Made by a program: the position numbers and the translations under genes. A stretch of DNA of 64,000 nt from Flexibacter flexilis DSM 6793 (lineage in GTDB: Bacteria; Bacteroidota; Bacteroidia; Cytophagales; Flexibacteraceae): NCBI RefSeq assembly GCF_900112255.1, contig NZ_FOLE01000001.1, forward strand, positions 806,001-870,000, written 5' to 3'. The stretch's first letter is position 1. Each line of letters opens with the position of its first letter. Shown in pieces: positions 1 to 64,000 of the stretch. The notes under the pieces were generated by a model. It worked only from the letters and a program-made list of their open reading frames with translations, did no database searches and was not told the origin of the DNA.

Positions 1-814
1 CGGGTTGCGAGAGACCCGACATCATTTGTTGGTCTAACTCGGCTTGCTCCGTGATTACGTCCACCACGTCGTCAATCGTAATACGGCCTAATAGTTTGCC
101 CTGAATATTCACCACAGGGATTGTTTCCAAATCGTATTTTTGCATCATTTCGGCCACTTCCTCGCTGTCGCGGTAAGATTCCACCGCAATAATATCGTCT
201 TCGTAAATGTCGGCAATGCGCGTGTAGGCACGTGCCAAAATGATTTTTTTGAGCGAAACGCGCCCCAACAATTTGTCTTCGTCATCTACCACATACACCG
301 AAAATATTTTTTCTACGTCTTCGGCCTGTCGGCGAATTTCCTCAATACACTGCACCACCGTCCAATTAATATTGGCTTTGATAAGCTCTTTGGCCATCAG
401 GCCGCCCGCGCAATCTTCGTCGTAATGCAGCAGTTCGATGATGTGATTAGCCGTTTCGGCATCATTTATCAGCGCGATTACTTCTTCCCGAAACTTAACG
501 GGTTGTTGGTTGAGCAAATCGGCGGCATCGTCCGAATCCACATACGGAATCAGCTCGGCCAGCTCGGCAGAAGTAAAGGCTTTCAAGAATTTGCGTTGGG
601 TGTCGCCGTCCAGACTACTGATGATTTCGGCACTTACTTCGCGCGGGAGTAAGTCTATCACATATTTGGACTGAGCCGTGTCCAGTTCGTACAGCACCGA
701 CGAAATATCGGCGGGGTGTTCCCCGTCCATGCTTTCGCGAATAAACGCTTCATCACGTTTTTCGATGGCCGTCTCTAACCTTTCGAGATATTCTTTGGAA
801 AGTTCGAGTTGCAT
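1..814 (-). CDS. mgtE: Magnesium transporter MgtE, N-terminal part (cut by window edge)
   Basis: The reading frame is open from an ATG at 814 to the window edge, about 271 codons. Residues 1 to about 130 are the acidic helical MgtE N-domain, with the typical LLPREVSAEIISSLD and HPADIS segments. Two CBS domains follow (around MAKELIKANINWTV and ETIPVVNIQGKLLGRITIDD). In this family the N and CBS domains sense cytoplasmic Mg2+ and gate a dimeric five-helix channel in the inner membrane. That channel domain lies outside the window. A -7 box matching TANNTTTG lies upstream at 904-911 on the minus strand. The family call is firm because both regulatory domains are visible in the right order. Channel integrity cannot be judged. 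Confidence 0.93.
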   Translation of the reverse strand, partial: MQLELSKEYLERLETAIEKRDEAFIRESMDGEHPADISSVLYELDTAQSKYVIDLLPREVSAEIISSLDGDTQRKFLKAFTSAELAELIPYVDSDDAADLLNQQPVKFREEVIALINDAETANHIIELLHYDEDCAGGLMAKELIKANINWTVVQCIEEIRRQAEDVEKIFSVYVVDDEDKLLGRVSLKKIILARAYTRIADIYEDDIIAVESYRDSEEVAEMMQKYDLETIPVVNIQGKLLGRITIDDVVDVITEQAELDQQMMSGLSQP

Positions 815-903
815 TGTTTTGCAATGTTTATGAGGTTGAACGAACGGTAAACTTTTGGCCAAAAGAAACAGGCCTGCATCAACTCGGCGTTTTGGATGCG
901 TTA

Positions 904-911
904 CAAAGGTA
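904..911 (-). promoter_or_regulatory. Putative -7 promoter element of mgtE
   Basis: The minus strand reads TACCTTTG, an exact match to the Bacteroidota -7 consensus TANNTTTG, about 90 bases upstream of the mgtE start. The nearest TTTG lies 23 bases further upstream, slightly more than the usual 19-21. Confidence 0.45.
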
Positions 912-1007
912 TAAATTTTGGGGTGGCTATTGCGCAAAAAATGTGTTTTTATGCAAAAAAAAGCCCTTTGGTTAGGGCATAGCCCATGATTTAGAACAGG
1001 AACAAAA

Positions 1008-1032
1008 AAGGCTTCGGGGTGTCCGAAGCCTT
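1008..1032 (-). terminator. Hairpin terminator, copy 1 of an exact repeat
   Basis: A perfect 10-bp inverted repeat (AAGGCTTCGG / CCGAAGCCTT) has a 5-base loop. On the minus strand it is followed by a T-run, as expected of an intrinsic terminator. It lies after the 54-residue ORF and before mgtE. An identical copy is at 1848-1872. Confidence 0.7.
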
Positions 1033-1066
1033 GGGGAGCGACCTGAAGGGGAACGCCCAAATGAGT

Positions 1067-1231
1067 TTATTTAAGAGGTGTTTTGAATGTAGCACCTTGT
1101 AAAACACGTTTAGCGTCTTCCACCTTCTCAGGAAAAAGGTTGCGGCCTTGCGTTACCCTCAGCACCATACGGAGTAGTGCTTTTTCTGGAATGCTTACCA
1201 TTGGTTGGGTTGGTTCTTTTCCTTTTTGCAT
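1067..1231 (-). CDS. Small hypothetical protein (54 aa), partner of DUF6934-like gene
   Basis: The ATG at 1231 opens a 54-codon frame ending in TAA at 1067. The product starts MQKGKEPTQPMVSIPEKALL and contains a basic middle segment (RMVLRVTQGRNLFPEKVEDAKRV cut into two helical-looking parts). It starts 9 bases after the stop of the DUF6934-like gene and is followed by an intrinsic terminator, so the two genes probably form one transcript. No domain is recognised. The pairing of a small ORF with a DUF6934-type gene suggests a functional couple, but this is inference. No signal peptide or membrane segment is visible. Confidence 0.5.
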   Translation of the reverse strand: MQKGKEPTQPMVSIPEKALLRMVLRVTQGRNLFPEKVEDAKRVLQGATFKTPLK

Positions 1232-1240
1232 GACACAAAT

Positions 1241-1789
1241 TTAGTGTTTTATTTTTTTTAATAAGACGGTATCGTAAACATTGTGTGGTAGATATTGCTC
1301 AAATTCCGTTTGGGCATTTGGAGTAGAAATGCCGCCCCAAAACTCATATTCGAGGCATAATTGATTGTAATTTTTGTTGATATAATTACAGTAAATAGTA
1401 ATTCTTCTGTGGCTTTTCTTACACAATTCATCACAATTTTTGGTGCAGGTAGCTCGGCATTTATCTATAAAAAGTGTCTTGCTATCGCTACCACGTACAA
1501 TGAGCAGGTCATTAGGGTTGATTTGAAAGAATAAGGGGATGGTGTTTAGTACAGTATTAAACACTTTGTAAGCATCGCCATTATTGGTACTTTCGTCATC
1601 AATAACACTATCATTGTCAATGTTATAATCTCCAAATCCAAGATTAAAAACACGTTTCCCCTCAATATCATGCGTATAAAAATACTCCACTATTTTGATT
1701 ATGTCTCTCAACCCCTTACTAATAAACACAAACTGTAACGGTTGTAGTTCATCGGATTCAATTAAAGGGTAGGTATTCTCTTTGCTCAT
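1241..1789 (-). CDS. DUF6934-like protein (182 aa)
   Basis: The frame stays open up to 2071, but the ATG at 1789 is the better start. The upstream part would read straight through a strong hairpin at 1848-1872 and looks non-coding. The protein contains the block FNLGFGDYNID, then DDESTNNGDAYKVFNTV and later LLIVRGSDSKTLFIDKC. These match the pattern I associate with Bacteroidota DUF6934 proteins (NLGFGD, then TNNGD-KV, then GS-RT). The function of that family is not established. A Cys-rich stretch (CRATCTKNCDELCKKSH) sits near residue 130. Its neighbour 9 bases downstream is a 54-residue ORF. The family assignment is from memory of motif patterns. Confidence 0.6.
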   Translation of the reverse strand: MSKENTYPLIESDELQPLQFVFISKGLRDIIKIVEYFYTHDIEGKRVFNLGFGDYNIDNDSVIDDESTNNGDAYKVFNTVLNTIPLFFQINPNDLLIVRGSDSKTLFIDKCRATCTKNCDELCKKSHRRITIYCNYINKNYNQLCLEYEFWGGISTPNAQTEFEQYLPHNVYDTVLLKKIKH

Positions 1790-1847
1790 GGTTGGTAGTA
1801 AACTAACACAAAAATACGGAAATACAGGAAGTAAGGCAACCAATAAA

Positions 1848-1872
1848 AAGGCTTCGGGGTGTCCGAAGCCTT
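1848..1872 (-). terminator. Hairpin terminator, copy 2 of an exact repeat
   Basis: The same 10-bp stem and 5-base loop as at 1008-1032, with identical flanking bases on the plus strand (AAAA before, TTGGGG after). On the minus strand it ends in a T-run. It lies after the secreted-protein gene at 1995-2879 and before the DUF6934-like cassette. Confidence 0.65.
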
Positions 1873-1994
1873 GGGGGATAATTAACGGTTTGGGATTTTC
1901 ATTCGGGTGGGGTTTCGGAGCACAAAACAGTCCATTATGATAAAATTTAACAGTTCCAATACTTTTAAATACGGCACTTACAGCTCGCCTTTTG

Positions 1995-2879
1995 CTAATA
2001 GGATCTTGTATATTCGTTTTTTTTAAATGCTTCAACAAACTCCTTTCCTGAAATTCCTGCGTGTCTGACAATTAGAATTTGATATACTTCACTAGATGTT
2101 TTTAGTCGTTTCGTTACTTCTCTTTTAAAGAAAAATGATAAACTTGCGGTCAATCCCTCTTTAGCAAATTCGGCATCAAGTTCTGCAGCTAATTGGTCAA
2201 GGCTATTTTGTTCAAATGTTATTTCAAAGTATACAATGCCTACTGCCAATAATATTCTCTGATTATTTTCTTCTATCCATTTTCTACACTCTTGGTATCC
2301 ATCTCCTTTTTTTAATTTTTCTCGAGCTTCTTTTGAAAGTTGCCATTCTGAATATTTTCCAACAACAGTTAATTCTTTACCACTTACTTTTTGATAGGCA
2401 GCTTGAATTTTTGCTTTCATTCTTTCAATTTTAGCCATATCTGTTGTTTGTTTCATTAATTCCTTTACGTTTGCCTCAACGGCAGCAGTTATATTTATTT
2501 CAAGTTTTTCTGTCCGAGTATAGTCAATTGAACGACCATCGGGAAATCTAACATTTTCTATGTCCAAAGTTGTAAATGGATTATTACTTAATTCGGAGCA
2601 AGTACTAAAGTCTTTGGATGACAACATCTTTCTTGCTGGCAAAGTCTGCCCTAACACTTGTGTTGCAACATATTCTACGGTTGTGGCTTTTGTTACGGCA
2701 GGTGAGAATGGGCTTTTAGTGTAATGAAGAAGTTTACCAACACTTCCAGGATCACAAACATTCTTACCACAAATTTGATTAGCGTTAAGTTGTGCATCAG
2801 GCAACTTATATGTTAGTTGAGCAAACGCAGAGGTTGCGATTATTGTCGCAAAGGCAAGGGTTAAAATTTTTTTGTCCAT
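1995..2879 (-). CDS. Secreted protein of unknown function (294 aa)
   Basis: I chose the ATG at 2879 because the product then begins with a clean signal peptide (MDKKILTLAFATIIATSAFA, cleavage after AFA). The longer frame to 2921 adds 14 polar residues. The mature protein has several Cys residues (ICGKNVCDPGS near the N-terminus, FSTCSELSNN near residue 100, YQECRKWIEEN near 200) and a Lys/Glu-rich helical middle. The end (ILIVRHAGISGKEFVEAF) is not a T9SS sorting domain. No family is recognised. The protein is probably periplasmic. The terminator at 1848-1872 follows. Confidence 0.6.
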   Translation of the reverse strand: MDKKILTLAFATIIATSAFAQLTYKLPDAQLNANQICGKNVCDPGSVGKLLHYTKSPFSPAVTKATTVEYVATQVLGQTLPARKMLSSKDFSTCSELSNNPFTTLDIENVRFPDGRSIDYTRTEKLEINITAAVEANVKELMKQTTDMAKIERMKAKIQAAYQKVSGKELTVVGKYSEWQLSKEAREKLKKGDGYQECRKWIEENNQRILLAVGIVYFEITFEQNSLDQLAAELDAEFAKEGLTASLSFFFKREVTKRLKTSSEVYQILIVRHAGISGKEFVEAFKKNEYTRSY

Positions 2880-3318
2880 ATTTCTTTTGATGTGAGATTT
2901 GTCTGAAACTACATACAACACCTAATATAAACGAACCATATTTCGTTTATATTTTCTTCCGCAAAATCCTAAACCGAAATCACATTTCAAAATATTTTTA
3001 TATTTAATTTTTAAATAATCATACAAAAGTGCAAAAATACCCCCACCCAAAATTTTTGGCTTTCGCGGGCAATTTTCGGTTTAGATAGCGCAATACAGAT
3101 ACAAGACGTTTCTCGAAGGGAAAAAGGGTGACAAGCCCAGCAAAAAAAGTTTTCCGTACCTTGTAATCATTTGACAATCAAATTACTTTTAGTTTAGTCC
3201 ATTGCGTGCGCATGGTTGCCCGATTTAATCCTGATACAATGTTGGGCTGGGGGTTAGTAAAATACGATTCTGACTTTATCTTTGCCGCGTATTTTATTTT
3301 TTCTCCAAACTCAGCATA
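2880..3318. other. AT-rich intergenic region between divergent genes
   Basis: 439 bases between the minus-strand secreted-protein gene and the plus-strand epimerase gene. The only signal seen is a -7 box TATCTTTG at 3277-3284 on the plus strand, about 35 bases before the epimerase ATG, with a weak TTAG 20 bases upstream of it. No RNA gene or repeat is evident. Confidence 0.5.
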
Positions 3319-4302
3319 ATGAACGTATTTCTTACGGGTGCAAGCGGACTTATCGGCAGCCACATCGCGCGGCAATTGCTCCAAAAAGGCCATCAGGTGA
3401 AGGCATTACGCCGCCATAACACTTCTTTTAAGTTGCTGGCCGACATTGCCGACCAAATACAATGGGTAGAAGGCGATGTGTTGGACGTGTTGCCGCTTAC
3501 CGAGCATTTGCAAGGCGCAGACGTGGTGGTTCATTCGGCGGCTATGGTCTCGTTTGTCCCCGCCGACGTGGAGCAAATGAACAAAGTAAACATTGACGGT
3601 ACGGCCAATTTGGTGAATATTTGTTTGGATACGCCTTCCGTGAAAAAGTTGGTGTATATCAGTTCGATAGCGGCGTTGGGGCGCAACAAAAACTCGCTCA
3701 TTATCAACGAAGAAACCAAGTGGGAAAACTCCGACGACAATACCAATTACGCGCGTTCCAAATATTACGCCGAGTTGGAAGTTTGGCGCGGCAGCGAAGA
3801 AGGTTTGCCTGTGGCCATTGTGAATCCGTCGATTGTACTCGGTGCTGGCGACTGGAGCAGTGGTAGCACGGCTTTATTCAAATACGTGTACGACGAAAAA
3901 CCATTTTATCCACGCGGCAACATCAATTACGTGGACGTGCGCGACGTGTCCGAATGCGTTTGCCGTTTGGTGGAAAACAACATTGTAAATGAGCGTTTTG
4001 TACTCAATGCGGGCAATGTGCCGTACAAAGATTTTTTGGGGCAAATCGCGGCGCAATGGCAAAAACGTGTGCCGCGCTACGAGGTTACGCCACTGTTGGC
4101 GGCTCTGGCATGGCGTGCTGAATGGGTAAAAGCATTGTTTACGGGCAAAAAACCTTTGATTACCAAAGAAACGGCGCGTACTTCAAGCAAAAATTATCAA
4201 TACGATAGCCAAAAAGCCCAACAATTATTGGGCATACAGTTTAGGCCGTTGGCGCAAACGGTAACAGAAGTTTGTCAAGAATTGAAAAAGTTAAACAACT
4301 AA
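3319..4302 (+). CDS. NAD(P)-dependent extended SDR epimerase/reductase (327 aa)
   Basis: The N-terminus carries the Rossmann nucleotide motif TGASGLIGSH (residues 6-15). The SDR catalytic Tyr-Lys pair is in NYARSKYYAE (Y-x-x-x-K), with the upstream Ser in YISSIAALG. Length is normal for an extended SDR. Residues 60-75 (LQGADVVVHSAAMVSF) match the usual adenine-ring loop. The family includes sugar-nucleotide epimerases and dihydroflavonol-reductase-like enzymes, and the substrate cannot be read from sequence. It stands alone, with its own -7 box at 3277-3284, and runs toward the convergent WbqC gene 24 bases away. Confidence 0.9.
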   Translation: MNVFLTGASGLIGSHIARQLLQKGHQVKALRRHNTSFKLLADIADQIQWVEGDVLDVLPLTEHLQGADVVVHSAAMVSFVPADVEQMNKVNIDGTANLVNICLDTPSVKKLVYISSIAALGRNKNSLIINEETKWENSDDNTNYARSKYYAELEVWRGSEEGLPVAIVNPSIVLGAGDWSSGSTALFKYVYDEKPFYPRGNINYVDVRDVSECVCRLVENNIVNERFVLNAGNVPYKDFLGQIAAQWQKRVPRYEVTPLLAALAWRAEWVKALFTGKKPLITKETARTSSKNYQYDSQKAQQLLGIQFRPLAQTVTEVCQELKKLNN

Positions 4303-4326
4303 TAATCAATTTTTTATCAATAAATT

Positions 4327-4956
4327 TTAAACAAACGGAAAACGTACCGATTGCTCCGCGATTTGTTTGGCTTGCTTGCCGCCTACACAAAAAATCAGGT
4401 CGAGCACCGACAAGTTGGGCGCAAAAGGTTGGGTTGGATTAAAAACTTGTCCGTAACTCACAGGCGTGTAATAGCGGCTCGCTTGGCGCGGGTGAATGTG
4501 GTTGCGCAAATCGGCTGGGCTGCTGCCAATCGGCTCAAAATCAGTGGTTTCTTGCAAATCAACTTTGGCACTGAGGCAGCGCAACGACCATTGTAACATG
4601 GCTTTGTTCAGTTCCCAAAGTGTGGCGTGCTGGGCATAAAAAATCGGCTGAAGCGAGTCGGCGTAAAACTCAAAAAAAGGCGATTTGCCATAAGCCGAAG
4701 CTACCGTGCGCCAATGCGTATTGGGCCAAGCCAAGCTGTAATCGATCCGAATATCTTTGCTGGTGGGTTTGCCAGTGTTGTGTACGGGAACGGTCAGCGA
4801 CTCCAACTTGTTGGCTGTCAGGATTTGGCAACGGTTACGGTATGTTTGCTTGACATAGTGTTCGTGGGCTTCGAGCAAAACAGGTTGGTTTGCTTTGAGC
4901 AGTACGCCAATGTATTCGATGCTTGGCAAATAGTGCAGTTCGATGCGTAAGGCCAT
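4327..4956 (-). CDS. WbqC family protein (209 aa)
   Basis: The sequence shows the WbqC pattern: an N-terminal LHYLPSIEYIGVLL, then HYVKQTYRNRCQI, LTVPVHN, DYSLAWPNTHWRTVASAYG and SPFFEFYADSL. WbqC-family proteins occur in O-antigen gene clusters and as single genes in most Bacteroidota; their reaction is not firmly known. Length is typical. On the minus strand a -7 box TAGTTTTG at 4988-4995 precedes the start. The gene is divergent from the 45-residue ORF at 5009. Confidence 0.85.
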   Translation of the reverse strand: MALRIELHYLPSIEYIGVLLKANQPVLLEAHEHYVKQTYRNRCQILTANKLESLTVPVHNTGKPTSKDIRIDYSLAWPNTHWRTVASAYGKSPFFEFYADSLQPIFYAQHATLWELNKAMLQWSLRCLSAKVDLQETTDFEPIGSSPADLRNHIHPRQASRYYTPVSYGQVFNPTQPFAPNLSVLDLIFCVGGKQAKQIAEQSVRFPFV

Positions 4957-4987
4957 CAGGATTTTATATAAATGTATTTTATTCTTG

Positions 4988-4995
4988 CAAAACTA
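4988..4995 (-). promoter_or_regulatory. Putative -7 promoter element of the WbqC gene
   Basis: TAGTTTTG on the minus strand matches TANNTTTG exactly, 32 bases before the WbqC ATG. No clear TTTG is found at the -33 distance. Confidence 0.35.
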
Positions 4996-5008
4996 AAAAC
5001 AAAAAGAG

Positions 5009-5146
5009 ATGAATCGTTCTAAAAAAATATTTGTAGCAGTAGCGATATTGTTTATTTTGGCCAGTATTGCCATTACCGTAGATATTTTCTCACGTACTAC
5101 GCGGCCAGGTGCAAAAAAACATTTGCCTACGTCTATCAAAAATTAA
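5009..5146 (+). CDS. Small single-pass membrane peptide (45 aa)
   Basis: The ATG at 5009 opens 45 codons ending with TAA at 5144-5146. The product begins MNRSKKIFVAVAILFILASI, a basic end followed by one hydrophobic helix. A short conserved-looking tail, DIFSRTTRPGAKKHLP, follows and would lie outside if the basic end is inside. The stop codon abuts the stop codon of the convergent membrane-protein gene with no base between. No family is assigned. The charge layout and codon use make it a plausible real gene. Confidence 0.55.
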   Translation: MNRSKKIFVAVAILFILASIAITVDIFSRTTRPGAKKHLPTSIKN

Positions 5147-6280
5147 TTATTGCGTTTGATTAAATGCAGTTTCGTATGATTGCGCCAAATTGACAATAAT
5201 AAAAGGCAAAACCATATTGAAATAACTTATATCAAAATACGATTCTACGATACAAGGATAAATCCCATTTTTGAATACACTCATTACAAAAGAAATGAGA
5301 ATGGGTAGTAGCAAGAAATAAGTACTTGCTATTTGTAATTGTGTAGTATTTTTAATGTAAAAAGAGTAGATAAATGGCAGTAATACAAATGCGATATTAA
5401 GCGCGGTTGGCATTTGTCTATTTTGTAGTTCAAAAGGATTATATTTTTGTAAATAGTCGAGGTTCGGAACGTGCATAAAGCACAAATACAACAATACGAA
5501 TAACGTAATTATTCCCGAAAAAATAAAAATACTTTTTTGCTTGATAGATTGCCCAAAAAACCACGCACATAGCAACAAAGACAACGGAATAATGCTTGTC
5601 AGTCGTGTGAGAACCAATGCACTTGACGCAACAGCAATCGGAATTATTTTGGTTTCTTTATTGGCAAAAATATACTTCTGGGCAACAAAAATAAAGGCTA
5701 ATAGGATAATGAAATTGGACATTAAATCGCTTTTAGCATAAATTTCCCACCAATAGGCAGGCGAACTTATCAATAGCAACAAAGCCAATAACCGTTGCGG
5801 ATAATTATTGAAAAAATAAAAAATCAGGCAAGCCATTAGCCCAAAACCAAAGGTTTGCAAATAGCCGACATCGCCTAACAAATAAAACGGAATACCTATA
5901 AAAAGTAGTGTTGGTAAATTAGAAGTTCTGCCGCCCAAATGGTCTATGGCCGAGTACGGATATTGTCCATTTAATAAAGCTTCAACGCCAACGCTCATGG
6001 CCGAACATCTATCTACATTTAGCGAATTTGCATCTACTAATTTATTGATTAATACCGTACTTGTTAATACAAGTACGGTTAATCCAAAAAATAATATTCT
6101 ACTATAATTTTCTTTGATTTTTTGTTTGGTAAAAAAGAAAATAGTCAACAAAACGCCAATCGAATAGGCCACACCAAGAATATATTCGCTTAAATAATGT
6201 TGTCGAGAGCCATATTTTACAATAAAAAAACTATTGATAATAGTGAAAATAAAAAGTAAAATATAGCGATTAAGTTGCAT
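5147..6280 (-). CDS. Polytopic membrane protein, GT-C-like (377 aa)
   Basis: About ten to eleven hydrophobic segments span the whole length. A loop after the third helix reads NVDRCSAMSVGVEALLNGQY followed by PYSAIDHLGG. A charged residue and an aromatic PY in the first large loop recall GT-C-fold lipid-linked-sugar transferases, but the usual DxD pair is not clear. It stands 9 bases downstream of the next membrane-protein gene, so the two look like an operon. Codons are strongly AT-rich compared with genes on either side. Function unknown. Confidence 0.6.
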   Translation of the reverse strand: MQLNRYILLFIFTIINSFFIVKYGSRQHYLSEYILGVAYSIGVLLTIFFFTKQKIKENYSRILFFGLTVLVLTSTVLINKLVDANSLNVDRCSAMSVGVEALLNGQYPYSAIDHLGGRTSNLPTLLFIGIPFYLLGDVGYLQTFGFGLMACLIFYFFNNYPQRLLALLLLISSPAYWWEIYAKSDLMSNFIILLAFIFVAQKYIFANKETKIIPIAVASSALVLTRLTSIIPLSLLLCAWFFGQSIKQKSIFIFSGIITLFVLLYLCFMHVPNLDYLQKYNPFELQNRQMPTALNIAFVLLPFIYSFYIKNTTQLQIASTYFLLLPILISFVMSVFKNGIYPCIVESYFDISYFNMVLPFIIVNLAQSYETAFNQTQ

Positions 6281-6289
6281 TGGTATATA

Positions 6290-7153
6290 TTAGAATTGTA
6301 ACCTAGTAAAATTTACTACCACAAATAAGCTAAACATAATAGTTGCCAGCACTATAAATTCCAGCAAAATAATTCGTTTTTGGCGGTCTTTTACCAAGCT
6401 TATTTCGGTATAACTAGCATAACTATTAATGATTGGCGTAAGCATCAGTCCTATAGACAAATAAATGCCAAAATTAGCACGGCCAGCAGCGATAAATTCT
6501 ACCAAAAAAAACAGAACTGACCCTAGAAGCCAAGGAAGAATTACAGCAAAAAAAACAAATCTAAATTTATTATCTTTTTTGATGAGTTCTCGGGAATTGG
6601 CAGAAAGTAAGAAAGGGCGACCTGCTTTATAACCAATGATAAGCATTGAAATGATACAGACAATTGCAATAAATACTTGTACGATTGGCGCAATTCGTTG
6701 AGCTTGTAATCCCTCCCAAACACCAGTATTGGTGGCGATATCTGCAACTGTATTTCCTAATGCAAAATTGGCAGAATTCAGGTACATCCATAACCAAAAA
6801 GCTTTGATCATGCCAGCCTTACGTTTATTAAATCTATAAATTCTATAAAAAATAAAGCTAGATGCCGCCAATATCAATGGCGGAATTAGACGCACAGAAA
6901 CGACCACCTGTTTTAACCATTCCAACTCAGACACTTTAAATTTTATCCCCTCACCAGACCAAGTGGTCGGAATATGAAATGTCAAAGCAATCAACACCGT
7001 ACTTGCATGATAAATGAAGTAAGCAATAGCAAAACTGGTAATAAAAAAAGCTGTATAGTTGATAAAGACTGAAAATAACTTTTGATTGTAGGAAATGCTT
7101 GAGCGTTGTGGGGAAGAAAGTTTTTGTTCTGATGGAATCATCCTAATCAACAA
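6290..7153 (-). CDS. Polytopic membrane protein of unknown function (287 aa)
   Basis: Six to seven hydrophobic helices are visible, starting around residue 30 (INYTAFFITSFAIAYFIYHA). A short polar N-terminus comes first; the start could be the first Met (7153) or the Met at 7141. A basic loop FYRIYRFNKRKAGMIK follows helix three. The protein resembles no family I recognise. It is 9 bases upstream of the GT-C-like gene and is equally AT-rich, so both may have arrived together or form one export or glycolipid function (inference). Confidence 0.5.
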   Translation of the reverse strand: MLIRMIPSEQKLSSPQRSSISYNQKLFSVFINYTAFFITSFAIAYFIYHASTVLIALTFHIPTTWSGEGIKFKVSELEWLKQVVVSVRLIPPLILAASSFIFYRIYRFNKRKAGMIKAFWLWMYLNSANFALGNTVADIATNTGVWEGLQAQRIAPIVQVFIAIVCIISMLIIGYKAGRPFLLSANSRELIKKDNKFRFVFFAVILPWLLGSVLFFLVEFIAAGRANFGIYLSIGLMLTPIINSYASYTEISLVKDRQKRIILLEFIVLATIMFSLFVVVNFTRLQF

Positions 7154-7360
7154 TTAAAATATAGGCTTATATTATTTGATTAATAAGTGAATTAAAAAAA
7201 TAGCGGCTTAGCGTTTCTGTGATCATAATCAACATTCAATAACTGAGCATAGCAATATCTCTTCGCTCTTAATTTATTGACAATTGATAGAACATCGAAA
7301 ACAAATAAATACCTACTTAATTCGATTTGCGCCAAAAAAGTAAACACTTTTTTTAAAAAA

Positions 7361-7384
7361 AATAGCCCGTTTATTCGGGCTATT
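7361..7384 (-). terminator. Intrinsic terminator of the symporter gene
   Basis: The 9-bp stem AATAGCCCG / CGGGCTATT with a 6-base loop is followed on the minus strand by a T-run, 11 bases after the stop of the symporter gene. Confidence 0.8.
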
Positions 7385-7395
7385 TCAATATTCGC

Positions 7396-8811
7396 TTAAT
7401 GTACAACTTCTTCTGTACGTTCTTCTATTTCGTGATGATGTTGCTCTGGTAACGGAGCATCAGGGTCATATTCGCCTTCCCAGCGTGCCACTACCACCGT
7501 AGCCAAACAATTACCAATGACATTTACGGAGGTTCTGGCCATATCCATAAGTGCGTCGATACCTAAAATAATGGCGATAGGCCACGCGGGCAAATTGAAA
7601 GAAGCCACCGTCCCCGACAAAATAACCAAAGACGCACGCGGCACGCCAGCTACACCTTTACTAGTAAGCATCAGCGTAAAAACCATGAGTAATTGTTGTT
7701 CCCAACTCATTTCAACGCCTGCCGCCTGCGCCACAAAGACAGAAGCCAATGCCAAATACAAGGTAGTTCCATCTAGATTAAAACTGTAACCCGTAGGCAT
7801 GACGAAGGCTACAATTTTGCGCGGCACGCCCATGTTTTCGAGTGCTTTCATGGCCTTCGGCAAAGCAGCTTCCGAACTGGTAGTTGCAAATGCCAACGAA
7901 ACAGGTTCGGCAATCGCCGCCACAAAACGTTTTACAGGAACTTTGAATGCCAATGCGATAGGCAGTAATACAAGCAATAAGAAAAAGAACAATGCGCCGT
8001 ATAGCGTAGCCAACAGTTTTAGCAAATTGACCAAAACTCCCAAGCCCATTTTGCTCAGTGTGTAGGCAATAGCCGCACCAACCGCCAAAGGAGCCATGTA
8101 CATTACCACATTTGTAAACTTAAACATTACCTCCGAAAGACTTTCTAAGGCCGAAAGCATCGTGCGTTTGTATTTGTTTTCGACCATCGAAAGGGCGATA
8201 CCAAAAATTACGCTAAACACTACGATTTGCAATACTTCGCCGTCAGCAATAGATTTGGCAATGTTTTGAGGGAAAATATGTAGCACAATTTGTTGCCAAC
8301 TTTGGTGAGATACCGCTCCCAAACTTTCTTCAGACTGAACCATAGAACTATCTATGCCCACACCTGCTTTGCTTAGGTTGATGGCTGCCAGCCCCACAAA
8401 CAATGCCAACGTAGTTACCACCTCAAAATAAACCAAGGCTTTTACGCCCATACGACCAACTTGCTTAGTGTCCGAGTGCCCAGCGATGCCCACCACCAAC
8501 GTTCCGATAAGCAGCGGGGCAATAATTGTCTTGATGAGTTTGATAAAAATATCACTCACAATTTTAAGGTTTGCGGCTTGGTCGGGGAAATCATGCCCGA
8601 ATTGTGCGCCAACAAACATACTCACCACGATCCATGTTGTAAGTGATTTTTTTTGCGTTCCGTACCAAAATAATGTAGCAATTGCAACCCAACGCATTAT
8701 GGCGGCTACCATTTCAGGTACAATGCTTGTTACTGTCATGGCAATAGCAAGCATCGAAGTAATGGCCAGCGAAATGATTGGTAGTGAAAAAGAAGATAAT
8801 TTTTTTTGCAT
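7396..8811 (-). CDS. Dicarboxylate/amino acid:cation symporter, DAACS family (471 aa)
   Basis: The protein shows the DAACS (GltP/DctA/GltPh) landmarks. A Ser-rich hairpin (LAFATTSSEAALPKAM) is followed by the NMDG-type motif, here SFNLDGTTLYLA. Next comes the second hairpin region (LMLTSKGVAGVPRASLVIL) and the substrate-binding segment GIDALMDMARTSVNVIGNC with the conserved Asp and Arg. About eight helices and two re-entrant loops fit. Members couple uptake of glutamate, aspartate or C4-dicarboxylates to Na+ or H+ in the inner membrane. The exact substrate cannot be read here. A His/Glu-rich C-terminal tail (PEQHHHEIEERTEEVVH) may be cytoplasmic. Single-gene unit with its own terminator. Confidence 0.93.
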   Translation of the reverse strand: MQKKLSSFSLPIISLAITSMLAIAMTVTSIVPEMVAAIMRWVAIATLFWYGTQKKSLTTWIVVSMFVGAQFGHDFPDQAANLKIVSDIFIKLIKTIIAPLLIGTLVVGIAGHSDTKQVGRMGVKALVYFEVVTTLALFVGLAAINLSKAGVGIDSSMVQSEESLGAVSHQSWQQIVLHIFPQNIAKSIADGEVLQIVVFSVIFGIALSMVENKYKRTMLSALESLSEVMFKFTNVVMYMAPLAVGAAIAYTLSKMGLGVLVNLLKLLATLYGALFFFLLLVLLPIALAFKVPVKRFVAAIAEPVSLAFATTSSEAALPKAMKALENMGVPRKIVAFVMPTGYSFNLDGTTLYLALASVFVAQAAGVEMSWEQQLLMVFTLMLTSKGVAGVPRASLVILSGTVASFNLPAWPIAIILGIDALMDMARTSVNVIGNCLATVVVARWEGEYDPDAPLPEQHHHEIEERTEEVVH

Positions 8812-8945
8812 AAATAACTGTTATTCAGACCTAAAATCTCTGGTGTGTCTTGGTGTACTTTCCCAAAAAGAATCAGAAAATACGACAAAGTTACGAGTAT
8901 AAATAAAATTTAGAAAACTTTAGCCAAACCCCCTAAAAAAATAAA

Positions 8946-8968
8946 GCTCCTGCTATGTAAGCAAGAGC
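8946..8968 (-). terminator. Intrinsic terminator of the small secreted-protein gene
   Basis: On the minus strand GCTCTTGCT and AGCAGGAGC form a 9-bp stem with one U-G wobble and a 5-base loop, followed by a T-rich run. It lies 59 bases after the stop of the gene at 9028-9390. Confidence 0.7.
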
Positions 8969-9027
8969 CTTATTATTAGTGCAATTAACCTCTAAAATAT
9001 GATGATTTTCTTAACTATCGGTCAATA

Positions 9028-9390
9028 TTAAAATGTGATGTTTTCCACATAACTATCTGTGGCATTGCTTAGCTCAATGCTGTACTGACCAGCAGGAACT
9101 TGTGCAAAATTATATTTTTTGAATACGACGTGTTTATTACGATAAGTTTTGCTGCTCAACAATTGATGATGTTCGGCATCAAATACCTTCACGGTTACGG
9201 GACTATCGGAGTTGTTTTGGAAAGCAAGTCTTACCATTTTGGGTTCGGACTGCGGAACGATGCTCACTTGTAGTGAACTTACTTTGGCTTTTTGGGTGTC
9301 GTTGCCACCAGCCAACACAACAGACGAAGAAGCGGCCAAAGCCATAACCGTCACGGCAACGATGCGGAATTTTTGAACAAACGTTTTCAT
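9028..9390 (-). CDS. Small secreted beta-sandwich-like protein (120 aa)
   Basis: A signal peptide (residues 1-27, ending VVLAGG) is followed by about 90 residues of alternating hydrophobic strands. The pattern NSDSPVTVKVFDAEHHQLL and later VPAGQYSIELSN resembles the short DUF3244-type or T9SS-tail-like beta domains of Bacteroidota. It lacks the usual GLYxxRL-type sorting end. Probably periplasmic or exported. Single gene with its own terminator. The family is not certain. Confidence 0.65.
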   Translation of the reverse strand: MKTFVQKFRIVAVTVMALAASSSVVLAGGNDTQKAKVSSLQVSIVPQSEPKMVRLAFQNNSDSPVTVKVFDAEHHQLLSSKTYRNKHVVFKKYNFAQVPAGQYSIELSNATDSYVENITF

Positions 9391-9642
9391 TTTTTTTGAG
9401 CGAATGATGATGATGATTTAATTGACAATCAGGGAAATATTTGTCCCGTTTTGTTGATACAAAGGTGGGGCACACGCCCCGACTTACGAACAACTCTTAC
9501 ACCAAACGCCCAAATACCACACCAACGGCGCAATTTAGTGTTGAATGAAATTTTGTATCTTTTTGTTTAAATTTTAAAATATTCCAACCTTAACTTCTTG
9601 TAAAACAAGCATTACGCCCACGTTAAAACTCCCGTTTTTTCC

Positions 9643-9650
9643 TACCTTTG
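9643..9650 (+). promoter_or_regulatory. -7 promoter element of ruvC
   Basis: TACCTTTG matches TANNTTTG exactly and ends only 5 bases before the ruvC ATG. Transcription would therefore start at or next to the ATG. No TTTG at -33 is seen. Confidence 0.4.
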
Positions 9651-9655
9651 CACCA

Positions 9656-10228
9656 ATGAATACAGCAAACAATATTGTCCCAACGGATAAAATAATTATT
9701 GGCATAGACCCCGGCACGACGGTAATGGGCTACGGCGTAATTGCCATCGAAGGCAAGCAAATGCGCCTGCTCCAGTACGGTGTAATCCATTTGAGCAAAT
9801 ACAGCACACACGCCCTGAAGCTCAAAAAAATTTATGAACGTACAGTGCAACTGCTCGACGAGTTTATCCCTGACGAAATGGCCATCGAAGCCCAATTTTT
9901 TGGTAAAAACGTACAGTCCATGCTCAAACTCGGACGTGCGCAAGGCGTGGCCATTGCCGCCGCCATGTCGCGCGAAGTGCCTGTGGTGGAGTATGCTCCC
10001 AAGAAAATAAAACAGTCCGTAACTGGCAACGGCAACGCCTCCAAAGAGCAAGTAGCCGCCATGTTGCGTTCGATGCTCAATTTTGATAACGCCGACCAAC
10101 TTCTCGATGCCACCGACGCGCTGGGTGTGGCCGTATGCCATCATTTCCAAAACCCCGCCGCCGCCAAAGCCAAACCCAAAGATTGGTCGGCTTTCGTCAG
10201 TGCCAACAAAGACCGCGTAAAAAAATAA
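9656..10228 (+). CDS. ruvC: Holliday junction resolvase RuvC (190 aa)
   Basis: RuvC cuts four-way DNA junctions in recombination together with RuvAB. The catalytic acidic residues are visible: the first Asp in IGIDPGTTVMGYG (residue 18 area), Glu in MAIEAQFFGKN, and Asp in LLDATDALGVAVCHH. Length is normal (family about 160-190); the C-terminal basic tail (KAKPKDWSAFVSANKDRVKK) is slightly long. It is followed after 3 bases by the formyl-THF cyclo-ligase gene, so the two are translated from one message. A -7 box lies directly against the start codon. Confidence 0.97.
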   Translation: MNTANNIVPTDKIIIGIDPGTTVMGYGVIAIEGKQMRLLQYGVIHLSKYSTHALKLKKIYERTVQLLDEFIPDEMAIEAQFFGKNVQSMLKLGRAQGVAIAAAMSREVPVVEYAPKKIKQSVTGNGNASKEQVAAMLRSMLNFDNADQLLDATDALGVAVCHHFQNPAAAKAKPKDWSAFVSANKDRVKK

Positions 10229-10231
10229 CCT

Positions 10232-10810
10232 ATGCACAAAGCCCATTGGCGCAAAACAGCTCTTGCGCACCGCCGCGACCTTACGCCCCAACACGTGCAG
10301 GCGCAAAGCCAAGCCCTTGCCGAGCATCTTATCCAATATTTTACAGCAAATCCCGTTAGTTCTCTGCACATTTTTTTACCGATTCGCAAGCACAACGAAA
10401 TAGACACGTTTTTGATTTGGGAACAATTGCGGCAGCGATTTCCTGCGATGCGCTTTGCCGCTTCCGTATCTGATTTTCAGACGTTTGCTATGCGTAATTA
10501 TTGGCTGGAAAACAATACTAATTTGGTAGAAAATGCGTGGGGAATCCCCGAACCCGTTGGCGCGACACTCGCACACGATGCCGATTTTGAGGCAGTGCTT
10601 GTGCCGCTGTTGGCTTTCGATGAAAAAGGTTTTCGGGTGGGCTACGGCAAAGGATTTTATGATAGATTTTTGGCCAAATGCCGCCCCGACGTGCGCAAAA
10701 TAGGGTTAAGCCTAACGCCTCCCGTGCCTGCCATTGCTGATGCTGCCGAGCATGACATAAAGCTGGATTTGTGCGTTTGCCCCGACCAAATTTATTATTT
10801 TCAGGACTAA
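10232..10810 (+). CDS. 5-formyltetrahydrofolate cyclo-ligase (192 aa)
   Basis: This cytoplasmic enzyme converts 5-formyl-THF to 5,10-methenyl-THF with ATP. The signature GYGKGFYDRFLAKC lies at residues about 136-150. The N-terminal basic helix (HWRKTALAHRRDLTPQ) and the central IFLPIRKHNEIDT are typical of the family. Length is normal. It starts 3 bases after ruvC and is probably co-transcribed with it. The symbol varies in the literature (fau, ygfA, MTHFS), so it is left blank. Confidence 0.94.
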   Translation: MHKAHWRKTALAHRRDLTPQHVQAQSQALAEHLIQYFTANPVSSLHIFLPIRKHNEIDTFLIWEQLRQRFPAMRFAASVSDFQTFAMRNYWLENNTNLVENAWGIPEPVGATLAHDADFEAVLVPLLAFDEKGFRVGYGKGFYDRFLAKCRPDVRKIGLSLTPPVPAIADAAEHDIKLDLCVCPDQIYYFQD

Positions 10811-10876
10811 TTTATTTGGGTAAATAACTGAAAAACAATTGTTTAATTTAACATAAAACTACAAACGAACTTCTTG

Positions 10877-10908
10877 TTTGGCTTATTGGTGGCTAAAATG
10901 TAGTTTTG
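10877..10908 (+). promoter_or_regulatory. Promoter of lptB
   Basis: TTTG at 10877-10880 and TAGTTTTG at 10901-10908 are 20 bases apart. This fits the Bacteroidota primary-sigma consensus, 22 bases before the lptB ATG. Confidence 0.7.
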
Positions 10909-10930
10909 CCTTCTGTAAATATTTGAGAAC

Positions 10931-11662
10931 ATGGAATTAAGAGCAGAGCATCTCTTTAAAACATACAAAAAACGTAAAGTTGTAAACGACGTGTCCGTAG
11001 TGGTAAAACAAGGCGAAATCGTGGGGCTGTTGGGGCCAAACGGCGCAGGCAAAACCACGTCTTTCTATATGATGGTGGGGCTTGTAAAACCCAATAACGG
11101 CAAGATTTTCCTTGACGACCTCGAAATTACGTCGCGCCCCATGTACAAACGTGCGCAATTGGGCTTGGGCTATTTGGCGCAAGAAGCCTCCGTTTTTCGT
11201 TCGCTTTCGGTGGAAGAAAATATTATGGCCGTCTTGGAAATGACCAATAAAACGTCTGCCGAGCGTAAAGAGAAAATGGAAGCGTTGCTCGAAGAATTTA
11301 GCCTTACGCACGTGCGCAAAAACTTGGGTATGGTGCTTTCAGGTGGCGAACGCCGCCGCACCGAGATTGCTCGTGCGCTGGCCGTTGACCCCAAATTTGT
11401 GTTGCTTGATGAACCTTTCGCGGGCGTTGACCCCATCGCCGTAGAAGAAATTCAGAGCATTGTGGCCAAGCTCAAAAACAAAAACATTGGGATTTTGATT
11501 ACCGACCACAACGTAAACGAAACACTTTCTATCACAGACCGCGCCTATTTGTTGTTTGAAGGTAAAATCCTCAAGCAAGGCACAGCCGAGGAGCTGGCCG
11601 CCGACGAACAAGTACGCCGCGTTTATTTGGGCAAACATTTTGAACTAAAAAGAAAAATCTAA
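10931..11662 (+). CDS. lptB: LPS export ABC transporter ATP-binding protein LptB (243 aa)
   Basis: ATPase that powers extraction of lipopolysaccharide from the inner membrane with LptFGC. Walker A is [17 protein letters not shown], the ABC signature [16 protein letters not shown], and Walker [20 protein letters not shown]. The LptB-specific features ([14 protein letters not shown]-loop region and [13 protein letters not shown] switch His) are present. Length is exactly that of the family. It has its own promoter. No lptFG or lptC is next to it in this window. Confidence 0.96.
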
Positions 11663-11773
11663 ACTTTTAGATTCGTCTGTTTGCAGTTTTTGAGTTGCAT
11701 TTAAGAAGCTATTTTTCAACCCCCCAAAACGATTCGCGCATGGGCGTGTTTTGTTTCTTGTGATGCCTTACCT

Positions 11774-13294
11774 ATGTCAATTGTCAGTTCCGTAATTACT
11801 TGGGTTTTAAAAAGACGCTATGACCAGATTCAGGCTTTTTGCGCAAACCCACACGATACGCAACAAACTATTTTTCAGTCGATTATCGAGCAAGCAAGCA
11901 CCACAGAGTGGGGGCGAAAATACGGCTATGCCGACATCAAATCGGTTCGCGCTTTCAAAGAACGCGTACCCGTTTCGACTTACGAAGATATTTATCCCTA
12001 CATCGAACGCATGATGTTGGGCGAACAAAATATCCTTTGGCCTACGCCGATTCATTGGTTTTCCAAATCTTCGGGCACGACCAACGCCCGCAGCAAATTC
12101 ATTCCCGTTTCGCAAGAATCGTTGGAGCAATGCCACTACAAAGGCGGCAAAGACCTGATTTGTTTGTACTTGCAAAACCGCGAAGGAACGCGCGTGCTGC
12201 ATGGCAAAAACTTGGCTATTGGTGGCACTTACCAGCATTTTGACCAAAATCCTGATGTCCGTTTCGGAGACGTATCGGCCATTATCATGAAAAATCTTCC
12301 TTCGTGGGCGCAATGGATGCGCACGCCACGCATCGAAGTGGCTTTGATGGACAAATGGGAAGAAAAAATTGAAAAAATAGCAGAAGAGACGCTCAGCGTG
12401 GACGTAACCAGTCTGTCGGGTGTGCCTACGTGGATGGTGGTGCTTTTGCAACGCGTCATGGAAATAAAAGGCGCGAAAACATTGCACGAGGTTTGGCCAA
12501 ACTTAGAAGTATTTTTGCATGGGGCGGTGTCTTTCACGCCGTATCGGGAGCTTTTTAAGCAAATGATTCCTGACCCAAAAATGAGTTATTTGGAAACTTA
12601 CAACGCTTCGGAAGGTTTCTTTGGGATTCAGGACGATTTGAGCCTGACCGACGAAATGTTGCTGATGCTCGACTATGGCATTTACTATGAGTTTGCGCCA
12701 ATGGATGAAGTGGGCAAGTTATTCCCCAAAACCTTAGGACTGGACGAAGTAGAATTAAATAAAAATTATGCCCTCATTATCAGTACAAACGGTGGTTTGT
12801 GGCGATACATGATTGGCGATACCATCAAATTTACAAACCTCAAACCGTTTCGTGTAAAAGTTTCGGGTCGTACCAAACATTTTATCAATGCGTTTGGGGA
12901 AGAACTCATCGTGGAAAATGCCGAAATAGGTATTGCGCAGGCTTGCCAAGCAACACACGCGGTCATTAGCAATTTTACGGCTGCGCCTGTGTTCATGCAA
13001 ACCAACGGCAAAGGCGGCCACGAATGGATTATTGAGTTTGAAAAGCAACCCGACGATTTGGCGGGGTTTACGCAGATTTTAGACCAAAAACTCCGCGAAA
13101 TCAATTCGGATTATGATGCCAAACGCTACCAAGATATTGCGCTACAAGCTCCACTCATACACGTTGCGCCGAAAGGCACGTTTTACGAATGGCTCAAGCG
13201 CAGAGGCAAACTCGGCGGACAACACAAAGTGCCGCGCCTGTCCAACTCGCGCGAGTACGTGGAAGAAATCAAAACTATGTTCGAGGAAGTGTAG
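11774..13294 (+). CDS. GH3 auxin-responsive promoter family protein (506 aa)
   Basis: The protein is an ANL-superfamily adenylate-forming enzyme of the GH3 type. The nucleotide motif is FSKSSGTTNARSKFIPVS (residues about 96-113), followed by YLETYNASEGFFGIQDD and the MIGDTIKFTN segment. The GH3 C-domain ends in FYEWLKRRGKLGGQHKVPRL. Plant GH3 enzymes join amino acids to acyl acids, and the bacterial substrate is unknown. Length is typical for Bacteroidota members, which are often found near lptB as here. Cytoplasmic. Confidence 0.92.
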   Translation: MSIVSSVITWVLKRRYDQIQAFCANPHDTQQTIFQSIIEQASTTEWGRKYGYADIKSVRAFKERVPVSTYEDIYPYIERMMLGEQNILWPTPIHWFSKSSGTTNARSKFIPVSQESLEQCHYKGGKDLICLYLQNREGTRVLHGKNLAIGGTYQHFDQNPDVRFGDVSAIIMKNLPSWAQWMRTPRIEVALMDKWEEKIEKIAEETLSVDVTSLSGVPTWMVVLLQRVMEIKGAKTLHEVWPNLEVFLHGAVSFTPYRELFKQMIPDPKMSYLETYNASEGFFGIQDDLSLTDEMLLMLDYGIYYEFAPMDEVGKLFPKTLGLDEVELNKNYALIISTNGGLWRYMIGDTIKFTNLKPFRVKVSGRTKHFINAFGEELIVENAEIGIAQACQATHAVISNFTAAPVFMQTNGKGGHEWIIEFEKQPDDLAGFTQILDQKLREINSDYDAKRYQDIALQAPLIHVAPKGTFYEWLKRRGKLGGQHKVPRLSNSREYVEEIKTMFEEV

Positions 13295-13354
13295 TTTGGG
13301 TAAAAGTATTCAAATTAAATTTCAGTTTAGAAAATAACATATTTGTAGTTCTAC

Positions 13355-13399
13355 AAAAAACGCCTTTCGGTAAGTTGGTTTTACTGAAAGGCGTTTTTT
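13355..13399. terminator. Bidirectional intrinsic terminator
   Basis: A long stem (AAAAAACGCCTTTCGGTAA with TTACTGAAAGGCGTTTTTT) sits between the convergent GH3 and kynU genes. T-runs on both strands allow it to serve both. Confidence 0.85.
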
Positions 13400-13413
13400 C
13401 TTTTATAGGAAAA

Positions 13414-14682
13414 TTATTGTTTGAATCGCGTCAATATTTCGTAGATACGATATACGTCCTCGAAGCGGTTGTATAATGGCACAGGCGAAAGACGAATTAC
13501 GTTAGGTTCGCGCCAGTCGCCGATTACGCCATTACTCACCAAATAATCAAATACTTGACGGCCATTTTCTACTATCATCGAAAGTTGGCAACCGCGTTGT
13601 GCGGGGTCTTCTGGTGTAATAATTTCAATTTTGATATGCTCAATTTGCCCCAACAAAAAGGCTAAATATCCCGTCAGCAAACGACTTTTGGCGGTGAGTC
13701 GGCTCATGCCCGCTTCCTCAAAAATCGCCAAAGAGGCCTTATACGGAGCCATGTGCAATACTGGCGCGTTGCTGAGCTGCCAACCTGCTGCGCCGTACAT
13801 GGGCTTAAAGCCTTTTTTCATCTGAAAACGTTCTTTTTCGCTGTGTCCCCACCAACCCGCAAAGCGTGGCAAATCGGTGTTTTCGGCGTGTCGCTCATGT
13901 ACAAATACGCCACTCACGCCACCCGGCCCTGCGTTCATGTATTTGTACGAACACCAAACCGCAAAGTCCACGTCCCAATCGTGCAAGGCAAGTGTTACGT
14001 TGCCTGCCGCGTGCGCCAAATCAAAGCCAGCGACCGCACCAACTTCATGCGCTTTGGCCGTAATCTTTTGCATATTAAATACTTGTCCTGTGTAATAATT
14101 GATGCCGCCCATCATCACTAAGGCCAGCGAGTCGGCATTTTCGGCAATCGTTTGCAAAATATCTTCCGTGCGAAGTGTGTGTTCGCCTGCGCGTGGTTTG
14201 AGTTCCACAATGGCCGCGTCAGGGTCGAAGCCATGAAAACGAACTTGCGATTCTAAGGCGTACTGGTCGGACGGAAATGCGCCCGCTTCCGTAATGATTT
14301 TGTAGCGCGTGGCCGTCGGGCGATAAAACGACACCAACATCAAATGCAGGTTCACGGTTAGCACGTTCATCGCGACTACTTCGTCGGGTTTTGCGCCTAC
14401 CACTTTCGCCAAAGGCTCAGCAAACGCTTTATGATACGTGAACCAAGGCGTTTCGCCTCTAAAATGTCCTTCAACACCCATTTGAGCCCATTGTTCCAGC
14501 TCGTGCGCTACGGCGGCGGCGGCTGATTTGGGTTGCAGCCCCAGCGAATTGCCGCACATATAAATAGCAGGCTCTCCGTTGTCGGCTTGCGGAATGTGGA
14601 AACGCTCGCGGAAATGTTTTAACTCGTCTTGCTCGTCAAGTGCTTGTGCGTAAGATAATTGTGTTTCGAATTGGTGTACCAT
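13414..14682 (-). CDS. kynU: Kynureninase (422 aa)
   Basis: PLP enzyme that cleaves kynurenine to anthranilate and alanine (or 3-hydroxykynurenine in NAD synthesis). The PLP lysine is in VWCSYKYMNAGPGG; the phosphate- and ring-binding segments DLAHAAGNV and YMCGNSLGLQPKSA are also present. GWWGHSEKERFQMKKGFKPM matches the substrate-binding region. Full length. No other kynurenine-pathway gene is adjacent. It shares the downstream terminator with GH3. Confidence 0.96.
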   Translation of the reverse strand: MVHQFETQLSYAQALDEQDELKHFRERFHIPQADNGEPAIYMCGNSLGLQPKSAAAAVAHELEQWAQMGVEGHFRGETPWFTYHKAFAEPLAKVVGAKPDEVVAMNVLTVNLHLMLVSFYRPTATRYKIITEAGAFPSDQYALESQVRFHGFDPDAAIVELKPRAGEHTLRTEDILQTIAENADSLALVMMGGINYYTGQVFNMQKITAKAHEVGAVAGFDLAHAAGNVTLALHDWDVDFAVWCSYKYMNAGPGGVSGVFVHERHAENTDLPRFAGWWGHSEKERFQMKKGFKPMYGAAGWQLSNAPVLHMAPYKASLAIFEEAGMSRLTAKSRLLTGYLAFLLGQIEHIKIEIITPEDPAQRGCQLSMIVENGRQVFDYLVSNGVIGDWREPNVIRLSPVPLYNRFEDVYRIYEILTRFKQ

Positions 14683-14730
14683 TTTATTTGAAAATTGTTA
14701 AGAATTAATGCAGAGAAAAGGAATATTTAT

Positions 14731-15035
14731 AAAATTACTCGTTCGTAAAACAAAATTATCCGTGTGAATAGCAAAATTATTCGTTCATAAAACAAAATTA
14801 CCCGTGTGAACAGCAAAATTATTCGTTCATAAAGCAAAATTACCCGTGCGTACAACAAAATTATTCGTTTGTAAAACAAAATTACCCGTGCGTACAGCAA
14901 AACTATTCGTTCATAAAGCAAAATTGCCCGTGTGAACAGCAAAATTATTCGTTCATAAAGCAAAATTACCCGTGCGTACAGCAAAACTATTCGTTCGTAA
15001 AACAAAATTACCCGTGCGTACAGCAAAATAATCTG
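14731..15035. repeat. 21-bp tandem repeat, 14 copies plus a partial, with 42-bp higher order
   Basis: Fourteen full 21-base units start at 14731, each beginning AAAATTA or a one-base variant; a fifteenth, partial unit starts at 15025. Two unit types mostly alternate: one reads ATTCGTTCRTAAARC, the other ACCCGTGYGWACAGC after the shared AAAATT. The higher-order period is therefore 42. The block ends exactly at the stop codon of the alpha/beta hydrolase gene. Because 21 is a multiple of three, the minus strand is open for 99 codons of heptads such as LLYERII, but this is a by-product of the repeat. Confidence 0.9.
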
Positions 15036-15893
15036 TTAGGTTGTAAATATTTTTCGGTTCATAAACTTATAAATTTCCATGTTCACGGCGGCGGCATATT
15101 CGTATTGCACGTAATGGCCTGCTTCGTCCCAGAGTTTTAGCTTACAATTCGGAATGGCGGCAGCGGTGTTTCGGGCGATTTCTTCGGTGGTCATCGTGCC
15201 GTGTATGAGTTTGTTGGGAATGAGTTTGTCTTCTTTTCCAAAAATCAACAAAACAGGGATTTTGATTTGGGGCAATTGCTCAATAACCGACTGGTTGAGC
15301 ATTCCCGCGATACATTGCGAGAGCAAAACGGCCAGTTCCGCGATGCCGCGACTCTCGTGCAAACGTGCCAGACGTTCTAAGGCCTGATGTTCGTGTTCGT
15401 TTAATTTTCCGAAATGGCTTTTCAGGTTCAGCATGGTTTGACCAAACCACGAAGCCCCCACAATGCCCACCGAGGAGTAGCGTTGCAACAATATTTTTTC
15501 GGTTTCCGTGAACGGCTCACAACCCGCAGGCGCGACGAGCACGACTTCCGAAAAAAGTTCGGGCTTTTGGATGGCCGCCAGCAGTGCCACTTGTCCGCCC
15601 ATCGAGTGGCCGACGAGTGTGCAGCGGTTTATTTTCAATTCTTCCAAAAACAAAAAAAGCGTATCGGCAAAAAACTGGGGGCTGTATGTCGCGCCAATGG
15701 CGGCGTTGGCCGACTCGCCGTGCCCTGGCAGGTCTAAGGCCACACAACGAAAATATTTACTGAACGTATGAATATTTCGTTCCCAAATTTCTTTGTAGCT
15801 GGTAAGGCCGTGCACCCAAACCATGACGTTTCCGTCTCCAGAATCCGTGTAGGCGATTTGCTGGCCATTCGATAATTTGACTTGTTTTTTCAT
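15036..15893 (-). CDS. Alpha/beta hydrolase (285 aa)
   Basis: The ATG at 15893 gives a typical N-terminus (MKKQVKLSNGQQIAYTDSGD); the open frame upstream to 16049 would add 52 residues unlike the family. The nucleophile elbow is LVGHSMGGQVALL (Ser), with the oxyanion segment VWVHGLTSYKEIWE. The catalytic Asp region is PVLLIFGKEDKLIPN and the His is in DEAGHYVQYEYA. The substrate is unknown. It is divergent from the M61 peptidase gene. The 21-bp repeat block begins right at its stop codon. Confidence 0.88.
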   Translation of the reverse strand: MKKQVKLSNGQQIAYTDSGDGNVMVWVHGLTSYKEIWERNIHTFSKYFRCVALDLPGHGESANAAIGATYSPQFFADTLFLFLEELKINRCTLVGHSMGGQVALLAAIQKPELFSEVVLVAPAGCEPFTETEKILLQRYSSVGIVGASWFGQTMLNLKSHFGKLNEHEHQALERLARLHESRGIAELAVLLSQCIAGMLNQSVIEQLPQIKIPVLLIFGKEDKLIPNKLIHGTMTTEEIARNTAAAIPNCKLKLWDEAGHYVQYEYAAAVNMEIYKFMNRKIFTT

Positions 15894-16088
15894 AAAGTAT
15901 TGCGTCGGGAGCAAATAGTCGCATTTGCTTGGCCATCTTCGCGGCACGAATATAAGGCATATTCCACCGACTATCACAAAAAGGCGCGGGGGCTTTTCTT
16001 TTTGTGCAATCTTGTAGAAGAACCGAAAAATTATACCAAATTTGCCCATCTAACGTTTTGGCGTTGTTTCTACCTTTTCTTTCGTACT

Positions 16089-17957
16089 ATGAACCTCAAA
16101 AAAAGTCTATTTTTTACCTTCATCTCCTTTTGTTATGCGCTGGGAGCTGTTGCCCAAACTCAAGATAACAAGTATCAATTCTCTATTGACCTGACCACTT
16201 ACCAAGAACAAGCCGACCGCCTCGCCGTTGAGTTGATTTGTCCCGTACTCAGCACGCCCGAAGCGGTGTATCGTGTTCCCAAAATCGTACCTGGCACGTA
16301 CAAAAAATACGATTTTGGCCGATTCGTCAAAGATTTTCAGGCTTTTGATAAGCAAAATAAAGCCCTGACGGTTACGCGCCTTGATTCTAATTCTTGGAAA
16401 ATAAGCCCCGCCAATAAGCTCTACAAAATCACGTACAAAGTAGATGACACGTTCGACGCGCCACTACAACAAAATTATGTGTTTCAGCCCGCAGGCTCAG
16501 ACTTTGAGAAAGACGTTTTTTTGCTCAATACGCACGCCTTTTTGGGTTATTTTGATGGACTAAAAAAAGCCATTTACCGCCTGCATGTGCGCAAACCCAA
16601 AGCATTTTATGGGGCTACGGCTTTAGAACCCATCAGCCACAACGATTTTGCCGACCTTTACGAAAGCAATTCGTACATGAACATCACCGACGCGCCACTG
16701 CTTTACTGCCGCCCCGATACGGCTTCGTTGGCTTTGCACGGGTCTAAAATTTTGGTTTCGGTGTATTCGCAAAATACAGACCAACCTTATGCCCCTGTGA
16801 TTCTCAAAGAATTAGAAACAGTTTTGCTTTCTATCGAAAAGTTTTTGGGCGGCGAATTGCCTGTGCGTAAATATGCGTTTTTGGTGTATTTGAGTGCCTC
16901 GCTGCCTGTAAACGGCATGCAAGGCGCGTTAGAACACTCGCAAAGTTCGCTGTATTATTTGGTAGATGGCGGCAATCCGAAGGCTTTGGCGCGTGAGATT
17001 CGGGATGTGGGCGCACATGAGTTTTTCCATATCGTTACACCGCTTACGCTGCATTCGGAAGAAATCGCGGATTTTGATTACAACACGCCCAAAATGTCGA
17101 AACATTTGTGGTTGTACGAAGGCGTAACCGAGTACAATTCGCTGTACGTGCAACTGGTCAGCCGCCTGATTAGCCAAAAAGATTTTTTCAATACCATGAA
17201 ACTGAAAATGAGTATGTCCGAACAGCTTTTTGAAGACTCACTTTCTTTTACCCAACTAAGCAAAAATGTGTTGGACGAATACGCCGACCAATACAGCAAC
17301 GTATATGAAAAAGGCGCGTTGATGGCGTGGTGTTTGGATTTGCAAATCCGCCATTACACACAAGGCCAAATGGGTTTGCAGCGTGTAATCAGCGAATTGG
17401 CCAAAAAATATGGTGCAAGCAAACCTTTCCGCGACGATGACCTTATTCCCGAAATCGTGGCACTGACGCACCCGTCTGTTGGCGATTTTTTCCGTAAATA
17501 TGTGGAAGGTGGAAGCCCTTTGCCGTTTACCGAATCGTTGGCGTTTGCGGGTTATGATTTCCAGAAAGATGTAAAGAAAAAAGAGCCATCTTTGGGCAAA
17601 ATTAGTCTTGAGTACAAAGGCAATCGGGAAGTTGTGGTGTCGTATATCGGCAACATGAACGATTTTGGTCGCAGCATGGGTTGGCAAGTGGGCGATGTGT
17701 TGGTAGAGCTGCAAGGCAAACCCGTAAACACCGACAACATTGAAACGCTTTTGACCGAGTACCGCAACAACACCAAAGACGGGCAGGCAGTCAAAGTAAA
17801 AGTGGCTCGCGTGGACAACAAAGGCCAAAAGAAAACCGTCGCGCTCAAGGCCAAAGCACAGTTGCAAGAAAGCACCGAACGTTATCGCATTACGCCTATG
17901 CTCAAACCCACACCCGCCCAACTCAAAGTGCGTGAGGCTTGGTTCAAAGGGCTTTAG
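16089..17957 (+). CDS. M61 family metallopeptidase with PDZ domain (622 aa)
   Basis: I chose ATG 16089, which gives a signal peptide (MNLKKSLFFTFISFCYALGA, cleavage near VAQ). The zinc motif HEFFH lies in DVGAHEFFHIVTPLTL, and the downstream Glu is in LWLYEGVTEYNS. These are the M61 glycyl-aminopeptidase-type hallmarks. An N-terminal beta domain (residues 25-180) precedes the catalytic part. A PDZ domain follows at about 520-600 (MGWQVGDVLVELQGKPVNT). Probably periplasmic. The upstream frame to 15882 is part of the divergent intergenic region. Confidence 0.9.
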   Translation: MNLKKSLFFTFISFCYALGAVAQTQDNKYQFSIDLTTYQEQADRLAVELICPVLSTPEAVYRVPKIVPGTYKKYDFGRFVKDFQAFDKQNKALTVTRLDSNSWKISPANKLYKITYKVDDTFDAPLQQNYVFQPAGSDFEKDVFLLNTHAFLGYFDGLKKAIYRLHVRKPKAFYGATALEPISHNDFADLYESNSYMNITDAPLLYCRPDTASLALHGSKILVSVYSQNTDQPYAPVILKELETVLLSIEKFLGGELPVRKYAFLVYLSASLPVNGMQGALEHSQSSLYYLVDGGNPKALAREIRDVGAHEFFHIVTPLTLHSEEIADFDYNTPKMSKHLWLYEGVTEYNSLYVQLVSRLISQKDFFNTMKLKMSMSEQLFEDSLSFTQLSKNVLDEYADQYSNVYEKGALMAWCLDLQIRHYTQGQMGLQRVISELAKKYGASKPFRDDDLIPEIVALTHPSVGDFFRKYVEGGSPLPFTESLAFAGYDFQKDVKKKEPSLGKISLEYKGNREVVVSYIGNMNDFGRSMGWQVGDVLVELQGKPVNTDNIETLLTEYRNNTKDGQAVKVKVARVDNKGQKKTVALKAKAQLQESTERYRITPMLKPTPAQLKVREAWFKGL

Positions 17958-17993
17958 CATCAAGCATTTAGCCCAATTTTATTTTTTGTAGAA

Positions 17994-20141
17994 ATGATAC
18001 TACTAATTCTTGTAGCGGCTTTTTTGCCGCTTCTGAACATACTGACGGCTTATGTTTTTCGTCCTTCGGACAAATGGCTTTCGCGCCTTTCGGCGGCAGT
18101 CGTGAGTCTTTCGGCGGTGCTGATGCTCTACGCTGGCGGTAGCGCGTGGCTTGGTGGGCAACATTGGTTTGTACAAACTACGTGGTTTAGTATGGGGCAA
18201 AGTTTGGTGTTTCGCGTTGGCCTCAACGCCGACACGATGGCCTTAATGATGCTTTCGATTATTTTGTTTGTCTCGGCACTGGTGCATTGGTTTTCGGGTC
18301 AATACATGAAAGGCGACGGAGCTTTGCCGCGTTATTTCTCGGCTTTGGCTTTGTTTACGTGCGCCATGAATGGCCTTGTACTTTCCGACAACCTCATTAC
18401 GCTGTTTATGTGCTGGGAGTTGGTGGGCTTTGCTTCGTATTTGCTCATTGGCTTTTGGTACACCAAAGACAGCGCGTCTAATGCCGCCAAAAAGGCTTTT
18501 TTGGTCAATAGAATAGGCGATGCGGGCTTGCTGACGGGCATTTTTGCGTGTTGGGCAAACTTCGGAACAGTTTCTTTAACCGAAATCAATCAAATTTTAC
18601 AAACCAATACGCAAGTGGTTTCGACGGCTTTGCTGTTGGTGGCGGGTTTGGGTTTTTTGTTGGCTTGCGCGGGCAAATCTGCACAATTTCCGCTACAAAT
18701 CTGGCTGCCCGATGCGATGGAAGGCCCTACGCCAGTTTCGGCACTCATACACGCGGCCACGATGGTAACGGCAGGAATTTATTTGTTGGTGCGCACTTAC
18801 GCGATATTGCCGCCCTTGGTGCTGCATTTGGCTGTACTGATGGGCTGTATCACGATGCTTATTGCGGCACTGACGGCCACGCGCCAAACGGATATTAAGC
18901 GCGTTTTGGCTTTCTCGACTATTTCGCAACTGGGTTATATGGTGGTGGCCATTGGCGTAGGCGCACCGCAAGCGGCTATGTTTCACTTGCTTACGCACGC
19001 GTTTTTTAAAGCGGGTTTGTTTTTGTGTGCTGGTTCGGTGATTCATGCGCTGCACGATTTGGCGCATCGCGCCGAGCAATGGGGACAAGAACACGCGCAT
19101 TTTGATGCCCAAGATATGCGCCTGATGGGTGGTTTGCGCAAGGCTTTGCCGTTTACGTTTGTGGCCTACACGACGGCGGCGGCGGCTTTGGCTGGCTTGC
19201 CGTTTTTGTCGGGTTTTTTATCCAAAGAAACGATTTTGTTGGCTACGGTTTCGTGGGCGCAACATAGCGGTTTTTGGCTGGCTTGGCTTGTGCCTGCGGT
19301 GTTGTTGTTTACGGCTTCGCTGACTACTTTCTATATGATGCGCCAATGGTATTTGGTGTTTTGGGGCGAATTTCAGTTGGAAAAACACTGGCATTCGGCG
19401 GGGCTTTTGCAAAAAGTAAAAGAAGTGCCGTTGCCGATGCGCGTGCCGACTTTGATGCTGGCGGCTTTAAGTACGTTTATCGTATTTTCGGTCAATCCGC
19501 TGGACGGTTCGGGTAGTTGGTTTTGGCAAGGCCACAGCCCCGCGCACGTACACGGACATGGTTTTGTGCTGGCGGCTTCGCTGCTGGCGGCGGTGGTTGG
19601 TTTCTGTGTGGCTTGCACGCATTACGGCCTACATGTGGCCATGCCTTTAGCCGAAAAAGTAAACCAATTACTTGAAAACCAGTTTTATATCAATCAATTT
19701 TATCGAAAAATAATTATTGCGCCAGTGCATCGTCTGGCCAATTTTACGACCCAAAAAAGCCTGCAACGCTTCTTTGAACTGACGGTTATCAAACCGCTGT
19801 TGTATTGCACGGAGCAATTGGCGTACATAGACAAACACAAACGTTATTTTATCGGAACGCTTTTTATAAATCCTATACTCAAACTTTCGGCGGCGGTGGC
19901 GCATTTCGACGAGACGCGCGTAAGTGGTTCGGTAAATATTTTTTCTAAAATAGTGGTGGTTTTCGCGCACGTGATTGGGTTTATTGACCGCTTTTTGGTG
20001 GATGGCACAATTCATTTGCTCGTTTGGCTTGGCCGCACGCTGGGCGGTGTGGTTCGTTCGCCCCAAAACGGCAACGTACAACAATACGTTTGGTATGCTT
20101 TGGGGTTGTTTGTGCTGTGGTTGAGCTTTTGGATAATGTAG
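17994..20141 (+). CDS. nuoL: NADH-quinone oxidoreductase subunit L-like protein (715 aa)
   Basis: Proton-pumping antiporter-like subunit of complex I. The conserved core is visible: the TM5 Glu in LFMCWELVGFASYLLIGFWY, the TM7-8 region AGKSAQFPLQIWLPDAMEGP with its Lys, TPVSALIHAATMVTAGIYLL, and DIKRVLAFSTISQLGYM. The C-terminus has the extra helices and a long amphipathic part, as in NuoL rather than NuoM or NuoN. No other nuo gene is adjacent, which is unusual. It may serve complex I encoded elsewhere or act with another partner. A Crp-type regulator starts 3 bases after its stop. Confidence 0.9.
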   Translation: MILLILVAAFLPLLNILTAYVFRPSDKWLSRLSAAVVSLSAVLMLYAGGSAWLGGQHWFVQTTWFSMGQSLVFRVGLNADTMALMMLSIILFVSALVHWFSGQYMKGDGALPRYFSALALFTCAMNGLVLSDNLITLFMCWELVGFASYLLIGFWYTKDSASNAAKKAFLVNRIGDAGLLTGIFACWANFGTVSLTEINQILQTNTQVVSTALLLVAGLGFLLACAGKSAQFPLQIWLPDAMEGPTPVSALIHAATMVTAGIYLLVRTYAILPPLVLHLAVLMGCITMLIAALTATRQTDIKRVLAFSTISQLGYMVVAIGVGAPQAAMFHLLTHAFFKAGLFLCAGSVIHALHDLAHRAEQWGQEHAHFDAQDMRLMGGLRKALPFTFVAYTTAAAALAGLPFLSGFLSKETILLATVSWAQHSGFWLAWLVPAVLLFTASLTTFYMMRQWYLVFWGEFQLEKHWHSAGLLQKVKEVPLPMRVPTLMLAALSTFIVFSVNPLDGSGSWFWQGHSPAHVHGHGFVLAASLLAAVVGFCVACTHYGLHVAMPLAEKVNQLLENQFYINQFYRKIIIAPVHRLANFTTQKSLQRFFELTVIKPLLYCTEQLAYIDKHKRYFIGTLFINPILKLSAAVAHFDETRVSGSVNIFSKIVVVFAHVIGFIDRFLVDGTIHLLVWLGRTLGGVVRSPQNGNVQQYVWYALGLFVLWLSFWIM

Positions 20142-20144
20142 CAG

Positions 20145-20708
20145 ATGCGCGAGTTTTTTAGAAGTTTGGGCGTGCTTACCGAGCAAGATATTACGGCTTT
20201 GGAACAAGTGAGTAGCCGCCAAACATTGCCCAAAGGCGCGTTTTTTGTTCGAGAAGGCCAAGTTTGTGAGCAAATTGCTTTTGTGGAAAAAGGAATTTTG
20301 CGGTCGTTTTATACCACCGCCGACGGCGAAGAAATGACTTATTGTCTGTTGTTTGATAACATTCTGATTACGGCACTTTCTTCGCTGATTAGTGGCCGTC
20401 CCACGCCCGAAAACATACAGGCTCTTGCCCAAACCGAACTGATTATTTTTGCTAAAAAAGATTTTGAAACACTTATTAACCAAAATGTTAATTGGTTGAT
20501 GGCCAACAAAATATTGCTCGAACAGCAATACATGGAACTCGAACAGCGTGTTTTTTCTTTGCAAAAAGACAAAGCCGCCGAACGATACCAAAAGCTATTG
20601 ACGCAGCAGCCGCATTACATTCAGCAAATCCCCGTACAATATTTGGCATCATTTCTGGGAATTACGCGCCGCCATTTGAGCCGCTTGCGCCGCGAACTGA
20701 TGCCTTAG
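20145..20708 (+). CDS. Crp/Fnr family transcriptional regulator (187 aa)
   Basis: Residues 20-120 form a cyclic-nucleotide-binding-type jelly roll (QTLPKGAFFVREGQVCEQIA, VEKGILRSFYTTADGEE). The C-terminus is a short helix-turn-helix (QYLASFLGITRRHLSRLRREL) typical of small Bacteroidota Crp-like regulators. No Cys cluster for an Fnr iron-sulfur centre is seen. The start lies 3 bases after the NuoL-like stop codon, so translation is likely coupled. That suggests it senses a state related to respiration (inference). Confidence 0.88.
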   Translation: MREFFRSLGVLTEQDITALEQVSSRQTLPKGAFFVREGQVCEQIAFVEKGILRSFYTTADGEEMTYCLLFDNILITALSSLISGRPTPENIQALAQTELIIFAKKDFETLINQNVNWLMANKILLEQQYMELEQRVFSLQKDKAAERYQKLLTQQPHYIQQIPVQYLASFLGITRRHLSRLRRELMP

Positions 20709-20729
20709 CTTTTTTGAGGACTTTTGTCC

Positions 20730-20760
20730 TTTGCGTGTGCAAAACTTTCTTCTACATTTG
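20730..20760 (+). promoter_or_regulatory. Promoter of the NAD(P)H oxidoreductase gene
   Basis: TTTG at 20730-20733 and TACATTTG at 20753-20760 are separated by exactly 19 bases, the Bacteroidota consensus arrangement, 46 bases before the ATG at 20807. Confidence 0.75.
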
Positions 20761-20806
20761 CGCCAGTTAAAAATCTATTTATCAGTCGCTTATCTATTGT
20801 TTGGGT

Positions 20807-21385
20807 ATGAAGAAAATACTTGTTATCAACGGCCATCCTTACGCTGAAAGTTTCAATTTTGCATTGGCCGAAAGCTACCGCAAAGGCGCGGAAGCGGCAG
20901 GCGCACACGTGCAAATGCTCAATCTCAACGAACTGGATTTTAATCCGAATTTGGCAGGAGGCTATAGCCTTCGCACCGAATTAGAACCCGATTTGCTGAA
21001 GGCTTGGGAGCTAATCCAGTGGGCGGAACATTTGGTTTGGGTGCATCCTGTTTGGTGGGGTGGGCTGCCTGCTTTGCTCAAAGGTTTTATTGACCGTTTG
21101 TTTTTGCCCAATATGGCGTTTCGGTATCGCGAAAACTCGCCGCTGCCCGAAGGCTTGCTCAAAGGCAAAACGGCGCGTATCCTGGCCACACTCGACCAAC
21201 CCAGTTGGTATTATTGGCTCGTGTATGGCAGGCCAAGTGTAAACCAGTTGCGGAAAGCAACCTTAGAGTTTTGTGGTGTAAAACCCGTGCGCGTGAGTTA
21301 TTTTGGCATTGTCCGCAAATCCGCCGACACGCAACGCGCCAAATGGCTCAAAGAAGCCAACGCGTTGGGGCTGAAACTTAAATGA
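20807..21385 (+). CDS. Flavodoxin-fold NAD(P)H-dependent oxidoreductase (192 aa)
   Basis: The frame opens with a TTG at 20801, but ATG 20807 gives the normal family start (MKKILVINGHPYAESFNFAL). The FMN phosphate loop is GHPYAESFN, and LVWVHPVWWGGLPALLKGFIDRLFLP is the NQO/MdaB/KefF-type flavin-contact segment. Members reduce quinones or serve potassium efflux systems with FMN or FAD. Cytoplasmic. Its stop at 21385 is directly followed by the Y-RNA array on the opposite strand. Confidence 0.9.
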   Translation: MKKILVINGHPYAESFNFALAESYRKGAEAAGAHVQMLNLNELDFNPNLAGGYSLRTELEPDLLKAWELIQWAEHLVWVHPVWWGGLPALLKGFIDRLFLPNMAFRYRENSPLPEGLLKGKTARILATLDQPSWYYWLVYGRPSVNQLRKATLEFCGVKPVRVSYFGIVRKSADTQRAKWLKEANALGLKLK

Positions 21386-21390
21386 CACCT

Positions 21391-21540
21391 TTTAAAAAGT
21401 ACCAGTCAAAAGCAACAATCGCTCCGAGACGGAGGCCTACGCGTTGAGGATTTGCACCTCTTTCCGACCTGCAAAGGCCGAAACCCTACCTCCTAAGCTG
21501 CGATGAATCTCGTTACTACGGCATTTCGGTTGGTACTTTT
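21391..21540 (-). ncRNA. Y-RNA-like element F (divergent member)
   Basis: The ends pair over 10 bp (AAAAGUACCA / UGGUACUUUU), followed by a short U-run. The 5' strand carries AUGCCGUAGUAACGAG, matching the conserved GUGCCGUAGAAAAGAG of the other copies. The 3' strand carries UUGUUGC. Inside are a T-arm-like hairpin (GAGG-UGCAAAU-CCUC), the same T-loop variant as element B, and a 7-bp stem with a UUGC tetraloop. A D-arm-like segment (GCUUAGGAGGUAGGGU) comes first, so the order differs from copies A, B and D. Least certain member of the array. Confidence 0.45.
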
Positions 21541-21549
21541 TCCATCAAA

Positions 21550-21632
21550 TAACAGAGTGGGCAACAAGTGTCGGGAGTATAAAGATTCGACCCAAACGAA
21601 GTAACTCCCAACGACGGCACCAACCCTCCGTA
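21550..21632 (-). ncRNA. Y-RNA-like element E (short, no tRNA module)
   Basis: About 83 bases. The 5' strand GUGCCGUCGUUGGGAGUUAC pairs with ACUCCCGAC over 9 bp. The 3' strand then carries CUUGUUGCCCA, as in copy A (CUUGUUACCUG). The outer ends pair over 6 bp (ACGGAG / CUCUGU). The conserved GAGUUACUUCG is kept, but only a remnant GUCGAAUC is left where the other copies have T-arm, acceptor stem and D-arm. Its size is close to that of small animal Y RNAs. Confidence 0.5.
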
Positions 21633-21637
21633 TCAGC

Positions 21638-21660
21638 GCGGCGCAAACCGCTATTTTTTT
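21638..21660 (+). terminator. Possible plus-strand terminator between Y-RNA elements D and E
   Basis: AGCG(C)G pairs with CGCT through a one-base bulge around a CGCAAA-type loop and is followed by a run of seven T on the plus strand. It could end read-through from the oxidoreductase gene, preventing antisense transcription through elements A-D. Confidence 0.3.
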
Positions 21661-21664
21661 ATTG

Positions 21665-21809
21665 AAAAAAGAAAAATAGGCAAAAGGCGAAAAAAGAACG
21701 TTTAGGTATTTTAGCCAATTAAACTATACAAACCGAAGTTTGCGCAAGACTCGAACTTGCAACTCCCGCGTGGAAGGCGAAGTAACTCTTTTCTACGGCA
21801 CTATTTTTC
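21665..21809 (-). ncRNA. YrlA-type Y RNA, element D
   Basis: The ends pair over 8 bp (AAAAAUAG / CUAUUUUU) and a further U-run follows. The 5' strand has GUGCCGUAGAAAAGAGUUAC. The tRNA mimic is in permuted order. The T-arm GCAAG-UUCGAGU-CUUGC lies at 21744-21760. Next is a 6-bp acceptor-like stem GCAAAC / GUUUGU closed by UUCG. A D-arm-like segment GUUUAAUUGGCUAAAAU follows, keeping the loop GG. Compared with B, the outer acceptor pair is lost on both strands: one C is deleted and the opposite G is A. Confidence 0.72.
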
Positions 21810-21816
21810 TTTGGGG

Positions 21817-21944
21817 TTAAGAGCAGGCTACAGCCAGAAAGAGCCATGATATTTCACAAACCGAAGTTTGCGGCAAGATTCGAACTTGCAGAGGCTCATG
21901 TACCAGCCATTCGAAGTATCTCTTTCTTACGACACTACTCCTAA
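21817..21944 (-). ncRNA. YrlA-like Y RNA, element C (D-arm missing)
   Basis: The ends pair over 8 bp including G-U pairs (AGGAGUAG / CUGCUCUU). The inner Y stem is AGAAAGAG / CUCUUUCU. The T-arm GCAAG-UUCGAAU-CUUGC (21873-21889) and the acceptor hairpin CGCAAAC-UUCG-GUUUGUG are intact. After the acceptor stem the sequence goes to AAAUAUCAUGGCUC, with no D-arm. CAUGAGCC before the T-arm can pair with GGCUC after it. Confidence 0.62.
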
Positions 21945-21974
21945 TGTCTTTAATATCAATTATTTATTTAAAAT

Positions 21975-22106
21975 AAAAACAGGCAAAAGGCAAAAAGAGT
22001 ATGGCGTTTTGGCTAATTAAACTACACAAACCGAAGTTTGCGGCAAGATTTGCACTTGCAACTCCCGATTAACAGTCGAAGTAACTCTCTTTTACGGCAC
22101 TGTTTT
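21975..22106 (-). ncRNA. YrlA-type Y RNA, element B
   Basis: About 132 bases. The ends pair (AAAACAG / CUGUUUU) and run into a U-tract. The inner stem AAAGAGAGU / ACUCUUUUU is 9 bp with one G-U pair. Permuted tRNA mimic: T-arm GCAAG-UGCAAAU-CUUGC (22043-22059), acceptor stem CGCAAAC / GUUUGUG (22025-22042) closed by UUCG, then UA, then a D-arm GUUU-AAUUAGCCA-AAAC. The T-loop has U55 changed to G and the D-loop GG is AG. It starts only 9 bases after element A. Confidence 0.78.
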
Positions 22107-22115
22107 CTTGGTGGT

Positions 22116-22248
22116 AAAAAGCAGGTAACAAGCGAAAAGAGTAATGTTCTACCAATTAAACTACACAGACTTGCGCCTGCGGCAAGGCTCGAACTTGCAC
22201 CAAACGATTTTTCCAGTCGAAGTAACTCTTTTCTACGACACTGCTTTT
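22116..22248 (-). ncRNA. YrlA-type Y RNA, element A
   Basis: About 133 bases, starting 20 bases after the TROVE stop codon on the same strand. The ends pair over 8 bp (AAAAGCAG / CUGCUUUU). The inner stem GAAAAGAGU (22225-22233) pairs with ACUCUUUUC (22134-22142). Between them lie UGUCGUA and GCUUGUUAC, which resemble the Ro60-binding internal helix of Y RNAs. Permuted tRNA mimic: T-arm GCAAG-UUCGAGC-CUUGC (22182-22198), a 7-bp acceptor stem CGCAGGC / GUCUGUG closed by GCAA (22164-22181), UA, and the D-arm GUUU-AAUUGGUA-GAAC (22146-22161). Confidence 0.82.
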
Positions 22249-22268
22249 ATGTCGTTACGCGCCTTTCT

Positions 22269-23810
22269 TTAGTTTTCGTCTTCCAAAGAAATTTGCTTTA
22301 TCTTGTCCAAAGCACTTTGGCCTTGTTCGATGGCGTTGAGTATCTCAAATATTTTGTCCGACCAACCCGCCAACAAATACACATCGTCGCGGAGGCTGTC
22401 CACTGGCGTGTTACCGTGTCCCGCCAAGTCGAACAAATACAATTTGGCTTTTGGTGCAATACGTTTGTATTGTTTCCATTCTTCTTGCAAAGTAGAACCG
22501 TCTTGCGTCGAGTTCCACAATTGGCAATCCGTGAAAATCATCACTTTATCCATGATGGCATTTCTTGCACGCAAATCTTTTATCACCAAATGTCCGTTGG
22601 TTGAGTAACCTACTTCGCCTTCGCGGCGGTAGAACTCTTGCACGTTGTGCAAAATGCGTTTGCTTTCCATTGGCACGATTTTCCACGTATCGCCGAAAAT
22701 ACCCGTTTCGATATTTTGACAACGGTTACGCAAAAGCATCGCCAACATCAGGCCAATGTCGTAGAGCATCACGCTACTTTTTTGGGAAATAGGCGTTTGC
22801 ATCGACCCCGACACGTCGGCGGCCACCAACACACGCGTATTTGCATCAAAACCCTGAATATTGGCTGCCGTATGGCGCACGGCCATTTCTAAGGCTTCTA
22901 TTAGTCTTTGGGTGGCCTCGCGGTTTGTTTTTTCGTTGGCCAAAAGTTCGCGATATGCCGACAAATAACGAAAAGGCAATTGTTTGGCTGCTGCCACCGC
23001 CGCAGGCTCGGCCAACGTGTTGGCTACTCGCCCGATAGCTTCTGCCGAAATATTGGCTTCCAGCATGTTGCGCAAGTTGCGAAGCATGGCCATATAACCC
23101 AATTTCCCACTGAAAATCAACTCTTCCCACTTGGCGCACACGGCGCGGCGGCGTTCTTGGTCGTTAGCGAAAGTTTGTTGCCCTAAGGCCGAAAGTTCTG
23201 TTTCCCATGTGTATGGCGTGGCCAGCGTTTGGGCGGCTATTTTGTTGAAAATCTCTTGTTGCGCTTCGTTTTTTGCCTTTGGGTGAACCAAAAACAAGGC
23301 ATCACGCAACTTGATTTCCGCCCCTTGACGGTCATATTTGGCAAATTGGTATTCGTCGAAGCGGTTGAAAGCCTTGGCCAAACCTTTTTGTATTTGTTTG
23401 GAAAGTTTGTTGAGTTTTTTCACGCCTTTGCGTTGGTTGGCAAACTGGTAGTAAGCCAACAGTTCCGTAATTTCGTCGGCACGCAAAATCACTTGGCCAA
23501 TGGCACGGCTCAAATAAAAGTCGCCACTCAACAAAGGGGCAGCCTCCACCAGCAACACCAAAGGCACGCTGCGCAAGTGCATTTTTTGGCGTGTATAAAT
23601 GGCCAATTGCAGCACAAATTCAGGCTTATTTTGGCCAATGAGTTGGCGGATACGCTCCAAACGTTCGCTTCCTTTTTCGTAGAAGTTGTCGCTCAAAGAT
23701 GCCGTAACGACCGCCGTGTAAAGTTCCAACGCTGGCGAGAGTGCGTAAGCGGTTGCGCCTTCGTGGTTTGTTACTTTTTTTGCCCCTTTTTTTAACCAAT
23801 TGAATAGCAT
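22269..23810 (-). CDS. TROVE domain protein, Ro60/Rsr orthologue (513 aa)
   Basis: Residues about 15-320 form the helical-repeat TROVE ring (EGATAYALSPALELYTAV, FVLQLAIYTRQKMHLRSVPL). A von Willebrand A domain follows, with the metal site DVSGSM at about residue 335 and later IFTDCQLWNS. In animals Ro60 holds misfolded RNAs and Y RNAs; bacterial Rsr works with PNPase and YrlA RNAs in RNA processing and stress survival. The six Y-RNA-like elements directly downstream on the same strand strongly support this role here. Length is normal. A perfect palindrome lies upstream at 23874-23896. Confidence 0.95.
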   Translation of the reverse strand: MLFNWLKKGAKKVTNHEGATAYALSPALELYTAVVTASLSDNFYEKGSERLERIRQLIGQNKPEFVLQLAIYTRQKMHLRSVPLVLLVEAAPLLSGDFYLSRAIGQVILRADEITELLAYYQFANQRKGVKKLNKLSKQIQKGLAKAFNRFDEYQFAKYDRQGAEIKLRDALFLVHPKAKNEAQQEIFNKIAAQTLATPYTWETELSALGQQTFANDQERRRAVCAKWEELIFSGKLGYMAMLRNLRNMLEANISAEAIGRVANTLAEPAAVAAAKQLPFRYLSAYRELLANEKTNREATQRLIEALEMAVRHTAANIQGFDANTRVLVAADVSGSMQTPISQKSSVMLYDIGLMLAMLLRNRCQNIETGIFGDTWKIVPMESKRILHNVQEFYRREGEVGYSTNGHLVIKDLRARNAIMDKVMIFTDCQLWNSTQDGSTLQEEWKQYKRIAPKAKLYLFDLAGHGNTPVDSLRDDVYLLAGWSDKIFEILNAIEQGQSALDKIKQISLEDEN

Positions 23811-23873
23811 GACTAATTTTATTTAAGTTGTAATGGTTGTTGTTCCGTGTTGGTGATACAAAGGTGAAAACGC

Positions 23874-23896
23874 ACTACGCAACCTAATTGCGTAGT
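23874..23896. promoter_or_regulatory. Palindrome upstream of the TROVE gene, possible operator
   Basis: ACTACGCAA and TTGCGTAGT form a perfect 9-bp inverted repeat around CCTAA, 64 bases before the TROVE start. On the minus strand a near -7 box (CACCTTTG) follows within 20 bases. The position fits an operator or a leader hairpin. Confidence 0.45.
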
Positions 23897-23968
23897 AAAA
23901 TTATTTTCAAAAATATTTTTTAGCCAAAAACACAATCAATTGATTTTTAGTTATTTGTAAAATAAAAA

Positions 23969-24001
23969 CTCCGCTAAAATCTTAAAGAATCTTAGCGGAA
24001 T
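23969..24001. terminator. Hairpin with paired arms CCGCTAA / TTAGCGG
   Basis: An imperfect stem-loop (CCGCTAAAATCTT / AAGAATCTTAGCGG) between the TROVE promoter region and the REP-like array. Weak as a terminator because no T-run follows. Confidence 0.3.
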
Positions 24002-24079
24002 AAGGGAATAACAGAGTCAAAATCGGTAAAGGAAGTGGCGCAGAATTGTAAAAACTTCGCCCAATTTGAGTTAGTAGGA

Positions 24080-24118
24080 GATTAAAGCCCCTTGAAGATG
24101 TCACGCCTACGGCGTTTT
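24080..24118. repeat. Inverted partial copy of the REP-like unit end
   Basis: ATTAAAGCC and GATGTCACGCCTACGGCGT are reverse complements (one mismatch in the latter) of the GGCTTTAAT and ACGCCGTAGGCGTGGCATC segments of the adjacent array. The array is therefore bordered by an opposite-facing fragment. Confidence 0.6.
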
Positions 24119-24134
24119 TCTCATACCTAAAACT

Positions 24135-24672
24135 CATTACTACCAAGATACCAAGCCTAAAGGCTTTAATCTATTTTGAAATAAATCCGTTAGGATTGAA
24201 ATCTTTGTAGCTCAAAGCAACATAACACACCACAAACGCCGTAGGCATGGCATCTTGATTTTATTTAGCATTCATTACTACCAAGATACCAAGCCTAAAG
24301 GCTTTAATCTATTTTGAAATAAATCCGTTAGGATTGAAACCTTTGTAGCTCAAAGCAACATAACACACCACAAACGCCATAGGCGTGGTATCTTTTCCTT
24401 AGCATTCATTACTACCAAGATACCAAACCTAAAGGTTTTAATCTATTTTGAAATAAATCCGTTAGGATTGAAACCTTTGTAGCTCAAAGCGATATAACAC
24501 ACCACAAACGCCATAGGCGTGGTATCTTTTCCTTAGCATTCATTACTACCAAGATACCAAACCTAAAGGTTTTAATCTATTTTGAAATAAATCCGTTAGG
24601 ATTGAAACCTTTGTAGCTCAAAGCGATATAACACACCACAAACGCCGTAGGCGTGGCATCTTGATTTTATTT
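24135..24672. repeat. Four-copy tandem array of a ~134-bp REP-like unit
   Basis: Units start CATTACTACCAAGATACC at 24135, 24273, 24407 and 24541 (spacing 138, 134, 134). Each unit holds four small inverted repeats: AAGCCTAAAGGCTT, ATCCGTTAGGAT, CTTTGTAGCTCAAAG and ACGCCRTAGGCGT. The pattern of short hairpins with GCCGTAGGC and CTTTGTAGC resembles Bacteroidota REP sequences spread by RAYT transposases, but no transposase gene is in the window. Copies differ by a few substitutions (GCAACA/GCGATA, AAGCC/AAACC). Confidence 0.88.
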
Positions 24673-24699
24673 TGTGATTGCTAAATAGATTTGATTCTG

Positions 24700-26052
24700 T
24701 TATAAATCAGGTTTGGCCAAGCCCATCACGAAATTAAGCCCAAAACGTAGGTTAAAATTATGGGCATTGGTACCGCGTGCAATCCCGATGAGGTTGTCGC
24801 CCACAAAATACAACTGAACATTTCCTAATTTGAGCATCGTACCCAATCCAATATTATCAAAAGTGCGGTTGTGGACAGAATAGCTACCAATCAGATTGAA
24901 TACACGCCCAAAACGACGTTGATAATTAAGCGTCCAAGACGTGCGCACACCCTGAAAATATTCGGCATACACGCCACCGCCCACTTCGCTGTTTTTATCA
25001 ATTTTATATTCAGCCAAAAAATACGTTTGGCCAACCAGCGGCGTAACATAGCTATCGTGCGTTTCTTCTGGCTCAAAACGCTTGCTCAGTGAGTCTTTTG
25101 TAATATCAAAATCTACGTTGGATTTATTGTATTGTTCGGATTGATTCAGAATGATAGACTGCAATTTTACGCCCGAATACGCCACATTGGCACGCATACG
25201 GCGGTTTGTAACATGGTCTTTCCAGCGAATAAACCCAACATTATTGAACGTGAACGTAAATTTCCATTTGGTATTGGGTTCGAAAGAAACGCCGCCATCA
25301 AGCGCAAAACCAATGTTACGGTTGTTGAACATATACTTTTTGGCCGTCGTTGTGCCGCCAGTGTCCCAAGGCGAAGACGTGTTCAGTATCACGTCATTAT
25401 CCAAATGAATAAGCGTATCCGCCGAAAATACATTTACGTCGGTTTTGCTGGTGTAGGCGTTGGATTTGCCAAAAAGCATTTTAGCACGTCCGCCAAAAAT
25501 GAGTTTGTTGTCCCATTCGTCCACCGTAAGGCCTACGGCAAACTCGCGGTAGTGCATGGCATTGAGGCCAAGCCCTTTGAAATAAGCCGTTTTTTGGTAA
25601 AATTCTTCCGTATGGTTACCGTTTATGGCAAAACGCGCGAAGTTGTCGGGGTACGAAATACGCGCATTGATTTGCTCGGTAATGTTGAAAGACCAGTGCA
25701 AATTATCGGCTTTGATGCGCACGGCCAGCCATTCCAGCGAAGTGCCCGTGTACAAATAATTATGCGATTTGAGCTTAGGCAACATTTTGGGTAAATAAAT
25801 CGTGTCGTTGCGCAAAAGGTCTTTCAGCGAAAAACCCGTATTGCGAATCCCCGCCGAAACCGACGGAAAAAACGGCGCGACAGCCACCGAAACTTTATAT
25901 TCGGACACAAGGGTCGGGTTGGTGTAAGCACTTTGCATGAGGTTGTGCATGAAAGGCATCGTCAGTTCGTGTTGCGCCTGCGCCGTTTGTACGCGCAACA
26001 GTAGCAAAGCCAGCAGTATGTATGAGTAAGTAAATATTTTTTTCATGGTCAA
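24700..26052 (-). CDS. DUF5723-type outer-membrane beta-barrel protein (450 aa)
   Basis: A signal peptide (residues 1-26, ending AQAQH) is followed by alternating strands with aromatic ends, typical of a porin-like barrel. ELTMPFMHNLMQSAYTNPTL and later FGGRAKMLFGKSNAYTS and ALDGGVSFEPNTKWKFTFTF match the DUF5723/PorP-like proteins of Bacteroidota. Such proteins are often paired with a lipoprotein, as here (next gene upstream, 46 bases). Function unknown; a role at the cell surface is likely. The start may be M1 or M3. Confidence 0.75.
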   Translation of the reverse strand: MTMKKIFTYSYILLALLLLRVQTAQAQHELTMPFMHNLMQSAYTNPTLVSEYKVSVAVAPFFPSVSAGIRNTGFSLKDLLRNDTIYLPKMLPKLKSHNYLYTGTSLEWLAVRIKADNLHWSFNITEQINARISYPDNFARFAINGNHTEEFYQKTAYFKGLGLNAMHYREFAVGLTVDEWDNKLIFGGRAKMLFGKSNAYTSKTDVNVFSADTLIHLDNDVILNTSSPWDTGGTTTAKKYMFNNRNIGFALDGGVSFEPNTKWKFTFTFNNVGFIRWKDHVTNRRMRANVAYSGVKLQSIILNQSEQYNKSNVDFDITKDSLSKRFEPEETHDSYVTPLVGQTYFLAEYKIDKNSEVGGGVYAEYFQGVRTSWTLNYQRRFGRVFNLIGSYSVHNRTFDNIGLGTMLKLGNVQLYFVGDNLIGIARGTNAHNFNLRFGLNFVMGLAKPDL

Positions 26053-26098
26053 AATCTTTGATCAAAAATTTAATTTTAAATAACTGAAAACAAGGATT

Positions 26099-27760
26099 TT
26101 AACCACCCATTTCCATATTCATAATTACGCCAACTTTCATTTTAAGTCTGTAATACGAGTAAATCTTAATGGATTTATTGTTTTCTGCACCATCGGAACG
26201 GAAACGTCCGAAAATGCGGATTTTCTTGGCATTGTCGCGCAAGAATTTATAACGCACGCTATCCATTACAAACTGACGTTCAGTCTTTTTAGATTCGTAA
26301 GCATCTACTTTGCCGTTGCCGTCGGTGTCCACTGCTTTATCCAACAAAAACAATTTGCCGTTGTGGCCGCGTTCCGTGAAAATGGAGTCGATGGGATTTT
26401 CGTTGGCATCAAGGAAATACACTTGCGCATCAACTTCCACAGGAAAGCCGTTGTTGGCATAAATGTTCATCTGTACATTTTCAATGTTGTTGTTTTGCGG
26501 CAATGTTACGTCGCTGGAATCGTGAATCGTATAAAATTCCATTGTGCGGCCTTCAAACGGAATTTCAACTTCCGATTTTACGCGAATACGACTCGTATCC
26601 ACTACAAAATTAGTAAGGGATTGGCTCGTCGTTTGGCCATTGATAATGCCTGACGCGTCGTAAATAATTTCACGCGGTGCGGGATTGAGTACGCCCTGAA
26701 TATTTGAGTTTGTTTTGTTGGCTTCTACCGTGCTGCTTACCACTTGGCCACGTGTTACGGCGGCGGCAATGTCAAAAGGACTTAACAAATCCGTACCGTA
26801 AAAACGCAAAACCGAGTCAGCGGAATAGTTGGCTTTGCCGATGCGGTTGGTAATGCTGGTTCTGGCCCCGACTCCAAAAGAATTGTCGATGGTCATGCGC
26901 AATTTGGGATCTTCCAAAAATACTTGACCTGCCAATTTGCTATCAAAAATGCTCAAAAACACCGAATCGCGTTGGCTGAAAGCCGTAAATTTCCCCAAAT
27001 AACCTTCCAAATACGAAAACTTAGGACTGGAAACATTCGCGTTCACGGTGATGCGGTCGGTGCTGGAAATGCTGTTGCTCACTGTCGTGATGCTGGCTTT
27101 GAGCGTGTAGGTAAACTGATTTGCCCCCGAAGTCGTGCCGCCAGTCAGGTCGAGGCGATAGCCGCTCAAATCTATGGCATCGTTCACGGCGGCGGGTGTG
27201 CTTGTGCCGTTGGAGGTGAACGTATATGTTTTGGTAAAAGCTGTTCCGTTTTTGGTTAGTGACGGCAAGGACACGATAAGCGAAACGTTATGTTTGAAAG
27301 AACTTGTCGCACTGAAATTCAAAGTGCCTGCTTTCAGGTCTATGTAACGTAGTTTTTGGTCGGCGGCGGCTACGCTAAAGCTTACGGTTTGGCTTTGGTC
27401 GGCGAGGTTGATGGTTTGGCCTGCGGGCACTGTGCCAGTAGTCGGCGAACTAAAATTGACGCTCGGAAGCGTTTGGTTGGGAATAGAAAAATAACTTTCG
27501 GCGGTTTCGCTCACAAACTCATCTTTGTAGAGCAGCGTATAAAAACCGTTGGCATCTTCCGTAATGGTAAGGTTGCCCTTTTTCTTGCTGATCATGTCGG
27601 CAAGGGAAATGTCAGCGTCCAGCACAGGGATAGCCCATTCGCTATTCCATTTGCCTACTTTCACGTCGGCCAAGTCTTTCCAGTCTTGGCACGCGCCCAA
27701 ACCCACTGCCGCACAGAGCAGCGAGCCAGCCCAAAGCCATTTGTTTTTGTGTTGTTTCAT
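26099..27760 (-). CDS. Lipoprotein of unknown function (553 aa)
   Basis: The N-terminus is a lipoprotein signal with lipobox GLGAC (Cys about residue 24), followed by QDWKDLADVKVGKWNSEWAI. The remainder is rich in beta-strand, Thr and Ser (TSSFKHNVSLIVSLPSL), with a Ca-binding-like acidic segment DTDGNGKVDAYESKK near 480. It is immediately upstream of, and co-oriented with, the DUF5723 barrel protein, so the two probably act together at the outer membrane (inference). No family name is recognised. Confidence 0.7.
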   Translation of the reverse strand: MKQHKNKWLWAGSLLCAAVGLGACQDWKDLADVKVGKWNSEWAIPVLDADISLADMISKKKGNLTITEDANGFYTLLYKDEFVSETAESYFSIPNQTLPSVNFSSPTTGTVPAGQTINLADQSQTVSFSVAAADQKLRYIDLKAGTLNFSATSSFKHNVSLIVSLPSLTKNGTAFTKTYTFTSNGTSTPAAVNDAIDLSGYRLDLTGGTTSGANQFTYTLKASITTVSNSISSTDRITVNANVSSPKFSYLEGYLGKFTAFSQRDSVFLSIFDSKLAGQVFLEDPKLRMTIDNSFGVGARTSITNRIGKANYSADSVLRFYGTDLLSPFDIAAAVTRGQVVSSTVEANKTNSNIQGVLNPAPREIIYDASGIINGQTTSQSLTNFVVDTSRIRVKSEVEIPFEGRTMEFYTIHDSSDVTLPQNNNIENVQMNIYANNGFPVEVDAQVYFLDANENPIDSIFTERGHNGKLFLLDKAVDTDGNGKVDAYESKKTERQFVMDSVRYKFLRDNAKKIRIFGRFRSDGAENNKSIKIYSYYRLKMKVGVIMNMEMGG

Positions 27761-28003
27761 TGTTTTAACGAGGAGTATTTATATAGAATATATGACGAAA
27801 GAATCAGTGTTACGAAAACTCTTTTCCCGTAAATGTAAGACTTTTTCTTTTGAAAGTTATGTAAATAAGCTATTCTACTCTTGGTCAGCGTGTCAGAAAT
27901 TGACACTTTGTGGCAGTATAGCGTTTGTATTGTTATCTTCTTTTTCACAAAAAACATATCTTTGGCTCTACTACGCCAAATCTTTTACAGATACCAAAAC
28001 CCT

Positions 28004-29545
28004 ATGAAACTAACCCAAAAACTTGGATTATTACTTGCTACCATGAGCATTGGCCATCGTTCGGCAGCCGAGCCGCCGACTCTCATTAATCCCCAAAAAT
28101 TGCCGACTCAATCGGGTTTTATTTCGGGCAAAACTACTCCCGACAAAGAAGTAAAAATCTTTATGGGGATTCCGTATGCCACGCCGCCCGTCGGGGCTTT
28201 GCGCTGGAAAGCTCCCCTACCCGCCGCCGCTTGGAAAGGCGTAAAACAGTGCCAAATGCCGCCGCCTTCGGCCATGCAAGGCACGCCGCGCCCTTTTTAT
28301 TGCTGGACGCGCGAGTTTTTGGCACCAGAGCAGCCCATTAGCGAAGATTGTCTGTACCTCAACGTCTGGACGGCGGCCAAACAAACCACCGAAAAACGCC
28401 CCGTTATTGTCTGGATACATGGCGGCGGATTTGTGAGCGGGTCGGGCACAGTGTCGCTTTACGATGGTGAGCAAATGGCACGCAAAGGCGTTGTTTTCGT
28501 GACGATTAACTATCGCTTAGGCGTATTTGGTTTTTTGGCGCACCCGCAACTTTCTGCCGAAAATCCCAAGCATACTTCTGGAAATTATGGCTTACTTGAC
28601 CAGATGCAGGCGTTGCGCTGGGTGAAACAAAACATTGCGGCTTTTGGCGGCGACTCCTCCAATGTTACGGTGGCGGGACAGTCGGCGGGAGCGCATAGCA
28701 TTTGCGCCCTGATGGTTTCGCCGTTGGCTAAAGGTTTGTTTTCCAAAGTAATAGCGCAAAGCGGTGGTGTTTTTTCTTTCAATAAAGAAGGGAAATTTAG
28801 GTCGCTGGAAAACAACGAAGCCGCAGGTTTGCGCCTCACCCAACAGTTAGGCCTCGCGTCTGTGGAGCAGTTGCGCCAATTGCCTGCCGATTCGCTGCAA
28901 AAAATGACAGGCCGTTGGAGTGTAACTTGTGATAAAGTGGTAGTGCCCGACGTGCGCACTGTGTTTGAGGCCGCCGCCCAAAATGATGCGCCTTTGCTTA
29001 CGGGTTGGAATCTGGACGATGGAGTTTCGTTTGACCGCTTCACTGCCGCGCAGTTTCAGGCCAAAATCAGGCGACAGTACCCCGACCAAGCCGATAGTAT
29101 TTTGCAAATATTCCCAGCCGCCACCGACGCGCAAGCCACCGAATCCGAGAAGTTACTAAATCAGTTTTCGTTTGGTTGGCATAGCTATTCGTGGGCACGC
29201 GAACAGGCCAAGACGGGCAAAAACAAGGTATTTTTGTATTGGTTTACGCACAAACCCGCAGGCGAACCCGATTTTGGGGCGTTTCATTCTGCCGAATTTA
29301 GCTACGCGCTGCATACGCTCCACTACTGGAACAGGCCTTTTACGGCGTGGGATTTTCAGCTTTCGGAAATGATGTCGTCGTATTGGGTCAATTTTGCCCG
29401 CAACGGAAACCCTAACGGCCAAACCTTACCGCCATGGCCAGCGTTTCAGCTCCAAAGCCCACAAATCATGCGTTTTGGCGAGGAGGTAAAACCTAATGCT
29501 GTGCCGTATCAGGCCGAGTTTAAATTTTTAGATAAAATATTTTAA
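28004..29545 (+). CDS. Type-B carboxylesterase/lipase (513 aa)
   Basis: I chose ATG 28004, which gives a signal-like N-terminus (MKLTQKLGLLLATMSIGHRS). The family blocks are FMGIPYATPPVGALRWKAPL, EDCLYLNVWT, WIHGGGFVSGSG (oxyanion hole) and VTVAGQSAGAHSICALM (nucleophile). The catalytic His region is FGAFHSAEFSYAL. The nucleophile elbow reads GQSAG instead of the usual GESAG; the rest of the fold appears intact. Probably a secreted or periplasmic esterase of unknown substrate. Full length. Confidence 0.92.
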   Translation: MKLTQKLGLLLATMSIGHRSAAEPPTLINPQKLPTQSGFISGKTTPDKEVKIFMGIPYATPPVGALRWKAPLPAAAWKGVKQCQMPPPSAMQGTPRPFYCWTREFLAPEQPISEDCLYLNVWTAAKQTTEKRPVIVWIHGGGFVSGSGTVSLYDGEQMARKGVVFVTINYRLGVFGFLAHPQLSAENPKHTSGNYGLLDQMQALRWVKQNIAAFGGDSSNVTVAGQSAGAHSICALMVSPLAKGLFSKVIAQSGGVFSFNKEGKFRSLENNEAAGLRLTQQLGLASVEQLRQLPADSLQKMTGRWSVTCDKVVVPDVRTVFEAAAQNDAPLLTGWNLDDGVSFDRFTAAQFQAKIRRQYPDQADSILQIFPAATDAQATESEKLLNQFSFGWHSYSWAREQAKTGKNKVFLYWFTHKPAGEPDFGAFHSAEFSYALHTLHYWNRPFTAWDFQLSEMMSSYWVNFARNGNPNGQTLPPWPAFQLQSPQIMRFGEEVKPNAVPYQAEFKFLDKIF

Positions 29546-29571
29546 ATCAGCTTTTTATACCTAAAAAGAAA

Positions 29572-29609
29572 TTGCCCCTCACGGTACAAGTTTGTATTGT
29601 AAGGGGCAA
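29572..29609. terminator. Hairpin between convergent genes
   Basis: TTGCCCCT and AGGGGCAA pair over 8 bp with further partial pairing inside. A T-rich stretch follows on the minus strand, so it more likely ends the siderophore-interacting protein transcript. Confidence 0.6.
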
Positions 29610-29751
29610 AATTCTGTTGAGAAGAGTACTTTGAAGCAAAAGTATCTTAGCTAATTCTCAAAATTTGCTCATGCACAAGCAATGTAAAGGTTTGGTTATA
29701 GTTTAAGAGAATAGTTTTGGGGAGCTAGCCAACAAGCGTAGCTCCATATCT

Positions 29752-30588
29752 TTAAGGCCTCCGAGACATAGAGCGTCTCTCTTCTGAAGACGTATCTTCT
29801 GATTGCCCATATTTCCAATAAGAATAGGTTTGCCATTCATGGCGTTCTAAGGCCGTATTGTTTCTTAAAAGCTGCTGTATGACAGCGATAGCACTTTGTT
29901 CGGCTGCCGCAAATACAAATTTACTTCCTGCATAGTCTGCCCAATTTTCTTGACTAAGAAATGCGGGCAGCGTTGTTTTTGCGCCTGCTTCAGCATTAAA
30001 TGTCCAGATAATTTCTACATTTTCAGGCTTTTGCAAAGGCAAAACATCGTCGGGGCTATGCACTTCGATAATGGCTTTCCCGCGTGCTGAGGCTGGCAAT
30101 TGTTCCAAAATAACACTTACTACGGGCAGTGCGGTATGGTCCGCCACCAAGCAATACCAATCGGCTACGGCAAACAATTGTTTGTCTTTTACTTTCATCA
30201 AAACGCCTAATTGGTCGCCTGCTTTGGCCTGCATTGCCCAGCGCGAAGCGGGGCCATTGTCTCCATGTGCCACAAAATCAATGGTCATGAGTTTGTTGGC
30301 CAAATCCAGTGCCCGCAACGTATAAGTGCGCACAATGGGGCGATTGCCGCCGCCACTTGCTCCACCACGACCTCCGCGCGAAAAATCGGGCAGCACAATC
30401 GGCGATGTAGGCGTTTCGGGTACAATGATTTTGTTGTTGTCGCCTACGCGAGCGTGCTCAAAGTTGGCAACGCCTTCGCCTTCCAACACGATACGGATAT
30501 AATGAGGTGTTAGGAATATTTTTTCTTTTACGGTCAAGATAGCCTGCATTCCGACAGGTCGTTCTTCGTGGGTCATTTGTTCAGACAT
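29752..30588 (-). CDS. Siderophore-interacting protein, FAD-dependent (278 aa)
   Basis: A ViuB-type flavoreductase that releases iron from ferric siderophores in the cytoplasm. PIVRTYTLRALD is the FAD-binding RxYTxR motif; DFVAHGDNGPASRWAMQAKAGD is the second flavin segment. The C-terminal domain (WYCLVADHTALPVVSVILEQ, KFVFAAAEQSAIAVIQQLL) is the SIP nucleotide domain. A Gly-rich insertion (RGGRGGASGGGN) precedes the FAD motif. It is divergent from an AraC-type regulator, as is common for iron-uptake genes. Confidence 0.92.
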   Translation of the reverse strand: MSEQMTHEERPVGMQAILTVKEKIFLTPHYIRIVLEGEGVANFEHARVGDNNKIIVPETPTSPIVLPDFSRGGRGGASGGGNRPIVRTYTLRALDLANKLMTIDFVAHGDNGPASRWAMQAKAGDQLGVLMKVKDKQLFAVADWYCLVADHTALPVVSVILEQLPASARGKAIIEVHSPDDVLPLQKPENVEIIWTFNAEAGAKTTLPAFLSQENWADYAGSKFVFAAAEQSAIAVIQQLLRNNTALERHEWQTYSYWKYGQSEDTSSEERRSMSRRP

Positions 30589-30695
30589 AAAATATATCCT
30601 TGTATTTACTTATGCAAAGTAGCATACAAACACTAATGATATACCTGTACATTTACACCAATTTTTGGTAATTTTACACATAATATATTTTGTAT

Positions 30696-31538
30696 ATGGC
30701 AAAAAAAGACCAGCAATATGTCCCCGTGTTCGTACAGCGGCAACAGGTAGAGCGTCAGTTTGTTGCAGACCAAGTGCATGACTATTTTGAGATGATATAT
30801 ATTGTATCAGGAGCAGGCAATCACTTTAAAGAGAAAGTAAAAATCCCATTTGTGGCTGGCGATTTATTTGTTGTCAGAACAGGCGAAGAACATTCTTTTG
30901 ACATCATCGAACCTTCGGAGGTGATTTTGATAAGAGTTACAGAAAAAGCCCGCCTCAAACTCAAAGAACTCATAGACAACTCCAACGGAAAAGCAGTTGC
31001 TTTGTTCAAAGCGCAATTACCCATCAATCCTAAAGTTGCATTTTCGGGCAAAGACCGCACCCTTGCCGAGCAGATTTTAACGATTTTGTGCCAGTTGAGC
31101 GAAGATATTGTCTGCAACGAAAACCTATGTTATTTCCAGTTGATTTGTTTGGTCGGCATTATCGAACGCAATTTGGATTACCCGCATCGGGAAACACTTC
31201 CGCCACAAAAAAATATTTCTTTGATTCTCAAACACATACACAAACATTTACTTTCGCCTCAAATGCTTGGTTTAGAATACATTGCCGAAAAATTTAATAC
31301 CACACCCAACCAATTGGGGATTTATTTTCGGAAGCAAACGGGCAAGGCCGTCAAGCAATACATCACGGAACATCGCTTGGAGTTGATAGGCGAAAAAGTT
31401 GCCAAAACGGAACTATCTTTTTCGGAAATAGCGCACCTATTTGGCTATACGGACGAGAGCCATTTTTACAAAAGTTTTAAAAAATGCTATGGCCAAAGCC
31501 CTTCGCAATACAGGCAGCAACACAAAACACTGTCTTAA
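30696..31538 (+). CDS. AraC family transcriptional regulator (280 aa)
   Basis: A frame opens at TTG 30690, but ATG 30696 is the better start. The N-terminal domain is a cupin (DYFEMIYIVSGAGNHFKE, PFVAGDLFVVRTGEEHSF). The C-terminal 100 residues contain two helix-turn-helix motifs (LEYIAEKFNTTPNQLGIYFR and FSEIAHLFGYTDESHFYKSF). The divergent neighbour is a siderophore-interacting protein and the co-oriented next gene a YfeH-type transporter. It likely controls one or both of these. Confidence 0.92.
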   Translation: MAKKDQQYVPVFVQRQQVERQFVADQVHDYFEMIYIVSGAGNHFKEKVKIPFVAGDLFVVRTGEEHSFDIIEPSEVILIRVTEKARLKLKELIDNSNGKAVALFKAQLPINPKVAFSGKDRTLAEQILTILCQLSEDIVCNENLCYFQLICLVGIIERNLDYPHRETLPPQKNISLILKHIHKHLLSPQMLGLEYIAEKFNTTPNQLGIYFRKQTGKAVKQYITEHRLELIGEKVAKTELSFSEIAHLFGYTDESHFYKSFKKCYGQSPSQYRQQHKTLS

Positions 31539-31626
31539 AATTTGCTTAGGCGTTGGCCATTATCGGCGGCAAACGCCTAACTTTAGTTTTAGTTAAAAAA
31601 TTATTGCCTCACATATTATTCTTTCC

Positions 31627-32610
31627 ATGAAAATCAACATTGACAGATTCGTTCTTTTCATCATCCTTACCATTATTATTGCTTATTTTTTCCCGCAATG
31701 GGGAAGTAAAAGCAGTCCCATTCCGCTGGACACTATCGGCGAAGTAGGTGTTTCGTTGATTTTCTTTTTTTATGGATTAAAGCTAAGTCCAGACAAACTA
31801 AAGTCGGGACTCAAAAACTATAAACTACACGTAGTCATACAGTTATCTACGTTTTTGTTGTTTCCTGTGTTGGTGCTTTCGGCTTATGGTTTGGCCAAAA
31901 CAGCGGCTTTGCCTATCGCCCAACAACAAACTTTGTGGCTGGCTTTGCTGTTTTTGGCGGCTTTGCCTTCTACGGTTTCCTCGTCGGTGGTAATGGTTTC
32001 AATTGCCAAAGGCAATATGCCTGCGGCCATTTTTAACGCCAGTATTTCGGGACTCATTGGCATTGTGATTACGCCGTTGTGGATGGGCGTTTTGCTCCAA
32101 AATACCAGTACGGCGGGTTATGACCTTTCCGACGTTTATCTAAAACTGTTGATAGGCATTTTGTTGCCTGTGGTGCTGGGTTTGCTGCTGCAACGCTGGG
32201 GCGGCCAATACGCCAAAGAATACAACGAGTACCTGACGCTTTTCGACAAGTCAGTTATTTTGCTGATTATCTACAAAAGTTTTTCCGAATCCTTTGAGCA
32301 ACATATTTTCCAGACGGTGCATTGGTCGGATATGGCCGTGATTTCGGTGGCAGTGTTGGGGCTGTTTTATGGCGTGTATTTTTTGATAGGAAAAATCGCT
32401 AATGCCCTGAATTTTAGCATAGAAGACCGCATTACGGCGCAGTTTTGTGGTACAAAAAAATCCTTAGTTCACGGCACGGTTTTCTCCAAAATCTTGTTTG
32501 CGGGTTCGGCTTCGGTGGGAATTATTTTGTTGCCGCTCATGCTTTTTCATGCCTTCCAGTTGCTGATTATCAGTGCGATTGCGGCCAAGTTGGGCAAACG
32601 TGAAGCATGA
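31627..32610 (+). CDS. Bile acid:sodium symporter family protein, YfeH type (327 aa)
   Basis: Nine to ten hydrophobic helices. The BASS fold is indicated by VSLIFFFYGLKLSPDKLKSG in helix 2 and ALPSTVSSSVVMVSIAKGNM, the crossed-helix Na+-binding region with its Ser/Thr residues. GTKKSLVHGTVFSKILF is the second conserved motif. The substrate of YfeH-type members is unknown. Inner-membrane protein. It lies 88 bases after the AraC regulator gene on the same strand. Confidence 0.88.
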   Translation: MKINIDRFVLFIILTIIIAYFFPQWGSKSSPIPLDTIGEVGVSLIFFFYGLKLSPDKLKSGLKNYKLHVVIQLSTFLLFPVLVLSAYGLAKTAALPIAQQQTLWLALLFLAALPSTVSSSVVMVSIAKGNMPAAIFNASISGLIGIVITPLWMGVLLQNTSTAGYDLSDVYLKLLIGILLPVVLGLLLQRWGGQYAKEYNEYLTLFDKSVILLIIYKSFSESFEQHIFQTVHWSDMAVISVAVLGLFYGVYFLIGKIANALNFSIEDRITAQFCGTKKSLVHGTVFSKILFAGSASVGIILLPLMLFHAFQLLIISAIAAKLGKREA

Positions 32611-32651
32611 AAATAGAGTAGTTGAAATTTTAAAACGCGTATTTTTATAAA

Positions 32652-33737
32652 ATGAAAAAAACACTATTTTTATTCGCTTTCGTCCTTTCGACCCAAACAA
32701 TTTCTTTAGCTCAGCGCACGCGCCATTTTGCTGATTCCATTCGTCAGGCACACCAAATCCCTGAGCTAAGTTATGTGGTGGTTACAGGCGACAAAGTTCT
32801 TGAAATACAAGCACTTGGCAAACATTCCGTAAACTTACCCGATACGGCCACACTTTCCGACCGTTTTCATTTGGGTTCTAATACCAAAGCCCTGACTGCT
32901 TTTTTGGCAGCTAAATGTGTGGAACAAGGTAAGTTGCAATGGTCGAGCCGTTTTTTTGATTTATTCCCAGAATGGAAAAAAGATTCAAAAGCTGATTATC
33001 AGAATATTACGCTACAAGAATTGCTTTCGCATCGGGCGCATATTTGGCCGTTTCAGGGCTTTGAAGACCCCGAAATTCCGAAATTTACAGGTAACAAGCA
33101 GCAGCAACGCGAAGCCTTTGGCAAATTTGTACTGACGCTAAATCCTGCCGCCAATGGCGAAAACCAAGAATTTCGGTATTCCAATGCGGGCTATACATTG
33201 GCCGCGCTGATGCTCGAAAAAGCAACAGGCAAAACATGGGAGCAATTAGTCGAAAAAATATTGAACAAAGACCTCAAACTAAACGTGGGTTTTTCGTGGC
33301 CTGAAAACATCAAAAACAAAGATACGTGGGGGCATTCGATGGAAAATAATCAATTGATGGCAGAACCCTGCACGACGAGTTACCACATAGACCTAACCGA
33401 ACCATCTGGGGATTTGAACGCAAAAATTACGGACTATTTGAAATTTGTTCAAAAAAACATACAAGGTTTGCAAGGAAAAGACAAGTACCTCACAGCCAAA
33501 ACGTATCAATTGTTGCACGATGGCGCACCACAATACGCGATGGGTTGGTACAATAGCTACGAAAACGGCCAATCATTTTCTACGCATTCGGGTACGGCTG
33601 GCACGTATTTTACGCTTGTTTCCATTGACCGACAAAAACACATTGGCTACATTATTTTTACCAATGCCTTCCATGAGCAAGTTCCCAAAGGCGCAACATT
33701 GCTAATGCGCAAGCTCAAAGCCACTTATGGCAAATGA
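32652..33737 (+). CDS. Serine hydrolase, class C beta-lactamase fold (361 aa)
   Basis: A signal peptide (residues 1-20, ending SLAQ) is followed by a penicillin-binding/beta-lactamase fold. SxxK is SNTK in FHLGSNTKALTAFLA, YxN is in FRYSNAGYTLAALML, and the third motif HSG is in FSTHSGTAGTYF. Probably a periplasmic esterase or D-Ala peptidase-like enzyme. Resistance cannot be inferred. Length is normal for family S12. Confidence 0.9.
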   Translation: MKKTLFLFAFVLSTQTISLAQRTRHFADSIRQAHQIPELSYVVVTGDKVLEIQALGKHSVNLPDTATLSDRFHLGSNTKALTAFLAAKCVEQGKLQWSSRFFDLFPEWKKDSKADYQNITLQELLSHRAHIWPFQGFEDPEIPKFTGNKQQQREAFGKFVLTLNPAANGENQEFRYSNAGYTLAALMLEKATGKTWEQLVEKILNKDLKLNVGFSWPENIKNKDTWGHSMENNQLMAEPCTTSYHIDLTEPSGDLNAKITDYLKFVQKNIQGLQGKDKYLTAKTYQLLHDGAPQYAMGWYNSYENGQSFSTHSGTAGTYFTLVSIDRQKHIGYIIFTNAFHEQVPKGATLLMRKLKATYGK

Positions 33738-33815
33738 TAAATTACCAATTTGCGGGCAAATAATTTCTGATAATATTGGGCTTAAAGTCCCGAACGATTG
33801 TTTATTTTTGCTTTT

Positions 33816-34712
33816 ATGAAAAATGAAACAAAAACAATTCCTATCGTTCTGATACACAAAGGCAACAGTGATTATTTGCCCGTAAGTTTATGGCAATTGC
33901 GTCAGACACAGCCGCCACAAACGCCTATTTATTTGGTAGGCAACGCCGACAATGCACATTTTTCGGACGTAGTTACACATCTCAGTTATGCCGATTATAT
34001 TGCTGATGCCCAAACGTTTACAGACGCTTACAAGCATTATAGTACCAATGCTTACGACTACGAATTGTTTTGTATTCAACGCTGGTTTGTGTTGCGTGCA
34101 CTGATGCGTGCCAACAAATGGCAATCCTGCATTTATTTGGATTCTGATATTCTTACTTATACCAATTTGGCCGACGCGCCGCAAGCGGTTTTGGAGGCTG
34201 GCATGACGGTTTCGGGGATTTCGGCGCACACCAATTTCGTGAACAGCTACGAAACGCTTTCGCTTTTCTGTGACTTCATCACGGAGCTTTACAAAAATAC
34301 CATCAATGATACCAAGTTAAAACACATGTACGAAACGCACATCGCGCAACATGGTGCGGGCGGCATTTCGGATATGACCATGTTTACGCTTTTCCGCGAA
34401 AGCTATCCCAATCAAGTGCTGGATATTTCGCAAACCATCGAAGGCCAAACCTACGACGTAACCATTGATTATCACAACGGCTTCGAGATGCAAGGACAGT
34501 TTAAACGAATTATTTGGCAAAATGGCTTGCCTTTCGCCAAAGTGTCTGGTAAAGAAACACTTGTGTTGCACAACACGCTTCATTTTCAGGGCAAATCCAA
34601 AGCCCGAATCAAAGAATTTATGACCACCGCCAACAGCGCATACAAGCGTTTTTATGCGTATGCGATGGGCGTTTTTTATTGGCAAAAAGTAAAACGTAAA
34701 ATTTTTGGATAA
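33816..34712 (+). CDS. Glycosyltransferase-like protein, GT-A fold (298 aa)
   Basis: ATG 33816 is preferred over the longer frame from 33798. Residues 5-50 (PIVLIHKGNSDYLPVSLWQL) and the acidic motif CIYLDSDILTYTNL resemble the nucleotide-sugar and metal-binding parts of GT-A transferases. FCIQRWFVLRALMRANK precedes the DSD motif as in several such families. The C-terminus ends in a basic helix (YWQKVKRKIFG), possibly membrane-associated. Substrate unknown. 80 bases upstream of smc. Confidence 0.7.
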   Translation: MKNETKTIPIVLIHKGNSDYLPVSLWQLRQTQPPQTPIYLVGNADNAHFSDVVTHLSYADYIADAQTFTDAYKHYSTNAYDYELFCIQRWFVLRALMRANKWQSCIYLDSDILTYTNLADAPQAVLEAGMTVSGISAHTNFVNSYETLSLFCDFITELYKNTINDTKLKHMYETHIAQHGAGGISDMTMFTLFRESYPNQVLDISQTIEGQTYDVTIDYHNGFEMQGQFKRIIWQNGLPFAKVSGKETLVLHNTLHFQGKSKARIKEFMTTANSAYKRFYAYAMGVFYWQKVKRKIFG

Positions 34713-34792
34713 AAAAATCCGAAAACCACACGAAAGGCGTTTTTCAGGTTTTTGCGCCACATTTTTCAGGAGTTTGTCAGTGTCAGAAGCGT

Positions 34793-37700
34793 ATGCAATT
34801 AAGTAAGTTAGAAGTAAAGGGATTTAAAAGTTTTGGGGATAAAATAACCGTCAATTTTGACGCGGGCATTACGGGAATCGTCGGGCCAAATGGTTGCGGC
34901 AAATCCAATATTGTCGATGCGATTCGGTGGGTGTTGGGCGAGCAAAAAACCAAGGCTTTGCGTTCGGAAAAGATGGAAAACATTATTTTTAATGGCACCA
35001 AAAACCGCAAGCCTTTGCAGATGGCCGAAGTTTCCCTGACTTTTAATAATACAAAAAATATACTCCCGACCGAATACGCGCAAGTTTCGCTTACGCGCCG
35101 CTATTACCGCACGGGCGAAAGCGAATATTTGCTCAATGGCGTTACGTGTCGGCTTAAAGATATTACTAACTTGTTCTTAGACACGGGTATAGGTTCGGAC
35201 AGTTACGCCATTATCGAACTGAAAATGGTGGACGACATTCTCAACGACCGCGACAACTCGCGCCGCAATTTGTTTGAGGAAGCCTCAGGAATATCCAAAT
35301 TTAAGGTACGCAAAAAAGAAACTTTTCGCAAGCTCGAAGACACCGACAAGGATTTGGAACGTGTCGAAGATTTGCTTTTCGAAATCGTCAAAAACCTGAA
35401 AGTGCTGGAGCGACAGGCCAAGCAAACGCAGCGTTATTTTGAGCTAAAAGAAGAATACAAGCGTTGGAGCGTGGAACTGGCCAAACTTACGGTAAGTCAG
35501 TTTTCGCAGTCGCAGCAGCGCATCGAAAAGCAAGTAGCGGCAGCACGCGCCGAGCGCGAAACACTGAACAAGCAACTGGCCGAACGTGATAATTTGTTGC
35601 AAACCGAAAAAGCGCAAATGCTTCAGGCCGAAAAGTTGGTTGCCTCGCGGCAAAAGCAGTTGCATGAGTTTGTAAGCCAAATTCAGCAATACGAAAACGA
35701 CCGCAAAATCAAAAATGAGCGTTTGCAATTGTTTACCGAGCGCATCAAAAATCTGGACAAGCAAATTGCCCAAGACAAAGATTTGCAAAAAAATGTAGCA
35801 ACGGCCATCGCGCAACTCACTGCCGAACAGCATATTACCCAAAAACAATTGGCCGAAGTAGAAGCGCAACTGCAAACGGCCCAAACCGAATACGAAACCC
35901 AAAAACAACTTACTGGCCAACTGCAAACGCAAGCCGCCGAAGCGACACAGCTTTTCCGCCAAAGTCAAGACGAGGTGTATCAGTTGCGTAAGTCGTTGGA
36001 AATAAACCAAATACAAATTTCGAGCCTCAAACAAGAGTTGGAGAAAAATCGCGCAGATTCCGACCGCCACACCGAGAGTTTGGGCGAGTTTGAAGACCGC
36101 ATGGCCGATTTGCGCGAGCAAGTTTTGGACAAAGAACAAGAGCTAAACCGCCGCATTGCGGAGGAAACGCGCACGCAACAACTCATAGAACAAAACACCT
36201 TCGAAGCCGAGCAAGCACGCGAACAACTCATCGCCTGCAACCGCCAAGCCGATGCCGCTCAAAACGAATATAATCTTACTAAGTCGTTGGTGGACAGCTT
36301 AGAAGGTTTCCCTGAGGCGATTAAATTCCTGAAAAAACAAACCGATTGGAACAAAAATGCGCCCTTGGTTTCGGATATTCTCACTTGCGAGGAACAGTAT
36401 CGCGTGGCGATTGAAGGCTACCTCGAACCGCTCATGAACTACTACGTCGTGGACGATGAGGCGCAAGCATTGCAGGCGATTCGGTTGCTTTCGGAGTCGG
36501 CACGTGGCAAAGCTAACTTTTTCATTTTGAGTAAATTAGAAGAATTTAGGCCAACGCTTCCGCCTTCGCTCAATGCGCAACTGAAAGCCGCTATCGAGAT
36601 TGTAGAATTTGAGCCGCGTTATCGTCGGTTGGTGGAATATCTGTTGGATAATGTGTATTTGGTGCAGTCGGGCGCGGAGCAGTTCCCCGACGTGGTGGGC
36701 TGTACGTTGCTTGCGCCAAACGGCAACTTGACCAAACGCGCCTTTAGTTGGGCGGGCGGTTCGGTGGGTTTGTTTGAAGGAAAACGCATTGGCAGAGCCA
36801 AAAATTTGGAAAAACTCCAAGCCCAACTCAAAGAATTGGCCAGCCAAACCGAAAAGCTCAAGGCCGTTTTGGAACAAAAACAAAACACGGTAGCAGAGCT
36901 AAAACGCAATACACAAAAGTCTGTAATTGAATCCATTAGCAAAGAAATAAATTACCTGAATCAGGAACTTGTGGCTTTGCGAAGCAAACAAGAACAACTC
37001 GCCGTAATGCTACGCAACAGCGACACGCGCCAAGAGGATATTTTGGAAAAAATAGCCCAATTGGACGCAGACATTACGGAGCAACGCCCCAAATTACAGT
37101 TGCAAGCATTTGAATTACAGGAACTTGAAACGCGTATCGGTAGCCTGAACCAAGATTTGTTGGTGAACAACGAGCTTTTGACCCAAAAGTCAGGCAATTA
37201 TAACCAGCTCAATATTTTGTTTCATCAGCAAGAAAACCGCCAAAGCAGCCAACAAAAAGAAATTAGCTATAAAGAATCGGAGGCGCAAGTGCTCGCGAAT
37301 CGCGTTGAGCAGGCGGCCACCGAACAGCAGCGACTCACGGCAGACATTGAGGCTTTGCGCGAAATTGCGGAAGGTTCGGACGAACAACTTATTTCGATGT
37401 ATGCCGAAAAAGAAGCCATCGAAAAAGGCGTAAACGAAGCCGAACGCGAGTACTACGCATTGCGCGGGCGCATCGACGGCGCGGACAAAGAAATACGCGA
37501 GTTGCAGCGCAGACGCGAACTGAATGATCAGTTAATGAGTGAGTTACAAAACAAGTCCAACGAATCGGCTTTGCACCTGACGGCAGTACGCGAGCGGCTT
37601 TCGGTGGAATTTGAGATTCAGATTACGCCCGAAATGATGCAGGACTATGACGGCGGCCTGTATTCGGAAGCCGAACTCAAAGAGCGCGTGCAAGGCGTAA

Positions 37701-38323
37701 AAAGTCAGTTGGATAAAATCGGGGCGATTAACCCGATGGCGATGGAAGCCTACAACGAAATTAAAGAACGACACGATTTTATTTCGGCACAAAAACAAGA
37801 TTTGACAGAAGCCAAAAATTCACTTTTGGCCACGATTAGCGAAATAGACACGGTGGCGCGTGATAATTTTATGGCCACGTTCGGGCAAATTCGCGAACAT
37901 TTTATTCGGGTGTTTCGGTCGCTGTTCACCGACGAAGATACTTGCGATTTGATACTGACCGACCCGAACAATCCGTTGGATTCGAGTATTGACATCGTCG
38001 CACGTCCGAAAGGCAAAAGACCACTGACTATCAATCAGTTGTCGGGTGGAGAAAAAACGCTGACGGCCATTTCGTTGCTGTTTGCCATTTACCTGATTAA
38101 GCCTGCGCCATTCTGTATTTTTGATGAAGTGGACGCACCGCTGGACGATGCCAATATTGATAAATTCAATAACATTATTCGGAAGTTTTCGGCGGAGTCG
38201 CAGTTTATTATCGTAACGCACAACAAACGTACGATGGCCAGCACCGACGTAATTTATGGCGTTACGATGTTGGAACAAGGCGTTTCGCGTGTTATTCCCG
38301 TGGATTTGCGGGAGTTGGCCTAA
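34793..38323 (+). CDS. smc: Chromosome segregation protein SMC (1176 aa)
   Basis: Condensin ATPase that folds and separates chromosomes. Walker A is GIVGPNGCGKSNIVDAI near residue 30, followed by the Q-loop and RRYYRTGESEYLLNG. Two long coiled coils (residues about 170-500 and 680-1020) flank the hinge, at about 510-660 (GFPEAIKFLKKQTDWNKNAP and later GNLTKRAFSWAGGSVG). The C-terminal head has the signature NQLSGGEKTLTAISLLFAI and Walker B PFCIFDEVDAPLDDANI. Full length. ScpA and ScpB are not nearby. Confidence 0.97.
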   Translation: MQLSKLEVKGFKSFGDKITVNFDAGITGIVGPNGCGKSNIVDAIRWVLGEQKTKALRSEKMENIIFNGTKNRKPLQMAEVSLTFNNTKNILPTEYAQVSLTRRYYRTGESEYLLNGVTCRLKDITNLFLDTGIGSDSYAIIELKMVDDILNDRDNSRRNLFEEASGISKFKVRKKETFRKLEDTDKDLERVEDLLFEIVKNLKVLERQAKQTQRYFELKEEYKRWSVELAKLTVSQFSQSQQRIEKQVAAARAERETLNKQLAERDNLLQTEKAQMLQAEKLVASRQKQLHEFVSQIQQYENDRKIKNERLQLFTERIKNLDKQIAQDKDLQKNVATAIAQLTAEQHITQKQLAEVEAQLQTAQTEYETQKQLTGQLQTQAAEATQLFRQSQDEVYQLRKSLEINQIQISSLKQELEKNRADSDRHTESLGEFEDRMADLREQVLDKEQELNRRIAEETRTQQLIEQNTFEAEQAREQLIACNRQADAAQNEYNLTKSLVDSLEGFPEAIKFLKKQTDWNKNAPLVSDILTCEEQYRVAIEGYLEPLMNYYVVDDEAQALQAIRLLSESARGKANFFILSKLEEFRPTLPPSLNAQLKAAIEIVEFEPRYRRLVEYLLDNVYLVQSGAEQFPDVVGCTLLAPNGNLTKRAFSWAGGSVGLFEGKRIGRAKNLEKLQAQLKELASQTEKLKAVLEQKQNTVAELKRNTQKSVIESISKEINYLNQELVALRSKQEQLAVMLRNSDTRQEDILEKIAQLDADITEQRPKLQLQAFELQELETRIGSLNQDLLVNNELLTQKSGNYNQLNILFHQQENRQSSQQKEISYKESEAQVLANRVEQAATEQQRLTADIEALREIAEGSDEQLISMYAEKEAIEKGVNEAEREYYALRGRIDGADKEIRELQRRRELNDQLMSELQNKSNESALHLTAVRERLSVEFEIQITPEMMQDYDGGLYSEAELKERVQGVKSQLDKIGAINPMAMEAYNEIKERHDFISAQKQDLTEAKNSLLATISEIDTVARDNFMATFGQIREHFIRVFRSLFTDEDTCDLILTDPNNPLDSSIDIVARPKGKRPLTINQLSGGEKTLTAISLLFAIYLIKPAPFCIFDEVDAPLDDANIDKFNNIIRKFSAESQFIIVTHNKRTMASTDVIYGVTMLEQGVSRVIPVDLRELA

Positions 38324-38431
38324 GGCTTGAAATTATTGCAGAATAATGACATTTAACAAACAATAATCATTGTTATTAATGTCTTATTGTACGAATTTCG
38401 CGCAATAATTATTTAATCCTTAAATGTATTT

Positions 38432-40012
38432 ATGAAAAAAACACTAACGCTTTTGGCTGCTGTGGTGGCCTTTGCTTTCAATGCTTTGGGGCAGATGCAA
38501 CCTCCCGCTGCTCTAAATCAAACTGTGACGGCAGAGATGATGTCTGCGGCTCTTAAAAATGGGAATCTTGATTCTCTAATGCAGCGTATGCAACTGCCTT
38601 ATAATCAAGAAACGCGACAATCAGACAATATGCTATTAGAAACCAATGCTATCAAACAGCGTTTGGATAGTATAGTTATAGCGCAATCATCAAAAAGGAT
38701 ATTTACTTATGATGCAACGGGGCATAACGTTACATCCATTTATTTTTTTTGGAATACCTCTTCACAGGCTTGGCAAAAAAGCACTAAAACAGAGTATAGT
38801 TACAATTCGGATAATCTCTTAGCTTCGTATATTACCTTTTCTTGGAGTAATAACACTTGGGTCAATAGCACAAAATATATTTATACCTATACAGAATCGA
38901 CAAAGTCCTATATTTCTTATTCATGGGATACCGTTACTAATTTATGGAAAGAAATGTATATTAGTGAGGTAGGTTATAATAGCAGTGGAATTGTAATATT
39001 GCAAATTTCAAAGTTTTATGTTGCTTTAACTAACACTTGGTTTGGAACTAAATTAGAAGAGGTTTATAATATAAATGGACAGAGAACCAACTCTTATATT
39101 TATAATTGGGTTGATAGTAATAGTACTTGGGAAAGTAGCAATAAATACGGTTATAGCTATAATTCTGACGGAAAAATAATATCTTCGAACTATTATCAAT
39201 GGCATAATAACACATGGCTTAATAATTCGAAAATGAATTATACGTACAATGGCAGCAACTATATTGTAATGAGATATAACTGGAACTCAGTAACTTTAAG
39301 CTGGGATTATTCAGGTAAGGCAGAATATTTTTTTGATAATAGCGGTAGTTTTATATCAATGAATCAAATTAATTTTAATAGTTCTACAAATACATGGGAA
39401 GGCTATAAAACGGAATGTACTTACAATTCAAACAATTATCTTACAAATAAAGTAGATTATATTTACAATGATTCAAGCTGGGTTTTATTGAATAAAATTG
39501 ATTATGAATATGATATCAATTGGAATATAACTCAAGTAATTATCTACAAATGGAATACAACCAGTAGCTCTTGGGATTACCTTAGTAAAAGTTTGTATAA
39601 TTTTAACCTAAATTATACAGGGGTTGAATTGCTATTGCCTGATTATTATACTATGGCTAATATGAAAACCACGGAACAACATTATTCATGGAATACCAGT
39701 GCAAATACATGGAATAATACCCAAAGCTACACTTACTACTACTCTTCTCAAGAAGTAACGGCGGTGCGCGGCAAGGCAGAAACGGTGGCGAGTGTGTATC
39801 CAGTACCCGCCAAAGAGGTTTTGAATATTGTGCTGGCGAATGATGCTCAAAAAGCAACACTGGAAGTGTTCGACGCGCAAGGCCGCAGCGCACTGACCCA
39901 AAACCTTGAAAATACATCTAAAGTAGCTGTAAACAACTTAAAATCAGGCTTGTATTTGTATCGTATTACAGCCAATGGCCAAACACAAAACGGCAAATTT
40001 GTGAAAGAGTAA
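38432..40012 (+). CDS. T9SS-sorted surface protein with YN/W repeats (526 aa)
   Basis: Signal peptide (MKKTLTLLAAVVAFAFNALG). The middle (residues about 90-430) consists of degenerate repeats of about 40 residues, such as YSYNSDNLLASYITFSWSNN, with WN, NTW and YxYN motifs; some resemble YD-type repeats. The last 80 residues are a type A sorting domain (VYPVPAKEVLNIVLANDAQK, GLYLYRITANGQTQNGKFVK), which directs export through the type IX system. AT-rich, unlike smc next door. A strong terminator follows. Confidence 0.88.
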   Translation: MKKTLTLLAAVVAFAFNALGQMQPPAALNQTVTAEMMSAALKNGNLDSLMQRMQLPYNQETRQSDNMLLETNAIKQRLDSIVIAQSSKRIFTYDATGHNVTSIYFFWNTSSQAWQKSTKTEYSYNSDNLLASYITFSWSNNTWVNSTKYIYTYTESTKSYISYSWDTVTNLWKEMYISEVGYNSSGIVILQISKFYVALTNTWFGTKLEEVYNINGQRTNSYIYNWVDSNSTWESSNKYGYSYNSDGKIISSNYYQWHNNTWLNNSKMNYTYNGSNYIVMRYNWNSVTLSWDYSGKAEYFFDNSGSFISMNQINFNSSTNTWEGYKTECTYNSNNYLTNKVDYIYNDSSWVLLNKIDYEYDINWNITQVIIYKWNTTSSSWDYLSKSLYNFNLNYTGVELLLPDYYTMANMKTTEQHYSWNTSANTWNNTQSYTYYYSSQEVTAVRGKAETVASVYPVPAKEVLNIVLANDAQKATLEVFDAQGRSALTQNLENTSKVAVNNLKSGLYLYRITANGQTQNGKFVKE

Positions 40013-40033
40013 AATCATTGTTTTACTGAAAAT

Positions 40034-40078
40034 AAAAAGCACTTTGTACGGACAATGCAGCCGTACAAAGTGCTTTTT
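40034..40078. terminator. Bidirectional intrinsic terminator
   Basis: A perfect 18-bp stem (AAAAAGCACTTTGTACGG and its complement) with a 9-base loop between convergent genes. T-runs exist on both strands. Confidence 0.92.
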
Positions 40079-40105
40079 ATTTTTATCTAAAAAAAGAAGA
40101 ATAAA

Positions 40106-41473
40106 CTATTTTACAATCTTTTCGGCCAGTTCGTTAGCAGAAATGCCATCGAAGTTGCCCGAACTCATCAAGGCCAAATTGGTGCCTGACCAGTCGTAGT
40201 TTTCGAGCATTTCGGCCAGTGATTTACTGTCGTTATAGACTTGCAAATCTGCTTTTTTGAAGGCTGTTTTTACTTCTTCCGCCGTAATTGGCTCAAGTTG
40301 TTTGTGCGCGATTACTTCAGGATTGAAATAAACGATAGCCGTATCGGCCATGTTCAATGCGCCTTCATATTCTTTCAAAAACTTTTTGTTGAGGCTGCTA
40401 AACGTGTGCAACTCCAAGCAAACAAACAATTTGCGTTGCGGATATTGCTCTTTTAGGGCTTTGGTGGTGGCACGAACTTTCGACGGAGCGTGTGCAAAGT
40501 CTTTGTAAAGTGCTGTTATCGAATTTTGTTTTACCAATTCTAAACGGTTGGCCGCGCCTTTGAACGACTGAATAGCCTCGTAGAACATTTCTTCTGAAAT
40601 CCCAATTTTAGCACAAAGATGCTGCGCACCACTCACATTCAGTAAGTTATGTTGTCCGAAAAACGGCACAGGTACTTTCCCCGCAGACGTAACCAAGTGC
40701 GTAACGCCGTCAATGATTTGCGCTGGGTGCGTTTGGAAAGGTACTTGCAACACGTCTGGGCGTTCTTTTTTGCAAATAACAGAACCAAGCGGATCTTTGT
40801 CGTTATAAATCAAAATGCCGCCTTTGGGTGTCGCGTCGGCAAAATGGTCGAACTGACGCACATAAATTTCTTCGGTCGGGAATACGTTGATGTGGTCCCA
40901 AGCGATGCCACTCACCAAACCGATATGGTGCTGATAGCGTAAAAATTTTGGTGTGCGGTCTATAGGCGAAGAAAAATATTCGTCGCCCTCAATCACGATA
41001 ATTGGCGCGTCTTCCGTGAGTTTGCACATCGTGTCGAAGCCTTCGAGTTGTGCGCCTACCAAATAATCAAACTTGCGTTTGTGGTACGCCAACACGTGCA
41101 TAATCATTGAAGTGGTGGTGGTTTTGCCATGGCTACCCGCCACAACGATGCGTTGTTTATTTTTTGATTGGCTATAAATAAATTCAGGATATGAATAAAT
41201 CGTCAGGCCAAGTTCTTGGGCTTTAAGCAATTCGGGATTGTCGGGGCGTGCATGCATTCCCACGATTACCGAGTCCAGACCCGCGTGAATGCGTTCAGGA
41301 TTCCAACCCATTTCGGCTGGGAGTAGGCCGTGTTTGGCGAGTCGGCTACGCGATGGTTCAAAAACCTCGTCGTCCGACCCCGTTACTTTATAACCTTTTG
41401 TATGTAAAGCAATGGCGATGTTGTGCATGGCACTTCCGCCAACCGCAATAAAATGAACTTGCTTCATTGTCAT
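40106..41473 (-). CDS. mpl: UDP-MurNAc:L-Ala-gamma-D-Glu-meso-DAP ligase Mpl (455 aa)
   Basis: Mur-ligase family enzyme for reuse of cell-wall tripeptide. The N-domain begins VHFIAVGGSAMHNIAIAL; the ATP P-loop is VVAGSHGKTTTTSMI; IVIEGDEYFSSPIDR and GIAWDHINVFPT are Mur-ligase blocks. The GGSAMHNIA and AHAPSKVRATTKALKEQYP wording fits Mpl better than MurC (which has GIGGxGMSGIA). Start at M1 or M3. Convergent with the T9SS protein gene across a shared terminator. Confidence 0.88.
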   Translation of the reverse strand: MTMKQVHFIAVGGSAMHNIAIALHTKGYKVTGSDDEVFEPSRSRLAKHGLLPAEMGWNPERIHAGLDSVIVGMHARPDNPELLKAQELGLTIYSYPEFIYSQSKNKQRIVVAGSHGKTTTTSMIMHVLAYHKRKFDYLVGAQLEGFDTMCKLTEDAPIIVIEGDEYFSSPIDRTPKFLRYQHHIGLVSGIAWDHINVFPTEEIYVRQFDHFADATPKGGILIYNDKDPLGSVICKKERPDVLQVPFQTHPAQIIDGVTHLVTSAGKVPVPFFGQHNLLNVSGAQHLCAKIGISEEMFYEAIQSFKGAANRLELVKQNSITALYKDFAHAPSKVRATTKALKEQYPQRKLFVCLELHTFSSLNKKFLKEYEGALNMADTAIVYFNPEVIAHKQLEPITAEEVKTAFKKADLQVYNDSKSLAEMLENYDWSGTNLALMSSGNFDGISANELAEKIVK

Positions 41474-41558
41474 TATCTAATATATATCGTATTTTTCTTT
41501 GGCGCACAAAGTTATAAAAATATAGAAAGGAATAAGTTTTTGTGTGCGCTTTTACGGC

Positions 41559-42227
41559 CTAAAAATTCGTAAGGCAAAAACTCATGATGTTCGCACCCAT
41601 GCGCAGGGCTTGTTGGCGCACGCTTTCGGGGTCATTATAAATGATTTGGTCTTCCCAGCCGTTGCCCAAATCGCATTCGTAAGTATAAAAACAAACCAAA
41701 CGGCCTTCGTAGAGCAGCCCAAAGCCTTGCGGCGGTTTGTTGTCGTGCTCGTGTACTTTGGGTAGCCCTTTCGGGAATTTGTATTTTTGTTGATAAATCG
41801 GGTGCGAAAACGGCAATTCCACAAAGCTAAGTTCAGGAAATACCTTTTTCATTTCTGTTCGCACAAACTTATCCAAACCATAGTTGTCGTCTATGTGCAA
41901 AAAGCCTCCGCCGATAAGGTACTGACGCAAATTTTGGGCTTCGGCTTCCGAAAAAACCACATTGCCGTGTCCCGTCATATACACATACGGATAGCCAAAA
42001 AGTTCAAGACTTCCCACTTCTACCACCTCCTCGCGCGGGGCGATGTTGGTGCGCAAATTGTCGTTACAGAAACCAATCAGGTTGGGCAAAGCCGTTTTGT
42101 TGGCGTACCAGTCGCCGCCGCCATTGTATTTGAGTTTGGCCACCCGAAACGCATAATTTTGCTGCCCGTTGGCCGACAAAACCACAAGCATTAACCCAAC
42201 AAAAATTCCTAAAAAGCCTTTACGCAT
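41559..42227 (-). CDS. DUF4159 domain protein, secreted (222 aa)
   Basis: I chose ATG 42227, giving a signal peptide (MRKGFLGIFVGLMLVVLSAN). The open frame to 42302 overlaps the terminator of asd. The body has the DUF4159 blocks FRVAKLKYNGGGDWYANKT, YPYVYMTGHGNVVFSEAEAQ and GGGFLHIDDNYGLDKF. This is a glutamine-amidotransferase-like Rossmann fold often found with MoxR/DUF58 gene groups. No such partner is adjacent. Probably periplasmic, function unknown. Confidence 0.87.
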   Translation of the reverse strand: MRKGFLGIFVGLMLVVLSANGQQNYAFRVAKLKYNGGGDWYANKTALPNLIGFCNDNLRTNIAPREEVVEVGSLELFGYPYVYMTGHGNVVFSEAEAQNLRQYLIGGGFLHIDDNYGLDKFVRTEMKKVFPELSFVELPFSHPIYQQKYKFPKGLPKVHEHDNKPPQGFGLLYEGRLVCFYTYECDLGNGWEDQIIYNDPESVRQQALRMGANIMSFCLTNF

Positions 42228-42266
42228 GGTATAAAAATGGGGTTTTAAAAAGTTAAAAAAAAGAAA

Positions 42267-42298
42267 CCAAGCCTTTGTTATGAAAGACAAAGACTTGG
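42267..42298 (-). terminator. Intrinsic terminator of asd
   Basis: CCAAGTCTTTGT and ACAAAGGCTTGG pair (one mismatch) on the minus strand, followed by a T-rich run, 11 bases after the asd stop. Confidence 0.8.
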
Positions 42299-42309
42299 CC
42301 ATGAGGCGA

Positions 42310-43299
42310 TTAAACCAAATTGTTTTTCAATAAATATTCCGCAATTTGTACGGCATTGGTGGCAGCACCTTTGCGCAAGTTGTCGGCAACAATCCACATA
42401 TTCAGCGTGTTGGGCTGCGTGTCGTCGCGGCGCAAACGGCCTACAAACACTTCGTTGCGGCCTTTGCTGAAAAGTGGCATAGGGTAAACGTTATTTTTTA
42501 CGTCGTCTTGCAACACCACGCCTTCGGTAGTGCTTAGCAGTTGGCGCACTTCGTCCAAATCATAATCGCGCTCAAATTCCACGTTTACCGCCTCCGAGTG
42601 GCCGCCAATAACTGGCACGCGCACGGTGGTGGCCGTTACTTTGATGTTGTCGTCGCCCATGATTTTTTTGGTTTCGTTTACCATTTTCATTTCTTCTTTG
42701 GTATAACCATTGTCCAAAAATGAATCAATGTGTGGGATAAGATTCAGGTCGATTGGGTGCGGATAAGCCTTTTCGCCTTCCGTGCCTGCGCGTTCGTTGT
42801 TGAGTTGGTCAACGGCTTTTTTGCCTGTTCCCGTTACGGATTGGTAAGTAGAAACTACGATGCGTTTGATGCCGTATTTTTTATATAAAGGATTGAGAGC
42901 CACTACCATTTGGATAGTAGAACAATTCGGATTGGCAATGATTTTGTCGGCTGCCGTGAGCGTGTGCGCGTTGATTTCGGGCACAATTAATTGGTGGTCT
43001 GGACTCATGCGCCAAGCCGACGAGTTGTCGATTACCGTAATGCCCGCTTTGGCAAATTCGGGAGCTAAAGCCAATGAAGTGCTACCGCCTGCCGAAAAAA
43101 TCGCAATGGCTGGACGTGCAGCAATGGCATCTTCCACACTTACTACGGTGAGTTCTTGGTCTTTGTAGCGCACCTTTTGCCCAACAGATTTGGCCGAAGC
43201 CACCGCGATAATTTCTGTTACAGGAAGTTGGCTTTCTGCCAACACTTTGAGCATTTCGCCACCAACTAAGCCAGTAGCTCCTACAATTGCAATTTTCAT
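42310..43299 (-). CDS. asd: Aspartate-semialdehyde dehydrogenase (329 aa)
   Basis: NADPH enzyme at the branch to lysine/DAP, threonine and methionine. The Rossmann motif GATGLVGGEMLKVL is at the N-terminus, the active Cys is in ANPNCSTIQMVVALNPL, and the catalytic His is in PVIGGHSEAVNVEFE. STYQSVTGTGKKAVDQL is the conserved mid-segment. Full length. A -7 box TACTTTTG lies upstream at 43341-43348 on the minus strand. Confidence 0.96.
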   Translation of the reverse strand: MKIAIVGATGLVGGEMLKVLAESQLPVTEIIAVASAKSVGQKVRYKDQELTVVSVEDAIAARPAIAIFSAGGSTSLALAPEFAKAGITVIDNSSAWRMSPDHQLIVPEINAHTLTAADKIIANPNCSTIQMVVALNPLYKKYGIKRIVVSTYQSVTGTGKKAVDQLNNERAGTEGEKAYPHPIDLNLIPHIDSFLDNGYTKEEMKMVNETKKIMGDDNIKVTATTVRVPVIGGHSEAVNVEFERDYDLDEVRQLLSTTEGVVLQDDVKNNVYPMPLFSKGRNEVFVGRLRRDDTQPNTLNMWIVADNLRKGAATNAVQIAEYLLKNNLV

Positions 43300-43519
43300 A
43301 AAAGAGAAAAGGTTGTTTACAAATATTTGTTACAGTGCCGCAAAAGTACGAAGTTGTTTAATATTTGGGAAATATAAAATCATTTCATAAGTGTATGATC
43401 TACTAGCTAGTCAAAAAACACAAAGGCACGTTGCTCAAAGAAACAGGATCTTGGGTGAAAGAGAAAATCGCCTTAGAACAAAAGCACTAAACAAACCCTA
43501 AATTTACTACAATATTCCA

Positions 43520-44056
43520 ATGATCGTAAACCAAAACACCGTGCTGGAACTCATTGCGCAGGTGCATGCACCCGCCATTTTTGACATCGTACAGCACAAC
43601 CGCGAGCATTTGCGGCAATGGCTCGGCTGGGTGGACAGGGCGCAAGACGTACAGTTTATCGAAAATTTTGTGGCTGGCGCACAACATCGGCACGCACAAG
43701 GCACGGAATATTCCTTTGTGATGATAACCGACGGGCGCGTAGTGGGCAGAATCGGGCTGTATAAACTTGATGCGGCCAATCAGTCCGCCGAAATTGGCTA
43801 CTGGATTGCCGCCGACCAACAAGGGCGCGGCCTTGTGTTGCAATCGTGCCAAAGACTGCTACAATTTTGTTTTGAGGAATTGGGCTTGCATCGGCTCGAA
43901 ATTCGTTGCGGCACTGGCAACCTGCGAAGCCAACGCATTCCGCAACTACTTGGTTTTGAAAAAGAAGGAACGCTTCGCCAAGCCGAATATTTGCATGGGG
44001 CGTTTATTGATTTAGATGTTTTTGGTTTGTTGCGTCAAGATTATTTGAAAGCATAA
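43520..44056 (+). CDS. GNAT N-acetyltransferase, RimJ/RimL type (178 aa)
   Basis: The acetyl-CoA motif appears as GYWIAADQQGRGLVLQSCQR (Q/R-x-x-G-x-G/A pattern). The C-terminal RimL-like end is HRLEIRCGTGNLRSQRIPQL and LGFEKEGTLRQAEYLHGAFI. The family transfers acetyl to protein N-termini or small amines; the target is unknown. Length is normal. The terminator after it is shared with the convergent TPR gene. Confidence 0.9.
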   Translation: MIVNQNTVLELIAQVHAPAIFDIVQHNREHLRQWLGWVDRAQDVQFIENFVAGAQHRHAQGTEYSFVMITDGRVVGRIGLYKLDAANQSAEIGYWIAADQQGRGLVLQSCQRLLQFCFEELGLHRLEIRCGTGNLRSQRIPQLLGFEKEGTLRQAEYLHGAFIDLDVFGLLRQDYLKA

Positions 44057-44065
44057 TACAACAAC

Positions 44066-44107
44066 AAAAATCCCCGTAACGCATCGGTTCGCTTTACGGG
44101 GATTTTA
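44066..44107. terminator. Bidirectional intrinsic terminator
   Basis: AAAAATCCCCGTAA and TTTACGGGGATTTT pair almost perfectly around a 14-base loop between convergent genes. Confidence 0.85.
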
Positions 44108-44125
44108 TTTTTTATTGATCAAAAA

Positions 44126-45550
44126 TTATTTGTCGCCTTTCAGGTCGCTGTATTGGGCAATGATTTTGTGTAAGGCTTTTTGCGCCTCCAAATTGTCTAT
44201 GATTTCAAACAAAACGGCGTGGCCTTCATAGTCCATCATCAAAGCGCGTTCGAGTATGCTCAAGGCCTCTTTGAATTTGCCCAAGCCCAACATATAGGCC
44301 ACCGCATGATAATACAAAACCGTTTCTTCGGGGTTCTGCTCAATGCCGTCGCCGATTACTTCAACCGCCTTCGAGAAGTCACCTTGTTGGTAGTAAATCA
44401 GCGACCAATCTATCCAACATTTTACGTTGTCGGGCTCGAGCGTACAAGCTTCCTCGTAGGCTTTAATACTGGAAACCACATTGTCTATTTTGTATTCGGC
44501 TTCGGCAAGTTTTTGCCAATAAATCGCATATTCAGGGATAAGCTCAACCGCTTTGCTAAAAAAATGAATCGCTTCATAGTTTTTGTCTTGGCGCAACATA
44601 CATTCTCCCATTCCAAACCAAGCCTCCGCATAGTCGTTGTCTATTTTGAGGGCTTCGCGGAAATAGTGCATCGCGTCGGTGTAGTTCTCCAAATGCTCGC
44701 AAGCCAAGCCCATAAACACGAGTGTTTCAGGATTTTCTTGTCCGCGTTTTTTCTCGATTTGTTGCGCGTATTCGTAAGAGCTAAATGCCTTTTGGAAACG
44801 TAACATACTCATATACACATTACCCATATTGAAATAGGCTTCTACAAATTCGTCTTGGATAGCTATGGCAAACTCATAAGCGTCCAGTGCCTCTTCGTAG
44901 CGTTCGAGCTTGCTATAAATGATTCCCAAATTGTACCAAGCCTGAAACGCATAAGGTTCGTGATCCAAATAGGCTTTGTACACGTCGATACATTGCTCAT
45001 TTTGATCCGTCAGGTCAAGGCAAAAACCAAGCTCCAACAGCGCATCTTCGTGCTTCGGGTTGAGCTTGATGGTTTGCTGATAGGCTTCTATGGCTTTATC
45101 AAACCTGTTCCATTGCTGGTAGGTTACACCCAAAATGAAATACAATTCATCTTTTTCTTCGATGGTTTCCAGTGCGGTCTGGATATAATCTACGGCCTCT
45201 TTGTAATGATTGTTTTGCGCCATCAGCGAACTTTTAACCATCACCACGTCCACGTCGTTGGGCAAAAGTAATTCTGCCGACTCAATGGTCGCCATTGCGC
45301 GTTCTATTTCGCCCGTATTGGCCAAAATATGCGCATAATCTATCATTAAATCCGTAGAATAAGGATAGGACTCAATGGCCAATTCGCAGGCTTGGCGAGC
45401 CGTCCCAAAATTTCCGTTTCTAAGATAATATTGTATGATATACTCGTAACTGTCCAAATCAAAGAAAGCAGTATTGCCATTTTGAAGCATTGCTTCGAAG
45501 CGGCTCACCCATTCTGCGCCTTCTTCTCTGTCTTTGAAGTTTTTAGCCAT
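44126..45550 (-). CDS. Tetratricopeptide repeat protein (474 aa)
   Basis: About eleven TPR units from residue 35 to the end, for example YFILGVTYQQWNRFDKAIEA and AWYNLGIIYSKLERYEEALD, with the usual W/L/G/Y/A/P pattern. No signal peptide or membrane segment, so cytoplasmic. TPR arrays bind protein partners; none can be named. No enzyme domain is attached. Confidence 0.9.
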   Translation of the reverse strand: MAKNFKDREEGAEWVSRFEAMLQNGNTAFFDLDSYEYIIQYYLRNGNFGTARQACELAIESYPYSTDLMIDYAHILANTGEIERAMATIESAELLLPNDVDVVMVKSSLMAQNNHYKEAVDYIQTALETIEEKDELYFILGVTYQQWNRFDKAIEAYQQTIKLNPKHEDALLELGFCLDLTDQNEQCIDVYKAYLDHEPYAFQAWYNLGIIYSKLERYEEALDAYEFAIAIQDEFVEAYFNMGNVYMSMLRFQKAFSSYEYAQQIEKKRGQENPETLVFMGLACEHLENYTDAMHYFREALKIDNDYAEAWFGMGECMLRQDKNYEAIHFFSKAVELIPEYAIYWQKLAEAEYKIDNVVSSIKAYEEACTLEPDNVKCWIDWSLIYYQQGDFSKAVEVIGDGIEQNPEETVLYYHAVAYMLGLGKFKEALSILERALMMDYEGHAVLFEIIDNLEAQKALHKIIAQYSDLKGDK

Positions 45551-45855
45551 CTGATTTTTTGTTAATGTGGGCTATGAGGTATGTAAAAGGAGCTTTTCGC
45601 TGTCAAAAACGATACCTATTTCGCACAATATAGCAACAAGAATGCAGAATAACAAATTCCATTGACCAATAAAACAGCCATCGCGCAAGTACGAAAATCC
45701 GCGAATTTGGCCAAAACACTGCCTTTCAACTATCAAAAAATATAGCAATAACTTCTTTGGATACAATACATTCCCAAAAAGCTATTGCTATAAGATAAAT
45801 ACTAAAAGTTAGAAACAATGCAATTCTACTTACTTTCCTGTTTCGCAAAAGTGAC
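45551..45855. other. Intergenic region, no feature seen
   Basis: 305 AT-rich bases between two minus-strand genes. It must hold the promoter of the TPR gene, but no exact TTTG/TANNTTTG pair is apparent, and neither a repeat nor an RNA structure is visible. Confidence 0.4.
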
Positions 45856-46665
45856 TTATTTTTTCTTTCGCTGTATCCCGATAATATTGGGCAACTCCCA
45901 AAATCTTTTATTCTTATCGTCTTCATTAAAACCCGTTTCGTAACTGCCCATCAACGCACGTTGGGCAAGCCCATGATTAAGCCAAAAAGAAGCCTCTGGG
46001 CCGCCTTCCAAATACATGATTTTGTCTATATCCAAATCCGTTTGGAGCAAAATATTAGCAAAATCGTGCACCGAATACGGAAAACGTGTAAATATCCACA
46101 GCGCATTGCCCGCTTTGTCTGTTCCCCACAAAACCATACTCCATTTTTTAGCTTGCTGTTTCCAAACATTTTTGCCGCCAGTTACCACGCGCAGCCCCTG
46201 CGAAAAGCTATGATATTTGGTTTTGAGCAAGTCCCAATTTTGGGCAGAAAGGTCTATGAGTTGCATCGGCGGAACAGAATTATCTTTCGGATTAAAGGCC
46301 AACATCAGTTTGTAATCTTTGCGCAAACGCGCATTATTGATATGATTGTAATTGGCTGTATAGCCTGTTGCTGTCAGAAATACGCCATCAAGTTCGAACA
46401 TTCCCGCGTTCACGGCAGCCAATAATCCTGCTTTTTTCGCAAAAACATCCATCGGCAAGCGTTCGGGGACTTTCTTCGCCGACGCATTTTTCATCACAAA
46501 ATCAAAATCATTGGGGTTAATGCGCAAAACCGTAATCTCTGGATTAGTCGCAACAGGGCTTTTAATCGTAATGAGTTCTAATCCTGTTTCCAATTCCTGA
46601 ACTTGGCTTTGGGCTTGCGCACCCAACCACACCAACAATCCCAAAAGCGTATATACTATCTTCAT
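45856..46665 (-). CDS. Phosphodiester glycosidase family protein (269 aa)
   Basis: A signal peptide (MKIVYTLLGLLVWLGAQAQS) is followed by the NAGPA domain. The typical blocks are LLAAVNAGMFELDGVFLTAT, FSQGLRVVTGGKN, WSMVLWGTDKAGNALWIFTR and the late IMYLEGGPEASFWLN (catalytic-region Gly-Gly-xx). Members remove GlcNAc from phosphodiesters or act on exopolysaccharide. Periplasmic or secreted. Length is normal for the domain alone. Confidence 0.85.
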   Translation of the reverse strand: MKIVYTLLGLLVWLGAQAQSQVQELETGLELITIKSPVATNPEITVLRINPNDFDFVMKNASAKKVPERLPMDVFAKKAGLLAAVNAGMFELDGVFLTATGYTANYNHINNARLRKDYKLMLAFNPKDNSVPPMQLIDLSAQNWDLLKTKYHSFSQGLRVVTGGKNVWKQQAKKWSMVLWGTDKAGNALWIFTRFPYSVHDFANILLQTDLDIDKIMYLEGGPEASFWLNHGLAQRALMGSYETGFNEDDKNKRFWELPNIIGIQRKKK

Positions 46666-46700
46666 CTTCCACTATATTTAATTCAATAATTTACAAAAAC

Positions 46701-46744
46701 AAGAACAGTTACACCATAAACAAATCCATAGTGTAACTGTTCTT
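46701..46744 (-). terminator. Intrinsic terminator of the first T9SS gene
   Basis: AAGAACAGTTACAC and GTGTAACTGTTCTT form a 14-bp perfect stem with a 16-base loop, followed by a T-rich run on the minus strand, 33 bases after the stop codon. Confidence 0.88.
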
Positions 46745-46776
46745 ATTGTCTTTATTAAAAAATATGTTGTGGTCAA

Positions 46777-48294
46777 TTAAAGTTTAACCACCTTACCCGT
46801 CTGGAGCTTCTGGCCGTCGGTTTGCAGACGATAGAAATACATTCCTTGCGGCAAAGCCTGCAAATCGAGTGTGCTTTGTTGCGCCGAAACGCTTTGATTC
46901 AGTACCCTGCGGCCTTGCGCGTCGTACAAACTGATTTGTCCTTCAGTGGCATTACCCGAAAGCTGAACATTCAGGACGTTAGTCGCGGGATTCGGGAACA
47001 AACTCGCCTGCAAAGTGCTGGCCGTTTTGGTGGATGTAACAATGCTAGGCGGTGTATAGAAATAATTCACGGGCAACGAAATGCTCCATGTAGATGTAGT
47101 CTCATTAAATTGATGATACAAACGAGCCGTTACAATATTGAGAGATTCAAAGCCATAAAGAAAATAAGGAGGTAGCGACGTGCTTGCAGTTAAAGTATTC
47201 GTATCGTACACATATTGGCGTTTGCTCATGCAGACCCAAGGAGAAGTAGTTGTTGGTGCATACGAATACGCATCTAACAACACATTCCCATTTATATCTA
47301 CGTCGTAATTCCTTTTATCGTAATTATACCATGAATTTATATTTTTGTTATATTTCTGCATTATTTCGACAGTTTTATAACCTAAATTATTGTACTCATA
47401 AGTCCATTTTAATTCAGGAACCCAATTAGACACTGAACCTGGTACTCCAACATATCTAATACATTCTGTTTGTAGCCCTGCCACATTATAACTGTATGTA
47501 TTTTTATAATGGCCAGTATAGCTAGACAAAGTCGGACTACTACTCCACAAATCAACCACTTCTATAAGCTGGTTTTGAGCATTGTATTGATAAGTTGTCT
47601 TAACAGAATTAGTATAACTGCTATAATAGACATACAAAAGCGAATTAGTTAATTTATTATTATTGTATGTATAACTATAGATAAATTGTGTATCCCAATT
47701 ATTACCATAATAGTTCCAACGTATTTCTTTAAACGTTGCAAGATTGCCAAGGCTATCATAAGTGTACAGATAACCATATTGTTCTTTCCACGCATTATCA
47801 CTGTAATAGTAGGTAATAGCAGAGGTTACTTTTCCTATTTGATTGTAAGTACGTGCAAAATTGGTAGTATTAACAAGTGAATTAGTGGCCGTATCCCACA
47901 CTTGAGTAATCCAACCTGTATTATTTCCAACACTATCATAACTATAAATATTTTTTTCCTGCACATGATATTGCGGTATTCCTCCAGCAACGGCAGTTTG
48001 CGTCATTCTATCCTCCTCAATGGCCTGATTATTCGCATTGTATTTGTACAGATACTTTTCCGAAATAACGCTTGGCACTATACTATCCAAACGAAGGGCA
48101 TTGGTGGTTAGAGCTATTTTTGCTCCTGCATGGTTAGTTGCATTGATATTATTTACAAAATCAAACACTTCAAGACTTGTGGCCGAATCTGGTAAGATTT
48201 CTTTGAACTTGAGCCTAGCCGAATTAGCTTGCCCTAAAGCATAAGTTGCAGCCAGCAAACAAAGCATGGCTGTGGAGTAGATGTATTTTGTCAT
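46777..48294 (-). CDS. T9SS-sorted surface protein with YN/W repeats (505 aa)
   Basis: A signal peptide (residues 1-21, ending ALGQ) precedes repeats of about 40 residues (NIYSYDSVGNNTGWITQVWD, YLYTYDSLGNLATFKEIRWN). They carry YxYDxxGN motifs, reminiscent of YD/RHS-type repeats. The last 85 residues are a type A sorting domain (SLFPNPATNVLNVQLSGNAT, GMYFYRLQTDGQKLQTGKVV). Exported and probably attached to the cell surface. AT-rich repeat part, GC-richer sorting domain. Its sorting domain is almost identical to that of the next gene. Confidence 0.88.
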   Translation of the reverse strand: MTKYIYSTAMLCLLAATYALGQANSARLKFKEILPDSATSLEVFDFVNNINATNHAGAKIALTTNALRLDSIVPSVISEKYLYKYNANNQAIEEDRMTQTAVAGGIPQYHVQEKNIYSYDSVGNNTGWITQVWDTATNSLVNTTNFARTYNQIGKVTSAITYYYSDNAWKEQYGYLYTYDSLGNLATFKEIRWNYYGNNWDTQFIYSYTYNNNKLTNSLLYVYYSSYTNSVKTTYQYNAQNQLIEVVDLWSSSPTLSSYTGHYKNTYSYNVAGLQTECIRYVGVPGSVSNWVPELKWTYEYNNLGYKTVEIMQKYNKNINSWYNYDKRNYDVDINGNVLLDAYSYAPTTTSPWVCMSKRQYVYDTNTLTASTSLPPYFLYGFESLNIVTARLYHQFNETTSTWSISLPVNYFYTPPSIVTSTKTASTLQASLFPNPATNVLNVQLSGNATEGQISLYDAQGRRVLNQSVSAQQSTLDLQALPQGMYFYRLQTDGQKLQTGKVVKL

Positions 48295-48329
48295 TTTGTC
48301 AAGGTTAAAAATTAATAATGAGTAAATAT

Positions 48330-48377
48330 AAAAAAGAAAACACTTGTAGTCAATAGATTACAAGTGTTTTCTTTTTT
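48330..48377 (-). terminator. Intrinsic terminator of the second T9SS gene
   Basis: AAAAAAGAAAACACTTGTA pairs perfectly with its complement around a 10-base loop, with T-runs, 16 bases after the stop codon at 48394. Confidence 0.9.
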
Positions 48378-48393
48378 ATATAAATAATATTTT

Positions 48394-49716
48394 TTAAAGT
48401 TTAGTCACCTTACCTGTTTGGAGCTTCTGGCCGTCGGTTTGCAGACGATAGAAATACATTCCTTGCGGCAAAGCCTGCAAATCGAGTGTGCTTTGTTGCG
48501 CCGAAACGCTTTGATTCAGTACCCTGCGGCCTTGCGCATCGTACAAGCTGATTTGCCCTTCGGTGGCGTTGCCTGACAATTGTACGTTTAGGACATTAGT
48601 CGCGGGATTCGGGTACAAACTCGCCTGTGAAGTGCTGGCCGTTTTGGTGGATGTAATTTCTATGGGCGAATAATAGTAGTCGTATAAATTATTAAATTTC
48701 CATGTATTAGAAGCAGCCACAAACCTATAAACGTCCAGATGAACAAAGGCATTGGTGAAGAACTGCGCAAAGCCAATCGGCCATGGATCAGATTCTTGTA
48801 ACACATTACTCATCAAATAATTAGGATTGAGCTGATAGTACTGTGTTATTGTTGGAGTCCATGTGTTGGAAATCGTGTCATAATCAAACATTTTGCGTAC
48901 ACTCATATTACCATTCCCATCATACGAATAAGTTTCTTTTGATGCCCACGCAACGCTACTATCCTCATAGAGCACCGTGCTTGACATCGAGTCAATTTTA
49001 TTGCCAGCATTAAAGTAGATTGAGTATTTAGCGGCCAAATAAAGCTGAGCGGAAGCATTAGGAGCATAGTATCCGTAATAATTAGGTTTGCCAGAAGCAT
49101 CATAATTAAATACTACCTTACTATTTATAGCCCAGTTGCTTGTATCTGAATTTTTATATTTCGAAATAAGCTCTATCATTTGATTGTTGGCATTATAAGT
49201 ATAATTTTCCTTGCTCATACTGCCATTTACGAATACCCCATTTTCCTCCAAAAGCAAATTATTGGCATCATAAGAATAATCTGTAGTCGCGTTTAGTGAC
49301 AGCACATCATAGTTAGGCGTATTCTTATATTTTCTTTTTTTTACCAATCGTCCGTTTGCATCGTATTCATATTCGTTTTTAGACTCCAACATACGCGGGT
49401 TTGCATTGAACCTATAAAACATACTATCCTTCACAATACGCCCTTCATTGTTGTATTCAAACATTTCATAGCGGTGCGTTATATCCGAATAAATAGAATC
49501 CATCCTCACAACACTATCTACCCGAATCATGGTCGTATTCGGCTGCATGGTGCGCATGGCATTGGGCAAAGAAGATTTAAAAAGAGAAGATAAATCTTTG
49601 GGCATCAAATATTTTTGGGTAAAAGAAGCACTTGATGCAGGGAAATGAGGCGGCAACATTTGCGCCTGCGCAGCGACCGTAAGCCAAGAGAATAGAACAA
49701 AAAATAATTTTTTCAT
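48394..49716 (-). CDS. T9SS-sorted surface protein with YDxxG repeats (440 aa)
   Basis: A signal peptide (MKKLFFVLFSWLTVAAQAQM) is followed by repeats such as YEYDANGRLVKKRKYKNTPN, YNANNQMIELISKYKNSDTS and YSYDGNGNMSVRKMFDYDTI. These are clear YD-type repeats. The C-terminal type A sorting domain is nearly the same as in the downstream neighbour. The two genes are tandem paralogues about 100 bases apart, each with its own terminator. Role unknown; surface display by the type IX system is likely. Confidence 0.88.
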   Translation of the reverse strand: MKKLFFVLFSWLTVAAQAQMLPPHFPASSASFTQKYLMPKDLSSLFKSSLPNAMRTMQPNTTMIRVDSVVRMDSIYSDITHRYEMFEYNNEGRIVKDSMFYRFNANPRMLESKNEYEYDANGRLVKKRKYKNTPNYDVLSLNATTDYSYDANNLLLEENGVFVNGSMSKENYTYNANNQMIELISKYKNSDTSNWAINSKVVFNYDASGKPNYYGYYAPNASAQLYLAAKYSIYFNAGNKIDSMSSTVLYEDSSVAWASKETYSYDGNGNMSVRKMFDYDTISNTWTPTITQYYQLNPNYLMSNVLQESDPWPIGFAQFFTNAFVHLDVYRFVAASNTWKFNNLYDYYYSPIEITSTKTASTSQASLYPNPATNVLNVQLSGNATEGQISLYDAQGRRVLNQSVSAQQSTLDLQALPQGMYFYRLQTDGQKLQTGKVTKL

Positions 49717-49773
49717 GGTTGTTTAAATAATTTGTTTTTTGATAAATAATTGAATTTGAAGAGAATAGTATAT

Positions 49774-50601
49774 TTAGTTGGGTTTAATTTCGAATTGGTC
49801 TGCGTCTAAGTGCGCGGGGAATTTTTCCCTAAAAGCCGTTAGCTTTTGCGCCTCCAACGTAAAAATTTCGGAGTGAACCTTGCCTTCTGGCAACCTATGC
49901 ACCGTGCCTTTGGGTTCTATCATGGCCGAATGTCCCGAATACCAAAGTTTGTTGGCATCTGTTCCCACGCGGTTCACGCCCAGCACATACGCGAGATTTT
50001 CGATGGCGCGTGCCTGCAAAAGTGCATCCCAAGCCACCACGCGCACATCTGGCCAATTGGCCACATAAATCAAACAATCGTACTCATTGTCCACATTTCT
50101 GCTCCAAACAGGAAAGCGCAAGTCGTAGCAGATAAGCGGCAAAAATCGCCAGCCTTTCCACGTCGGAATTATTTTTTGGCTGCCTGCCGTATAAACGCCG
50201 TCTTCGCCCGCCATGCGGAACAAATGGCGTTTGTCGTATTGCCAAAACTGGCCGTCGGGTTGCACCCACAAAAGGCGGTTATAAAACTGATTATTTTCTT
50301 TCACTACATAACTTCCCGTAATGACTGCGCCCGTGCGTTCGGCTTGCAACTTGAGCCACCGAAACGTATGCAAATTGGCAGGTTCAGCGCATTCGGCGGC
50401 CTGCATCGTAAAGCCTGTCGTAAACATTTCGGGCAATACGATCAGGTCTAAGGCTTGGCCTTGTAGTTGCGCGATTTCTTCTTCCAACGTTGCCAAATTG
50501 GCCGTTACGTCTTGCCAATGAATATCAGTTTGTATCAGAGCTACTTTAAATTCGGGTTTCATTTCTGTACGCATAAAAATTGATTTAGTTAGTTCGTTCA
50601 T
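49774..50601 (-). CDS. Nitrilase-family amidohydrolase, YafV/omega-amidase type (275 aa)
   Basis: The catalytic Glu-Lys-Cys triad is visible: Glu in LIVLPEMFTTGFTM, Lys in WQYDKRHLFRMAGED, Cys in FLPLICYDLRFPVWSRN. The DKRHLF and GVYTAG context fits omega-amidase/YafV, which hydrolyses alpha-keto acid amides such as ketoglutaramate. Three Mets near the start (50601, 50574, 50562) are possible; the last gives the most usual family N-terminus. Cytoplasmic. Confidence 0.9.
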   Translation of the reverse strand: MNELTKSIFMRTEMKPEFKVALIQTDIHWQDVTANLATLEEEIAQLQGQALDLIVLPEMFTTGFTMQAAECAEPANLHTFRWLKLQAERTGAVITGSYVVKENNQFYNRLLWVQPDGQFWQYDKRHLFRMAGEDGVYTAGSQKIIPTWKGWRFLPLICYDLRFPVWSRNVDNEYDCLIYVANWPDVRVVAWDALLQARAIENLAYVLGVNRVGTDANKLWYSGHSAMIEPKGTVHRLPEGKVHSEIFTLEAQKLTAFREKFPAHLDADQFEIKPN

Positions 50602-50628
50602 CGTTTACTTGGGCACAAAACAAAGAAA

Positions 50629-50664
50629 AAACGGCCAATGATTTGTAATAATCAATGGCCGTTT
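50629..50664 (-). terminator. Intrinsic terminator of ricT
   Basis: AACGGCCA(A)TGATT and AATCA(A)TGGCCGTT form a long stem. On the minus strand a run of T follows. It lies 34 bases after the ricT stop. Confidence 0.85.
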
Positions 50665-50697
50665 AACATTTTTTGACTTTTTTTAAGGAATTTTAAC

Positions 50698-52419
50698 TTA
50701 TTCCGCCGAAGGGTTTTCCGAAGGTTTTGGCCCATTTCCGCCGCGTCCTCTGTTACGATTTCTGTTGCGATTATTGCGGTTTCTGTTGCGTCTTTCTTCG
50801 TCTGAGCCGCCTGCATTTTCGCCTTCTGGACGTTCTGCTCTTGGCTGATTTACAGGCCTTTCTCTTGGCACTGCTGGCGCATTTTCGTTAGTTTGTGCCT
50901 CCCCTTCTGGGCGTGGAGGTCGTTGTCCGCCGCCACGATTGCGGTTGCGATTGCGTCGGTTGTTATTGTTACGTCCTTCGCGTTCGGTACGTTGTTCCGT
51001 TCCTTCTCCCACTTCCTGCGCAGCATTTTCAGGTTTTTCTACATTTCCCTGAACTTTAGCTTCCGCTTGTGGTGATTGCTGCCCCTGATTATTACGTCTT
51101 TCGCGGTCTGGGCGGTCTCGGTCTGGCCTACGTTCTCTTTCGGGTCTGTCCTGCCTTTCTGGTCTGTTTTCGCGCTCAGCACGTGGCGGCCTTTCGGGTC
51201 TTTCAGGTCTGGAAGGAGCTACAATAGCAGTCGCTTCTGCACCGTTTTCTGCCGAAGCATTGGCAGGTTTTGCGCCTGATTTGCTGGCCGTGCGTTTTTT
51301 CTTGCGCTTGTTTTTGCGGTCTTTTTCGGCAAAACGTTTGTCCATTTGGTGCAAATCGTCGTTGAGCGAGCCGCCGTCTTCGTTGTCGAGCAGCACTTCT
51401 TCTTCCTCCGTCAGTACCGCTACTTTTTGGCCTTTTTTATTCAATTCCAAAATCATTTTCACTCTATCAATGGAAAGCGGATGCCAAGTAGTTTCTTGGG
51501 CATAGCCAAACCACATGATGCGGCGGAAAATGTCTGTTTTTTGCAAATGCGCGTCGCCTTTTTCGGTGAAAAGTGGCTTTTCGATGTTCGGAATATCGCG
51601 CAGCGCGTCCATGTAGGTATCCAACTCGTAGTTAAGACAACATTTGAGGCGGCCACACTGACCCGACAGTTTGCTGGGGTTCAAAGACAAGTTCTGATAA
51701 CGTGCCGCCGAAGTGGAAACGCTCTTAAAATCAGCAATCCACGTAGCGCAACACAACTCACGGCCACACGAACCAATCCCGCCCAAACGGCTGGCTTCTT
51801 GGCGCAAACTGATTTGGCGCATTTCTACACGCACTTTAAATTCACTGGCCAACAGCTTGATGAGTTCGCGAAAATCTACGCGTTCGTCTGCCGAGTAATA
51901 GAAAGTTGCTTTGGTGTTATCTGACTGATACTCAACATCAGAGAGTTTCATACTCAGCTTCAAATCGTCGATGATTTGTCTGGCCCTGAAAAGCGTTGGC
52001 AGTTCACGCGCGCGCATTTCTTCAAACTTCTCTATGTCTTTTTCGGAAGCGATGCGATAAATACCACGTACTTCTTCGCTGTCTTCTTTGATGTTTTTGC
52101 GGGTCATTTGTAGGCGTACAAGTTCACCTTGCAGCGACACAAATCCCAAATGATGCCCGTTGGGAACTTCCACCACTACGGCATCGCCTGTGGTGAGATC
52201 TAAACCCAAATGATTACGGAAAAATTCTTTTCTTCCGCCTTTAAATCTTATTTCTACGATGGGGTAAAGCTCGCCCACCCCGTCCATTTCGCTAAGCCAA
52301 TCAAAAACGTTGAGTTTGTTACAACCGCCAGTAGAACAACCTGTGGCACAAGCCGTTTTGCTACTACTGTCAGTTTTTTTTGTTCCACAACCGCCTGAAC
52401 CACAAGATGTGCAAGCCAT
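50698..52419 (-). CDS. ricT: PSP1-domain protein RicT with long basic tail (573 aa)
   Basis: The conserved PSP1/RicT core is at residues about 50-330: GNGHH-like PNGHHLGFVSL, FRARQIIDDLKLSMKLSDVE, YYSADERVDFRELIKLLASE, GGIGSCGRELCCATWI and LSGQCGRLKCCLNYE (Cys cluster). In Bacillus RicT works with RicA and RicF around RNase Y. The N-terminus adds a Cys-rich stretch (MACTSCGSGGCGTKK). The last 200 residues are disordered and rich in Arg, Asn, Pro and Glu (RNRNRNRGGG-type), as in RNA-binding tails. Bacteroidota members commonly have such tails. Confidence 0.9.
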   Translation of the reverse strand: MACTSCGSGGCGTKKTDSSSKTACATGCSTGGCNKLNVFDWLSEMDGVGELYPIVEIRFKGGRKEFFRNHLGLDLTTGDAVVVEVPNGHHLGFVSLQGELVRLQMTRKNIKEDSEEVRGIYRIASEKDIEKFEEMRARELPTLFRARQIIDDLKLSMKLSDVEYQSDNTKATFYYSADERVDFRELIKLLASEFKVRVEMRQISLRQEASRLGGIGSCGRELCCATWIADFKSVSTSAARYQNLSLNPSKLSGQCGRLKCCLNYELDTYMDALRDIPNIEKPLFTEKGDAHLQKTDIFRRIMWFGYAQETTWHPLSIDRVKMILELNKKGQKVAVLTEEEEVLLDNEDGGSLNDDLHQMDKRFAEKDRKNKRKKKRTASKSGAKPANASAENGAEATAIVAPSRPERPERPPRAERENRPERQDRPERERRPDRDRPDRERRNNQGQQSPQAEAKVQGNVEKPENAAQEVGEGTEQRTEREGRNNNNRRNRNRNRGGGQRPPRPEGEAQTNENAPAVPRERPVNQPRAERPEGENAGGSDEERRNRNRNNRNRNRNRGRGGNGPKPSENPSAE

Positions 52420-52766
52420 ATTTATATTGTTACGTTCCGAAGTTTATTTAACTGAAACAAGAGCAATAAATCACTTATTACAAGCACTTTACGCCATTGT
52501 TATTTATACAGATCATTGTTGAGCAGAAGTTCTAACAAAGCTACTCATTTTTCAATAATGGGAACAAATATAGTTAAATTCGGAACTTTTGAGCCTGTTT
52601 ACTGATATTTTGGGGAAATCGACGGAAAGAAGTGTGTGTTTTGTTTGGAACTCTCTGGTCAATAATCAGAATATCATCTATTTACACTAAAGTATCATTT
52701 CTATTTTTTTATAGATTTTGTACGCTTATACAATTCTCGCGACTAAACACCAACAAATAGTACTCC
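52420..52766. other. Intergenic region upstream of ricT
   Basis: 347 bases. A -7 box TATATTTG on the minus strand (52565-52572) may serve ricT with a leader of about 140 bases; no TTTG is found at the -33 distance. No repeat or RNA gene is seen. Confidence 0.4.
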
Positions 52767-54188
52767 TTATTGTGTAATTCGCTGATAAACATTAGTATCT
52801 GCTGGTGTTTGTTGGTACTGTTTGGCCAAAACAGGCATACGCGCAAAAAGCAAATCAAGTGTTGGATCTTGTGGAGCTTTTACGATGATGTCAGGCAATT
52901 CTTTACGGAAGTTGTTGTACACTCTGAGTACGGAACTGTAATGTTCCAAATCATGCAAATCGCGACGCGAAAGTTCATAGTTTAGGTACGGCGTTGCCAA
53001 ACTATTGCCCACATAGTACTCGGGAGCGTAGCCCAACACCAAAATATTTTTGTTCTGGTTGGCTTGCGCAGGGAGTGTTTCTCCCACCTCAAAACTGCGT
53101 AACGGCAGCCATGTCTCCGCTTCAAAAAGCTTGTAGGTAGGAATATATAGCATGAAAACCGTTGCCGCCGACCACACAAGAAAAGCTAATTCAGCTTGCC
53201 ATTTTTTCTTGAAAAGCAAAAAGAAATGCGTCAGCAAAAACGCCAAAGCAGGCAAAAATATAAGATATAAAAACGGGGAACGACCCGTATCCAACCACAA
53301 GGCAATTACTGAAAAAACAACCCAAAATATCATCGCCACTTGGCTTACTATCTGGTAATTGATGAATTTATTGGAGCTAACAACTTTGAATAATGCAATC
53401 GTTCCAAATATCAAAGGCACGGCTGCAATAGGCAAAATTTCACGCCAACCCACCAAAAGCGACCGATACGAAGCAAACAGCGTAGCTAAATAATTGTAGT
53501 AAAAATCCGAACCAGCCCCAAAACCCAAAAAGATAAGAAATGTAGCCGCAAACGTGATAAAAAAGCCTAATAACAACAATGCGTACAAACGTGGTGAAGT
53601 ACCCGAATACAACAAAAATACCACCATCGGAAATAGCACAAACACCGTTAATGACAATTTGAAAAGTGCCGCAATACCAATATAAAAGCCAATAAGGAAA
53701 ATTTCGTCTTCGCGTATGCCATAACGAATATGGCGAAATATTTTACTTAAAGCAAGAAGTAAAAATGTGATACCCAATAACATAGGTGAAAGCGATAAGC
53801 AATCATAAAAAAAACTAGCCCCGATTCCGTACACTAAGGCTGGCACAAAAGTCCGTTCGGTATAAAGTTCTTGGCGCACGCCCATTTCATTAAATAACAA
53901 CGCTTGCACAAACAGCACCACAAACGCCAAAATCTGCAAAGCCAGTACCGATTTGCCCGCTATGTAGTTGAGCAACATATACAGAAATGCCGAAAATGGA
54001 GCAGTGTTATCCCACACATCTTTGTACATCAAAAAGCCTTTACTTAGTTTTTCGCCAATCAGTAGCCATTGCAATTCGGGGGCGAAATGTGGCGTTCCTG
54101 TAATGAAAAGTGGCAAACGAATAGCCAGTAAAAGCAGAAATAGTACAATTATGCGGTCTGGAACGTTTATTCTAAAAAATCGTAACAT
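52767..54188 (-). CDS. Polytopic membrane protein, GT-C-like (473 aa)
   Basis: ATG 54188 (MLRFFRINVPDRIIVLFLLL) is preferred over the open frame to 54224. About ten to eleven helices occupy residues 10-370, followed by a soluble C-terminal part (NILVLGYAPEYYVGNSLATP). The first large loop has GEKLSKGFLMYKDVWDNTAP, with an Asp-Asn pair as in GT-C glycosyltransferase-like proteins. Similar proteins are common in gliding Bacteroidota; the function is not known. Divergent from the propeller-like gene at 54310. Confidence 0.7.
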   Translation of the reverse strand: MLRFFRINVPDRIIVLFLLLLAIRLPLFITGTPHFAPELQWLLIGEKLSKGFLMYKDVWDNTAPFSAFLYMLLNYIAGKSVLALQILAFVVLFVQALLFNEMGVRQELYTERTFVPALVYGIGASFFYDCLSLSPMLLGITFLLLALSKIFRHIRYGIREDEIFLIGFYIGIAALFKLSLTVFVLFPMVVFLLYSGTSPRLYALLLLGFFITFAATFLIFLGFGAGSDFYYNYLATLFASYRSLLVGWREILPIAAVPLIFGTIALFKVVSSNKFINYQIVSQVAMIFWVVFSVIALWLDTGRSPFLYLIFLPALAFLLTHFFLLFKKKWQAELAFLVWSAATVFMLYIPTYKLFEAETWLPLRSFEVGETLPAQANQNKNILVLGYAPEYYVGNSLATPYLNYELSRRDLHDLEHYSSVLRVYNNFRKELPDIIVKAPQDPTLDLLFARMPVLAKQYQQTPADTNVYQRITQ

Positions 54189-54309
54189 AGTTGTCTGAGC
54201 AAAAGCGACCTTGCGTATGGCCAAAATCTAATAAGCCTGCAAAGAACATGATTTTTTGCCGAAATTAGACCATATTTGAATAAATCATCTTTCAAAAAAC
54301 TTTCCTAAA

Positions 54310-55149
54310 ATGAAATTGCGCGGATTTGAATGGGCTTTAGTGGCTTGGATAGGAAGCTTTAGCAATGTTTTTGCTCAAAACACAGACAAACAATGGACTT
54401 TATTGCGAACTGTTTCGCTTCCGAGTTCGTTTGTATGCGGCTCAGCCACGCGCGACGGGCTTTGGCTCGTGGCCACGCGCGATGGCGTTTTGCAAATGTT
54501 CGATAGCACAGGCAACGCACGCCAGCGACTTTCGCCCGATATTGCCGCCAGTCCCAGCCACATCGAGGCTTGGAATCCACTCAAAATCATGGTGTTTTAC
54601 AGGGATTTACAGCAAATTATTTATACGGATAGGTTTTTGCTTCCCAGTCCTGCCATTGGCCTGCCCGAACAACTGGCCAGTTCTGTGCGCACGGCCTGCC
54701 CTTCTGCCGACAACCAACTTTGGGCGATAGATGACAATGATTTTAGCCTCAAAAAAATAGACCTGCTCAACCAACAAATTTTGCTGACCACGCCGCTGGC
54801 CTTGTTGCTACCCAACCAGCAATATGATTGGGGGCAAATACATGAATATCAGAATCTTGTGTATGTGGCCAACAAACCCGCAGGCGGCCTGATTGTGTTT
54901 GATAATATGGGAAATTTGAAGAAAAAGCTCCCGATGGTTAATGCGCTGGCTTGGAATTTTTGGGGTGATGAAATCTATTGGCCAGAGGCAACGGGCAAAC
55001 CTGAATTACATTTTTTTAATTTGTATAATTTTAAGGAAAGAACTATTTCTATTCCCATCCAAACGCGTATTGACAACGTATTTATTAACCAAAATTATTG
55101 GCTTGTTATAAGCGAAAATCAACTTTATTTTTACAAATTAACCAACTAA
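54310..55149 (+). CDS. Secreted beta-propeller-like protein (279 aa)
   Basis: An N-terminal signal (MKLRGFEWALVAWIGSFSNV, cleavage near FAQ) precedes strands that recur about every 40 residues (GLWLVATRDGVLQMFDSTGN, NQLWAIDDNDFSLKKIDLLN, NLVYVANKPAGGLIVFDNMG). This suggests a WD/PQQ-like propeller. No catalytic motif is seen. Periplasmic. Function unknown. Confidence 0.65.
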   Translation: MKLRGFEWALVAWIGSFSNVFAQNTDKQWTLLRTVSLPSSFVCGSATRDGLWLVATRDGVLQMFDSTGNARQRLSPDIAASPSHIEAWNPLKIMVFYRDLQQIIYTDRFLLPSPAIGLPEQLASSVRTACPSADNQLWAIDDNDFSLKKIDLLNQQILLTTPLALLLPNQQYDWGQIHEYQNLVYVANKPAGGLIVFDNMGNLKKKLPMVNALAWNFWGDEIYWPEATGKPELHFFNLYNFKERTISIPIQTRIDNVFINQNYWLVISENQLYFYKLTN

Positions 55150-55413
55150 AAATCAGTTATTTATTTCAAATAAAAGCCAATAAATCATTTGTCTATTTTT
55201 TGAACTTAATCTTAAAAATCACAACAAAACCAACATTGTATCAATAAAACACAATACAAGATTTATAAAAACAAACTTATAGACTTTTTAAATATTTTTG
55301 TACTAAAAAATATACCAAATACGCGAACAATCTATTACTTTTGGCGGTATTCTGCTTACTAATACCCAAATTGTAATTATTTTAACATTCACCTCAAATA
55401 AAAGTCTTGTTGT

Positions 55414-55902
55414 ATGGCTTCTGGTGCAGAAAAATTCAAAAATATTATTACCAATTCTTTCAAATACAGAGTTTTCACGTTGCAACGCCTGCCGATGGCG
55501 TGGCTGGCAGGTCTGAAAGTCGCTTCATTGGACGAAAAATCGGCCAGCGTAACAATTCGCTACGGCTATTTGACCCAAAACCCTTTTCGTTCGTTATATT
55601 TTGCGTGTTTGGCGATGGCCGCCGAGCTTTCTACGGGCGTTTTGGCAATGATGCACGTGTTTGAAGCCAAGCCTTCTATTTCGATGTTGGTGGTGGGCAT
55701 GAAGGCCGAATTTACCAAAAAAGCCGTTGGCAAAATTACGTTTGTGTGCACGGATGGCGACGCTATTGCGCAGGCTATCGCCGAAAGTAAAGCCACAGGC
55801 GAAGGCCGCACCGTTACGATTTTGAGCAAAGGCACGGACGAAGCAGGCGACACGGTGGCCGAATTTTGGTTTACGTGGTCGTTCAAAGCCAAAAAAGCCT
55901 AA
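55414..55902 (+). CDS. DUF4442 hotdog-fold protein (162 aa)
   Basis: The sequence FRSLYFACLAMAAELSTGVL and later ISMLVVGMKAEFTKKAVGKI matches the DUF4442 pattern, a PaaI/acyl-CoA thioesterase-like hotdog fold. VAEFWFTWSFKAK is the last strand. No catalytic residue can be assigned with certainty. Cytoplasmic. A -7 box TACTTTTG lies at 55336-55343; a hairpin follows the gene at 55909-55949. Confidence 0.85.
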   Translation: MASGAEKFKNIITNSFKYRVFTLQRLPMAWLAGLKVASLDEKSASVTIRYGYLTQNPFRSLYFACLAMAAELSTGVLAMMHVFEAKPSISMLVVGMKAEFTKKAVGKITFVCTDGDAIAQAIAESKATGEGRTVTILSKGTDEAGDTVAEFWFTWSFKAKKA

Positions 55903-55908
55903 AATACG

Positions 55909-55949
55909 AAGTCGTAAATAGTTTGGCCATAATCAGCTATTTACGACTT
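55909..55949 (+). terminator. Intrinsic terminator after the DUF4442 gene
   Basis: AAGTCGTAAATAG and CTATTTACGACTT form a perfect 13-bp stem with a 15-base loop, followed by CATTTTTA, 7 bases after the stop codon. Confidence 0.8.
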
Positions 55950-56032
55950 TCATTTTTAAAATATATGAAAGTTTGCATTGGGTATTTCCTATAAAATTGC
56001 GCATAAAACACTACCTTTATGCCACTAAAACT

Positions 56033-57106
56033 ATGGTTTACTGGATGCGATTTTCTTTTTTTTTCACAACTCTTATTGCCGCTCTTAGTTGCGTAGCCTA
56101 TTGGTGTGCCTACTTGCAGCCTGCCCGTTTTGGTGCTGGATTTATGGCTATGTCTATTCCTATTTGGCTCATTATCAACGCTATACTTTTTATTTTTATT
56201 TGGCCGAAAAAAGGAATCAAACCCGCGTTACCGCCGCTTTTTGCGTTGGTAGCTGGAGCACGTTTTGTATTTTCGACGGTGGCATTTCACCCCACAGCCC
56301 ACGCCAACCCTAATGATTTGAATGTTGTGAGCTACAACGTGCACATGTTCGGCAGGCACGAACAAAACAAAGAACTTACCGCTTCTTTACGCAAAACAGT
56401 TACGACCGAACTCATTAGCCTGCAACCTGATGTTATTTGTTTTCAGGAATATTTGGAGGGCTTGGATAACACCAAAATTACCAAACTTTTTAGAGAAGCA
56501 GGCCTAAAACATTCGTTTTTTAGCCCAGCCTTAGAGGGTTGGGTACGCGAACGCGGCGGTATGGTTATTTTTAGTCGCTACCCCATCATCAAAACGAAAG
56601 CCTTTCGCCGACAAAAACTTGACATGAATCAGATTTTGTACGCAGACATCGTAACGCCTACGGAGACGATACGGGTGTTTAATGTGCATTTGCAATCCAA
56701 TAGAGTACGCGCCGAATATTTTGAACAAGACCAAGACGAGCAAGAAGCAAAAAGAAGTATTTATTTGGTTTACAAGAAGTTAAACAAAGGTTTTGAACTA
56801 AGAGCCAAGCAAGTAAAGCAACTTGAAGCTGAAATCGCCAAGTCGCCACATCCTGTTATTGTGTGCGGAGATTTCAATGATTTGCCGTATAGCTACACCT
56901 ACACACGCACGCAACGCACCTTGCAAAATGCCTTTGAAAAAGCAGGCAATGGCTTAGGTTTTAGTTTCAATGGATTTTTACCTTTTCTAAGAATTGACCA
57001 ACAATTTGCTTCCAAAAACTTGAAGGTAACTTCATTCCAGACGCACCGTTGGCCATATTCCGACCATTTCCCGATACAAGCCACTTACCGCCACGAAAAA
57101 CCCTAA
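56033..57106 (+). CDS. Endonuclease/exonuclease/phosphatase family membrane protein (357 aa)
   Basis: I chose ATG 56033; the frame upstream starts with TTG. Two to three helices at residues 1-90 anchor the protein. The EEP domain follows: VVSYNVHMFG (Asn), DVICFQEYL (Glu), VFNVHLQSN (His), VIVCGDFNDLPYSYTY (Asp-x-Asn) and PYSDHFPIQA (Asp-His). These are all residues of the Mg2+-dependent phosphodiesterase site. The substrate (nucleic acid, lipid or sugar phosphate) is not known; a membrane-bound form is common in Bacteroidota. Confidence 0.88.
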   Translation: MVYWMRFSFFFTTLIAALSCVAYWCAYLQPARFGAGFMAMSIPIWLIINAILFIFIWPKKGIKPALPPLFALVAGARFVFSTVAFHPTAHANPNDLNVVSYNVHMFGRHEQNKELTASLRKTVTTELISLQPDVICFQEYLEGLDNTKITKLFREAGLKHSFFSPALEGWVRERGGMVIFSRYPIIKTKAFRRQKLDMNQILYADIVTPTETIRVFNVHLQSNRVRAEYFEQDQDEQEAKRSIYLVYKKLNKGFELRAKQVKQLEAEIAKSPHPVIVCGDFNDLPYSYTYTRTQRTLQNAFEKAGNGLGFSFNGFLPFLRIDQQFASKNLKVTSFQTHRWPYSDHFPIQATYRHEKP

Positions 57107-57183
57107 ATATTTGTACCTCAAAAAGTTGATGCAGCCTTGCAAAAGTTTTATCTTTACCCCAAAAGAATCAAACTTTTGCCACT

Positions 57184-59241
57184 ATGTCCACCAAATCGAC
57201 TACTGCCCCAACAAGTGTTTCTTTGGTAGAAACGCCCGTTTCGCATCTGCCCATCGTGCAGCAAGACAACTTGCTTGAGCCTTTCGAGCCATTTTTGAAA
57301 GCCCGTTATCATCGCTACAAAGCCGCGCTACACCAAATAGAACAGCATTCAGGCAGTTTGTACGCGTTTGCTGGCGCGTATAAGTATCTGGGAATGAACC
57401 GCGACGAAGAGCGCAAAGGCTGGATTTATAGAGAATGGGCACCCGAAGCCTATCAGTTGTACCTGACTGGCGACTTTAACGGCTGGCAACGAACGGCGCA
57501 CCCGCTGCATCGCAACGAACGCGGAATTTGGGAGATTTTCTTGGACGATGCCACTTACGGCGCAAATTTCGGGCACGGCAGCCAATACAAAGTAGTGGTT
57601 CATGCCCGCAACGGCCTGAACGACCGCATTCCTGCTTACGCTAACTACGTGGTTCAGAACCCCGAAACGCACGATTTTTGTCCGCAAATTTGGTATCCGT
57701 CGCAACCTTACCGCTTCAAACATTCATTCAAAAAACATAAAAATCTCGCAAATCCGCTCATTTACGAAGCACATATCGGCATGAGTTCCGAGCAAGAAGG
57801 CGTTTCGAGTTATACGGCTTTTCGGGAAAATATACTGCCGCGCGTGGTGGCCGACGGCTACACCGTGTTGCAACTTATGGCCATTCAGGAACACCCTTAT
57901 TACGGTTCGTATGGCTATCACGTATCCAGTTTGTTTGCGCCATCTTCGCGATTCGGTACGCCCGACGAACTAAAACAACTCATAGACGAAGCGCACCGTT
58001 GCGGCTTGGCCGTGATAATGGACATCGTGCATTCGCACGCCGTTAAGAACCTGAACGAAGGGCTGGGGGAATTTGATGGAACTGATTATCAATATTTTCA
58101 TGCAGGAGTACGCGGTTATCACGCGCTTTGGGATTCGAGACTTTGGAATTATGGAAAATGGGAAGTGTTGGAAATTTTGCTTTCCAATGTGCGCTATTGG
58201 CTCGAAGAATTTAATTTTGATGGCTTCCGTTTCGATGGCGTAACTTCCATGTTATATTCTCATCATGGCCTCGACAAATCGTTTTTGGGTTATGCCGACT
58301 ATTTCGGCGACGACGTGGAAGCCGATGCCATCATGTATTTGCAACTGGCCAACACGATCGCGCTTCAAACCAAGCCGCAAGTGCTGACCATCGCCGAAGA
58401 CGTAAGCGGAATGCCTGGGCTTGGCCTGCCCGTCGAAGATGGCGGCATTGGTTTTAGTTTCCGTTTAGGCATGGGAATTCCTGATTTTTGGATAAAATTG
58501 CTCAAAGAAAAAACCGATGATCAGTGGAATATTTGGGAAATGTGGGGCGCACTCACCAACCGCCGTTTCACGGAAAAAACGGTGGCTTATGTGGAATCGC
58601 ACGACCAAGCCTTAGTAGGCGACAAGACTCTGTCGTTTCGGCTCATGGACAAAGAAATGTACACATCTATGGCCAAGAGCATGGATAATTTACTCATAGA
58701 CAGGGGAATAGCTTTACATAAAATGATACGCTTGCTCACGATTTCGTTGGGCGGAGAAGGCTACCTGAATTTTATGGGAAATGAATTTGGCCACCCCGAA
58801 TGGATAGATTTTCCGCGCCAAGAAAACGGCTGGAGCTATCAATACGCACGCCGTCAGTGGTCTTTGGCCGACAATGGATTTTTGAAATATCACTACTTAG
58901 GCGATTTTGACAAAGCCATGACGCACCTGACGCATTCGCACAAGATTTTGGCAGCCAAACCCGCCAAGTCCTTGCACATGGACGAGGCAAGCCAAATCAT
59001 GATTTTTGAGCGCGGCGGCCTGATTTTTATTTTCAATTTTCATCATTCCAATTCCATTTTTGGGTATATGTTCAAGCCGAGCCGCAAAGGAAAATACAAA
59101 ATTTTGCTCAATACCGACGATGCGGCCTTTGGCGGATTTGAGCGAATAGACACCCAAACGCGCTACGCCACCAACGAAAACGGCCTTTTGCAACTGTATT
59201 TGACAAGCCGCACGGCCTTGGTGTTGGGCATAGAAAAGTAA
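57184..59241 (+). CDS. glgB: 1,4-alpha-glucan branching enzyme (685 aa)
   Basis: Makes alpha-1,6 branches in glycogen. A CBM48-like N-domain (EWAPEAYQLYLTGDFNGWQR) is followed by a GH13 barrel. The catalytic Asp is in FNFDGFRFDGVTSMLYSHHG, the acid Glu in LTIAEDVSGMPGLGLP, and the third carboxylate region is YVESHDQALVGDKT. The wording QLMAIQEHPYYGSYGYHVSS is that of the eukaryotic GBE1-like type, not E. coli GlgB. No other glg gene is adjacent. Confidence 0.95.
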   Translation: MSTKSTTAPTSVSLVETPVSHLPIVQQDNLLEPFEPFLKARYHRYKAALHQIEQHSGSLYAFAGAYKYLGMNRDEERKGWIYREWAPEAYQLYLTGDFNGWQRTAHPLHRNERGIWEIFLDDATYGANFGHGSQYKVVVHARNGLNDRIPAYANYVVQNPETHDFCPQIWYPSQPYRFKHSFKKHKNLANPLIYEAHIGMSSEQEGVSSYTAFRENILPRVVADGYTVLQLMAIQEHPYYGSYGYHVSSLFAPSSRFGTPDELKQLIDEAHRCGLAVIMDIVHSHAVKNLNEGLGEFDGTDYQYFHAGVRGYHALWDSRLWNYGKWEVLEILLSNVRYWLEEFNFDGFRFDGVTSMLYSHHGLDKSFLGYADYFGDDVEADAIMYLQLANTIALQTKPQVLTIAEDVSGMPGLGLPVEDGGIGFSFRLGMGIPDFWIKLLKEKTDDQWNIWEMWGALTNRRFTEKTVAYVESHDQALVGDKTLSFRLMDKEMYTSMAKSMDNLLIDRGIALHKMIRLLTISLGGEGYLNFMGNEFGHPEWIDFPRQENGWSYQYARRQWSLADNGFLKYHYLGDFDKAMTHLTHSHKILAAKPAKSLHMDEASQIMIFERGGLIFIFNFHHSNSIFGYMFKPSRKGKYKILLNTDDAAFGGFERIDTQTRYATNENGLLQLYLTSRTALVLGIEK

Positions 59242-59353
59242 GTTTTGTTAGGAGAAAAAGGTATGTAGCCGAACATCGCTTCATTTTTTTTGAAAAATAA
59301 AAAATTAACAATCAGGATTTTACAAAAAAGTGTGAAATTTTTTGGTAGATTTT

Positions 59354-59384
59354 TTTGCATAATTAAAAACTCTGCCTACTTTTG
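59354..59384 (+). promoter_or_regulatory. Promoter of the tRNA-Thr pair
   Basis: TTTG at 59354-59357 and TACTTTTG at 59377-59384 are 19 bases apart, the exact Bacteroidota arrangement, and lie 18 bases before the first tRNA. Confidence 0.8.
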
Positions 59385-59402
59385 CACCGCTTTAAGCAAG
59401 AA

Positions 59403-59475
<73 letters not shown>

Positions 59476-59509
59476 CACTTCCTCCTTAAAGCAAAAACAT
59501 CAAATTGAA

Positions 59510-59582
<73 letters not shown>

Positions 59583-59588
59583 CATCCA

Positions 59589-59628
59589 AAAAAGGGCTAC
59601 GATAACACAAAATATCGTAGTCCTTTTT
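59589..59628 (+). terminator. Terminator of the tRNA-Thr transcript
   Basis: AAAAAGGGCTACGATA and TATCGTAGTCCTTTTT pair with one wobble around an 8-base loop, ending in a T-run. Confidence 0.88.
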
Positions 59629-60017
59629 GCTTTATCCCAACAAGCATTTTGGACTGAAAAAACGCCACGCTACTCAGGTTTGCGCCGCGCGTTTGTAACA
59701 GAGAATCAGGCACTACCCCATTGCCCGAAAAAAAAGTTTTAAAAAAACTTGTTTTTTAAAAAAATAACGACAGGCTTGCAATTGTAATATACTCTTTGCA
59801 TCTTTGCAGCCCGAATCCTACAAGAGACCAGTAGAATTTCCGAAACAGCCAAGAAATGCCAGTAGATTGCTGCAAATCAATTCATTGCATTTATTCGTTA
59901 CCAAAGAAAGAAACTGGTGCGTGCCCAAGTCGGGAGATTTAGCACGTTTCGGGAATATTTAACAATCAAATTTATAAAGTCTTCAAAACTTTTATTTCCA
60001 ATCCAAATCATTAATAA
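59629..60017 (+). promoter_or_regulatory. Promoter and long leader of the str operon
   Basis: Near -7 boxes (TACTCTTTG with one extra base, and CATCTTTG) occur around 59790-59810, so the rpsL leader may exceed 200 bases. TTTCCGAAAC (59837-59846) can pair with GTTTCGGGAA (59946-59955), closing a domain of about 120 bases. A regulatory role is possible but unproven. Confidence 0.4.
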
Positions 60018-60440
60018 ATGCCTACTATACAGCAATTAGTGAGAAAAGGTAGAGAAAAGCTTACTACCAAATCAAAATCTCCGGCATTGGACTCATGTCC
60101 TCAACGCAGAGGCGTATGTACTCGTGTGTACACAACAACCCCTAAAAAACCAAACTCTGCGATGCGCAAAGTGGCAAGGGTACGTTTGTCGAACAGCAAA
60201 GAAGTAAACGCATACATCCCAGGTGAAGGCCACAACCTACAAGAACACTCAATCGTTCTTATCCGCGGTGGTCGTGTGAAAGATTTGCCAGGTGTTCGTT
60301 ACCACATCATCCGTGGTGCATTGGATACAGCAGGCGTAAAAGGCCGTTTGCAAGCTCGTTCTAAATACGGTGCGAAACGTCCTAAACCAGGAGCAGCTGC
60401 ACCAGCAGGAAAAGGTGCGCCAGCAAAAGGCAAAAAATAA
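60018..60440 (+). CDS. rpsL: 30S ribosomal protein S12 (140 aa)
   Basis: Decoding-centre protein. [15 protein letters not shown] and the loop [20 protein letters not shown] (the PKKPN Lys where streptomycin resistance arises) are intact; [14 protein letters not shown] is the second such site. It has wild-type-like Lys at both. The C-terminus is extended by an Ala/Lys/Pro tail ([19 protein letters not shown]) of about 15 residues beyond the usual end. First gene of the operon, 82 bases before rpsG. Confidence 0.98.
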
Positions 60441-60522
60441 TTGTTAGAAGCCCAAAGGCTTGGCTAATGGCCGCCTAACTTCAACAAAAAGTCTTACACA
60501 AACATAGTTTATATCTTATACA

Positions 60523-60990
60523 ATGAGAAAAGCAAAACCAAAGAAGAGATACGTCCTTCCTGACCCTAAATATAAAGATACGCTTGTAACCAAATTCGTA
60601 AACAGCTTGATGTACGATGGTAAAAAAAGCATCGCGTACTCAATTTTCTATGATGCTTGCGATTTAGTAGAAAAACGTACAAGCGAAAACGGCCTTGAAG
60701 TTTGGAAAAAAGCCCTAAACAACATCATGCCTTCGGTAGAAGTACGTAGCCGCCGTGTAGGTGGTGCTACTTTCCAAGTACCAAACGAAGTTCGTCCTGC
60801 TCGTAAAGTAGCTTTGGGCATCAAATGGATGATTCTTTATTCTCGCAAACGTGGCGAAAAAACCATGACTGAGCGTTTGGCTGGCGAAATCGTTGCGGCA
60901 GCTAAAGGCGAAGGTGCGGCAGTGAAGAAAAAAGACGATACGCACAGAATGGCTGAAGCAAACAAGGCGTTCTCACATTTCAAATTCTAA
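60523..60990 (+). CDS. rpsG: 30S ribosomal protein S7 (155 aa)
   Basis: Assembly-initiating small-subunit protein at the head. MRKAKPKKRYVLPDPKYKDT, VTKFVNSLMYDGKKS, VEVRSRRVGGATFQVPNEVR and the C-terminal THRMAEANKAFSHFKF are the family landmarks. Length is exact. In E. coli S7 represses the str operon; no equivalent site was identified. fusA follows after 6 bases. Confidence 0.98.
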   Translation: MRKAKPKKRYVLPDPKYKDTLVTKFVNSLMYDGKKSIAYSIFYDACDLVEKRTSENGLEVWKKALNNIMPSVEVRSRRVGGATFQVPNEVRPARKVALGIKWMILYSRKRGEKTMTERLAGEIVAAAKGEGAAVKKKDDTHRMAEANKAFSHFKF

Positions 60991-60996
60991 TTTCCA

Positions 60997-63126
60997 ATGG
61001 CAAAACAAGATTTAGCATACCTACGCAATATAGGTATCATGGCTCACATTGACGCTGGTAAAACAACTACCAGTGAGCGTATTCTGTACTACACAGGTAA
61101 AACGCACAAAATTGGTGAGGTTCACGATGGTGCTGCCACGATGGACTGGATGGAGCAAGAACAAGAACGTGGTATCACTATCACTTCGGCTGCTACCACT
61201 ACTCAGTGGAACTATCCAACAGTTCAAGGCGAACTTACTGGTGACTCAAAAACGTACCGTATCAACCTCATTGATACTCCAGGCCACGTGGATTTCACGG
61301 TGGAAGTGGAGCGTTCTTTGCGTGTATTGGACGGTGCTGTAGCTCTTTTCTGTGCTGTGTCAGGTGTTGAGCCTCAATCAGAAACAGTTTGGAGACAAGC
61401 CAACAAATACAATGTAGCTCGTATCGGTTTTGTTAATAAAATGGACCGTGCAGGTGCTGATTTCTTTAACGTAATTAAAGAAATTAAAGAAAAACTTAAC
61501 GGTTTCCCTGTGCCTTTGCAAGTTCCAATCGGTGCTGAAGACACGTTCAAAGGCGTAGTAGATTTGCTTACGGGCAAAGCTATGGTTTGGAACGATCGCG
61601 ACGAAGGAAGAACTTGGAACGAAGTGCCAGTTCCTGAAGACTTAGTTGAGACAGTAGCCGAATGGCGTACATTCTTGGTAGAAAGCATCGCTGAGTTCGA
61701 CGATAAATTGATGGAGAAATACTTTGAAGATCCAGATAGCATCACTCGCGAAGAAATGATGACTGCGATCCGCAAAGCTACTATTGCCATGAAAATTACG
61801 CCTGTTCTTTGTGGTTCTGCCTTCAAAAACAAAGGTGTACAAACAATGCTTGACGCGGTTATCGCTTACTTGCCTTCTCCAATGGACGTACCTGCTATCG
61901 TTGGTACAAACCCAGACACAGAACAAGAAGAAACACGTCAGCCAGATGCAAGCGAACCATTCGCAGCTCTTGCTTTCAAAATCGCAACTGACCCATTCGT
62001 AGGTCGTTTGTGCTTCTTCCGTGTTTACTCTGGTAAATTGGATGCTGGTTCGTACGTATTGAACATGCGTACAGGCAAAAAAGAGCGTATTTCTCGCCTT
62101 ATGCAGATGCACGCTAACAAGCAAAACCCAATTGATGTAGTAGAAGCTGGTGACATCGCTGCTGGTGTTGGTTTCAAAGACATCAAAACTGGTGATACGC
62201 TTGTAACTGAAGACAGACCAATCGTATTGGAATCTATGAGCTTCCCTGAGCCAGTTATCGGCTACGCTATCGAGCCTAAGAAAACGGCTGATATGGACAA
62301 AATGGCGAATGCTATCGCTAAATTGTTGGAAGAAGATCCTACGTTGCGCGTACACACTGACCAAGAAACTGGCCAAACTGTAATGCGTGGTATGGGTGAG
62401 CTTCACCTTGAAATCATCATCGACCGTATGCGTCGCGAATTTAAGGTAGAAATCAACCAAGGTGCTCCACAAGTAGCTTATAAAGAAGCTCTTACCAAAA
62501 ACTCTGAACACCGTGAAGTTTACAAAAAACAAACTGGTGGTCGTGGTAAATTCGCCGACATCGTATTTGAATTGATGCCACGCGAAGACGGTAAAGAAGG
62601 TCTTGAATTCGTGAACGAAATCGTAGGTGGTGCAATTCCAAGAGAATTTATCCCAGCTATCCAAAAAGGCTTTGAAGAATCAATGAAAAACGGCCCTATC
62701 GGCGGTTACCCAGTTGACTCTATGAAAGTTCGTTTGTTCCACGGTTCATTCCACGATGTGGATTCGGATTCTCTATCATTCGAATTGGCTGCTCGTATGG
62801 GCTTCAAAGAAGCTGCTAAAAAATGCGGTCCACGTTTGATGGAACCAATTATGAGTGTTGAAGTAGTTACGCCAGACGAATTTACAGGTCCTGTAACAGG
62901 TGACTTGAACCGTCGTCGTGGTTTGATGAAAGGTATGGACAGCAAAGCTGGTGCGCAAATCATCAAAGCTGATGTGCCTTTGTCTGAACTATTCGGTTAT
63001 GTAACAGACCTTCGTACAATCACTTCTGGACGTGCTGCTGCAAGTCTTACTTTCTCTCATTACGAATTTATGCCAAACAACTTGGCAGACCAAGTGGCTG
63101 CTAAAGGCAAAAGCGTAGGCGTGTAA
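60997..63126 (+). CDS. fusA: Translation elongation factor G (709 aa)
   Basis: GTPase driving translocation on the ribosome. G1 is [18 protein letters not shown]2 lies in [15 protein letters not shown]3 is [12 protein letters not shown]4 is [12 protein letters not shown]. Domain II-V blocks such as [18 protein letters not shown] and [17 protein letters not shown] are present. Full length. Codon use is skewed to GGT, CGT and GCT compared with most of the window, as expected for a highly expressed gene. Confidence 0.98.
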
Positions 63127-63142
63127 AACTTTATAATTGATT

Positions 63143-63448
63143 ATGAACCAAAAAATTAGAATAAAACTAAAATCCTTTGACCACAGCCTTGTGGACAAAT
63201 CTTCTGAGAAGATTGTAAAGGCTGTTAAGGCTACAGGTGCAGTGGTAAGCGGTCCAATTCCGTTGCCAACTGAAAAAGAAATCTTCACGGTATTGCGTTC
63301 TCCGCACGTTAACAAAAAGTCAAGAGAGCAATTCCAACTTTGTACCTACAAACGCCTAGTTGATATTTACTCAACTAGCCCTAAAACGGTAGATGCTCTT
63401 ATGAAATTGGAGCTTCCTAGCGGTGTAGATGTAGAAATCAAAGTCTGA
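63143..63448 (+). CDS. rpsJ: 30S ribosomal protein S10 (101 aa)
   Basis: ATG 63143 gives the standard start [20 protein letters not shown] (a TTG two codons earlier also opens the frame). [40 protein letters not shown] and [11 protein letters not shown] are diagnostic. Length is normal. It lies 16 bases after fusA and is followed by a strong terminator instead of rplC. Confidence 0.98.
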
Positions 63449-63462
63449 TTATCTTCTTTACA

Positions 63463-63499
63463 AACAAAAAAGCCGACTTCAACAGTCGGCTTTTTTGTT
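63463..63499. terminator. Strong bidirectional terminator after rpsJ
   Basis: AACAAAAAAGCCGACT and AGTCGGCTTTTTTGTT form a perfect stem of about 16 bp with a 6-base loop and T-runs on both strands, serving rpsJ and the convergent menD. Confidence 0.93.
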
Positions 63500-63530
63500 T
63501 TATATCAATCCCTATTATTACCGCAACTTG

Positions 63531-64000
63531 CTAAACAAACTGCTTTTTCATTTCTCTAAAAAATGCGGCATTAACTTCTGTGTAGCTACTGATTTCCAGT
63601 AATTTAGCTTGCTCACTTGCTGCAAAAAAGGTTTCTAAAACTGCCTTCAATTCTGCATCATTTTCAGCTTTATGATACAAAATTTGCGCGTCGGCGCAAG
63701 TGCGTTCGGCGGTCAGCTGCTGGCGTGTCTGGAAATATTCGTCGGCTTCGGGTTGGCGTGCTGGGCCATCTATCATTTTAAAAATAGCTCCTCCCCTATT
63801 GTTTATCAAAACGATGCGCAAATTATTGGGTAAATAATTGTGCCACAAACCGTTACGGTCATAGAAAAAAGCTACATCGCCCGTAATCAACGTTACGATT
63901 TTCTCGGTTTGGAGAGCGGCACCCACCGCCGTAGCCGTACAGCCATCTATGCCGCTTGTGCCTCTGTTGCTCCAAACGCCAATCTTTTTGTTTTTCTCTA
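63531..64000 (-). CDS. menD: MenD, menaquinone-synthesis SEPHCHC synthase, C-terminal part
   Basis: The frame is open to the window edge. The motif NRGTSGIDG, the MenD ThDP-domain signature, is encoded just inside the edge, followed by VTLITGDVAFFYDRNGLWHN (ThDP/Mg-binding GD) and NLRIVLINNRGGAIFKMIDG. MenD joins isochorismate with 2-oxoglutarate. Menaquinone is the usual respiratory quinone in this phylum. About 156 C-terminal residues are seen; the rest lies beyond 64000. Confidence 0.93.
   Translation of the reverse strand, partial: EKNKKIGVWSNRGTSGIDGCTATAVGAALQTEKIVTLITGDVAFFYDRNGLWHNYLPNNLRIVLINNRGGAIFKMIDGPARQPEADEYFQTRQQLTAERTCADAQILYHKAENDAELKAVLETFFAASEQAKLLEISSYTEVNAAFFREMKKQFV

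What the first reader, a model, noticed from the sequence alone, without database searches (positions are those of the whole stretch)
21391..22248. Six-member Y-RNA array directly downstream of a Ro60/Rsr (TROVE) gene
The 883 bases after the flavodoxin-fold gene hold no ORF but six tandem, related structured elements on the same strand as the TROVE gene. Each begins with YAGUGYCGUA-like sequence, continues with RAAAGAGU, and ends with a strand that pairs with it and carries a CUUGUUAC/CCUUUUGCC-like segment. This is the layout of a Ro60-binding Y-RNA stem. Known bacteria with Rsr usually have one or a few Y RNAs, so a tightly packed set of six, with several subtypes, could be a new arrangement.
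Basis: partly seen in the sequence, partly recalled or inferred. Interest (0 to 1): 0.92.

Follow-up and report, generated by a model that had tools for sequence, protein, structure and literature searches.

The report
Six Y RNA genes behind Ro60
Right behind a bacterial version of the human lupus protein Ro60 lie six genes for its small partner "Y RNAs", several of them shaped like rearranged tRNAs; such clusters turn out to be normal across this bacterial phylum, and they share a previously unnoticed control site that seems to place them among RNA-repair genes.

Summary
Downstream of a true Ro60/Rsr gene (22269-23810, minus strand) lie six related structured elements, all on that strand. A covariance model built from relatives finds all six (118, 115, 80, 111, 42 and 20.7 bits; next best in the region 7.6). 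Pairing is backed by compensatory changes in 23 of 25 base pairs of an alignment not fitted to the model, and strong hits and Ro60 genes co-occur in 93 of 97 genomes that have either.

They are Y RNAs of the YrlA kind. E1-E4 carry a circularly permuted tRNA-like domain (T arm, closed 7-bp acceptor-like hairpin, D arm; E3 lacks the D arm); E5 is a short form without it; E6 is divergent.

The claim of a new arrangement fails: 80 Bacteroidota Ro60 loci have a median of 4 hits (up to 8), all on the Ro60 strand, so six is in the upper normal range. Rfam's YrlA model misses them at its cut-off.

The unexpected part lies outside the coordinates. A dyad CTRCGCA-N7-TGCGYAG, overlapping the predicted promoter, is conserved upstream of 70 of 79 Bacteroidota Ro60 genes and elsewhere sits between WYL regulators and RtcB. 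It suggests a WYL-controlled RNA-repair regulon. Transcription and binding remain untested.

The parts
22269..23810 (-). Ro60/Rsr (TROVE + vWA) protein, 513 aa, the only copy in the genome
   Evidence: Pfam TROVE 6.2e-29 and vWA_Ro60 7.9e-8; AlphaFold model pLDDT 82 whose best Foldseek matches are all Ro60/Rsr, e.g. 1yvp TM 0.74; single copy; DVSGSM metal site kept
22112..22250 (-). E1: Y RNA with the most complete tRNA-like domain
   Evidence: R2 118.1 bits; Rfam YrlA 28.0 bits
22182..22198 (-). E1 T arm, GCAAG UUCGAGC CUUGC, 5 bp with 7-nt loop
   Evidence: sequence; column-wise covariation
22164..22181 (-). E1 acceptor-like 7-bp hairpin closed by a tetraloop (no free 3' end)
   Evidence: sequence; covariation in helix 4
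22146..22161 (-). E1 D arm, GUUUAAUUGGUAGAAC
   Evidence: sequence; covariation
21970..22109 (-). E2: Y RNA, tRNA-like, with altered T and D loops
   Evidence: R2 115.4 bits
21814..21944 (-). E3: Y RNA with T arm and acceptor-like hairpin but no D arm
   Evidence: R2 80.4 bits, D arm deleted in the alignment
21667..21810 (-). E4: Y RNA, tRNA-like, D arm partly degenerate
   Evidence: R2 111.1 bits; Rfam YrlA 25.0 bits
21548..21629 (-). E5: short Y RNA (82 nt), Ro-binding stem only
   Evidence: R2 42.2 bits; same class in 62 relatives of at most 90 nt, covarying
21394..21541 (-). E6: divergent Y RNA; outer stem AAAAAGUACCA/UGGUACUUUUU, motif AUGCCGUAG..GCUUUUGAC, unrelated upper domain; ends in a U run
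   Evidence: R2 20.7 bits, E 4e-5; repeat family D1; no Rfam match
23874..23896 (.). Candidate operator ACTACGCAA-N5-TTGCGTAGT upstream of the Ro60 gene
   Evidence: same dyad at 12 of 14 positions or better in 70 of 79 relatives; only match with fewer than 3 mismatches in the genome
23859..23866 (-). Candidate -7 box CACCTTTG; the dyad's TTG would be the -33 box
   Evidence: TTTG follows the dyad at a near-constant distance in most relatives printed; inferred from the known Bacteroidota promoter type
23968..24001 (-). Terminator-like hairpin with T run, separating the Ro60 transcription unit from the gene upstream
   Evidence: 14-bp stem plus T tail; pattern match only, number found not above shuffles

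Best explanation
The six elements are Y RNAs that partner the Ro60 protein encoded just before them, in one transcription unit. Each folds back so that its 5' and 3' ends form the Ro60-binding stem (outer helix, conserved UGYCGUA / CUUGUUGCC internal loop, inner helix plus conserved UUACUUCG). The upper part differs: E1, E2 and E4 carry a permuted tRNA mimic, E3 a version without D arm, E5 only the stem, E6 another fold. As in Deinococcus and Salmonella, the stem would dock on Ro60 while the upper part tethers an effector (PNPase is the known one, and a PNPase gene is present) or blocks access to the Ro60 ring, so one protein is given several interchangeable adaptors. The operon is probably induced under RNA or DNA damage by a WYL-WCX regulator binding CTRCGCA-N7-TGCGYAG over the promoter. 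Shown: homology, fold by covariation, strand, position, co-occurrence, conservation of the dyad and its link to WYL and RNA-repair genes. Inferred: transcription, binding to Ro60, the effector, WYL binding and the inducing signal.
For: Covariation on a MAFFT alignment (42 long members): 96.4% of cells paired, 23 of 25 pairs with compensatory changes, score 0.686 against 0.225 shuffled and 0.11-0.16 slid. Short class (32 members): 0.770 against 0.227. In 390 genomes of the order, 93 of 96 TROVE+ genomes have strong hits (E<1e-10) against 1 of 294 without TROVE, Fisher p 2.6e-85. All 334 motif-bearing hits near 80 named Ro60 genes are on the Ro60 strand, 319 of them downstream. 72 of 79 loci have at least one member with T and D arms. 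Ro60 fold. PNPase present. Y RNAs were co-precipitated with Ro60 of Bacteroides thetaiotaomicron, same phylum (review PMC11277228). Dyad in 70 of 79 upstream regions, linked to WYL, RtcB, RlaP and Rnl1.
Against: No expression or binding data. Rfam's own YrlA cut-off is not reached by any member here or in the 15 relatives tested. E6 rests on one 20.7-bit hit and its conserved ends. The WYL gene of this genome is on another contig with no copy of the dyad nearby, and the genome has no RtcB. Hymenobacter Ro60 loci have Y arrays but neither dyad nor WYL, so this control is not universal. 8 of 18 Ro60 loci from WYL+ genomes examined lack the dyad within 600 nt. The co-occurrence counts are not corrected for relatedness.
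Confidence: 0.82

Rival explanations
1. Degenerate tRNA gene array: the elements are decaying or aberrant tRNA genes that happen to lie next to Ro60.
For: T and D arms look like tRNA; some relatives interleave real tRNA genes with these elements (up to 17 tRNA genes within a locus); Rfam calls a tRNA at 22035-22170.
Against: ARAGORN finds no tRNA here. The arms are in permuted order and the acceptor-like stem is closed by a tetraloop, so no amino-acid acceptor end exists. The Rfam tRNA call joins the D arm of E1 with the T arm of E2 over a 39-nt gap. The stems keep pairing by compensatory change over many genera, unlike decay. Hits follow Ro60, not tRNA arrays.
Confidence: 0.04
2. Only some copies work: E1 (perhaps E2 and E4) is the functional Y RNA, and E3, E5 and E6 are decaying duplicates kept by chance.
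For: E2-E4 show altered D or T loops and E6 is divergent. Published accounts describe few Y RNAs per species; Salmonella has yrlB and yrlA (PMC7790460).
Against: The short E5-like class is itself conserved with 15 of 15 pairs compensated, and members without tRNA arms occur in 64 of 79 loci. Multi-member arrays are the rule.
Confidence: 0.2
3. The tRNA-like Y RNAs act as decoys for tRNA-cutting nucleases (or shield Ro60), rather than as adaptors to PNPase.
For: The dyad ties the operon to RtcB, RlaP and an Rnl1-type ligase in relatives, i.e. to repair of cut RNA; tRNA arrays accompany Ro60 in several genomes; the decoy idea was raised for Salmonella YrlA (PMC7790460).
Against: The domain has no anticodon loop: the anticodon end opens into the Ro60 stem (structure). 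Salmonella YrlA was not cut by the anticodon nuclease. Short members have no tRNA part at all.
Confidence: 0.2
4. The region is a structured 3' UTR or processing signal of the Ro60 mRNA acting only in cis.
For: It starts 18 nt after the Ro60 stop codon and no separate promoter was recognised.
Against: 15 hits in relatives lie upstream of Ro60 and some members are over 1 kb away or between tRNA genes; the tRNA mimic and the Y-type ends have no evident cis role.
Confidence: 0.05

Closest known systems
YrlA (Rfam RF02553), the tRNA-like bacterial Y RNA of Salmonella and others
   Same: Terminal Ro-binding stem with CUUGU near the 3' side; permuted order T arm, closed acceptor-like hairpin, D arm; encoded next to Ro60
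   Different: Here in a tandem set of several forms; sequence too far for Rfam's cut-off (28 against 69 bits); no RtcB in this genome and no RtcR-type operon found
YrlB / Deinococcus Y RNA (members reported beside Ro60, not required to be tRNA-like)
   Same: Same placement beside Ro60, same proposed role as scaffold and gate; E5 would be the counterpart of a form without tRNA mimicry
   Different: No sequence comparison made here; E5 is shorter (82 nt)
Ro60 and Y RNAs of Bacteroides thetaiotaomicron (Greiling et al. 2018, via PMC11277228)
   Same: Same phylum, Ro60 with co-precipitating Y RNAs
   Different: Number and layout of its Y RNAs not examined here
WYL regulators such as SiwR of Mycobacterium smegmatis (PMC10693628)
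   Same: WYL factor binding a palindrome over the promoter between -35 and -10
   Different: SiwR controls DinB-like genes with a different 19-bp palindrome; the Ro60 dyad here is only inferred to be a WYL site

Membership tests
Bacterial Y RNA (YrlA kind) | Encoded beside a Ro60 orthologue | tested here: met
   18 nt after the TROVE gene; co-occurrence p 2.6e-85
Bacterial Y RNA (YrlA kind) | 5' and 3' ends form a conserved interrupted stem | tested here: met
   helices 1 and 2, 16 of 16 pairs with compensatory changes, about 95% paired
Bacterial Y RNA (YrlA kind) | tRNA-like domain with T arm, closed acceptor-like stem and D arm in at least one member | tested here: met
   E1 complete; E2 and E4 altered; E3 without D arm; E5 and E6 without it
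Bacterial Y RNA (YrlA kind) | Match to Rfam RF02553 at its gathering score | tested here: not met
   28.0 and 25.0 bits against 69; relatives reach at most 52.6. The cut-off is a curator's score, not a biological trait, and the E-values (0.0012, 0.009) are significant; I treat the model as too narrow
Bacterial Y RNA (YrlA kind) | Transcribed, and bound by Ro60 | not testable with these tools
   needs RNA-seq and pull-down
Ro60/Rsr protein | TROVE HEAT ring plus vWA domain | tested here: met
   Pfam, Foldseek top hits all Ro60/Rsr
RNA-repair (Rtc) operon member | Ro60 and Y RNA together with RtcB | tested here: not met
   no RtcB in this genome, though within the fetched stretch of 37 of 80 relatives
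tRNA gene | Canonical order and acceptor end | tested here: not met
   ARAGORN none; the Rfam tRNA hit spans two elements

The most novel reading that the evidence does not exclude
Across Bacteroidota outside Hymenobacter, Ro60 with its set of Y RNAs is part of an RNA-damage regulon controlled by one WYL-WCX regulator through the dyad CTRCGCA-N7-TGCGYAG, which also drives RtcB, RlaP and Rnl1-type ligases and, in some genomes, mixed arrays of Y RNAs and tRNAs; the several Y RNAs are distinct adaptors that give one Ro60 different partners.
Probability: 0.5. Interest if true: 0.65.

Novelty: new member of a known kind. Interest (0 to 1): 0.45.

Why it matters
The function of bacterial Y RNAs has been studied in very few species, and why a cell should need several is open. 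A compact set of complete, altered, short and divergent forms behind one Ro60 gene lets that be tested by deleting members one at a time. The models show that Y RNAs are far commoner in Bacteroidota than Rfam's cut-off reveals, including relatives of gut bacteria whose Ro60 has been linked to lupus. The conserved promoter dyad gives the first testable handle, as far as the library searched shows, on how Ro60-Y operons are switched on in this phylum.

Tried and rejected
Rfam at gathering score gives only a chimeric tRNA call. Folding energy alone is not convincing. E6 as an unpermuted tRNA mimic (D-like, hairpin, T-like order) was considered; Rfam gives no tRNA match and I found no homologues of its upper part, so it is dropped. 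The dyad as an RNA hairpin was considered; in several relatives its halves combine A with C (CTACGCA with TGCGCAG), which breaks pairing but keeps each half-site, so a DNA site fits better. The only TROVE-less genome with strong Y hits (G112) has them at a contig end, so a missing Ro60 gene there may be a gap. The main bacterial Y RNA papers (Chen 2014, Sim and Wolin 2018, Wang 2018) and a paper on RNA repair systems (gkw722) are not held; statements on them rest on citing papers or memory. The reversed-pattern control for the dyad gave 2 sites against 47 in 65 genomes.

Full report
What is there. On the minus strand a 513-aa protein gene (22269-23810) is followed after 18 nt by about 860 nt without a credible coding gene, up to the convergent flavodoxin-like gene. 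The protein is Ro60/Rsr: Pfam TROVE 6.2e-29 and Ro60 vWA 7.9e-8. An AlphaFold model (pLDDT 82) matches Ro60 with bound RNA (1yvp, TM 0.74), Ro60 of a Thermus phage and Deinococcus Rsr before anything else. It is the only copy in the 4.25-Mb genome.

The six elements. A repeat search gives six copies of one 34-nt motif. E1-E4 align end to end. I wrote down the structure from E1, built model R1, and found it throughout Bacteroidota Ro60 loci. Model R2 from 62 sequences recovers all six in the window, E6 weakly. In the family, R1 hits occur only in the two genomes with Ro60, always beside it; nine genomes without Ro60 have none.

Anatomy. From 5' to 3': an outer helix; conserved UGYCGUA; an inner helix; conserved UUACUUCG; a T arm with UUCGANUC-like loop; a 7-bp hairpin closed by a short loop; UA; a D arm with AGNNGGUA-like loop; then the 3' strands with CUUGUUGCC opposite UGYCGUA. 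Five T-stem pairs and seven acceptor-like pairs are the numbers of a tRNA. The order is permuted: the acceptor end is closed and the anticodon end opens into the Y stem. That is the layout described for YrlA, which is modified by tRNA enzymes (PMC8394870). E3 has lost the D arm, E5 the whole tRNA part, and E6 has a different upper part.

Covariation. On A4, fitted to the model, all 32 pairs show compensatory changes. On the MAFFT alignment A5, not fitted to it, 23 of 25 pairs do, 96.4% of cells pair, and sliding the partner by one column drops this to about 50%. The short class tested with E5 behaves alike.

How unusual is six? In 80 named Bacteroidota loci I count 334 hits with the 5' motif, all on the Ro60 strand and 319 downstream, with a median of 4 per locus, a maximum of 8, and six or more in 14 of 77 loci with enough flank. 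At this threshold the window would count as five. Lengths are bimodal, near 80 and near 145 nt. So an array of mixed forms is the normal state in this phylum. The search cannot say whether earlier authors counted them: the key papers are not held.

Co-occurrence. In 390 genomes of the order, 96 have Ro60 and 94 have a strong Y hit; 93 are shared, Fisher p 2.6e-85. Phylogenetic relatedness is not corrected for. Of the three Ro60-positive exceptions, two hold only fragments of the gene.

Control region. Upstream of the Ro60 gene lies the dyad ACTACGCAA-N5-TTGCGTAGT (23874-23896). In 79 relatives the form CTRCGCA-N7-TGCGYAG is matched at 12 or more of 14 positions in 70 (64 at 13 or 14); shuffled upstream sequence gives 0.1 expected, and windows inside the gene none. 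A TTTG follows at near-constant distance, as expected for the -7 box of Bacteroidota promoters, so the dyad would overlap the -33 box. In a sample of 65 genomes exact dyads are rare (47 sites against 2 for the reversed pattern). They stand before Ro60, between divergent WYL-WCX and RtcB genes, or before RlaP and an Rnl1-type ligase. A WYL relative lies divergently upstream in about 35 of the 80 loci, and RtcB lies within the fetched stretch in 37. Among 32 Ro60 loci of the order, all 10 with a dyad come from genomes with the WYL protein, and none of the 14 loci in genomes without it has a dyad (p 0.0013). Hymenobacter lacks both. This genome has one WYL homologue (49% identity) on another contig, a partial RlaP match, PNPase and no RtcB.

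Mechanism. Deinococcus Y RNA tethers Rsr to PNPase for decay of structured RNA (PMC7790460; PMC4726728). With PNPase present and RtcB absent, that is the likeliest role here. Several upper domains on one kind of stem would then be exchangeable adaptors or gates. WYL factors sense nucleic acid and can bind palindromes over promoters (SiwR, PMC10693628), which makes damage-induced expression plausible. None of this was shown here for these RNAs.

Verdict. A real Y RNA array, ordinary for its phylum in size but poorly covered by Rfam, with a conserved candidate operator that deserves its own follow-up.

Noticed in passing
window 23874-23896, and upstream of Ro60 in L033-L112: Conserved dyad CTRCGCA-N7-TGCGYAG over the predicted promoter in 70 of 79 Bacteroidota Ro60 loci; also before RtcB, RlaP and Rnl1-type ligase genes and beside WYL regulators.
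   Followed up: partly
L033, L034, L038, L039, L043, L045, L060: Ro60 loci with 9-17 tRNA genes, in several cases interleaved with Y RNA elements (L038, L039, L045); in the Emticicia genome G301 a dyad lies about 2.1 kb upstream of Ro60, ahead of most of the mixed array.
   Followed up: partly
window 22035-22170: Rfam tRNA call above its cut-off is an artefact: the D arm of E1 joined to the T arm of E2, possible because permuted tRNA mimics stand in tandem.
   Followed up: yes
window 24134-24662: About four tandem copies of a 134-bp non-coding unit (95% matches) between the DUF5723 gene and the Ro60 unit.
   Followed up: no
L120, L121, L135, L137: A roughly 300-aa family of unknown function (SLRQKAIFIPE..LGYGVSE) recurs within about 1 kb of dyad copies that are not at Ro60.
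   Followed up: no
L004, L006, L008, L010, L012, L015 and L024, L026-L032 (order genomes without the WYL protein; named counterparts are Hymenobacter): Ro60 with Y arrays but without the dyad and without the WYL regulator, so another control must exist in this lineage.
   Followed up: partly
phage records H1-H8; plasmid records H9-H16: Ro60 homologues occur in 95 phage records (Bacteroides, Caulobacter, Halogranum and others) and on 75 plasmids, including haloarchaeal ones.
   Followed up: no
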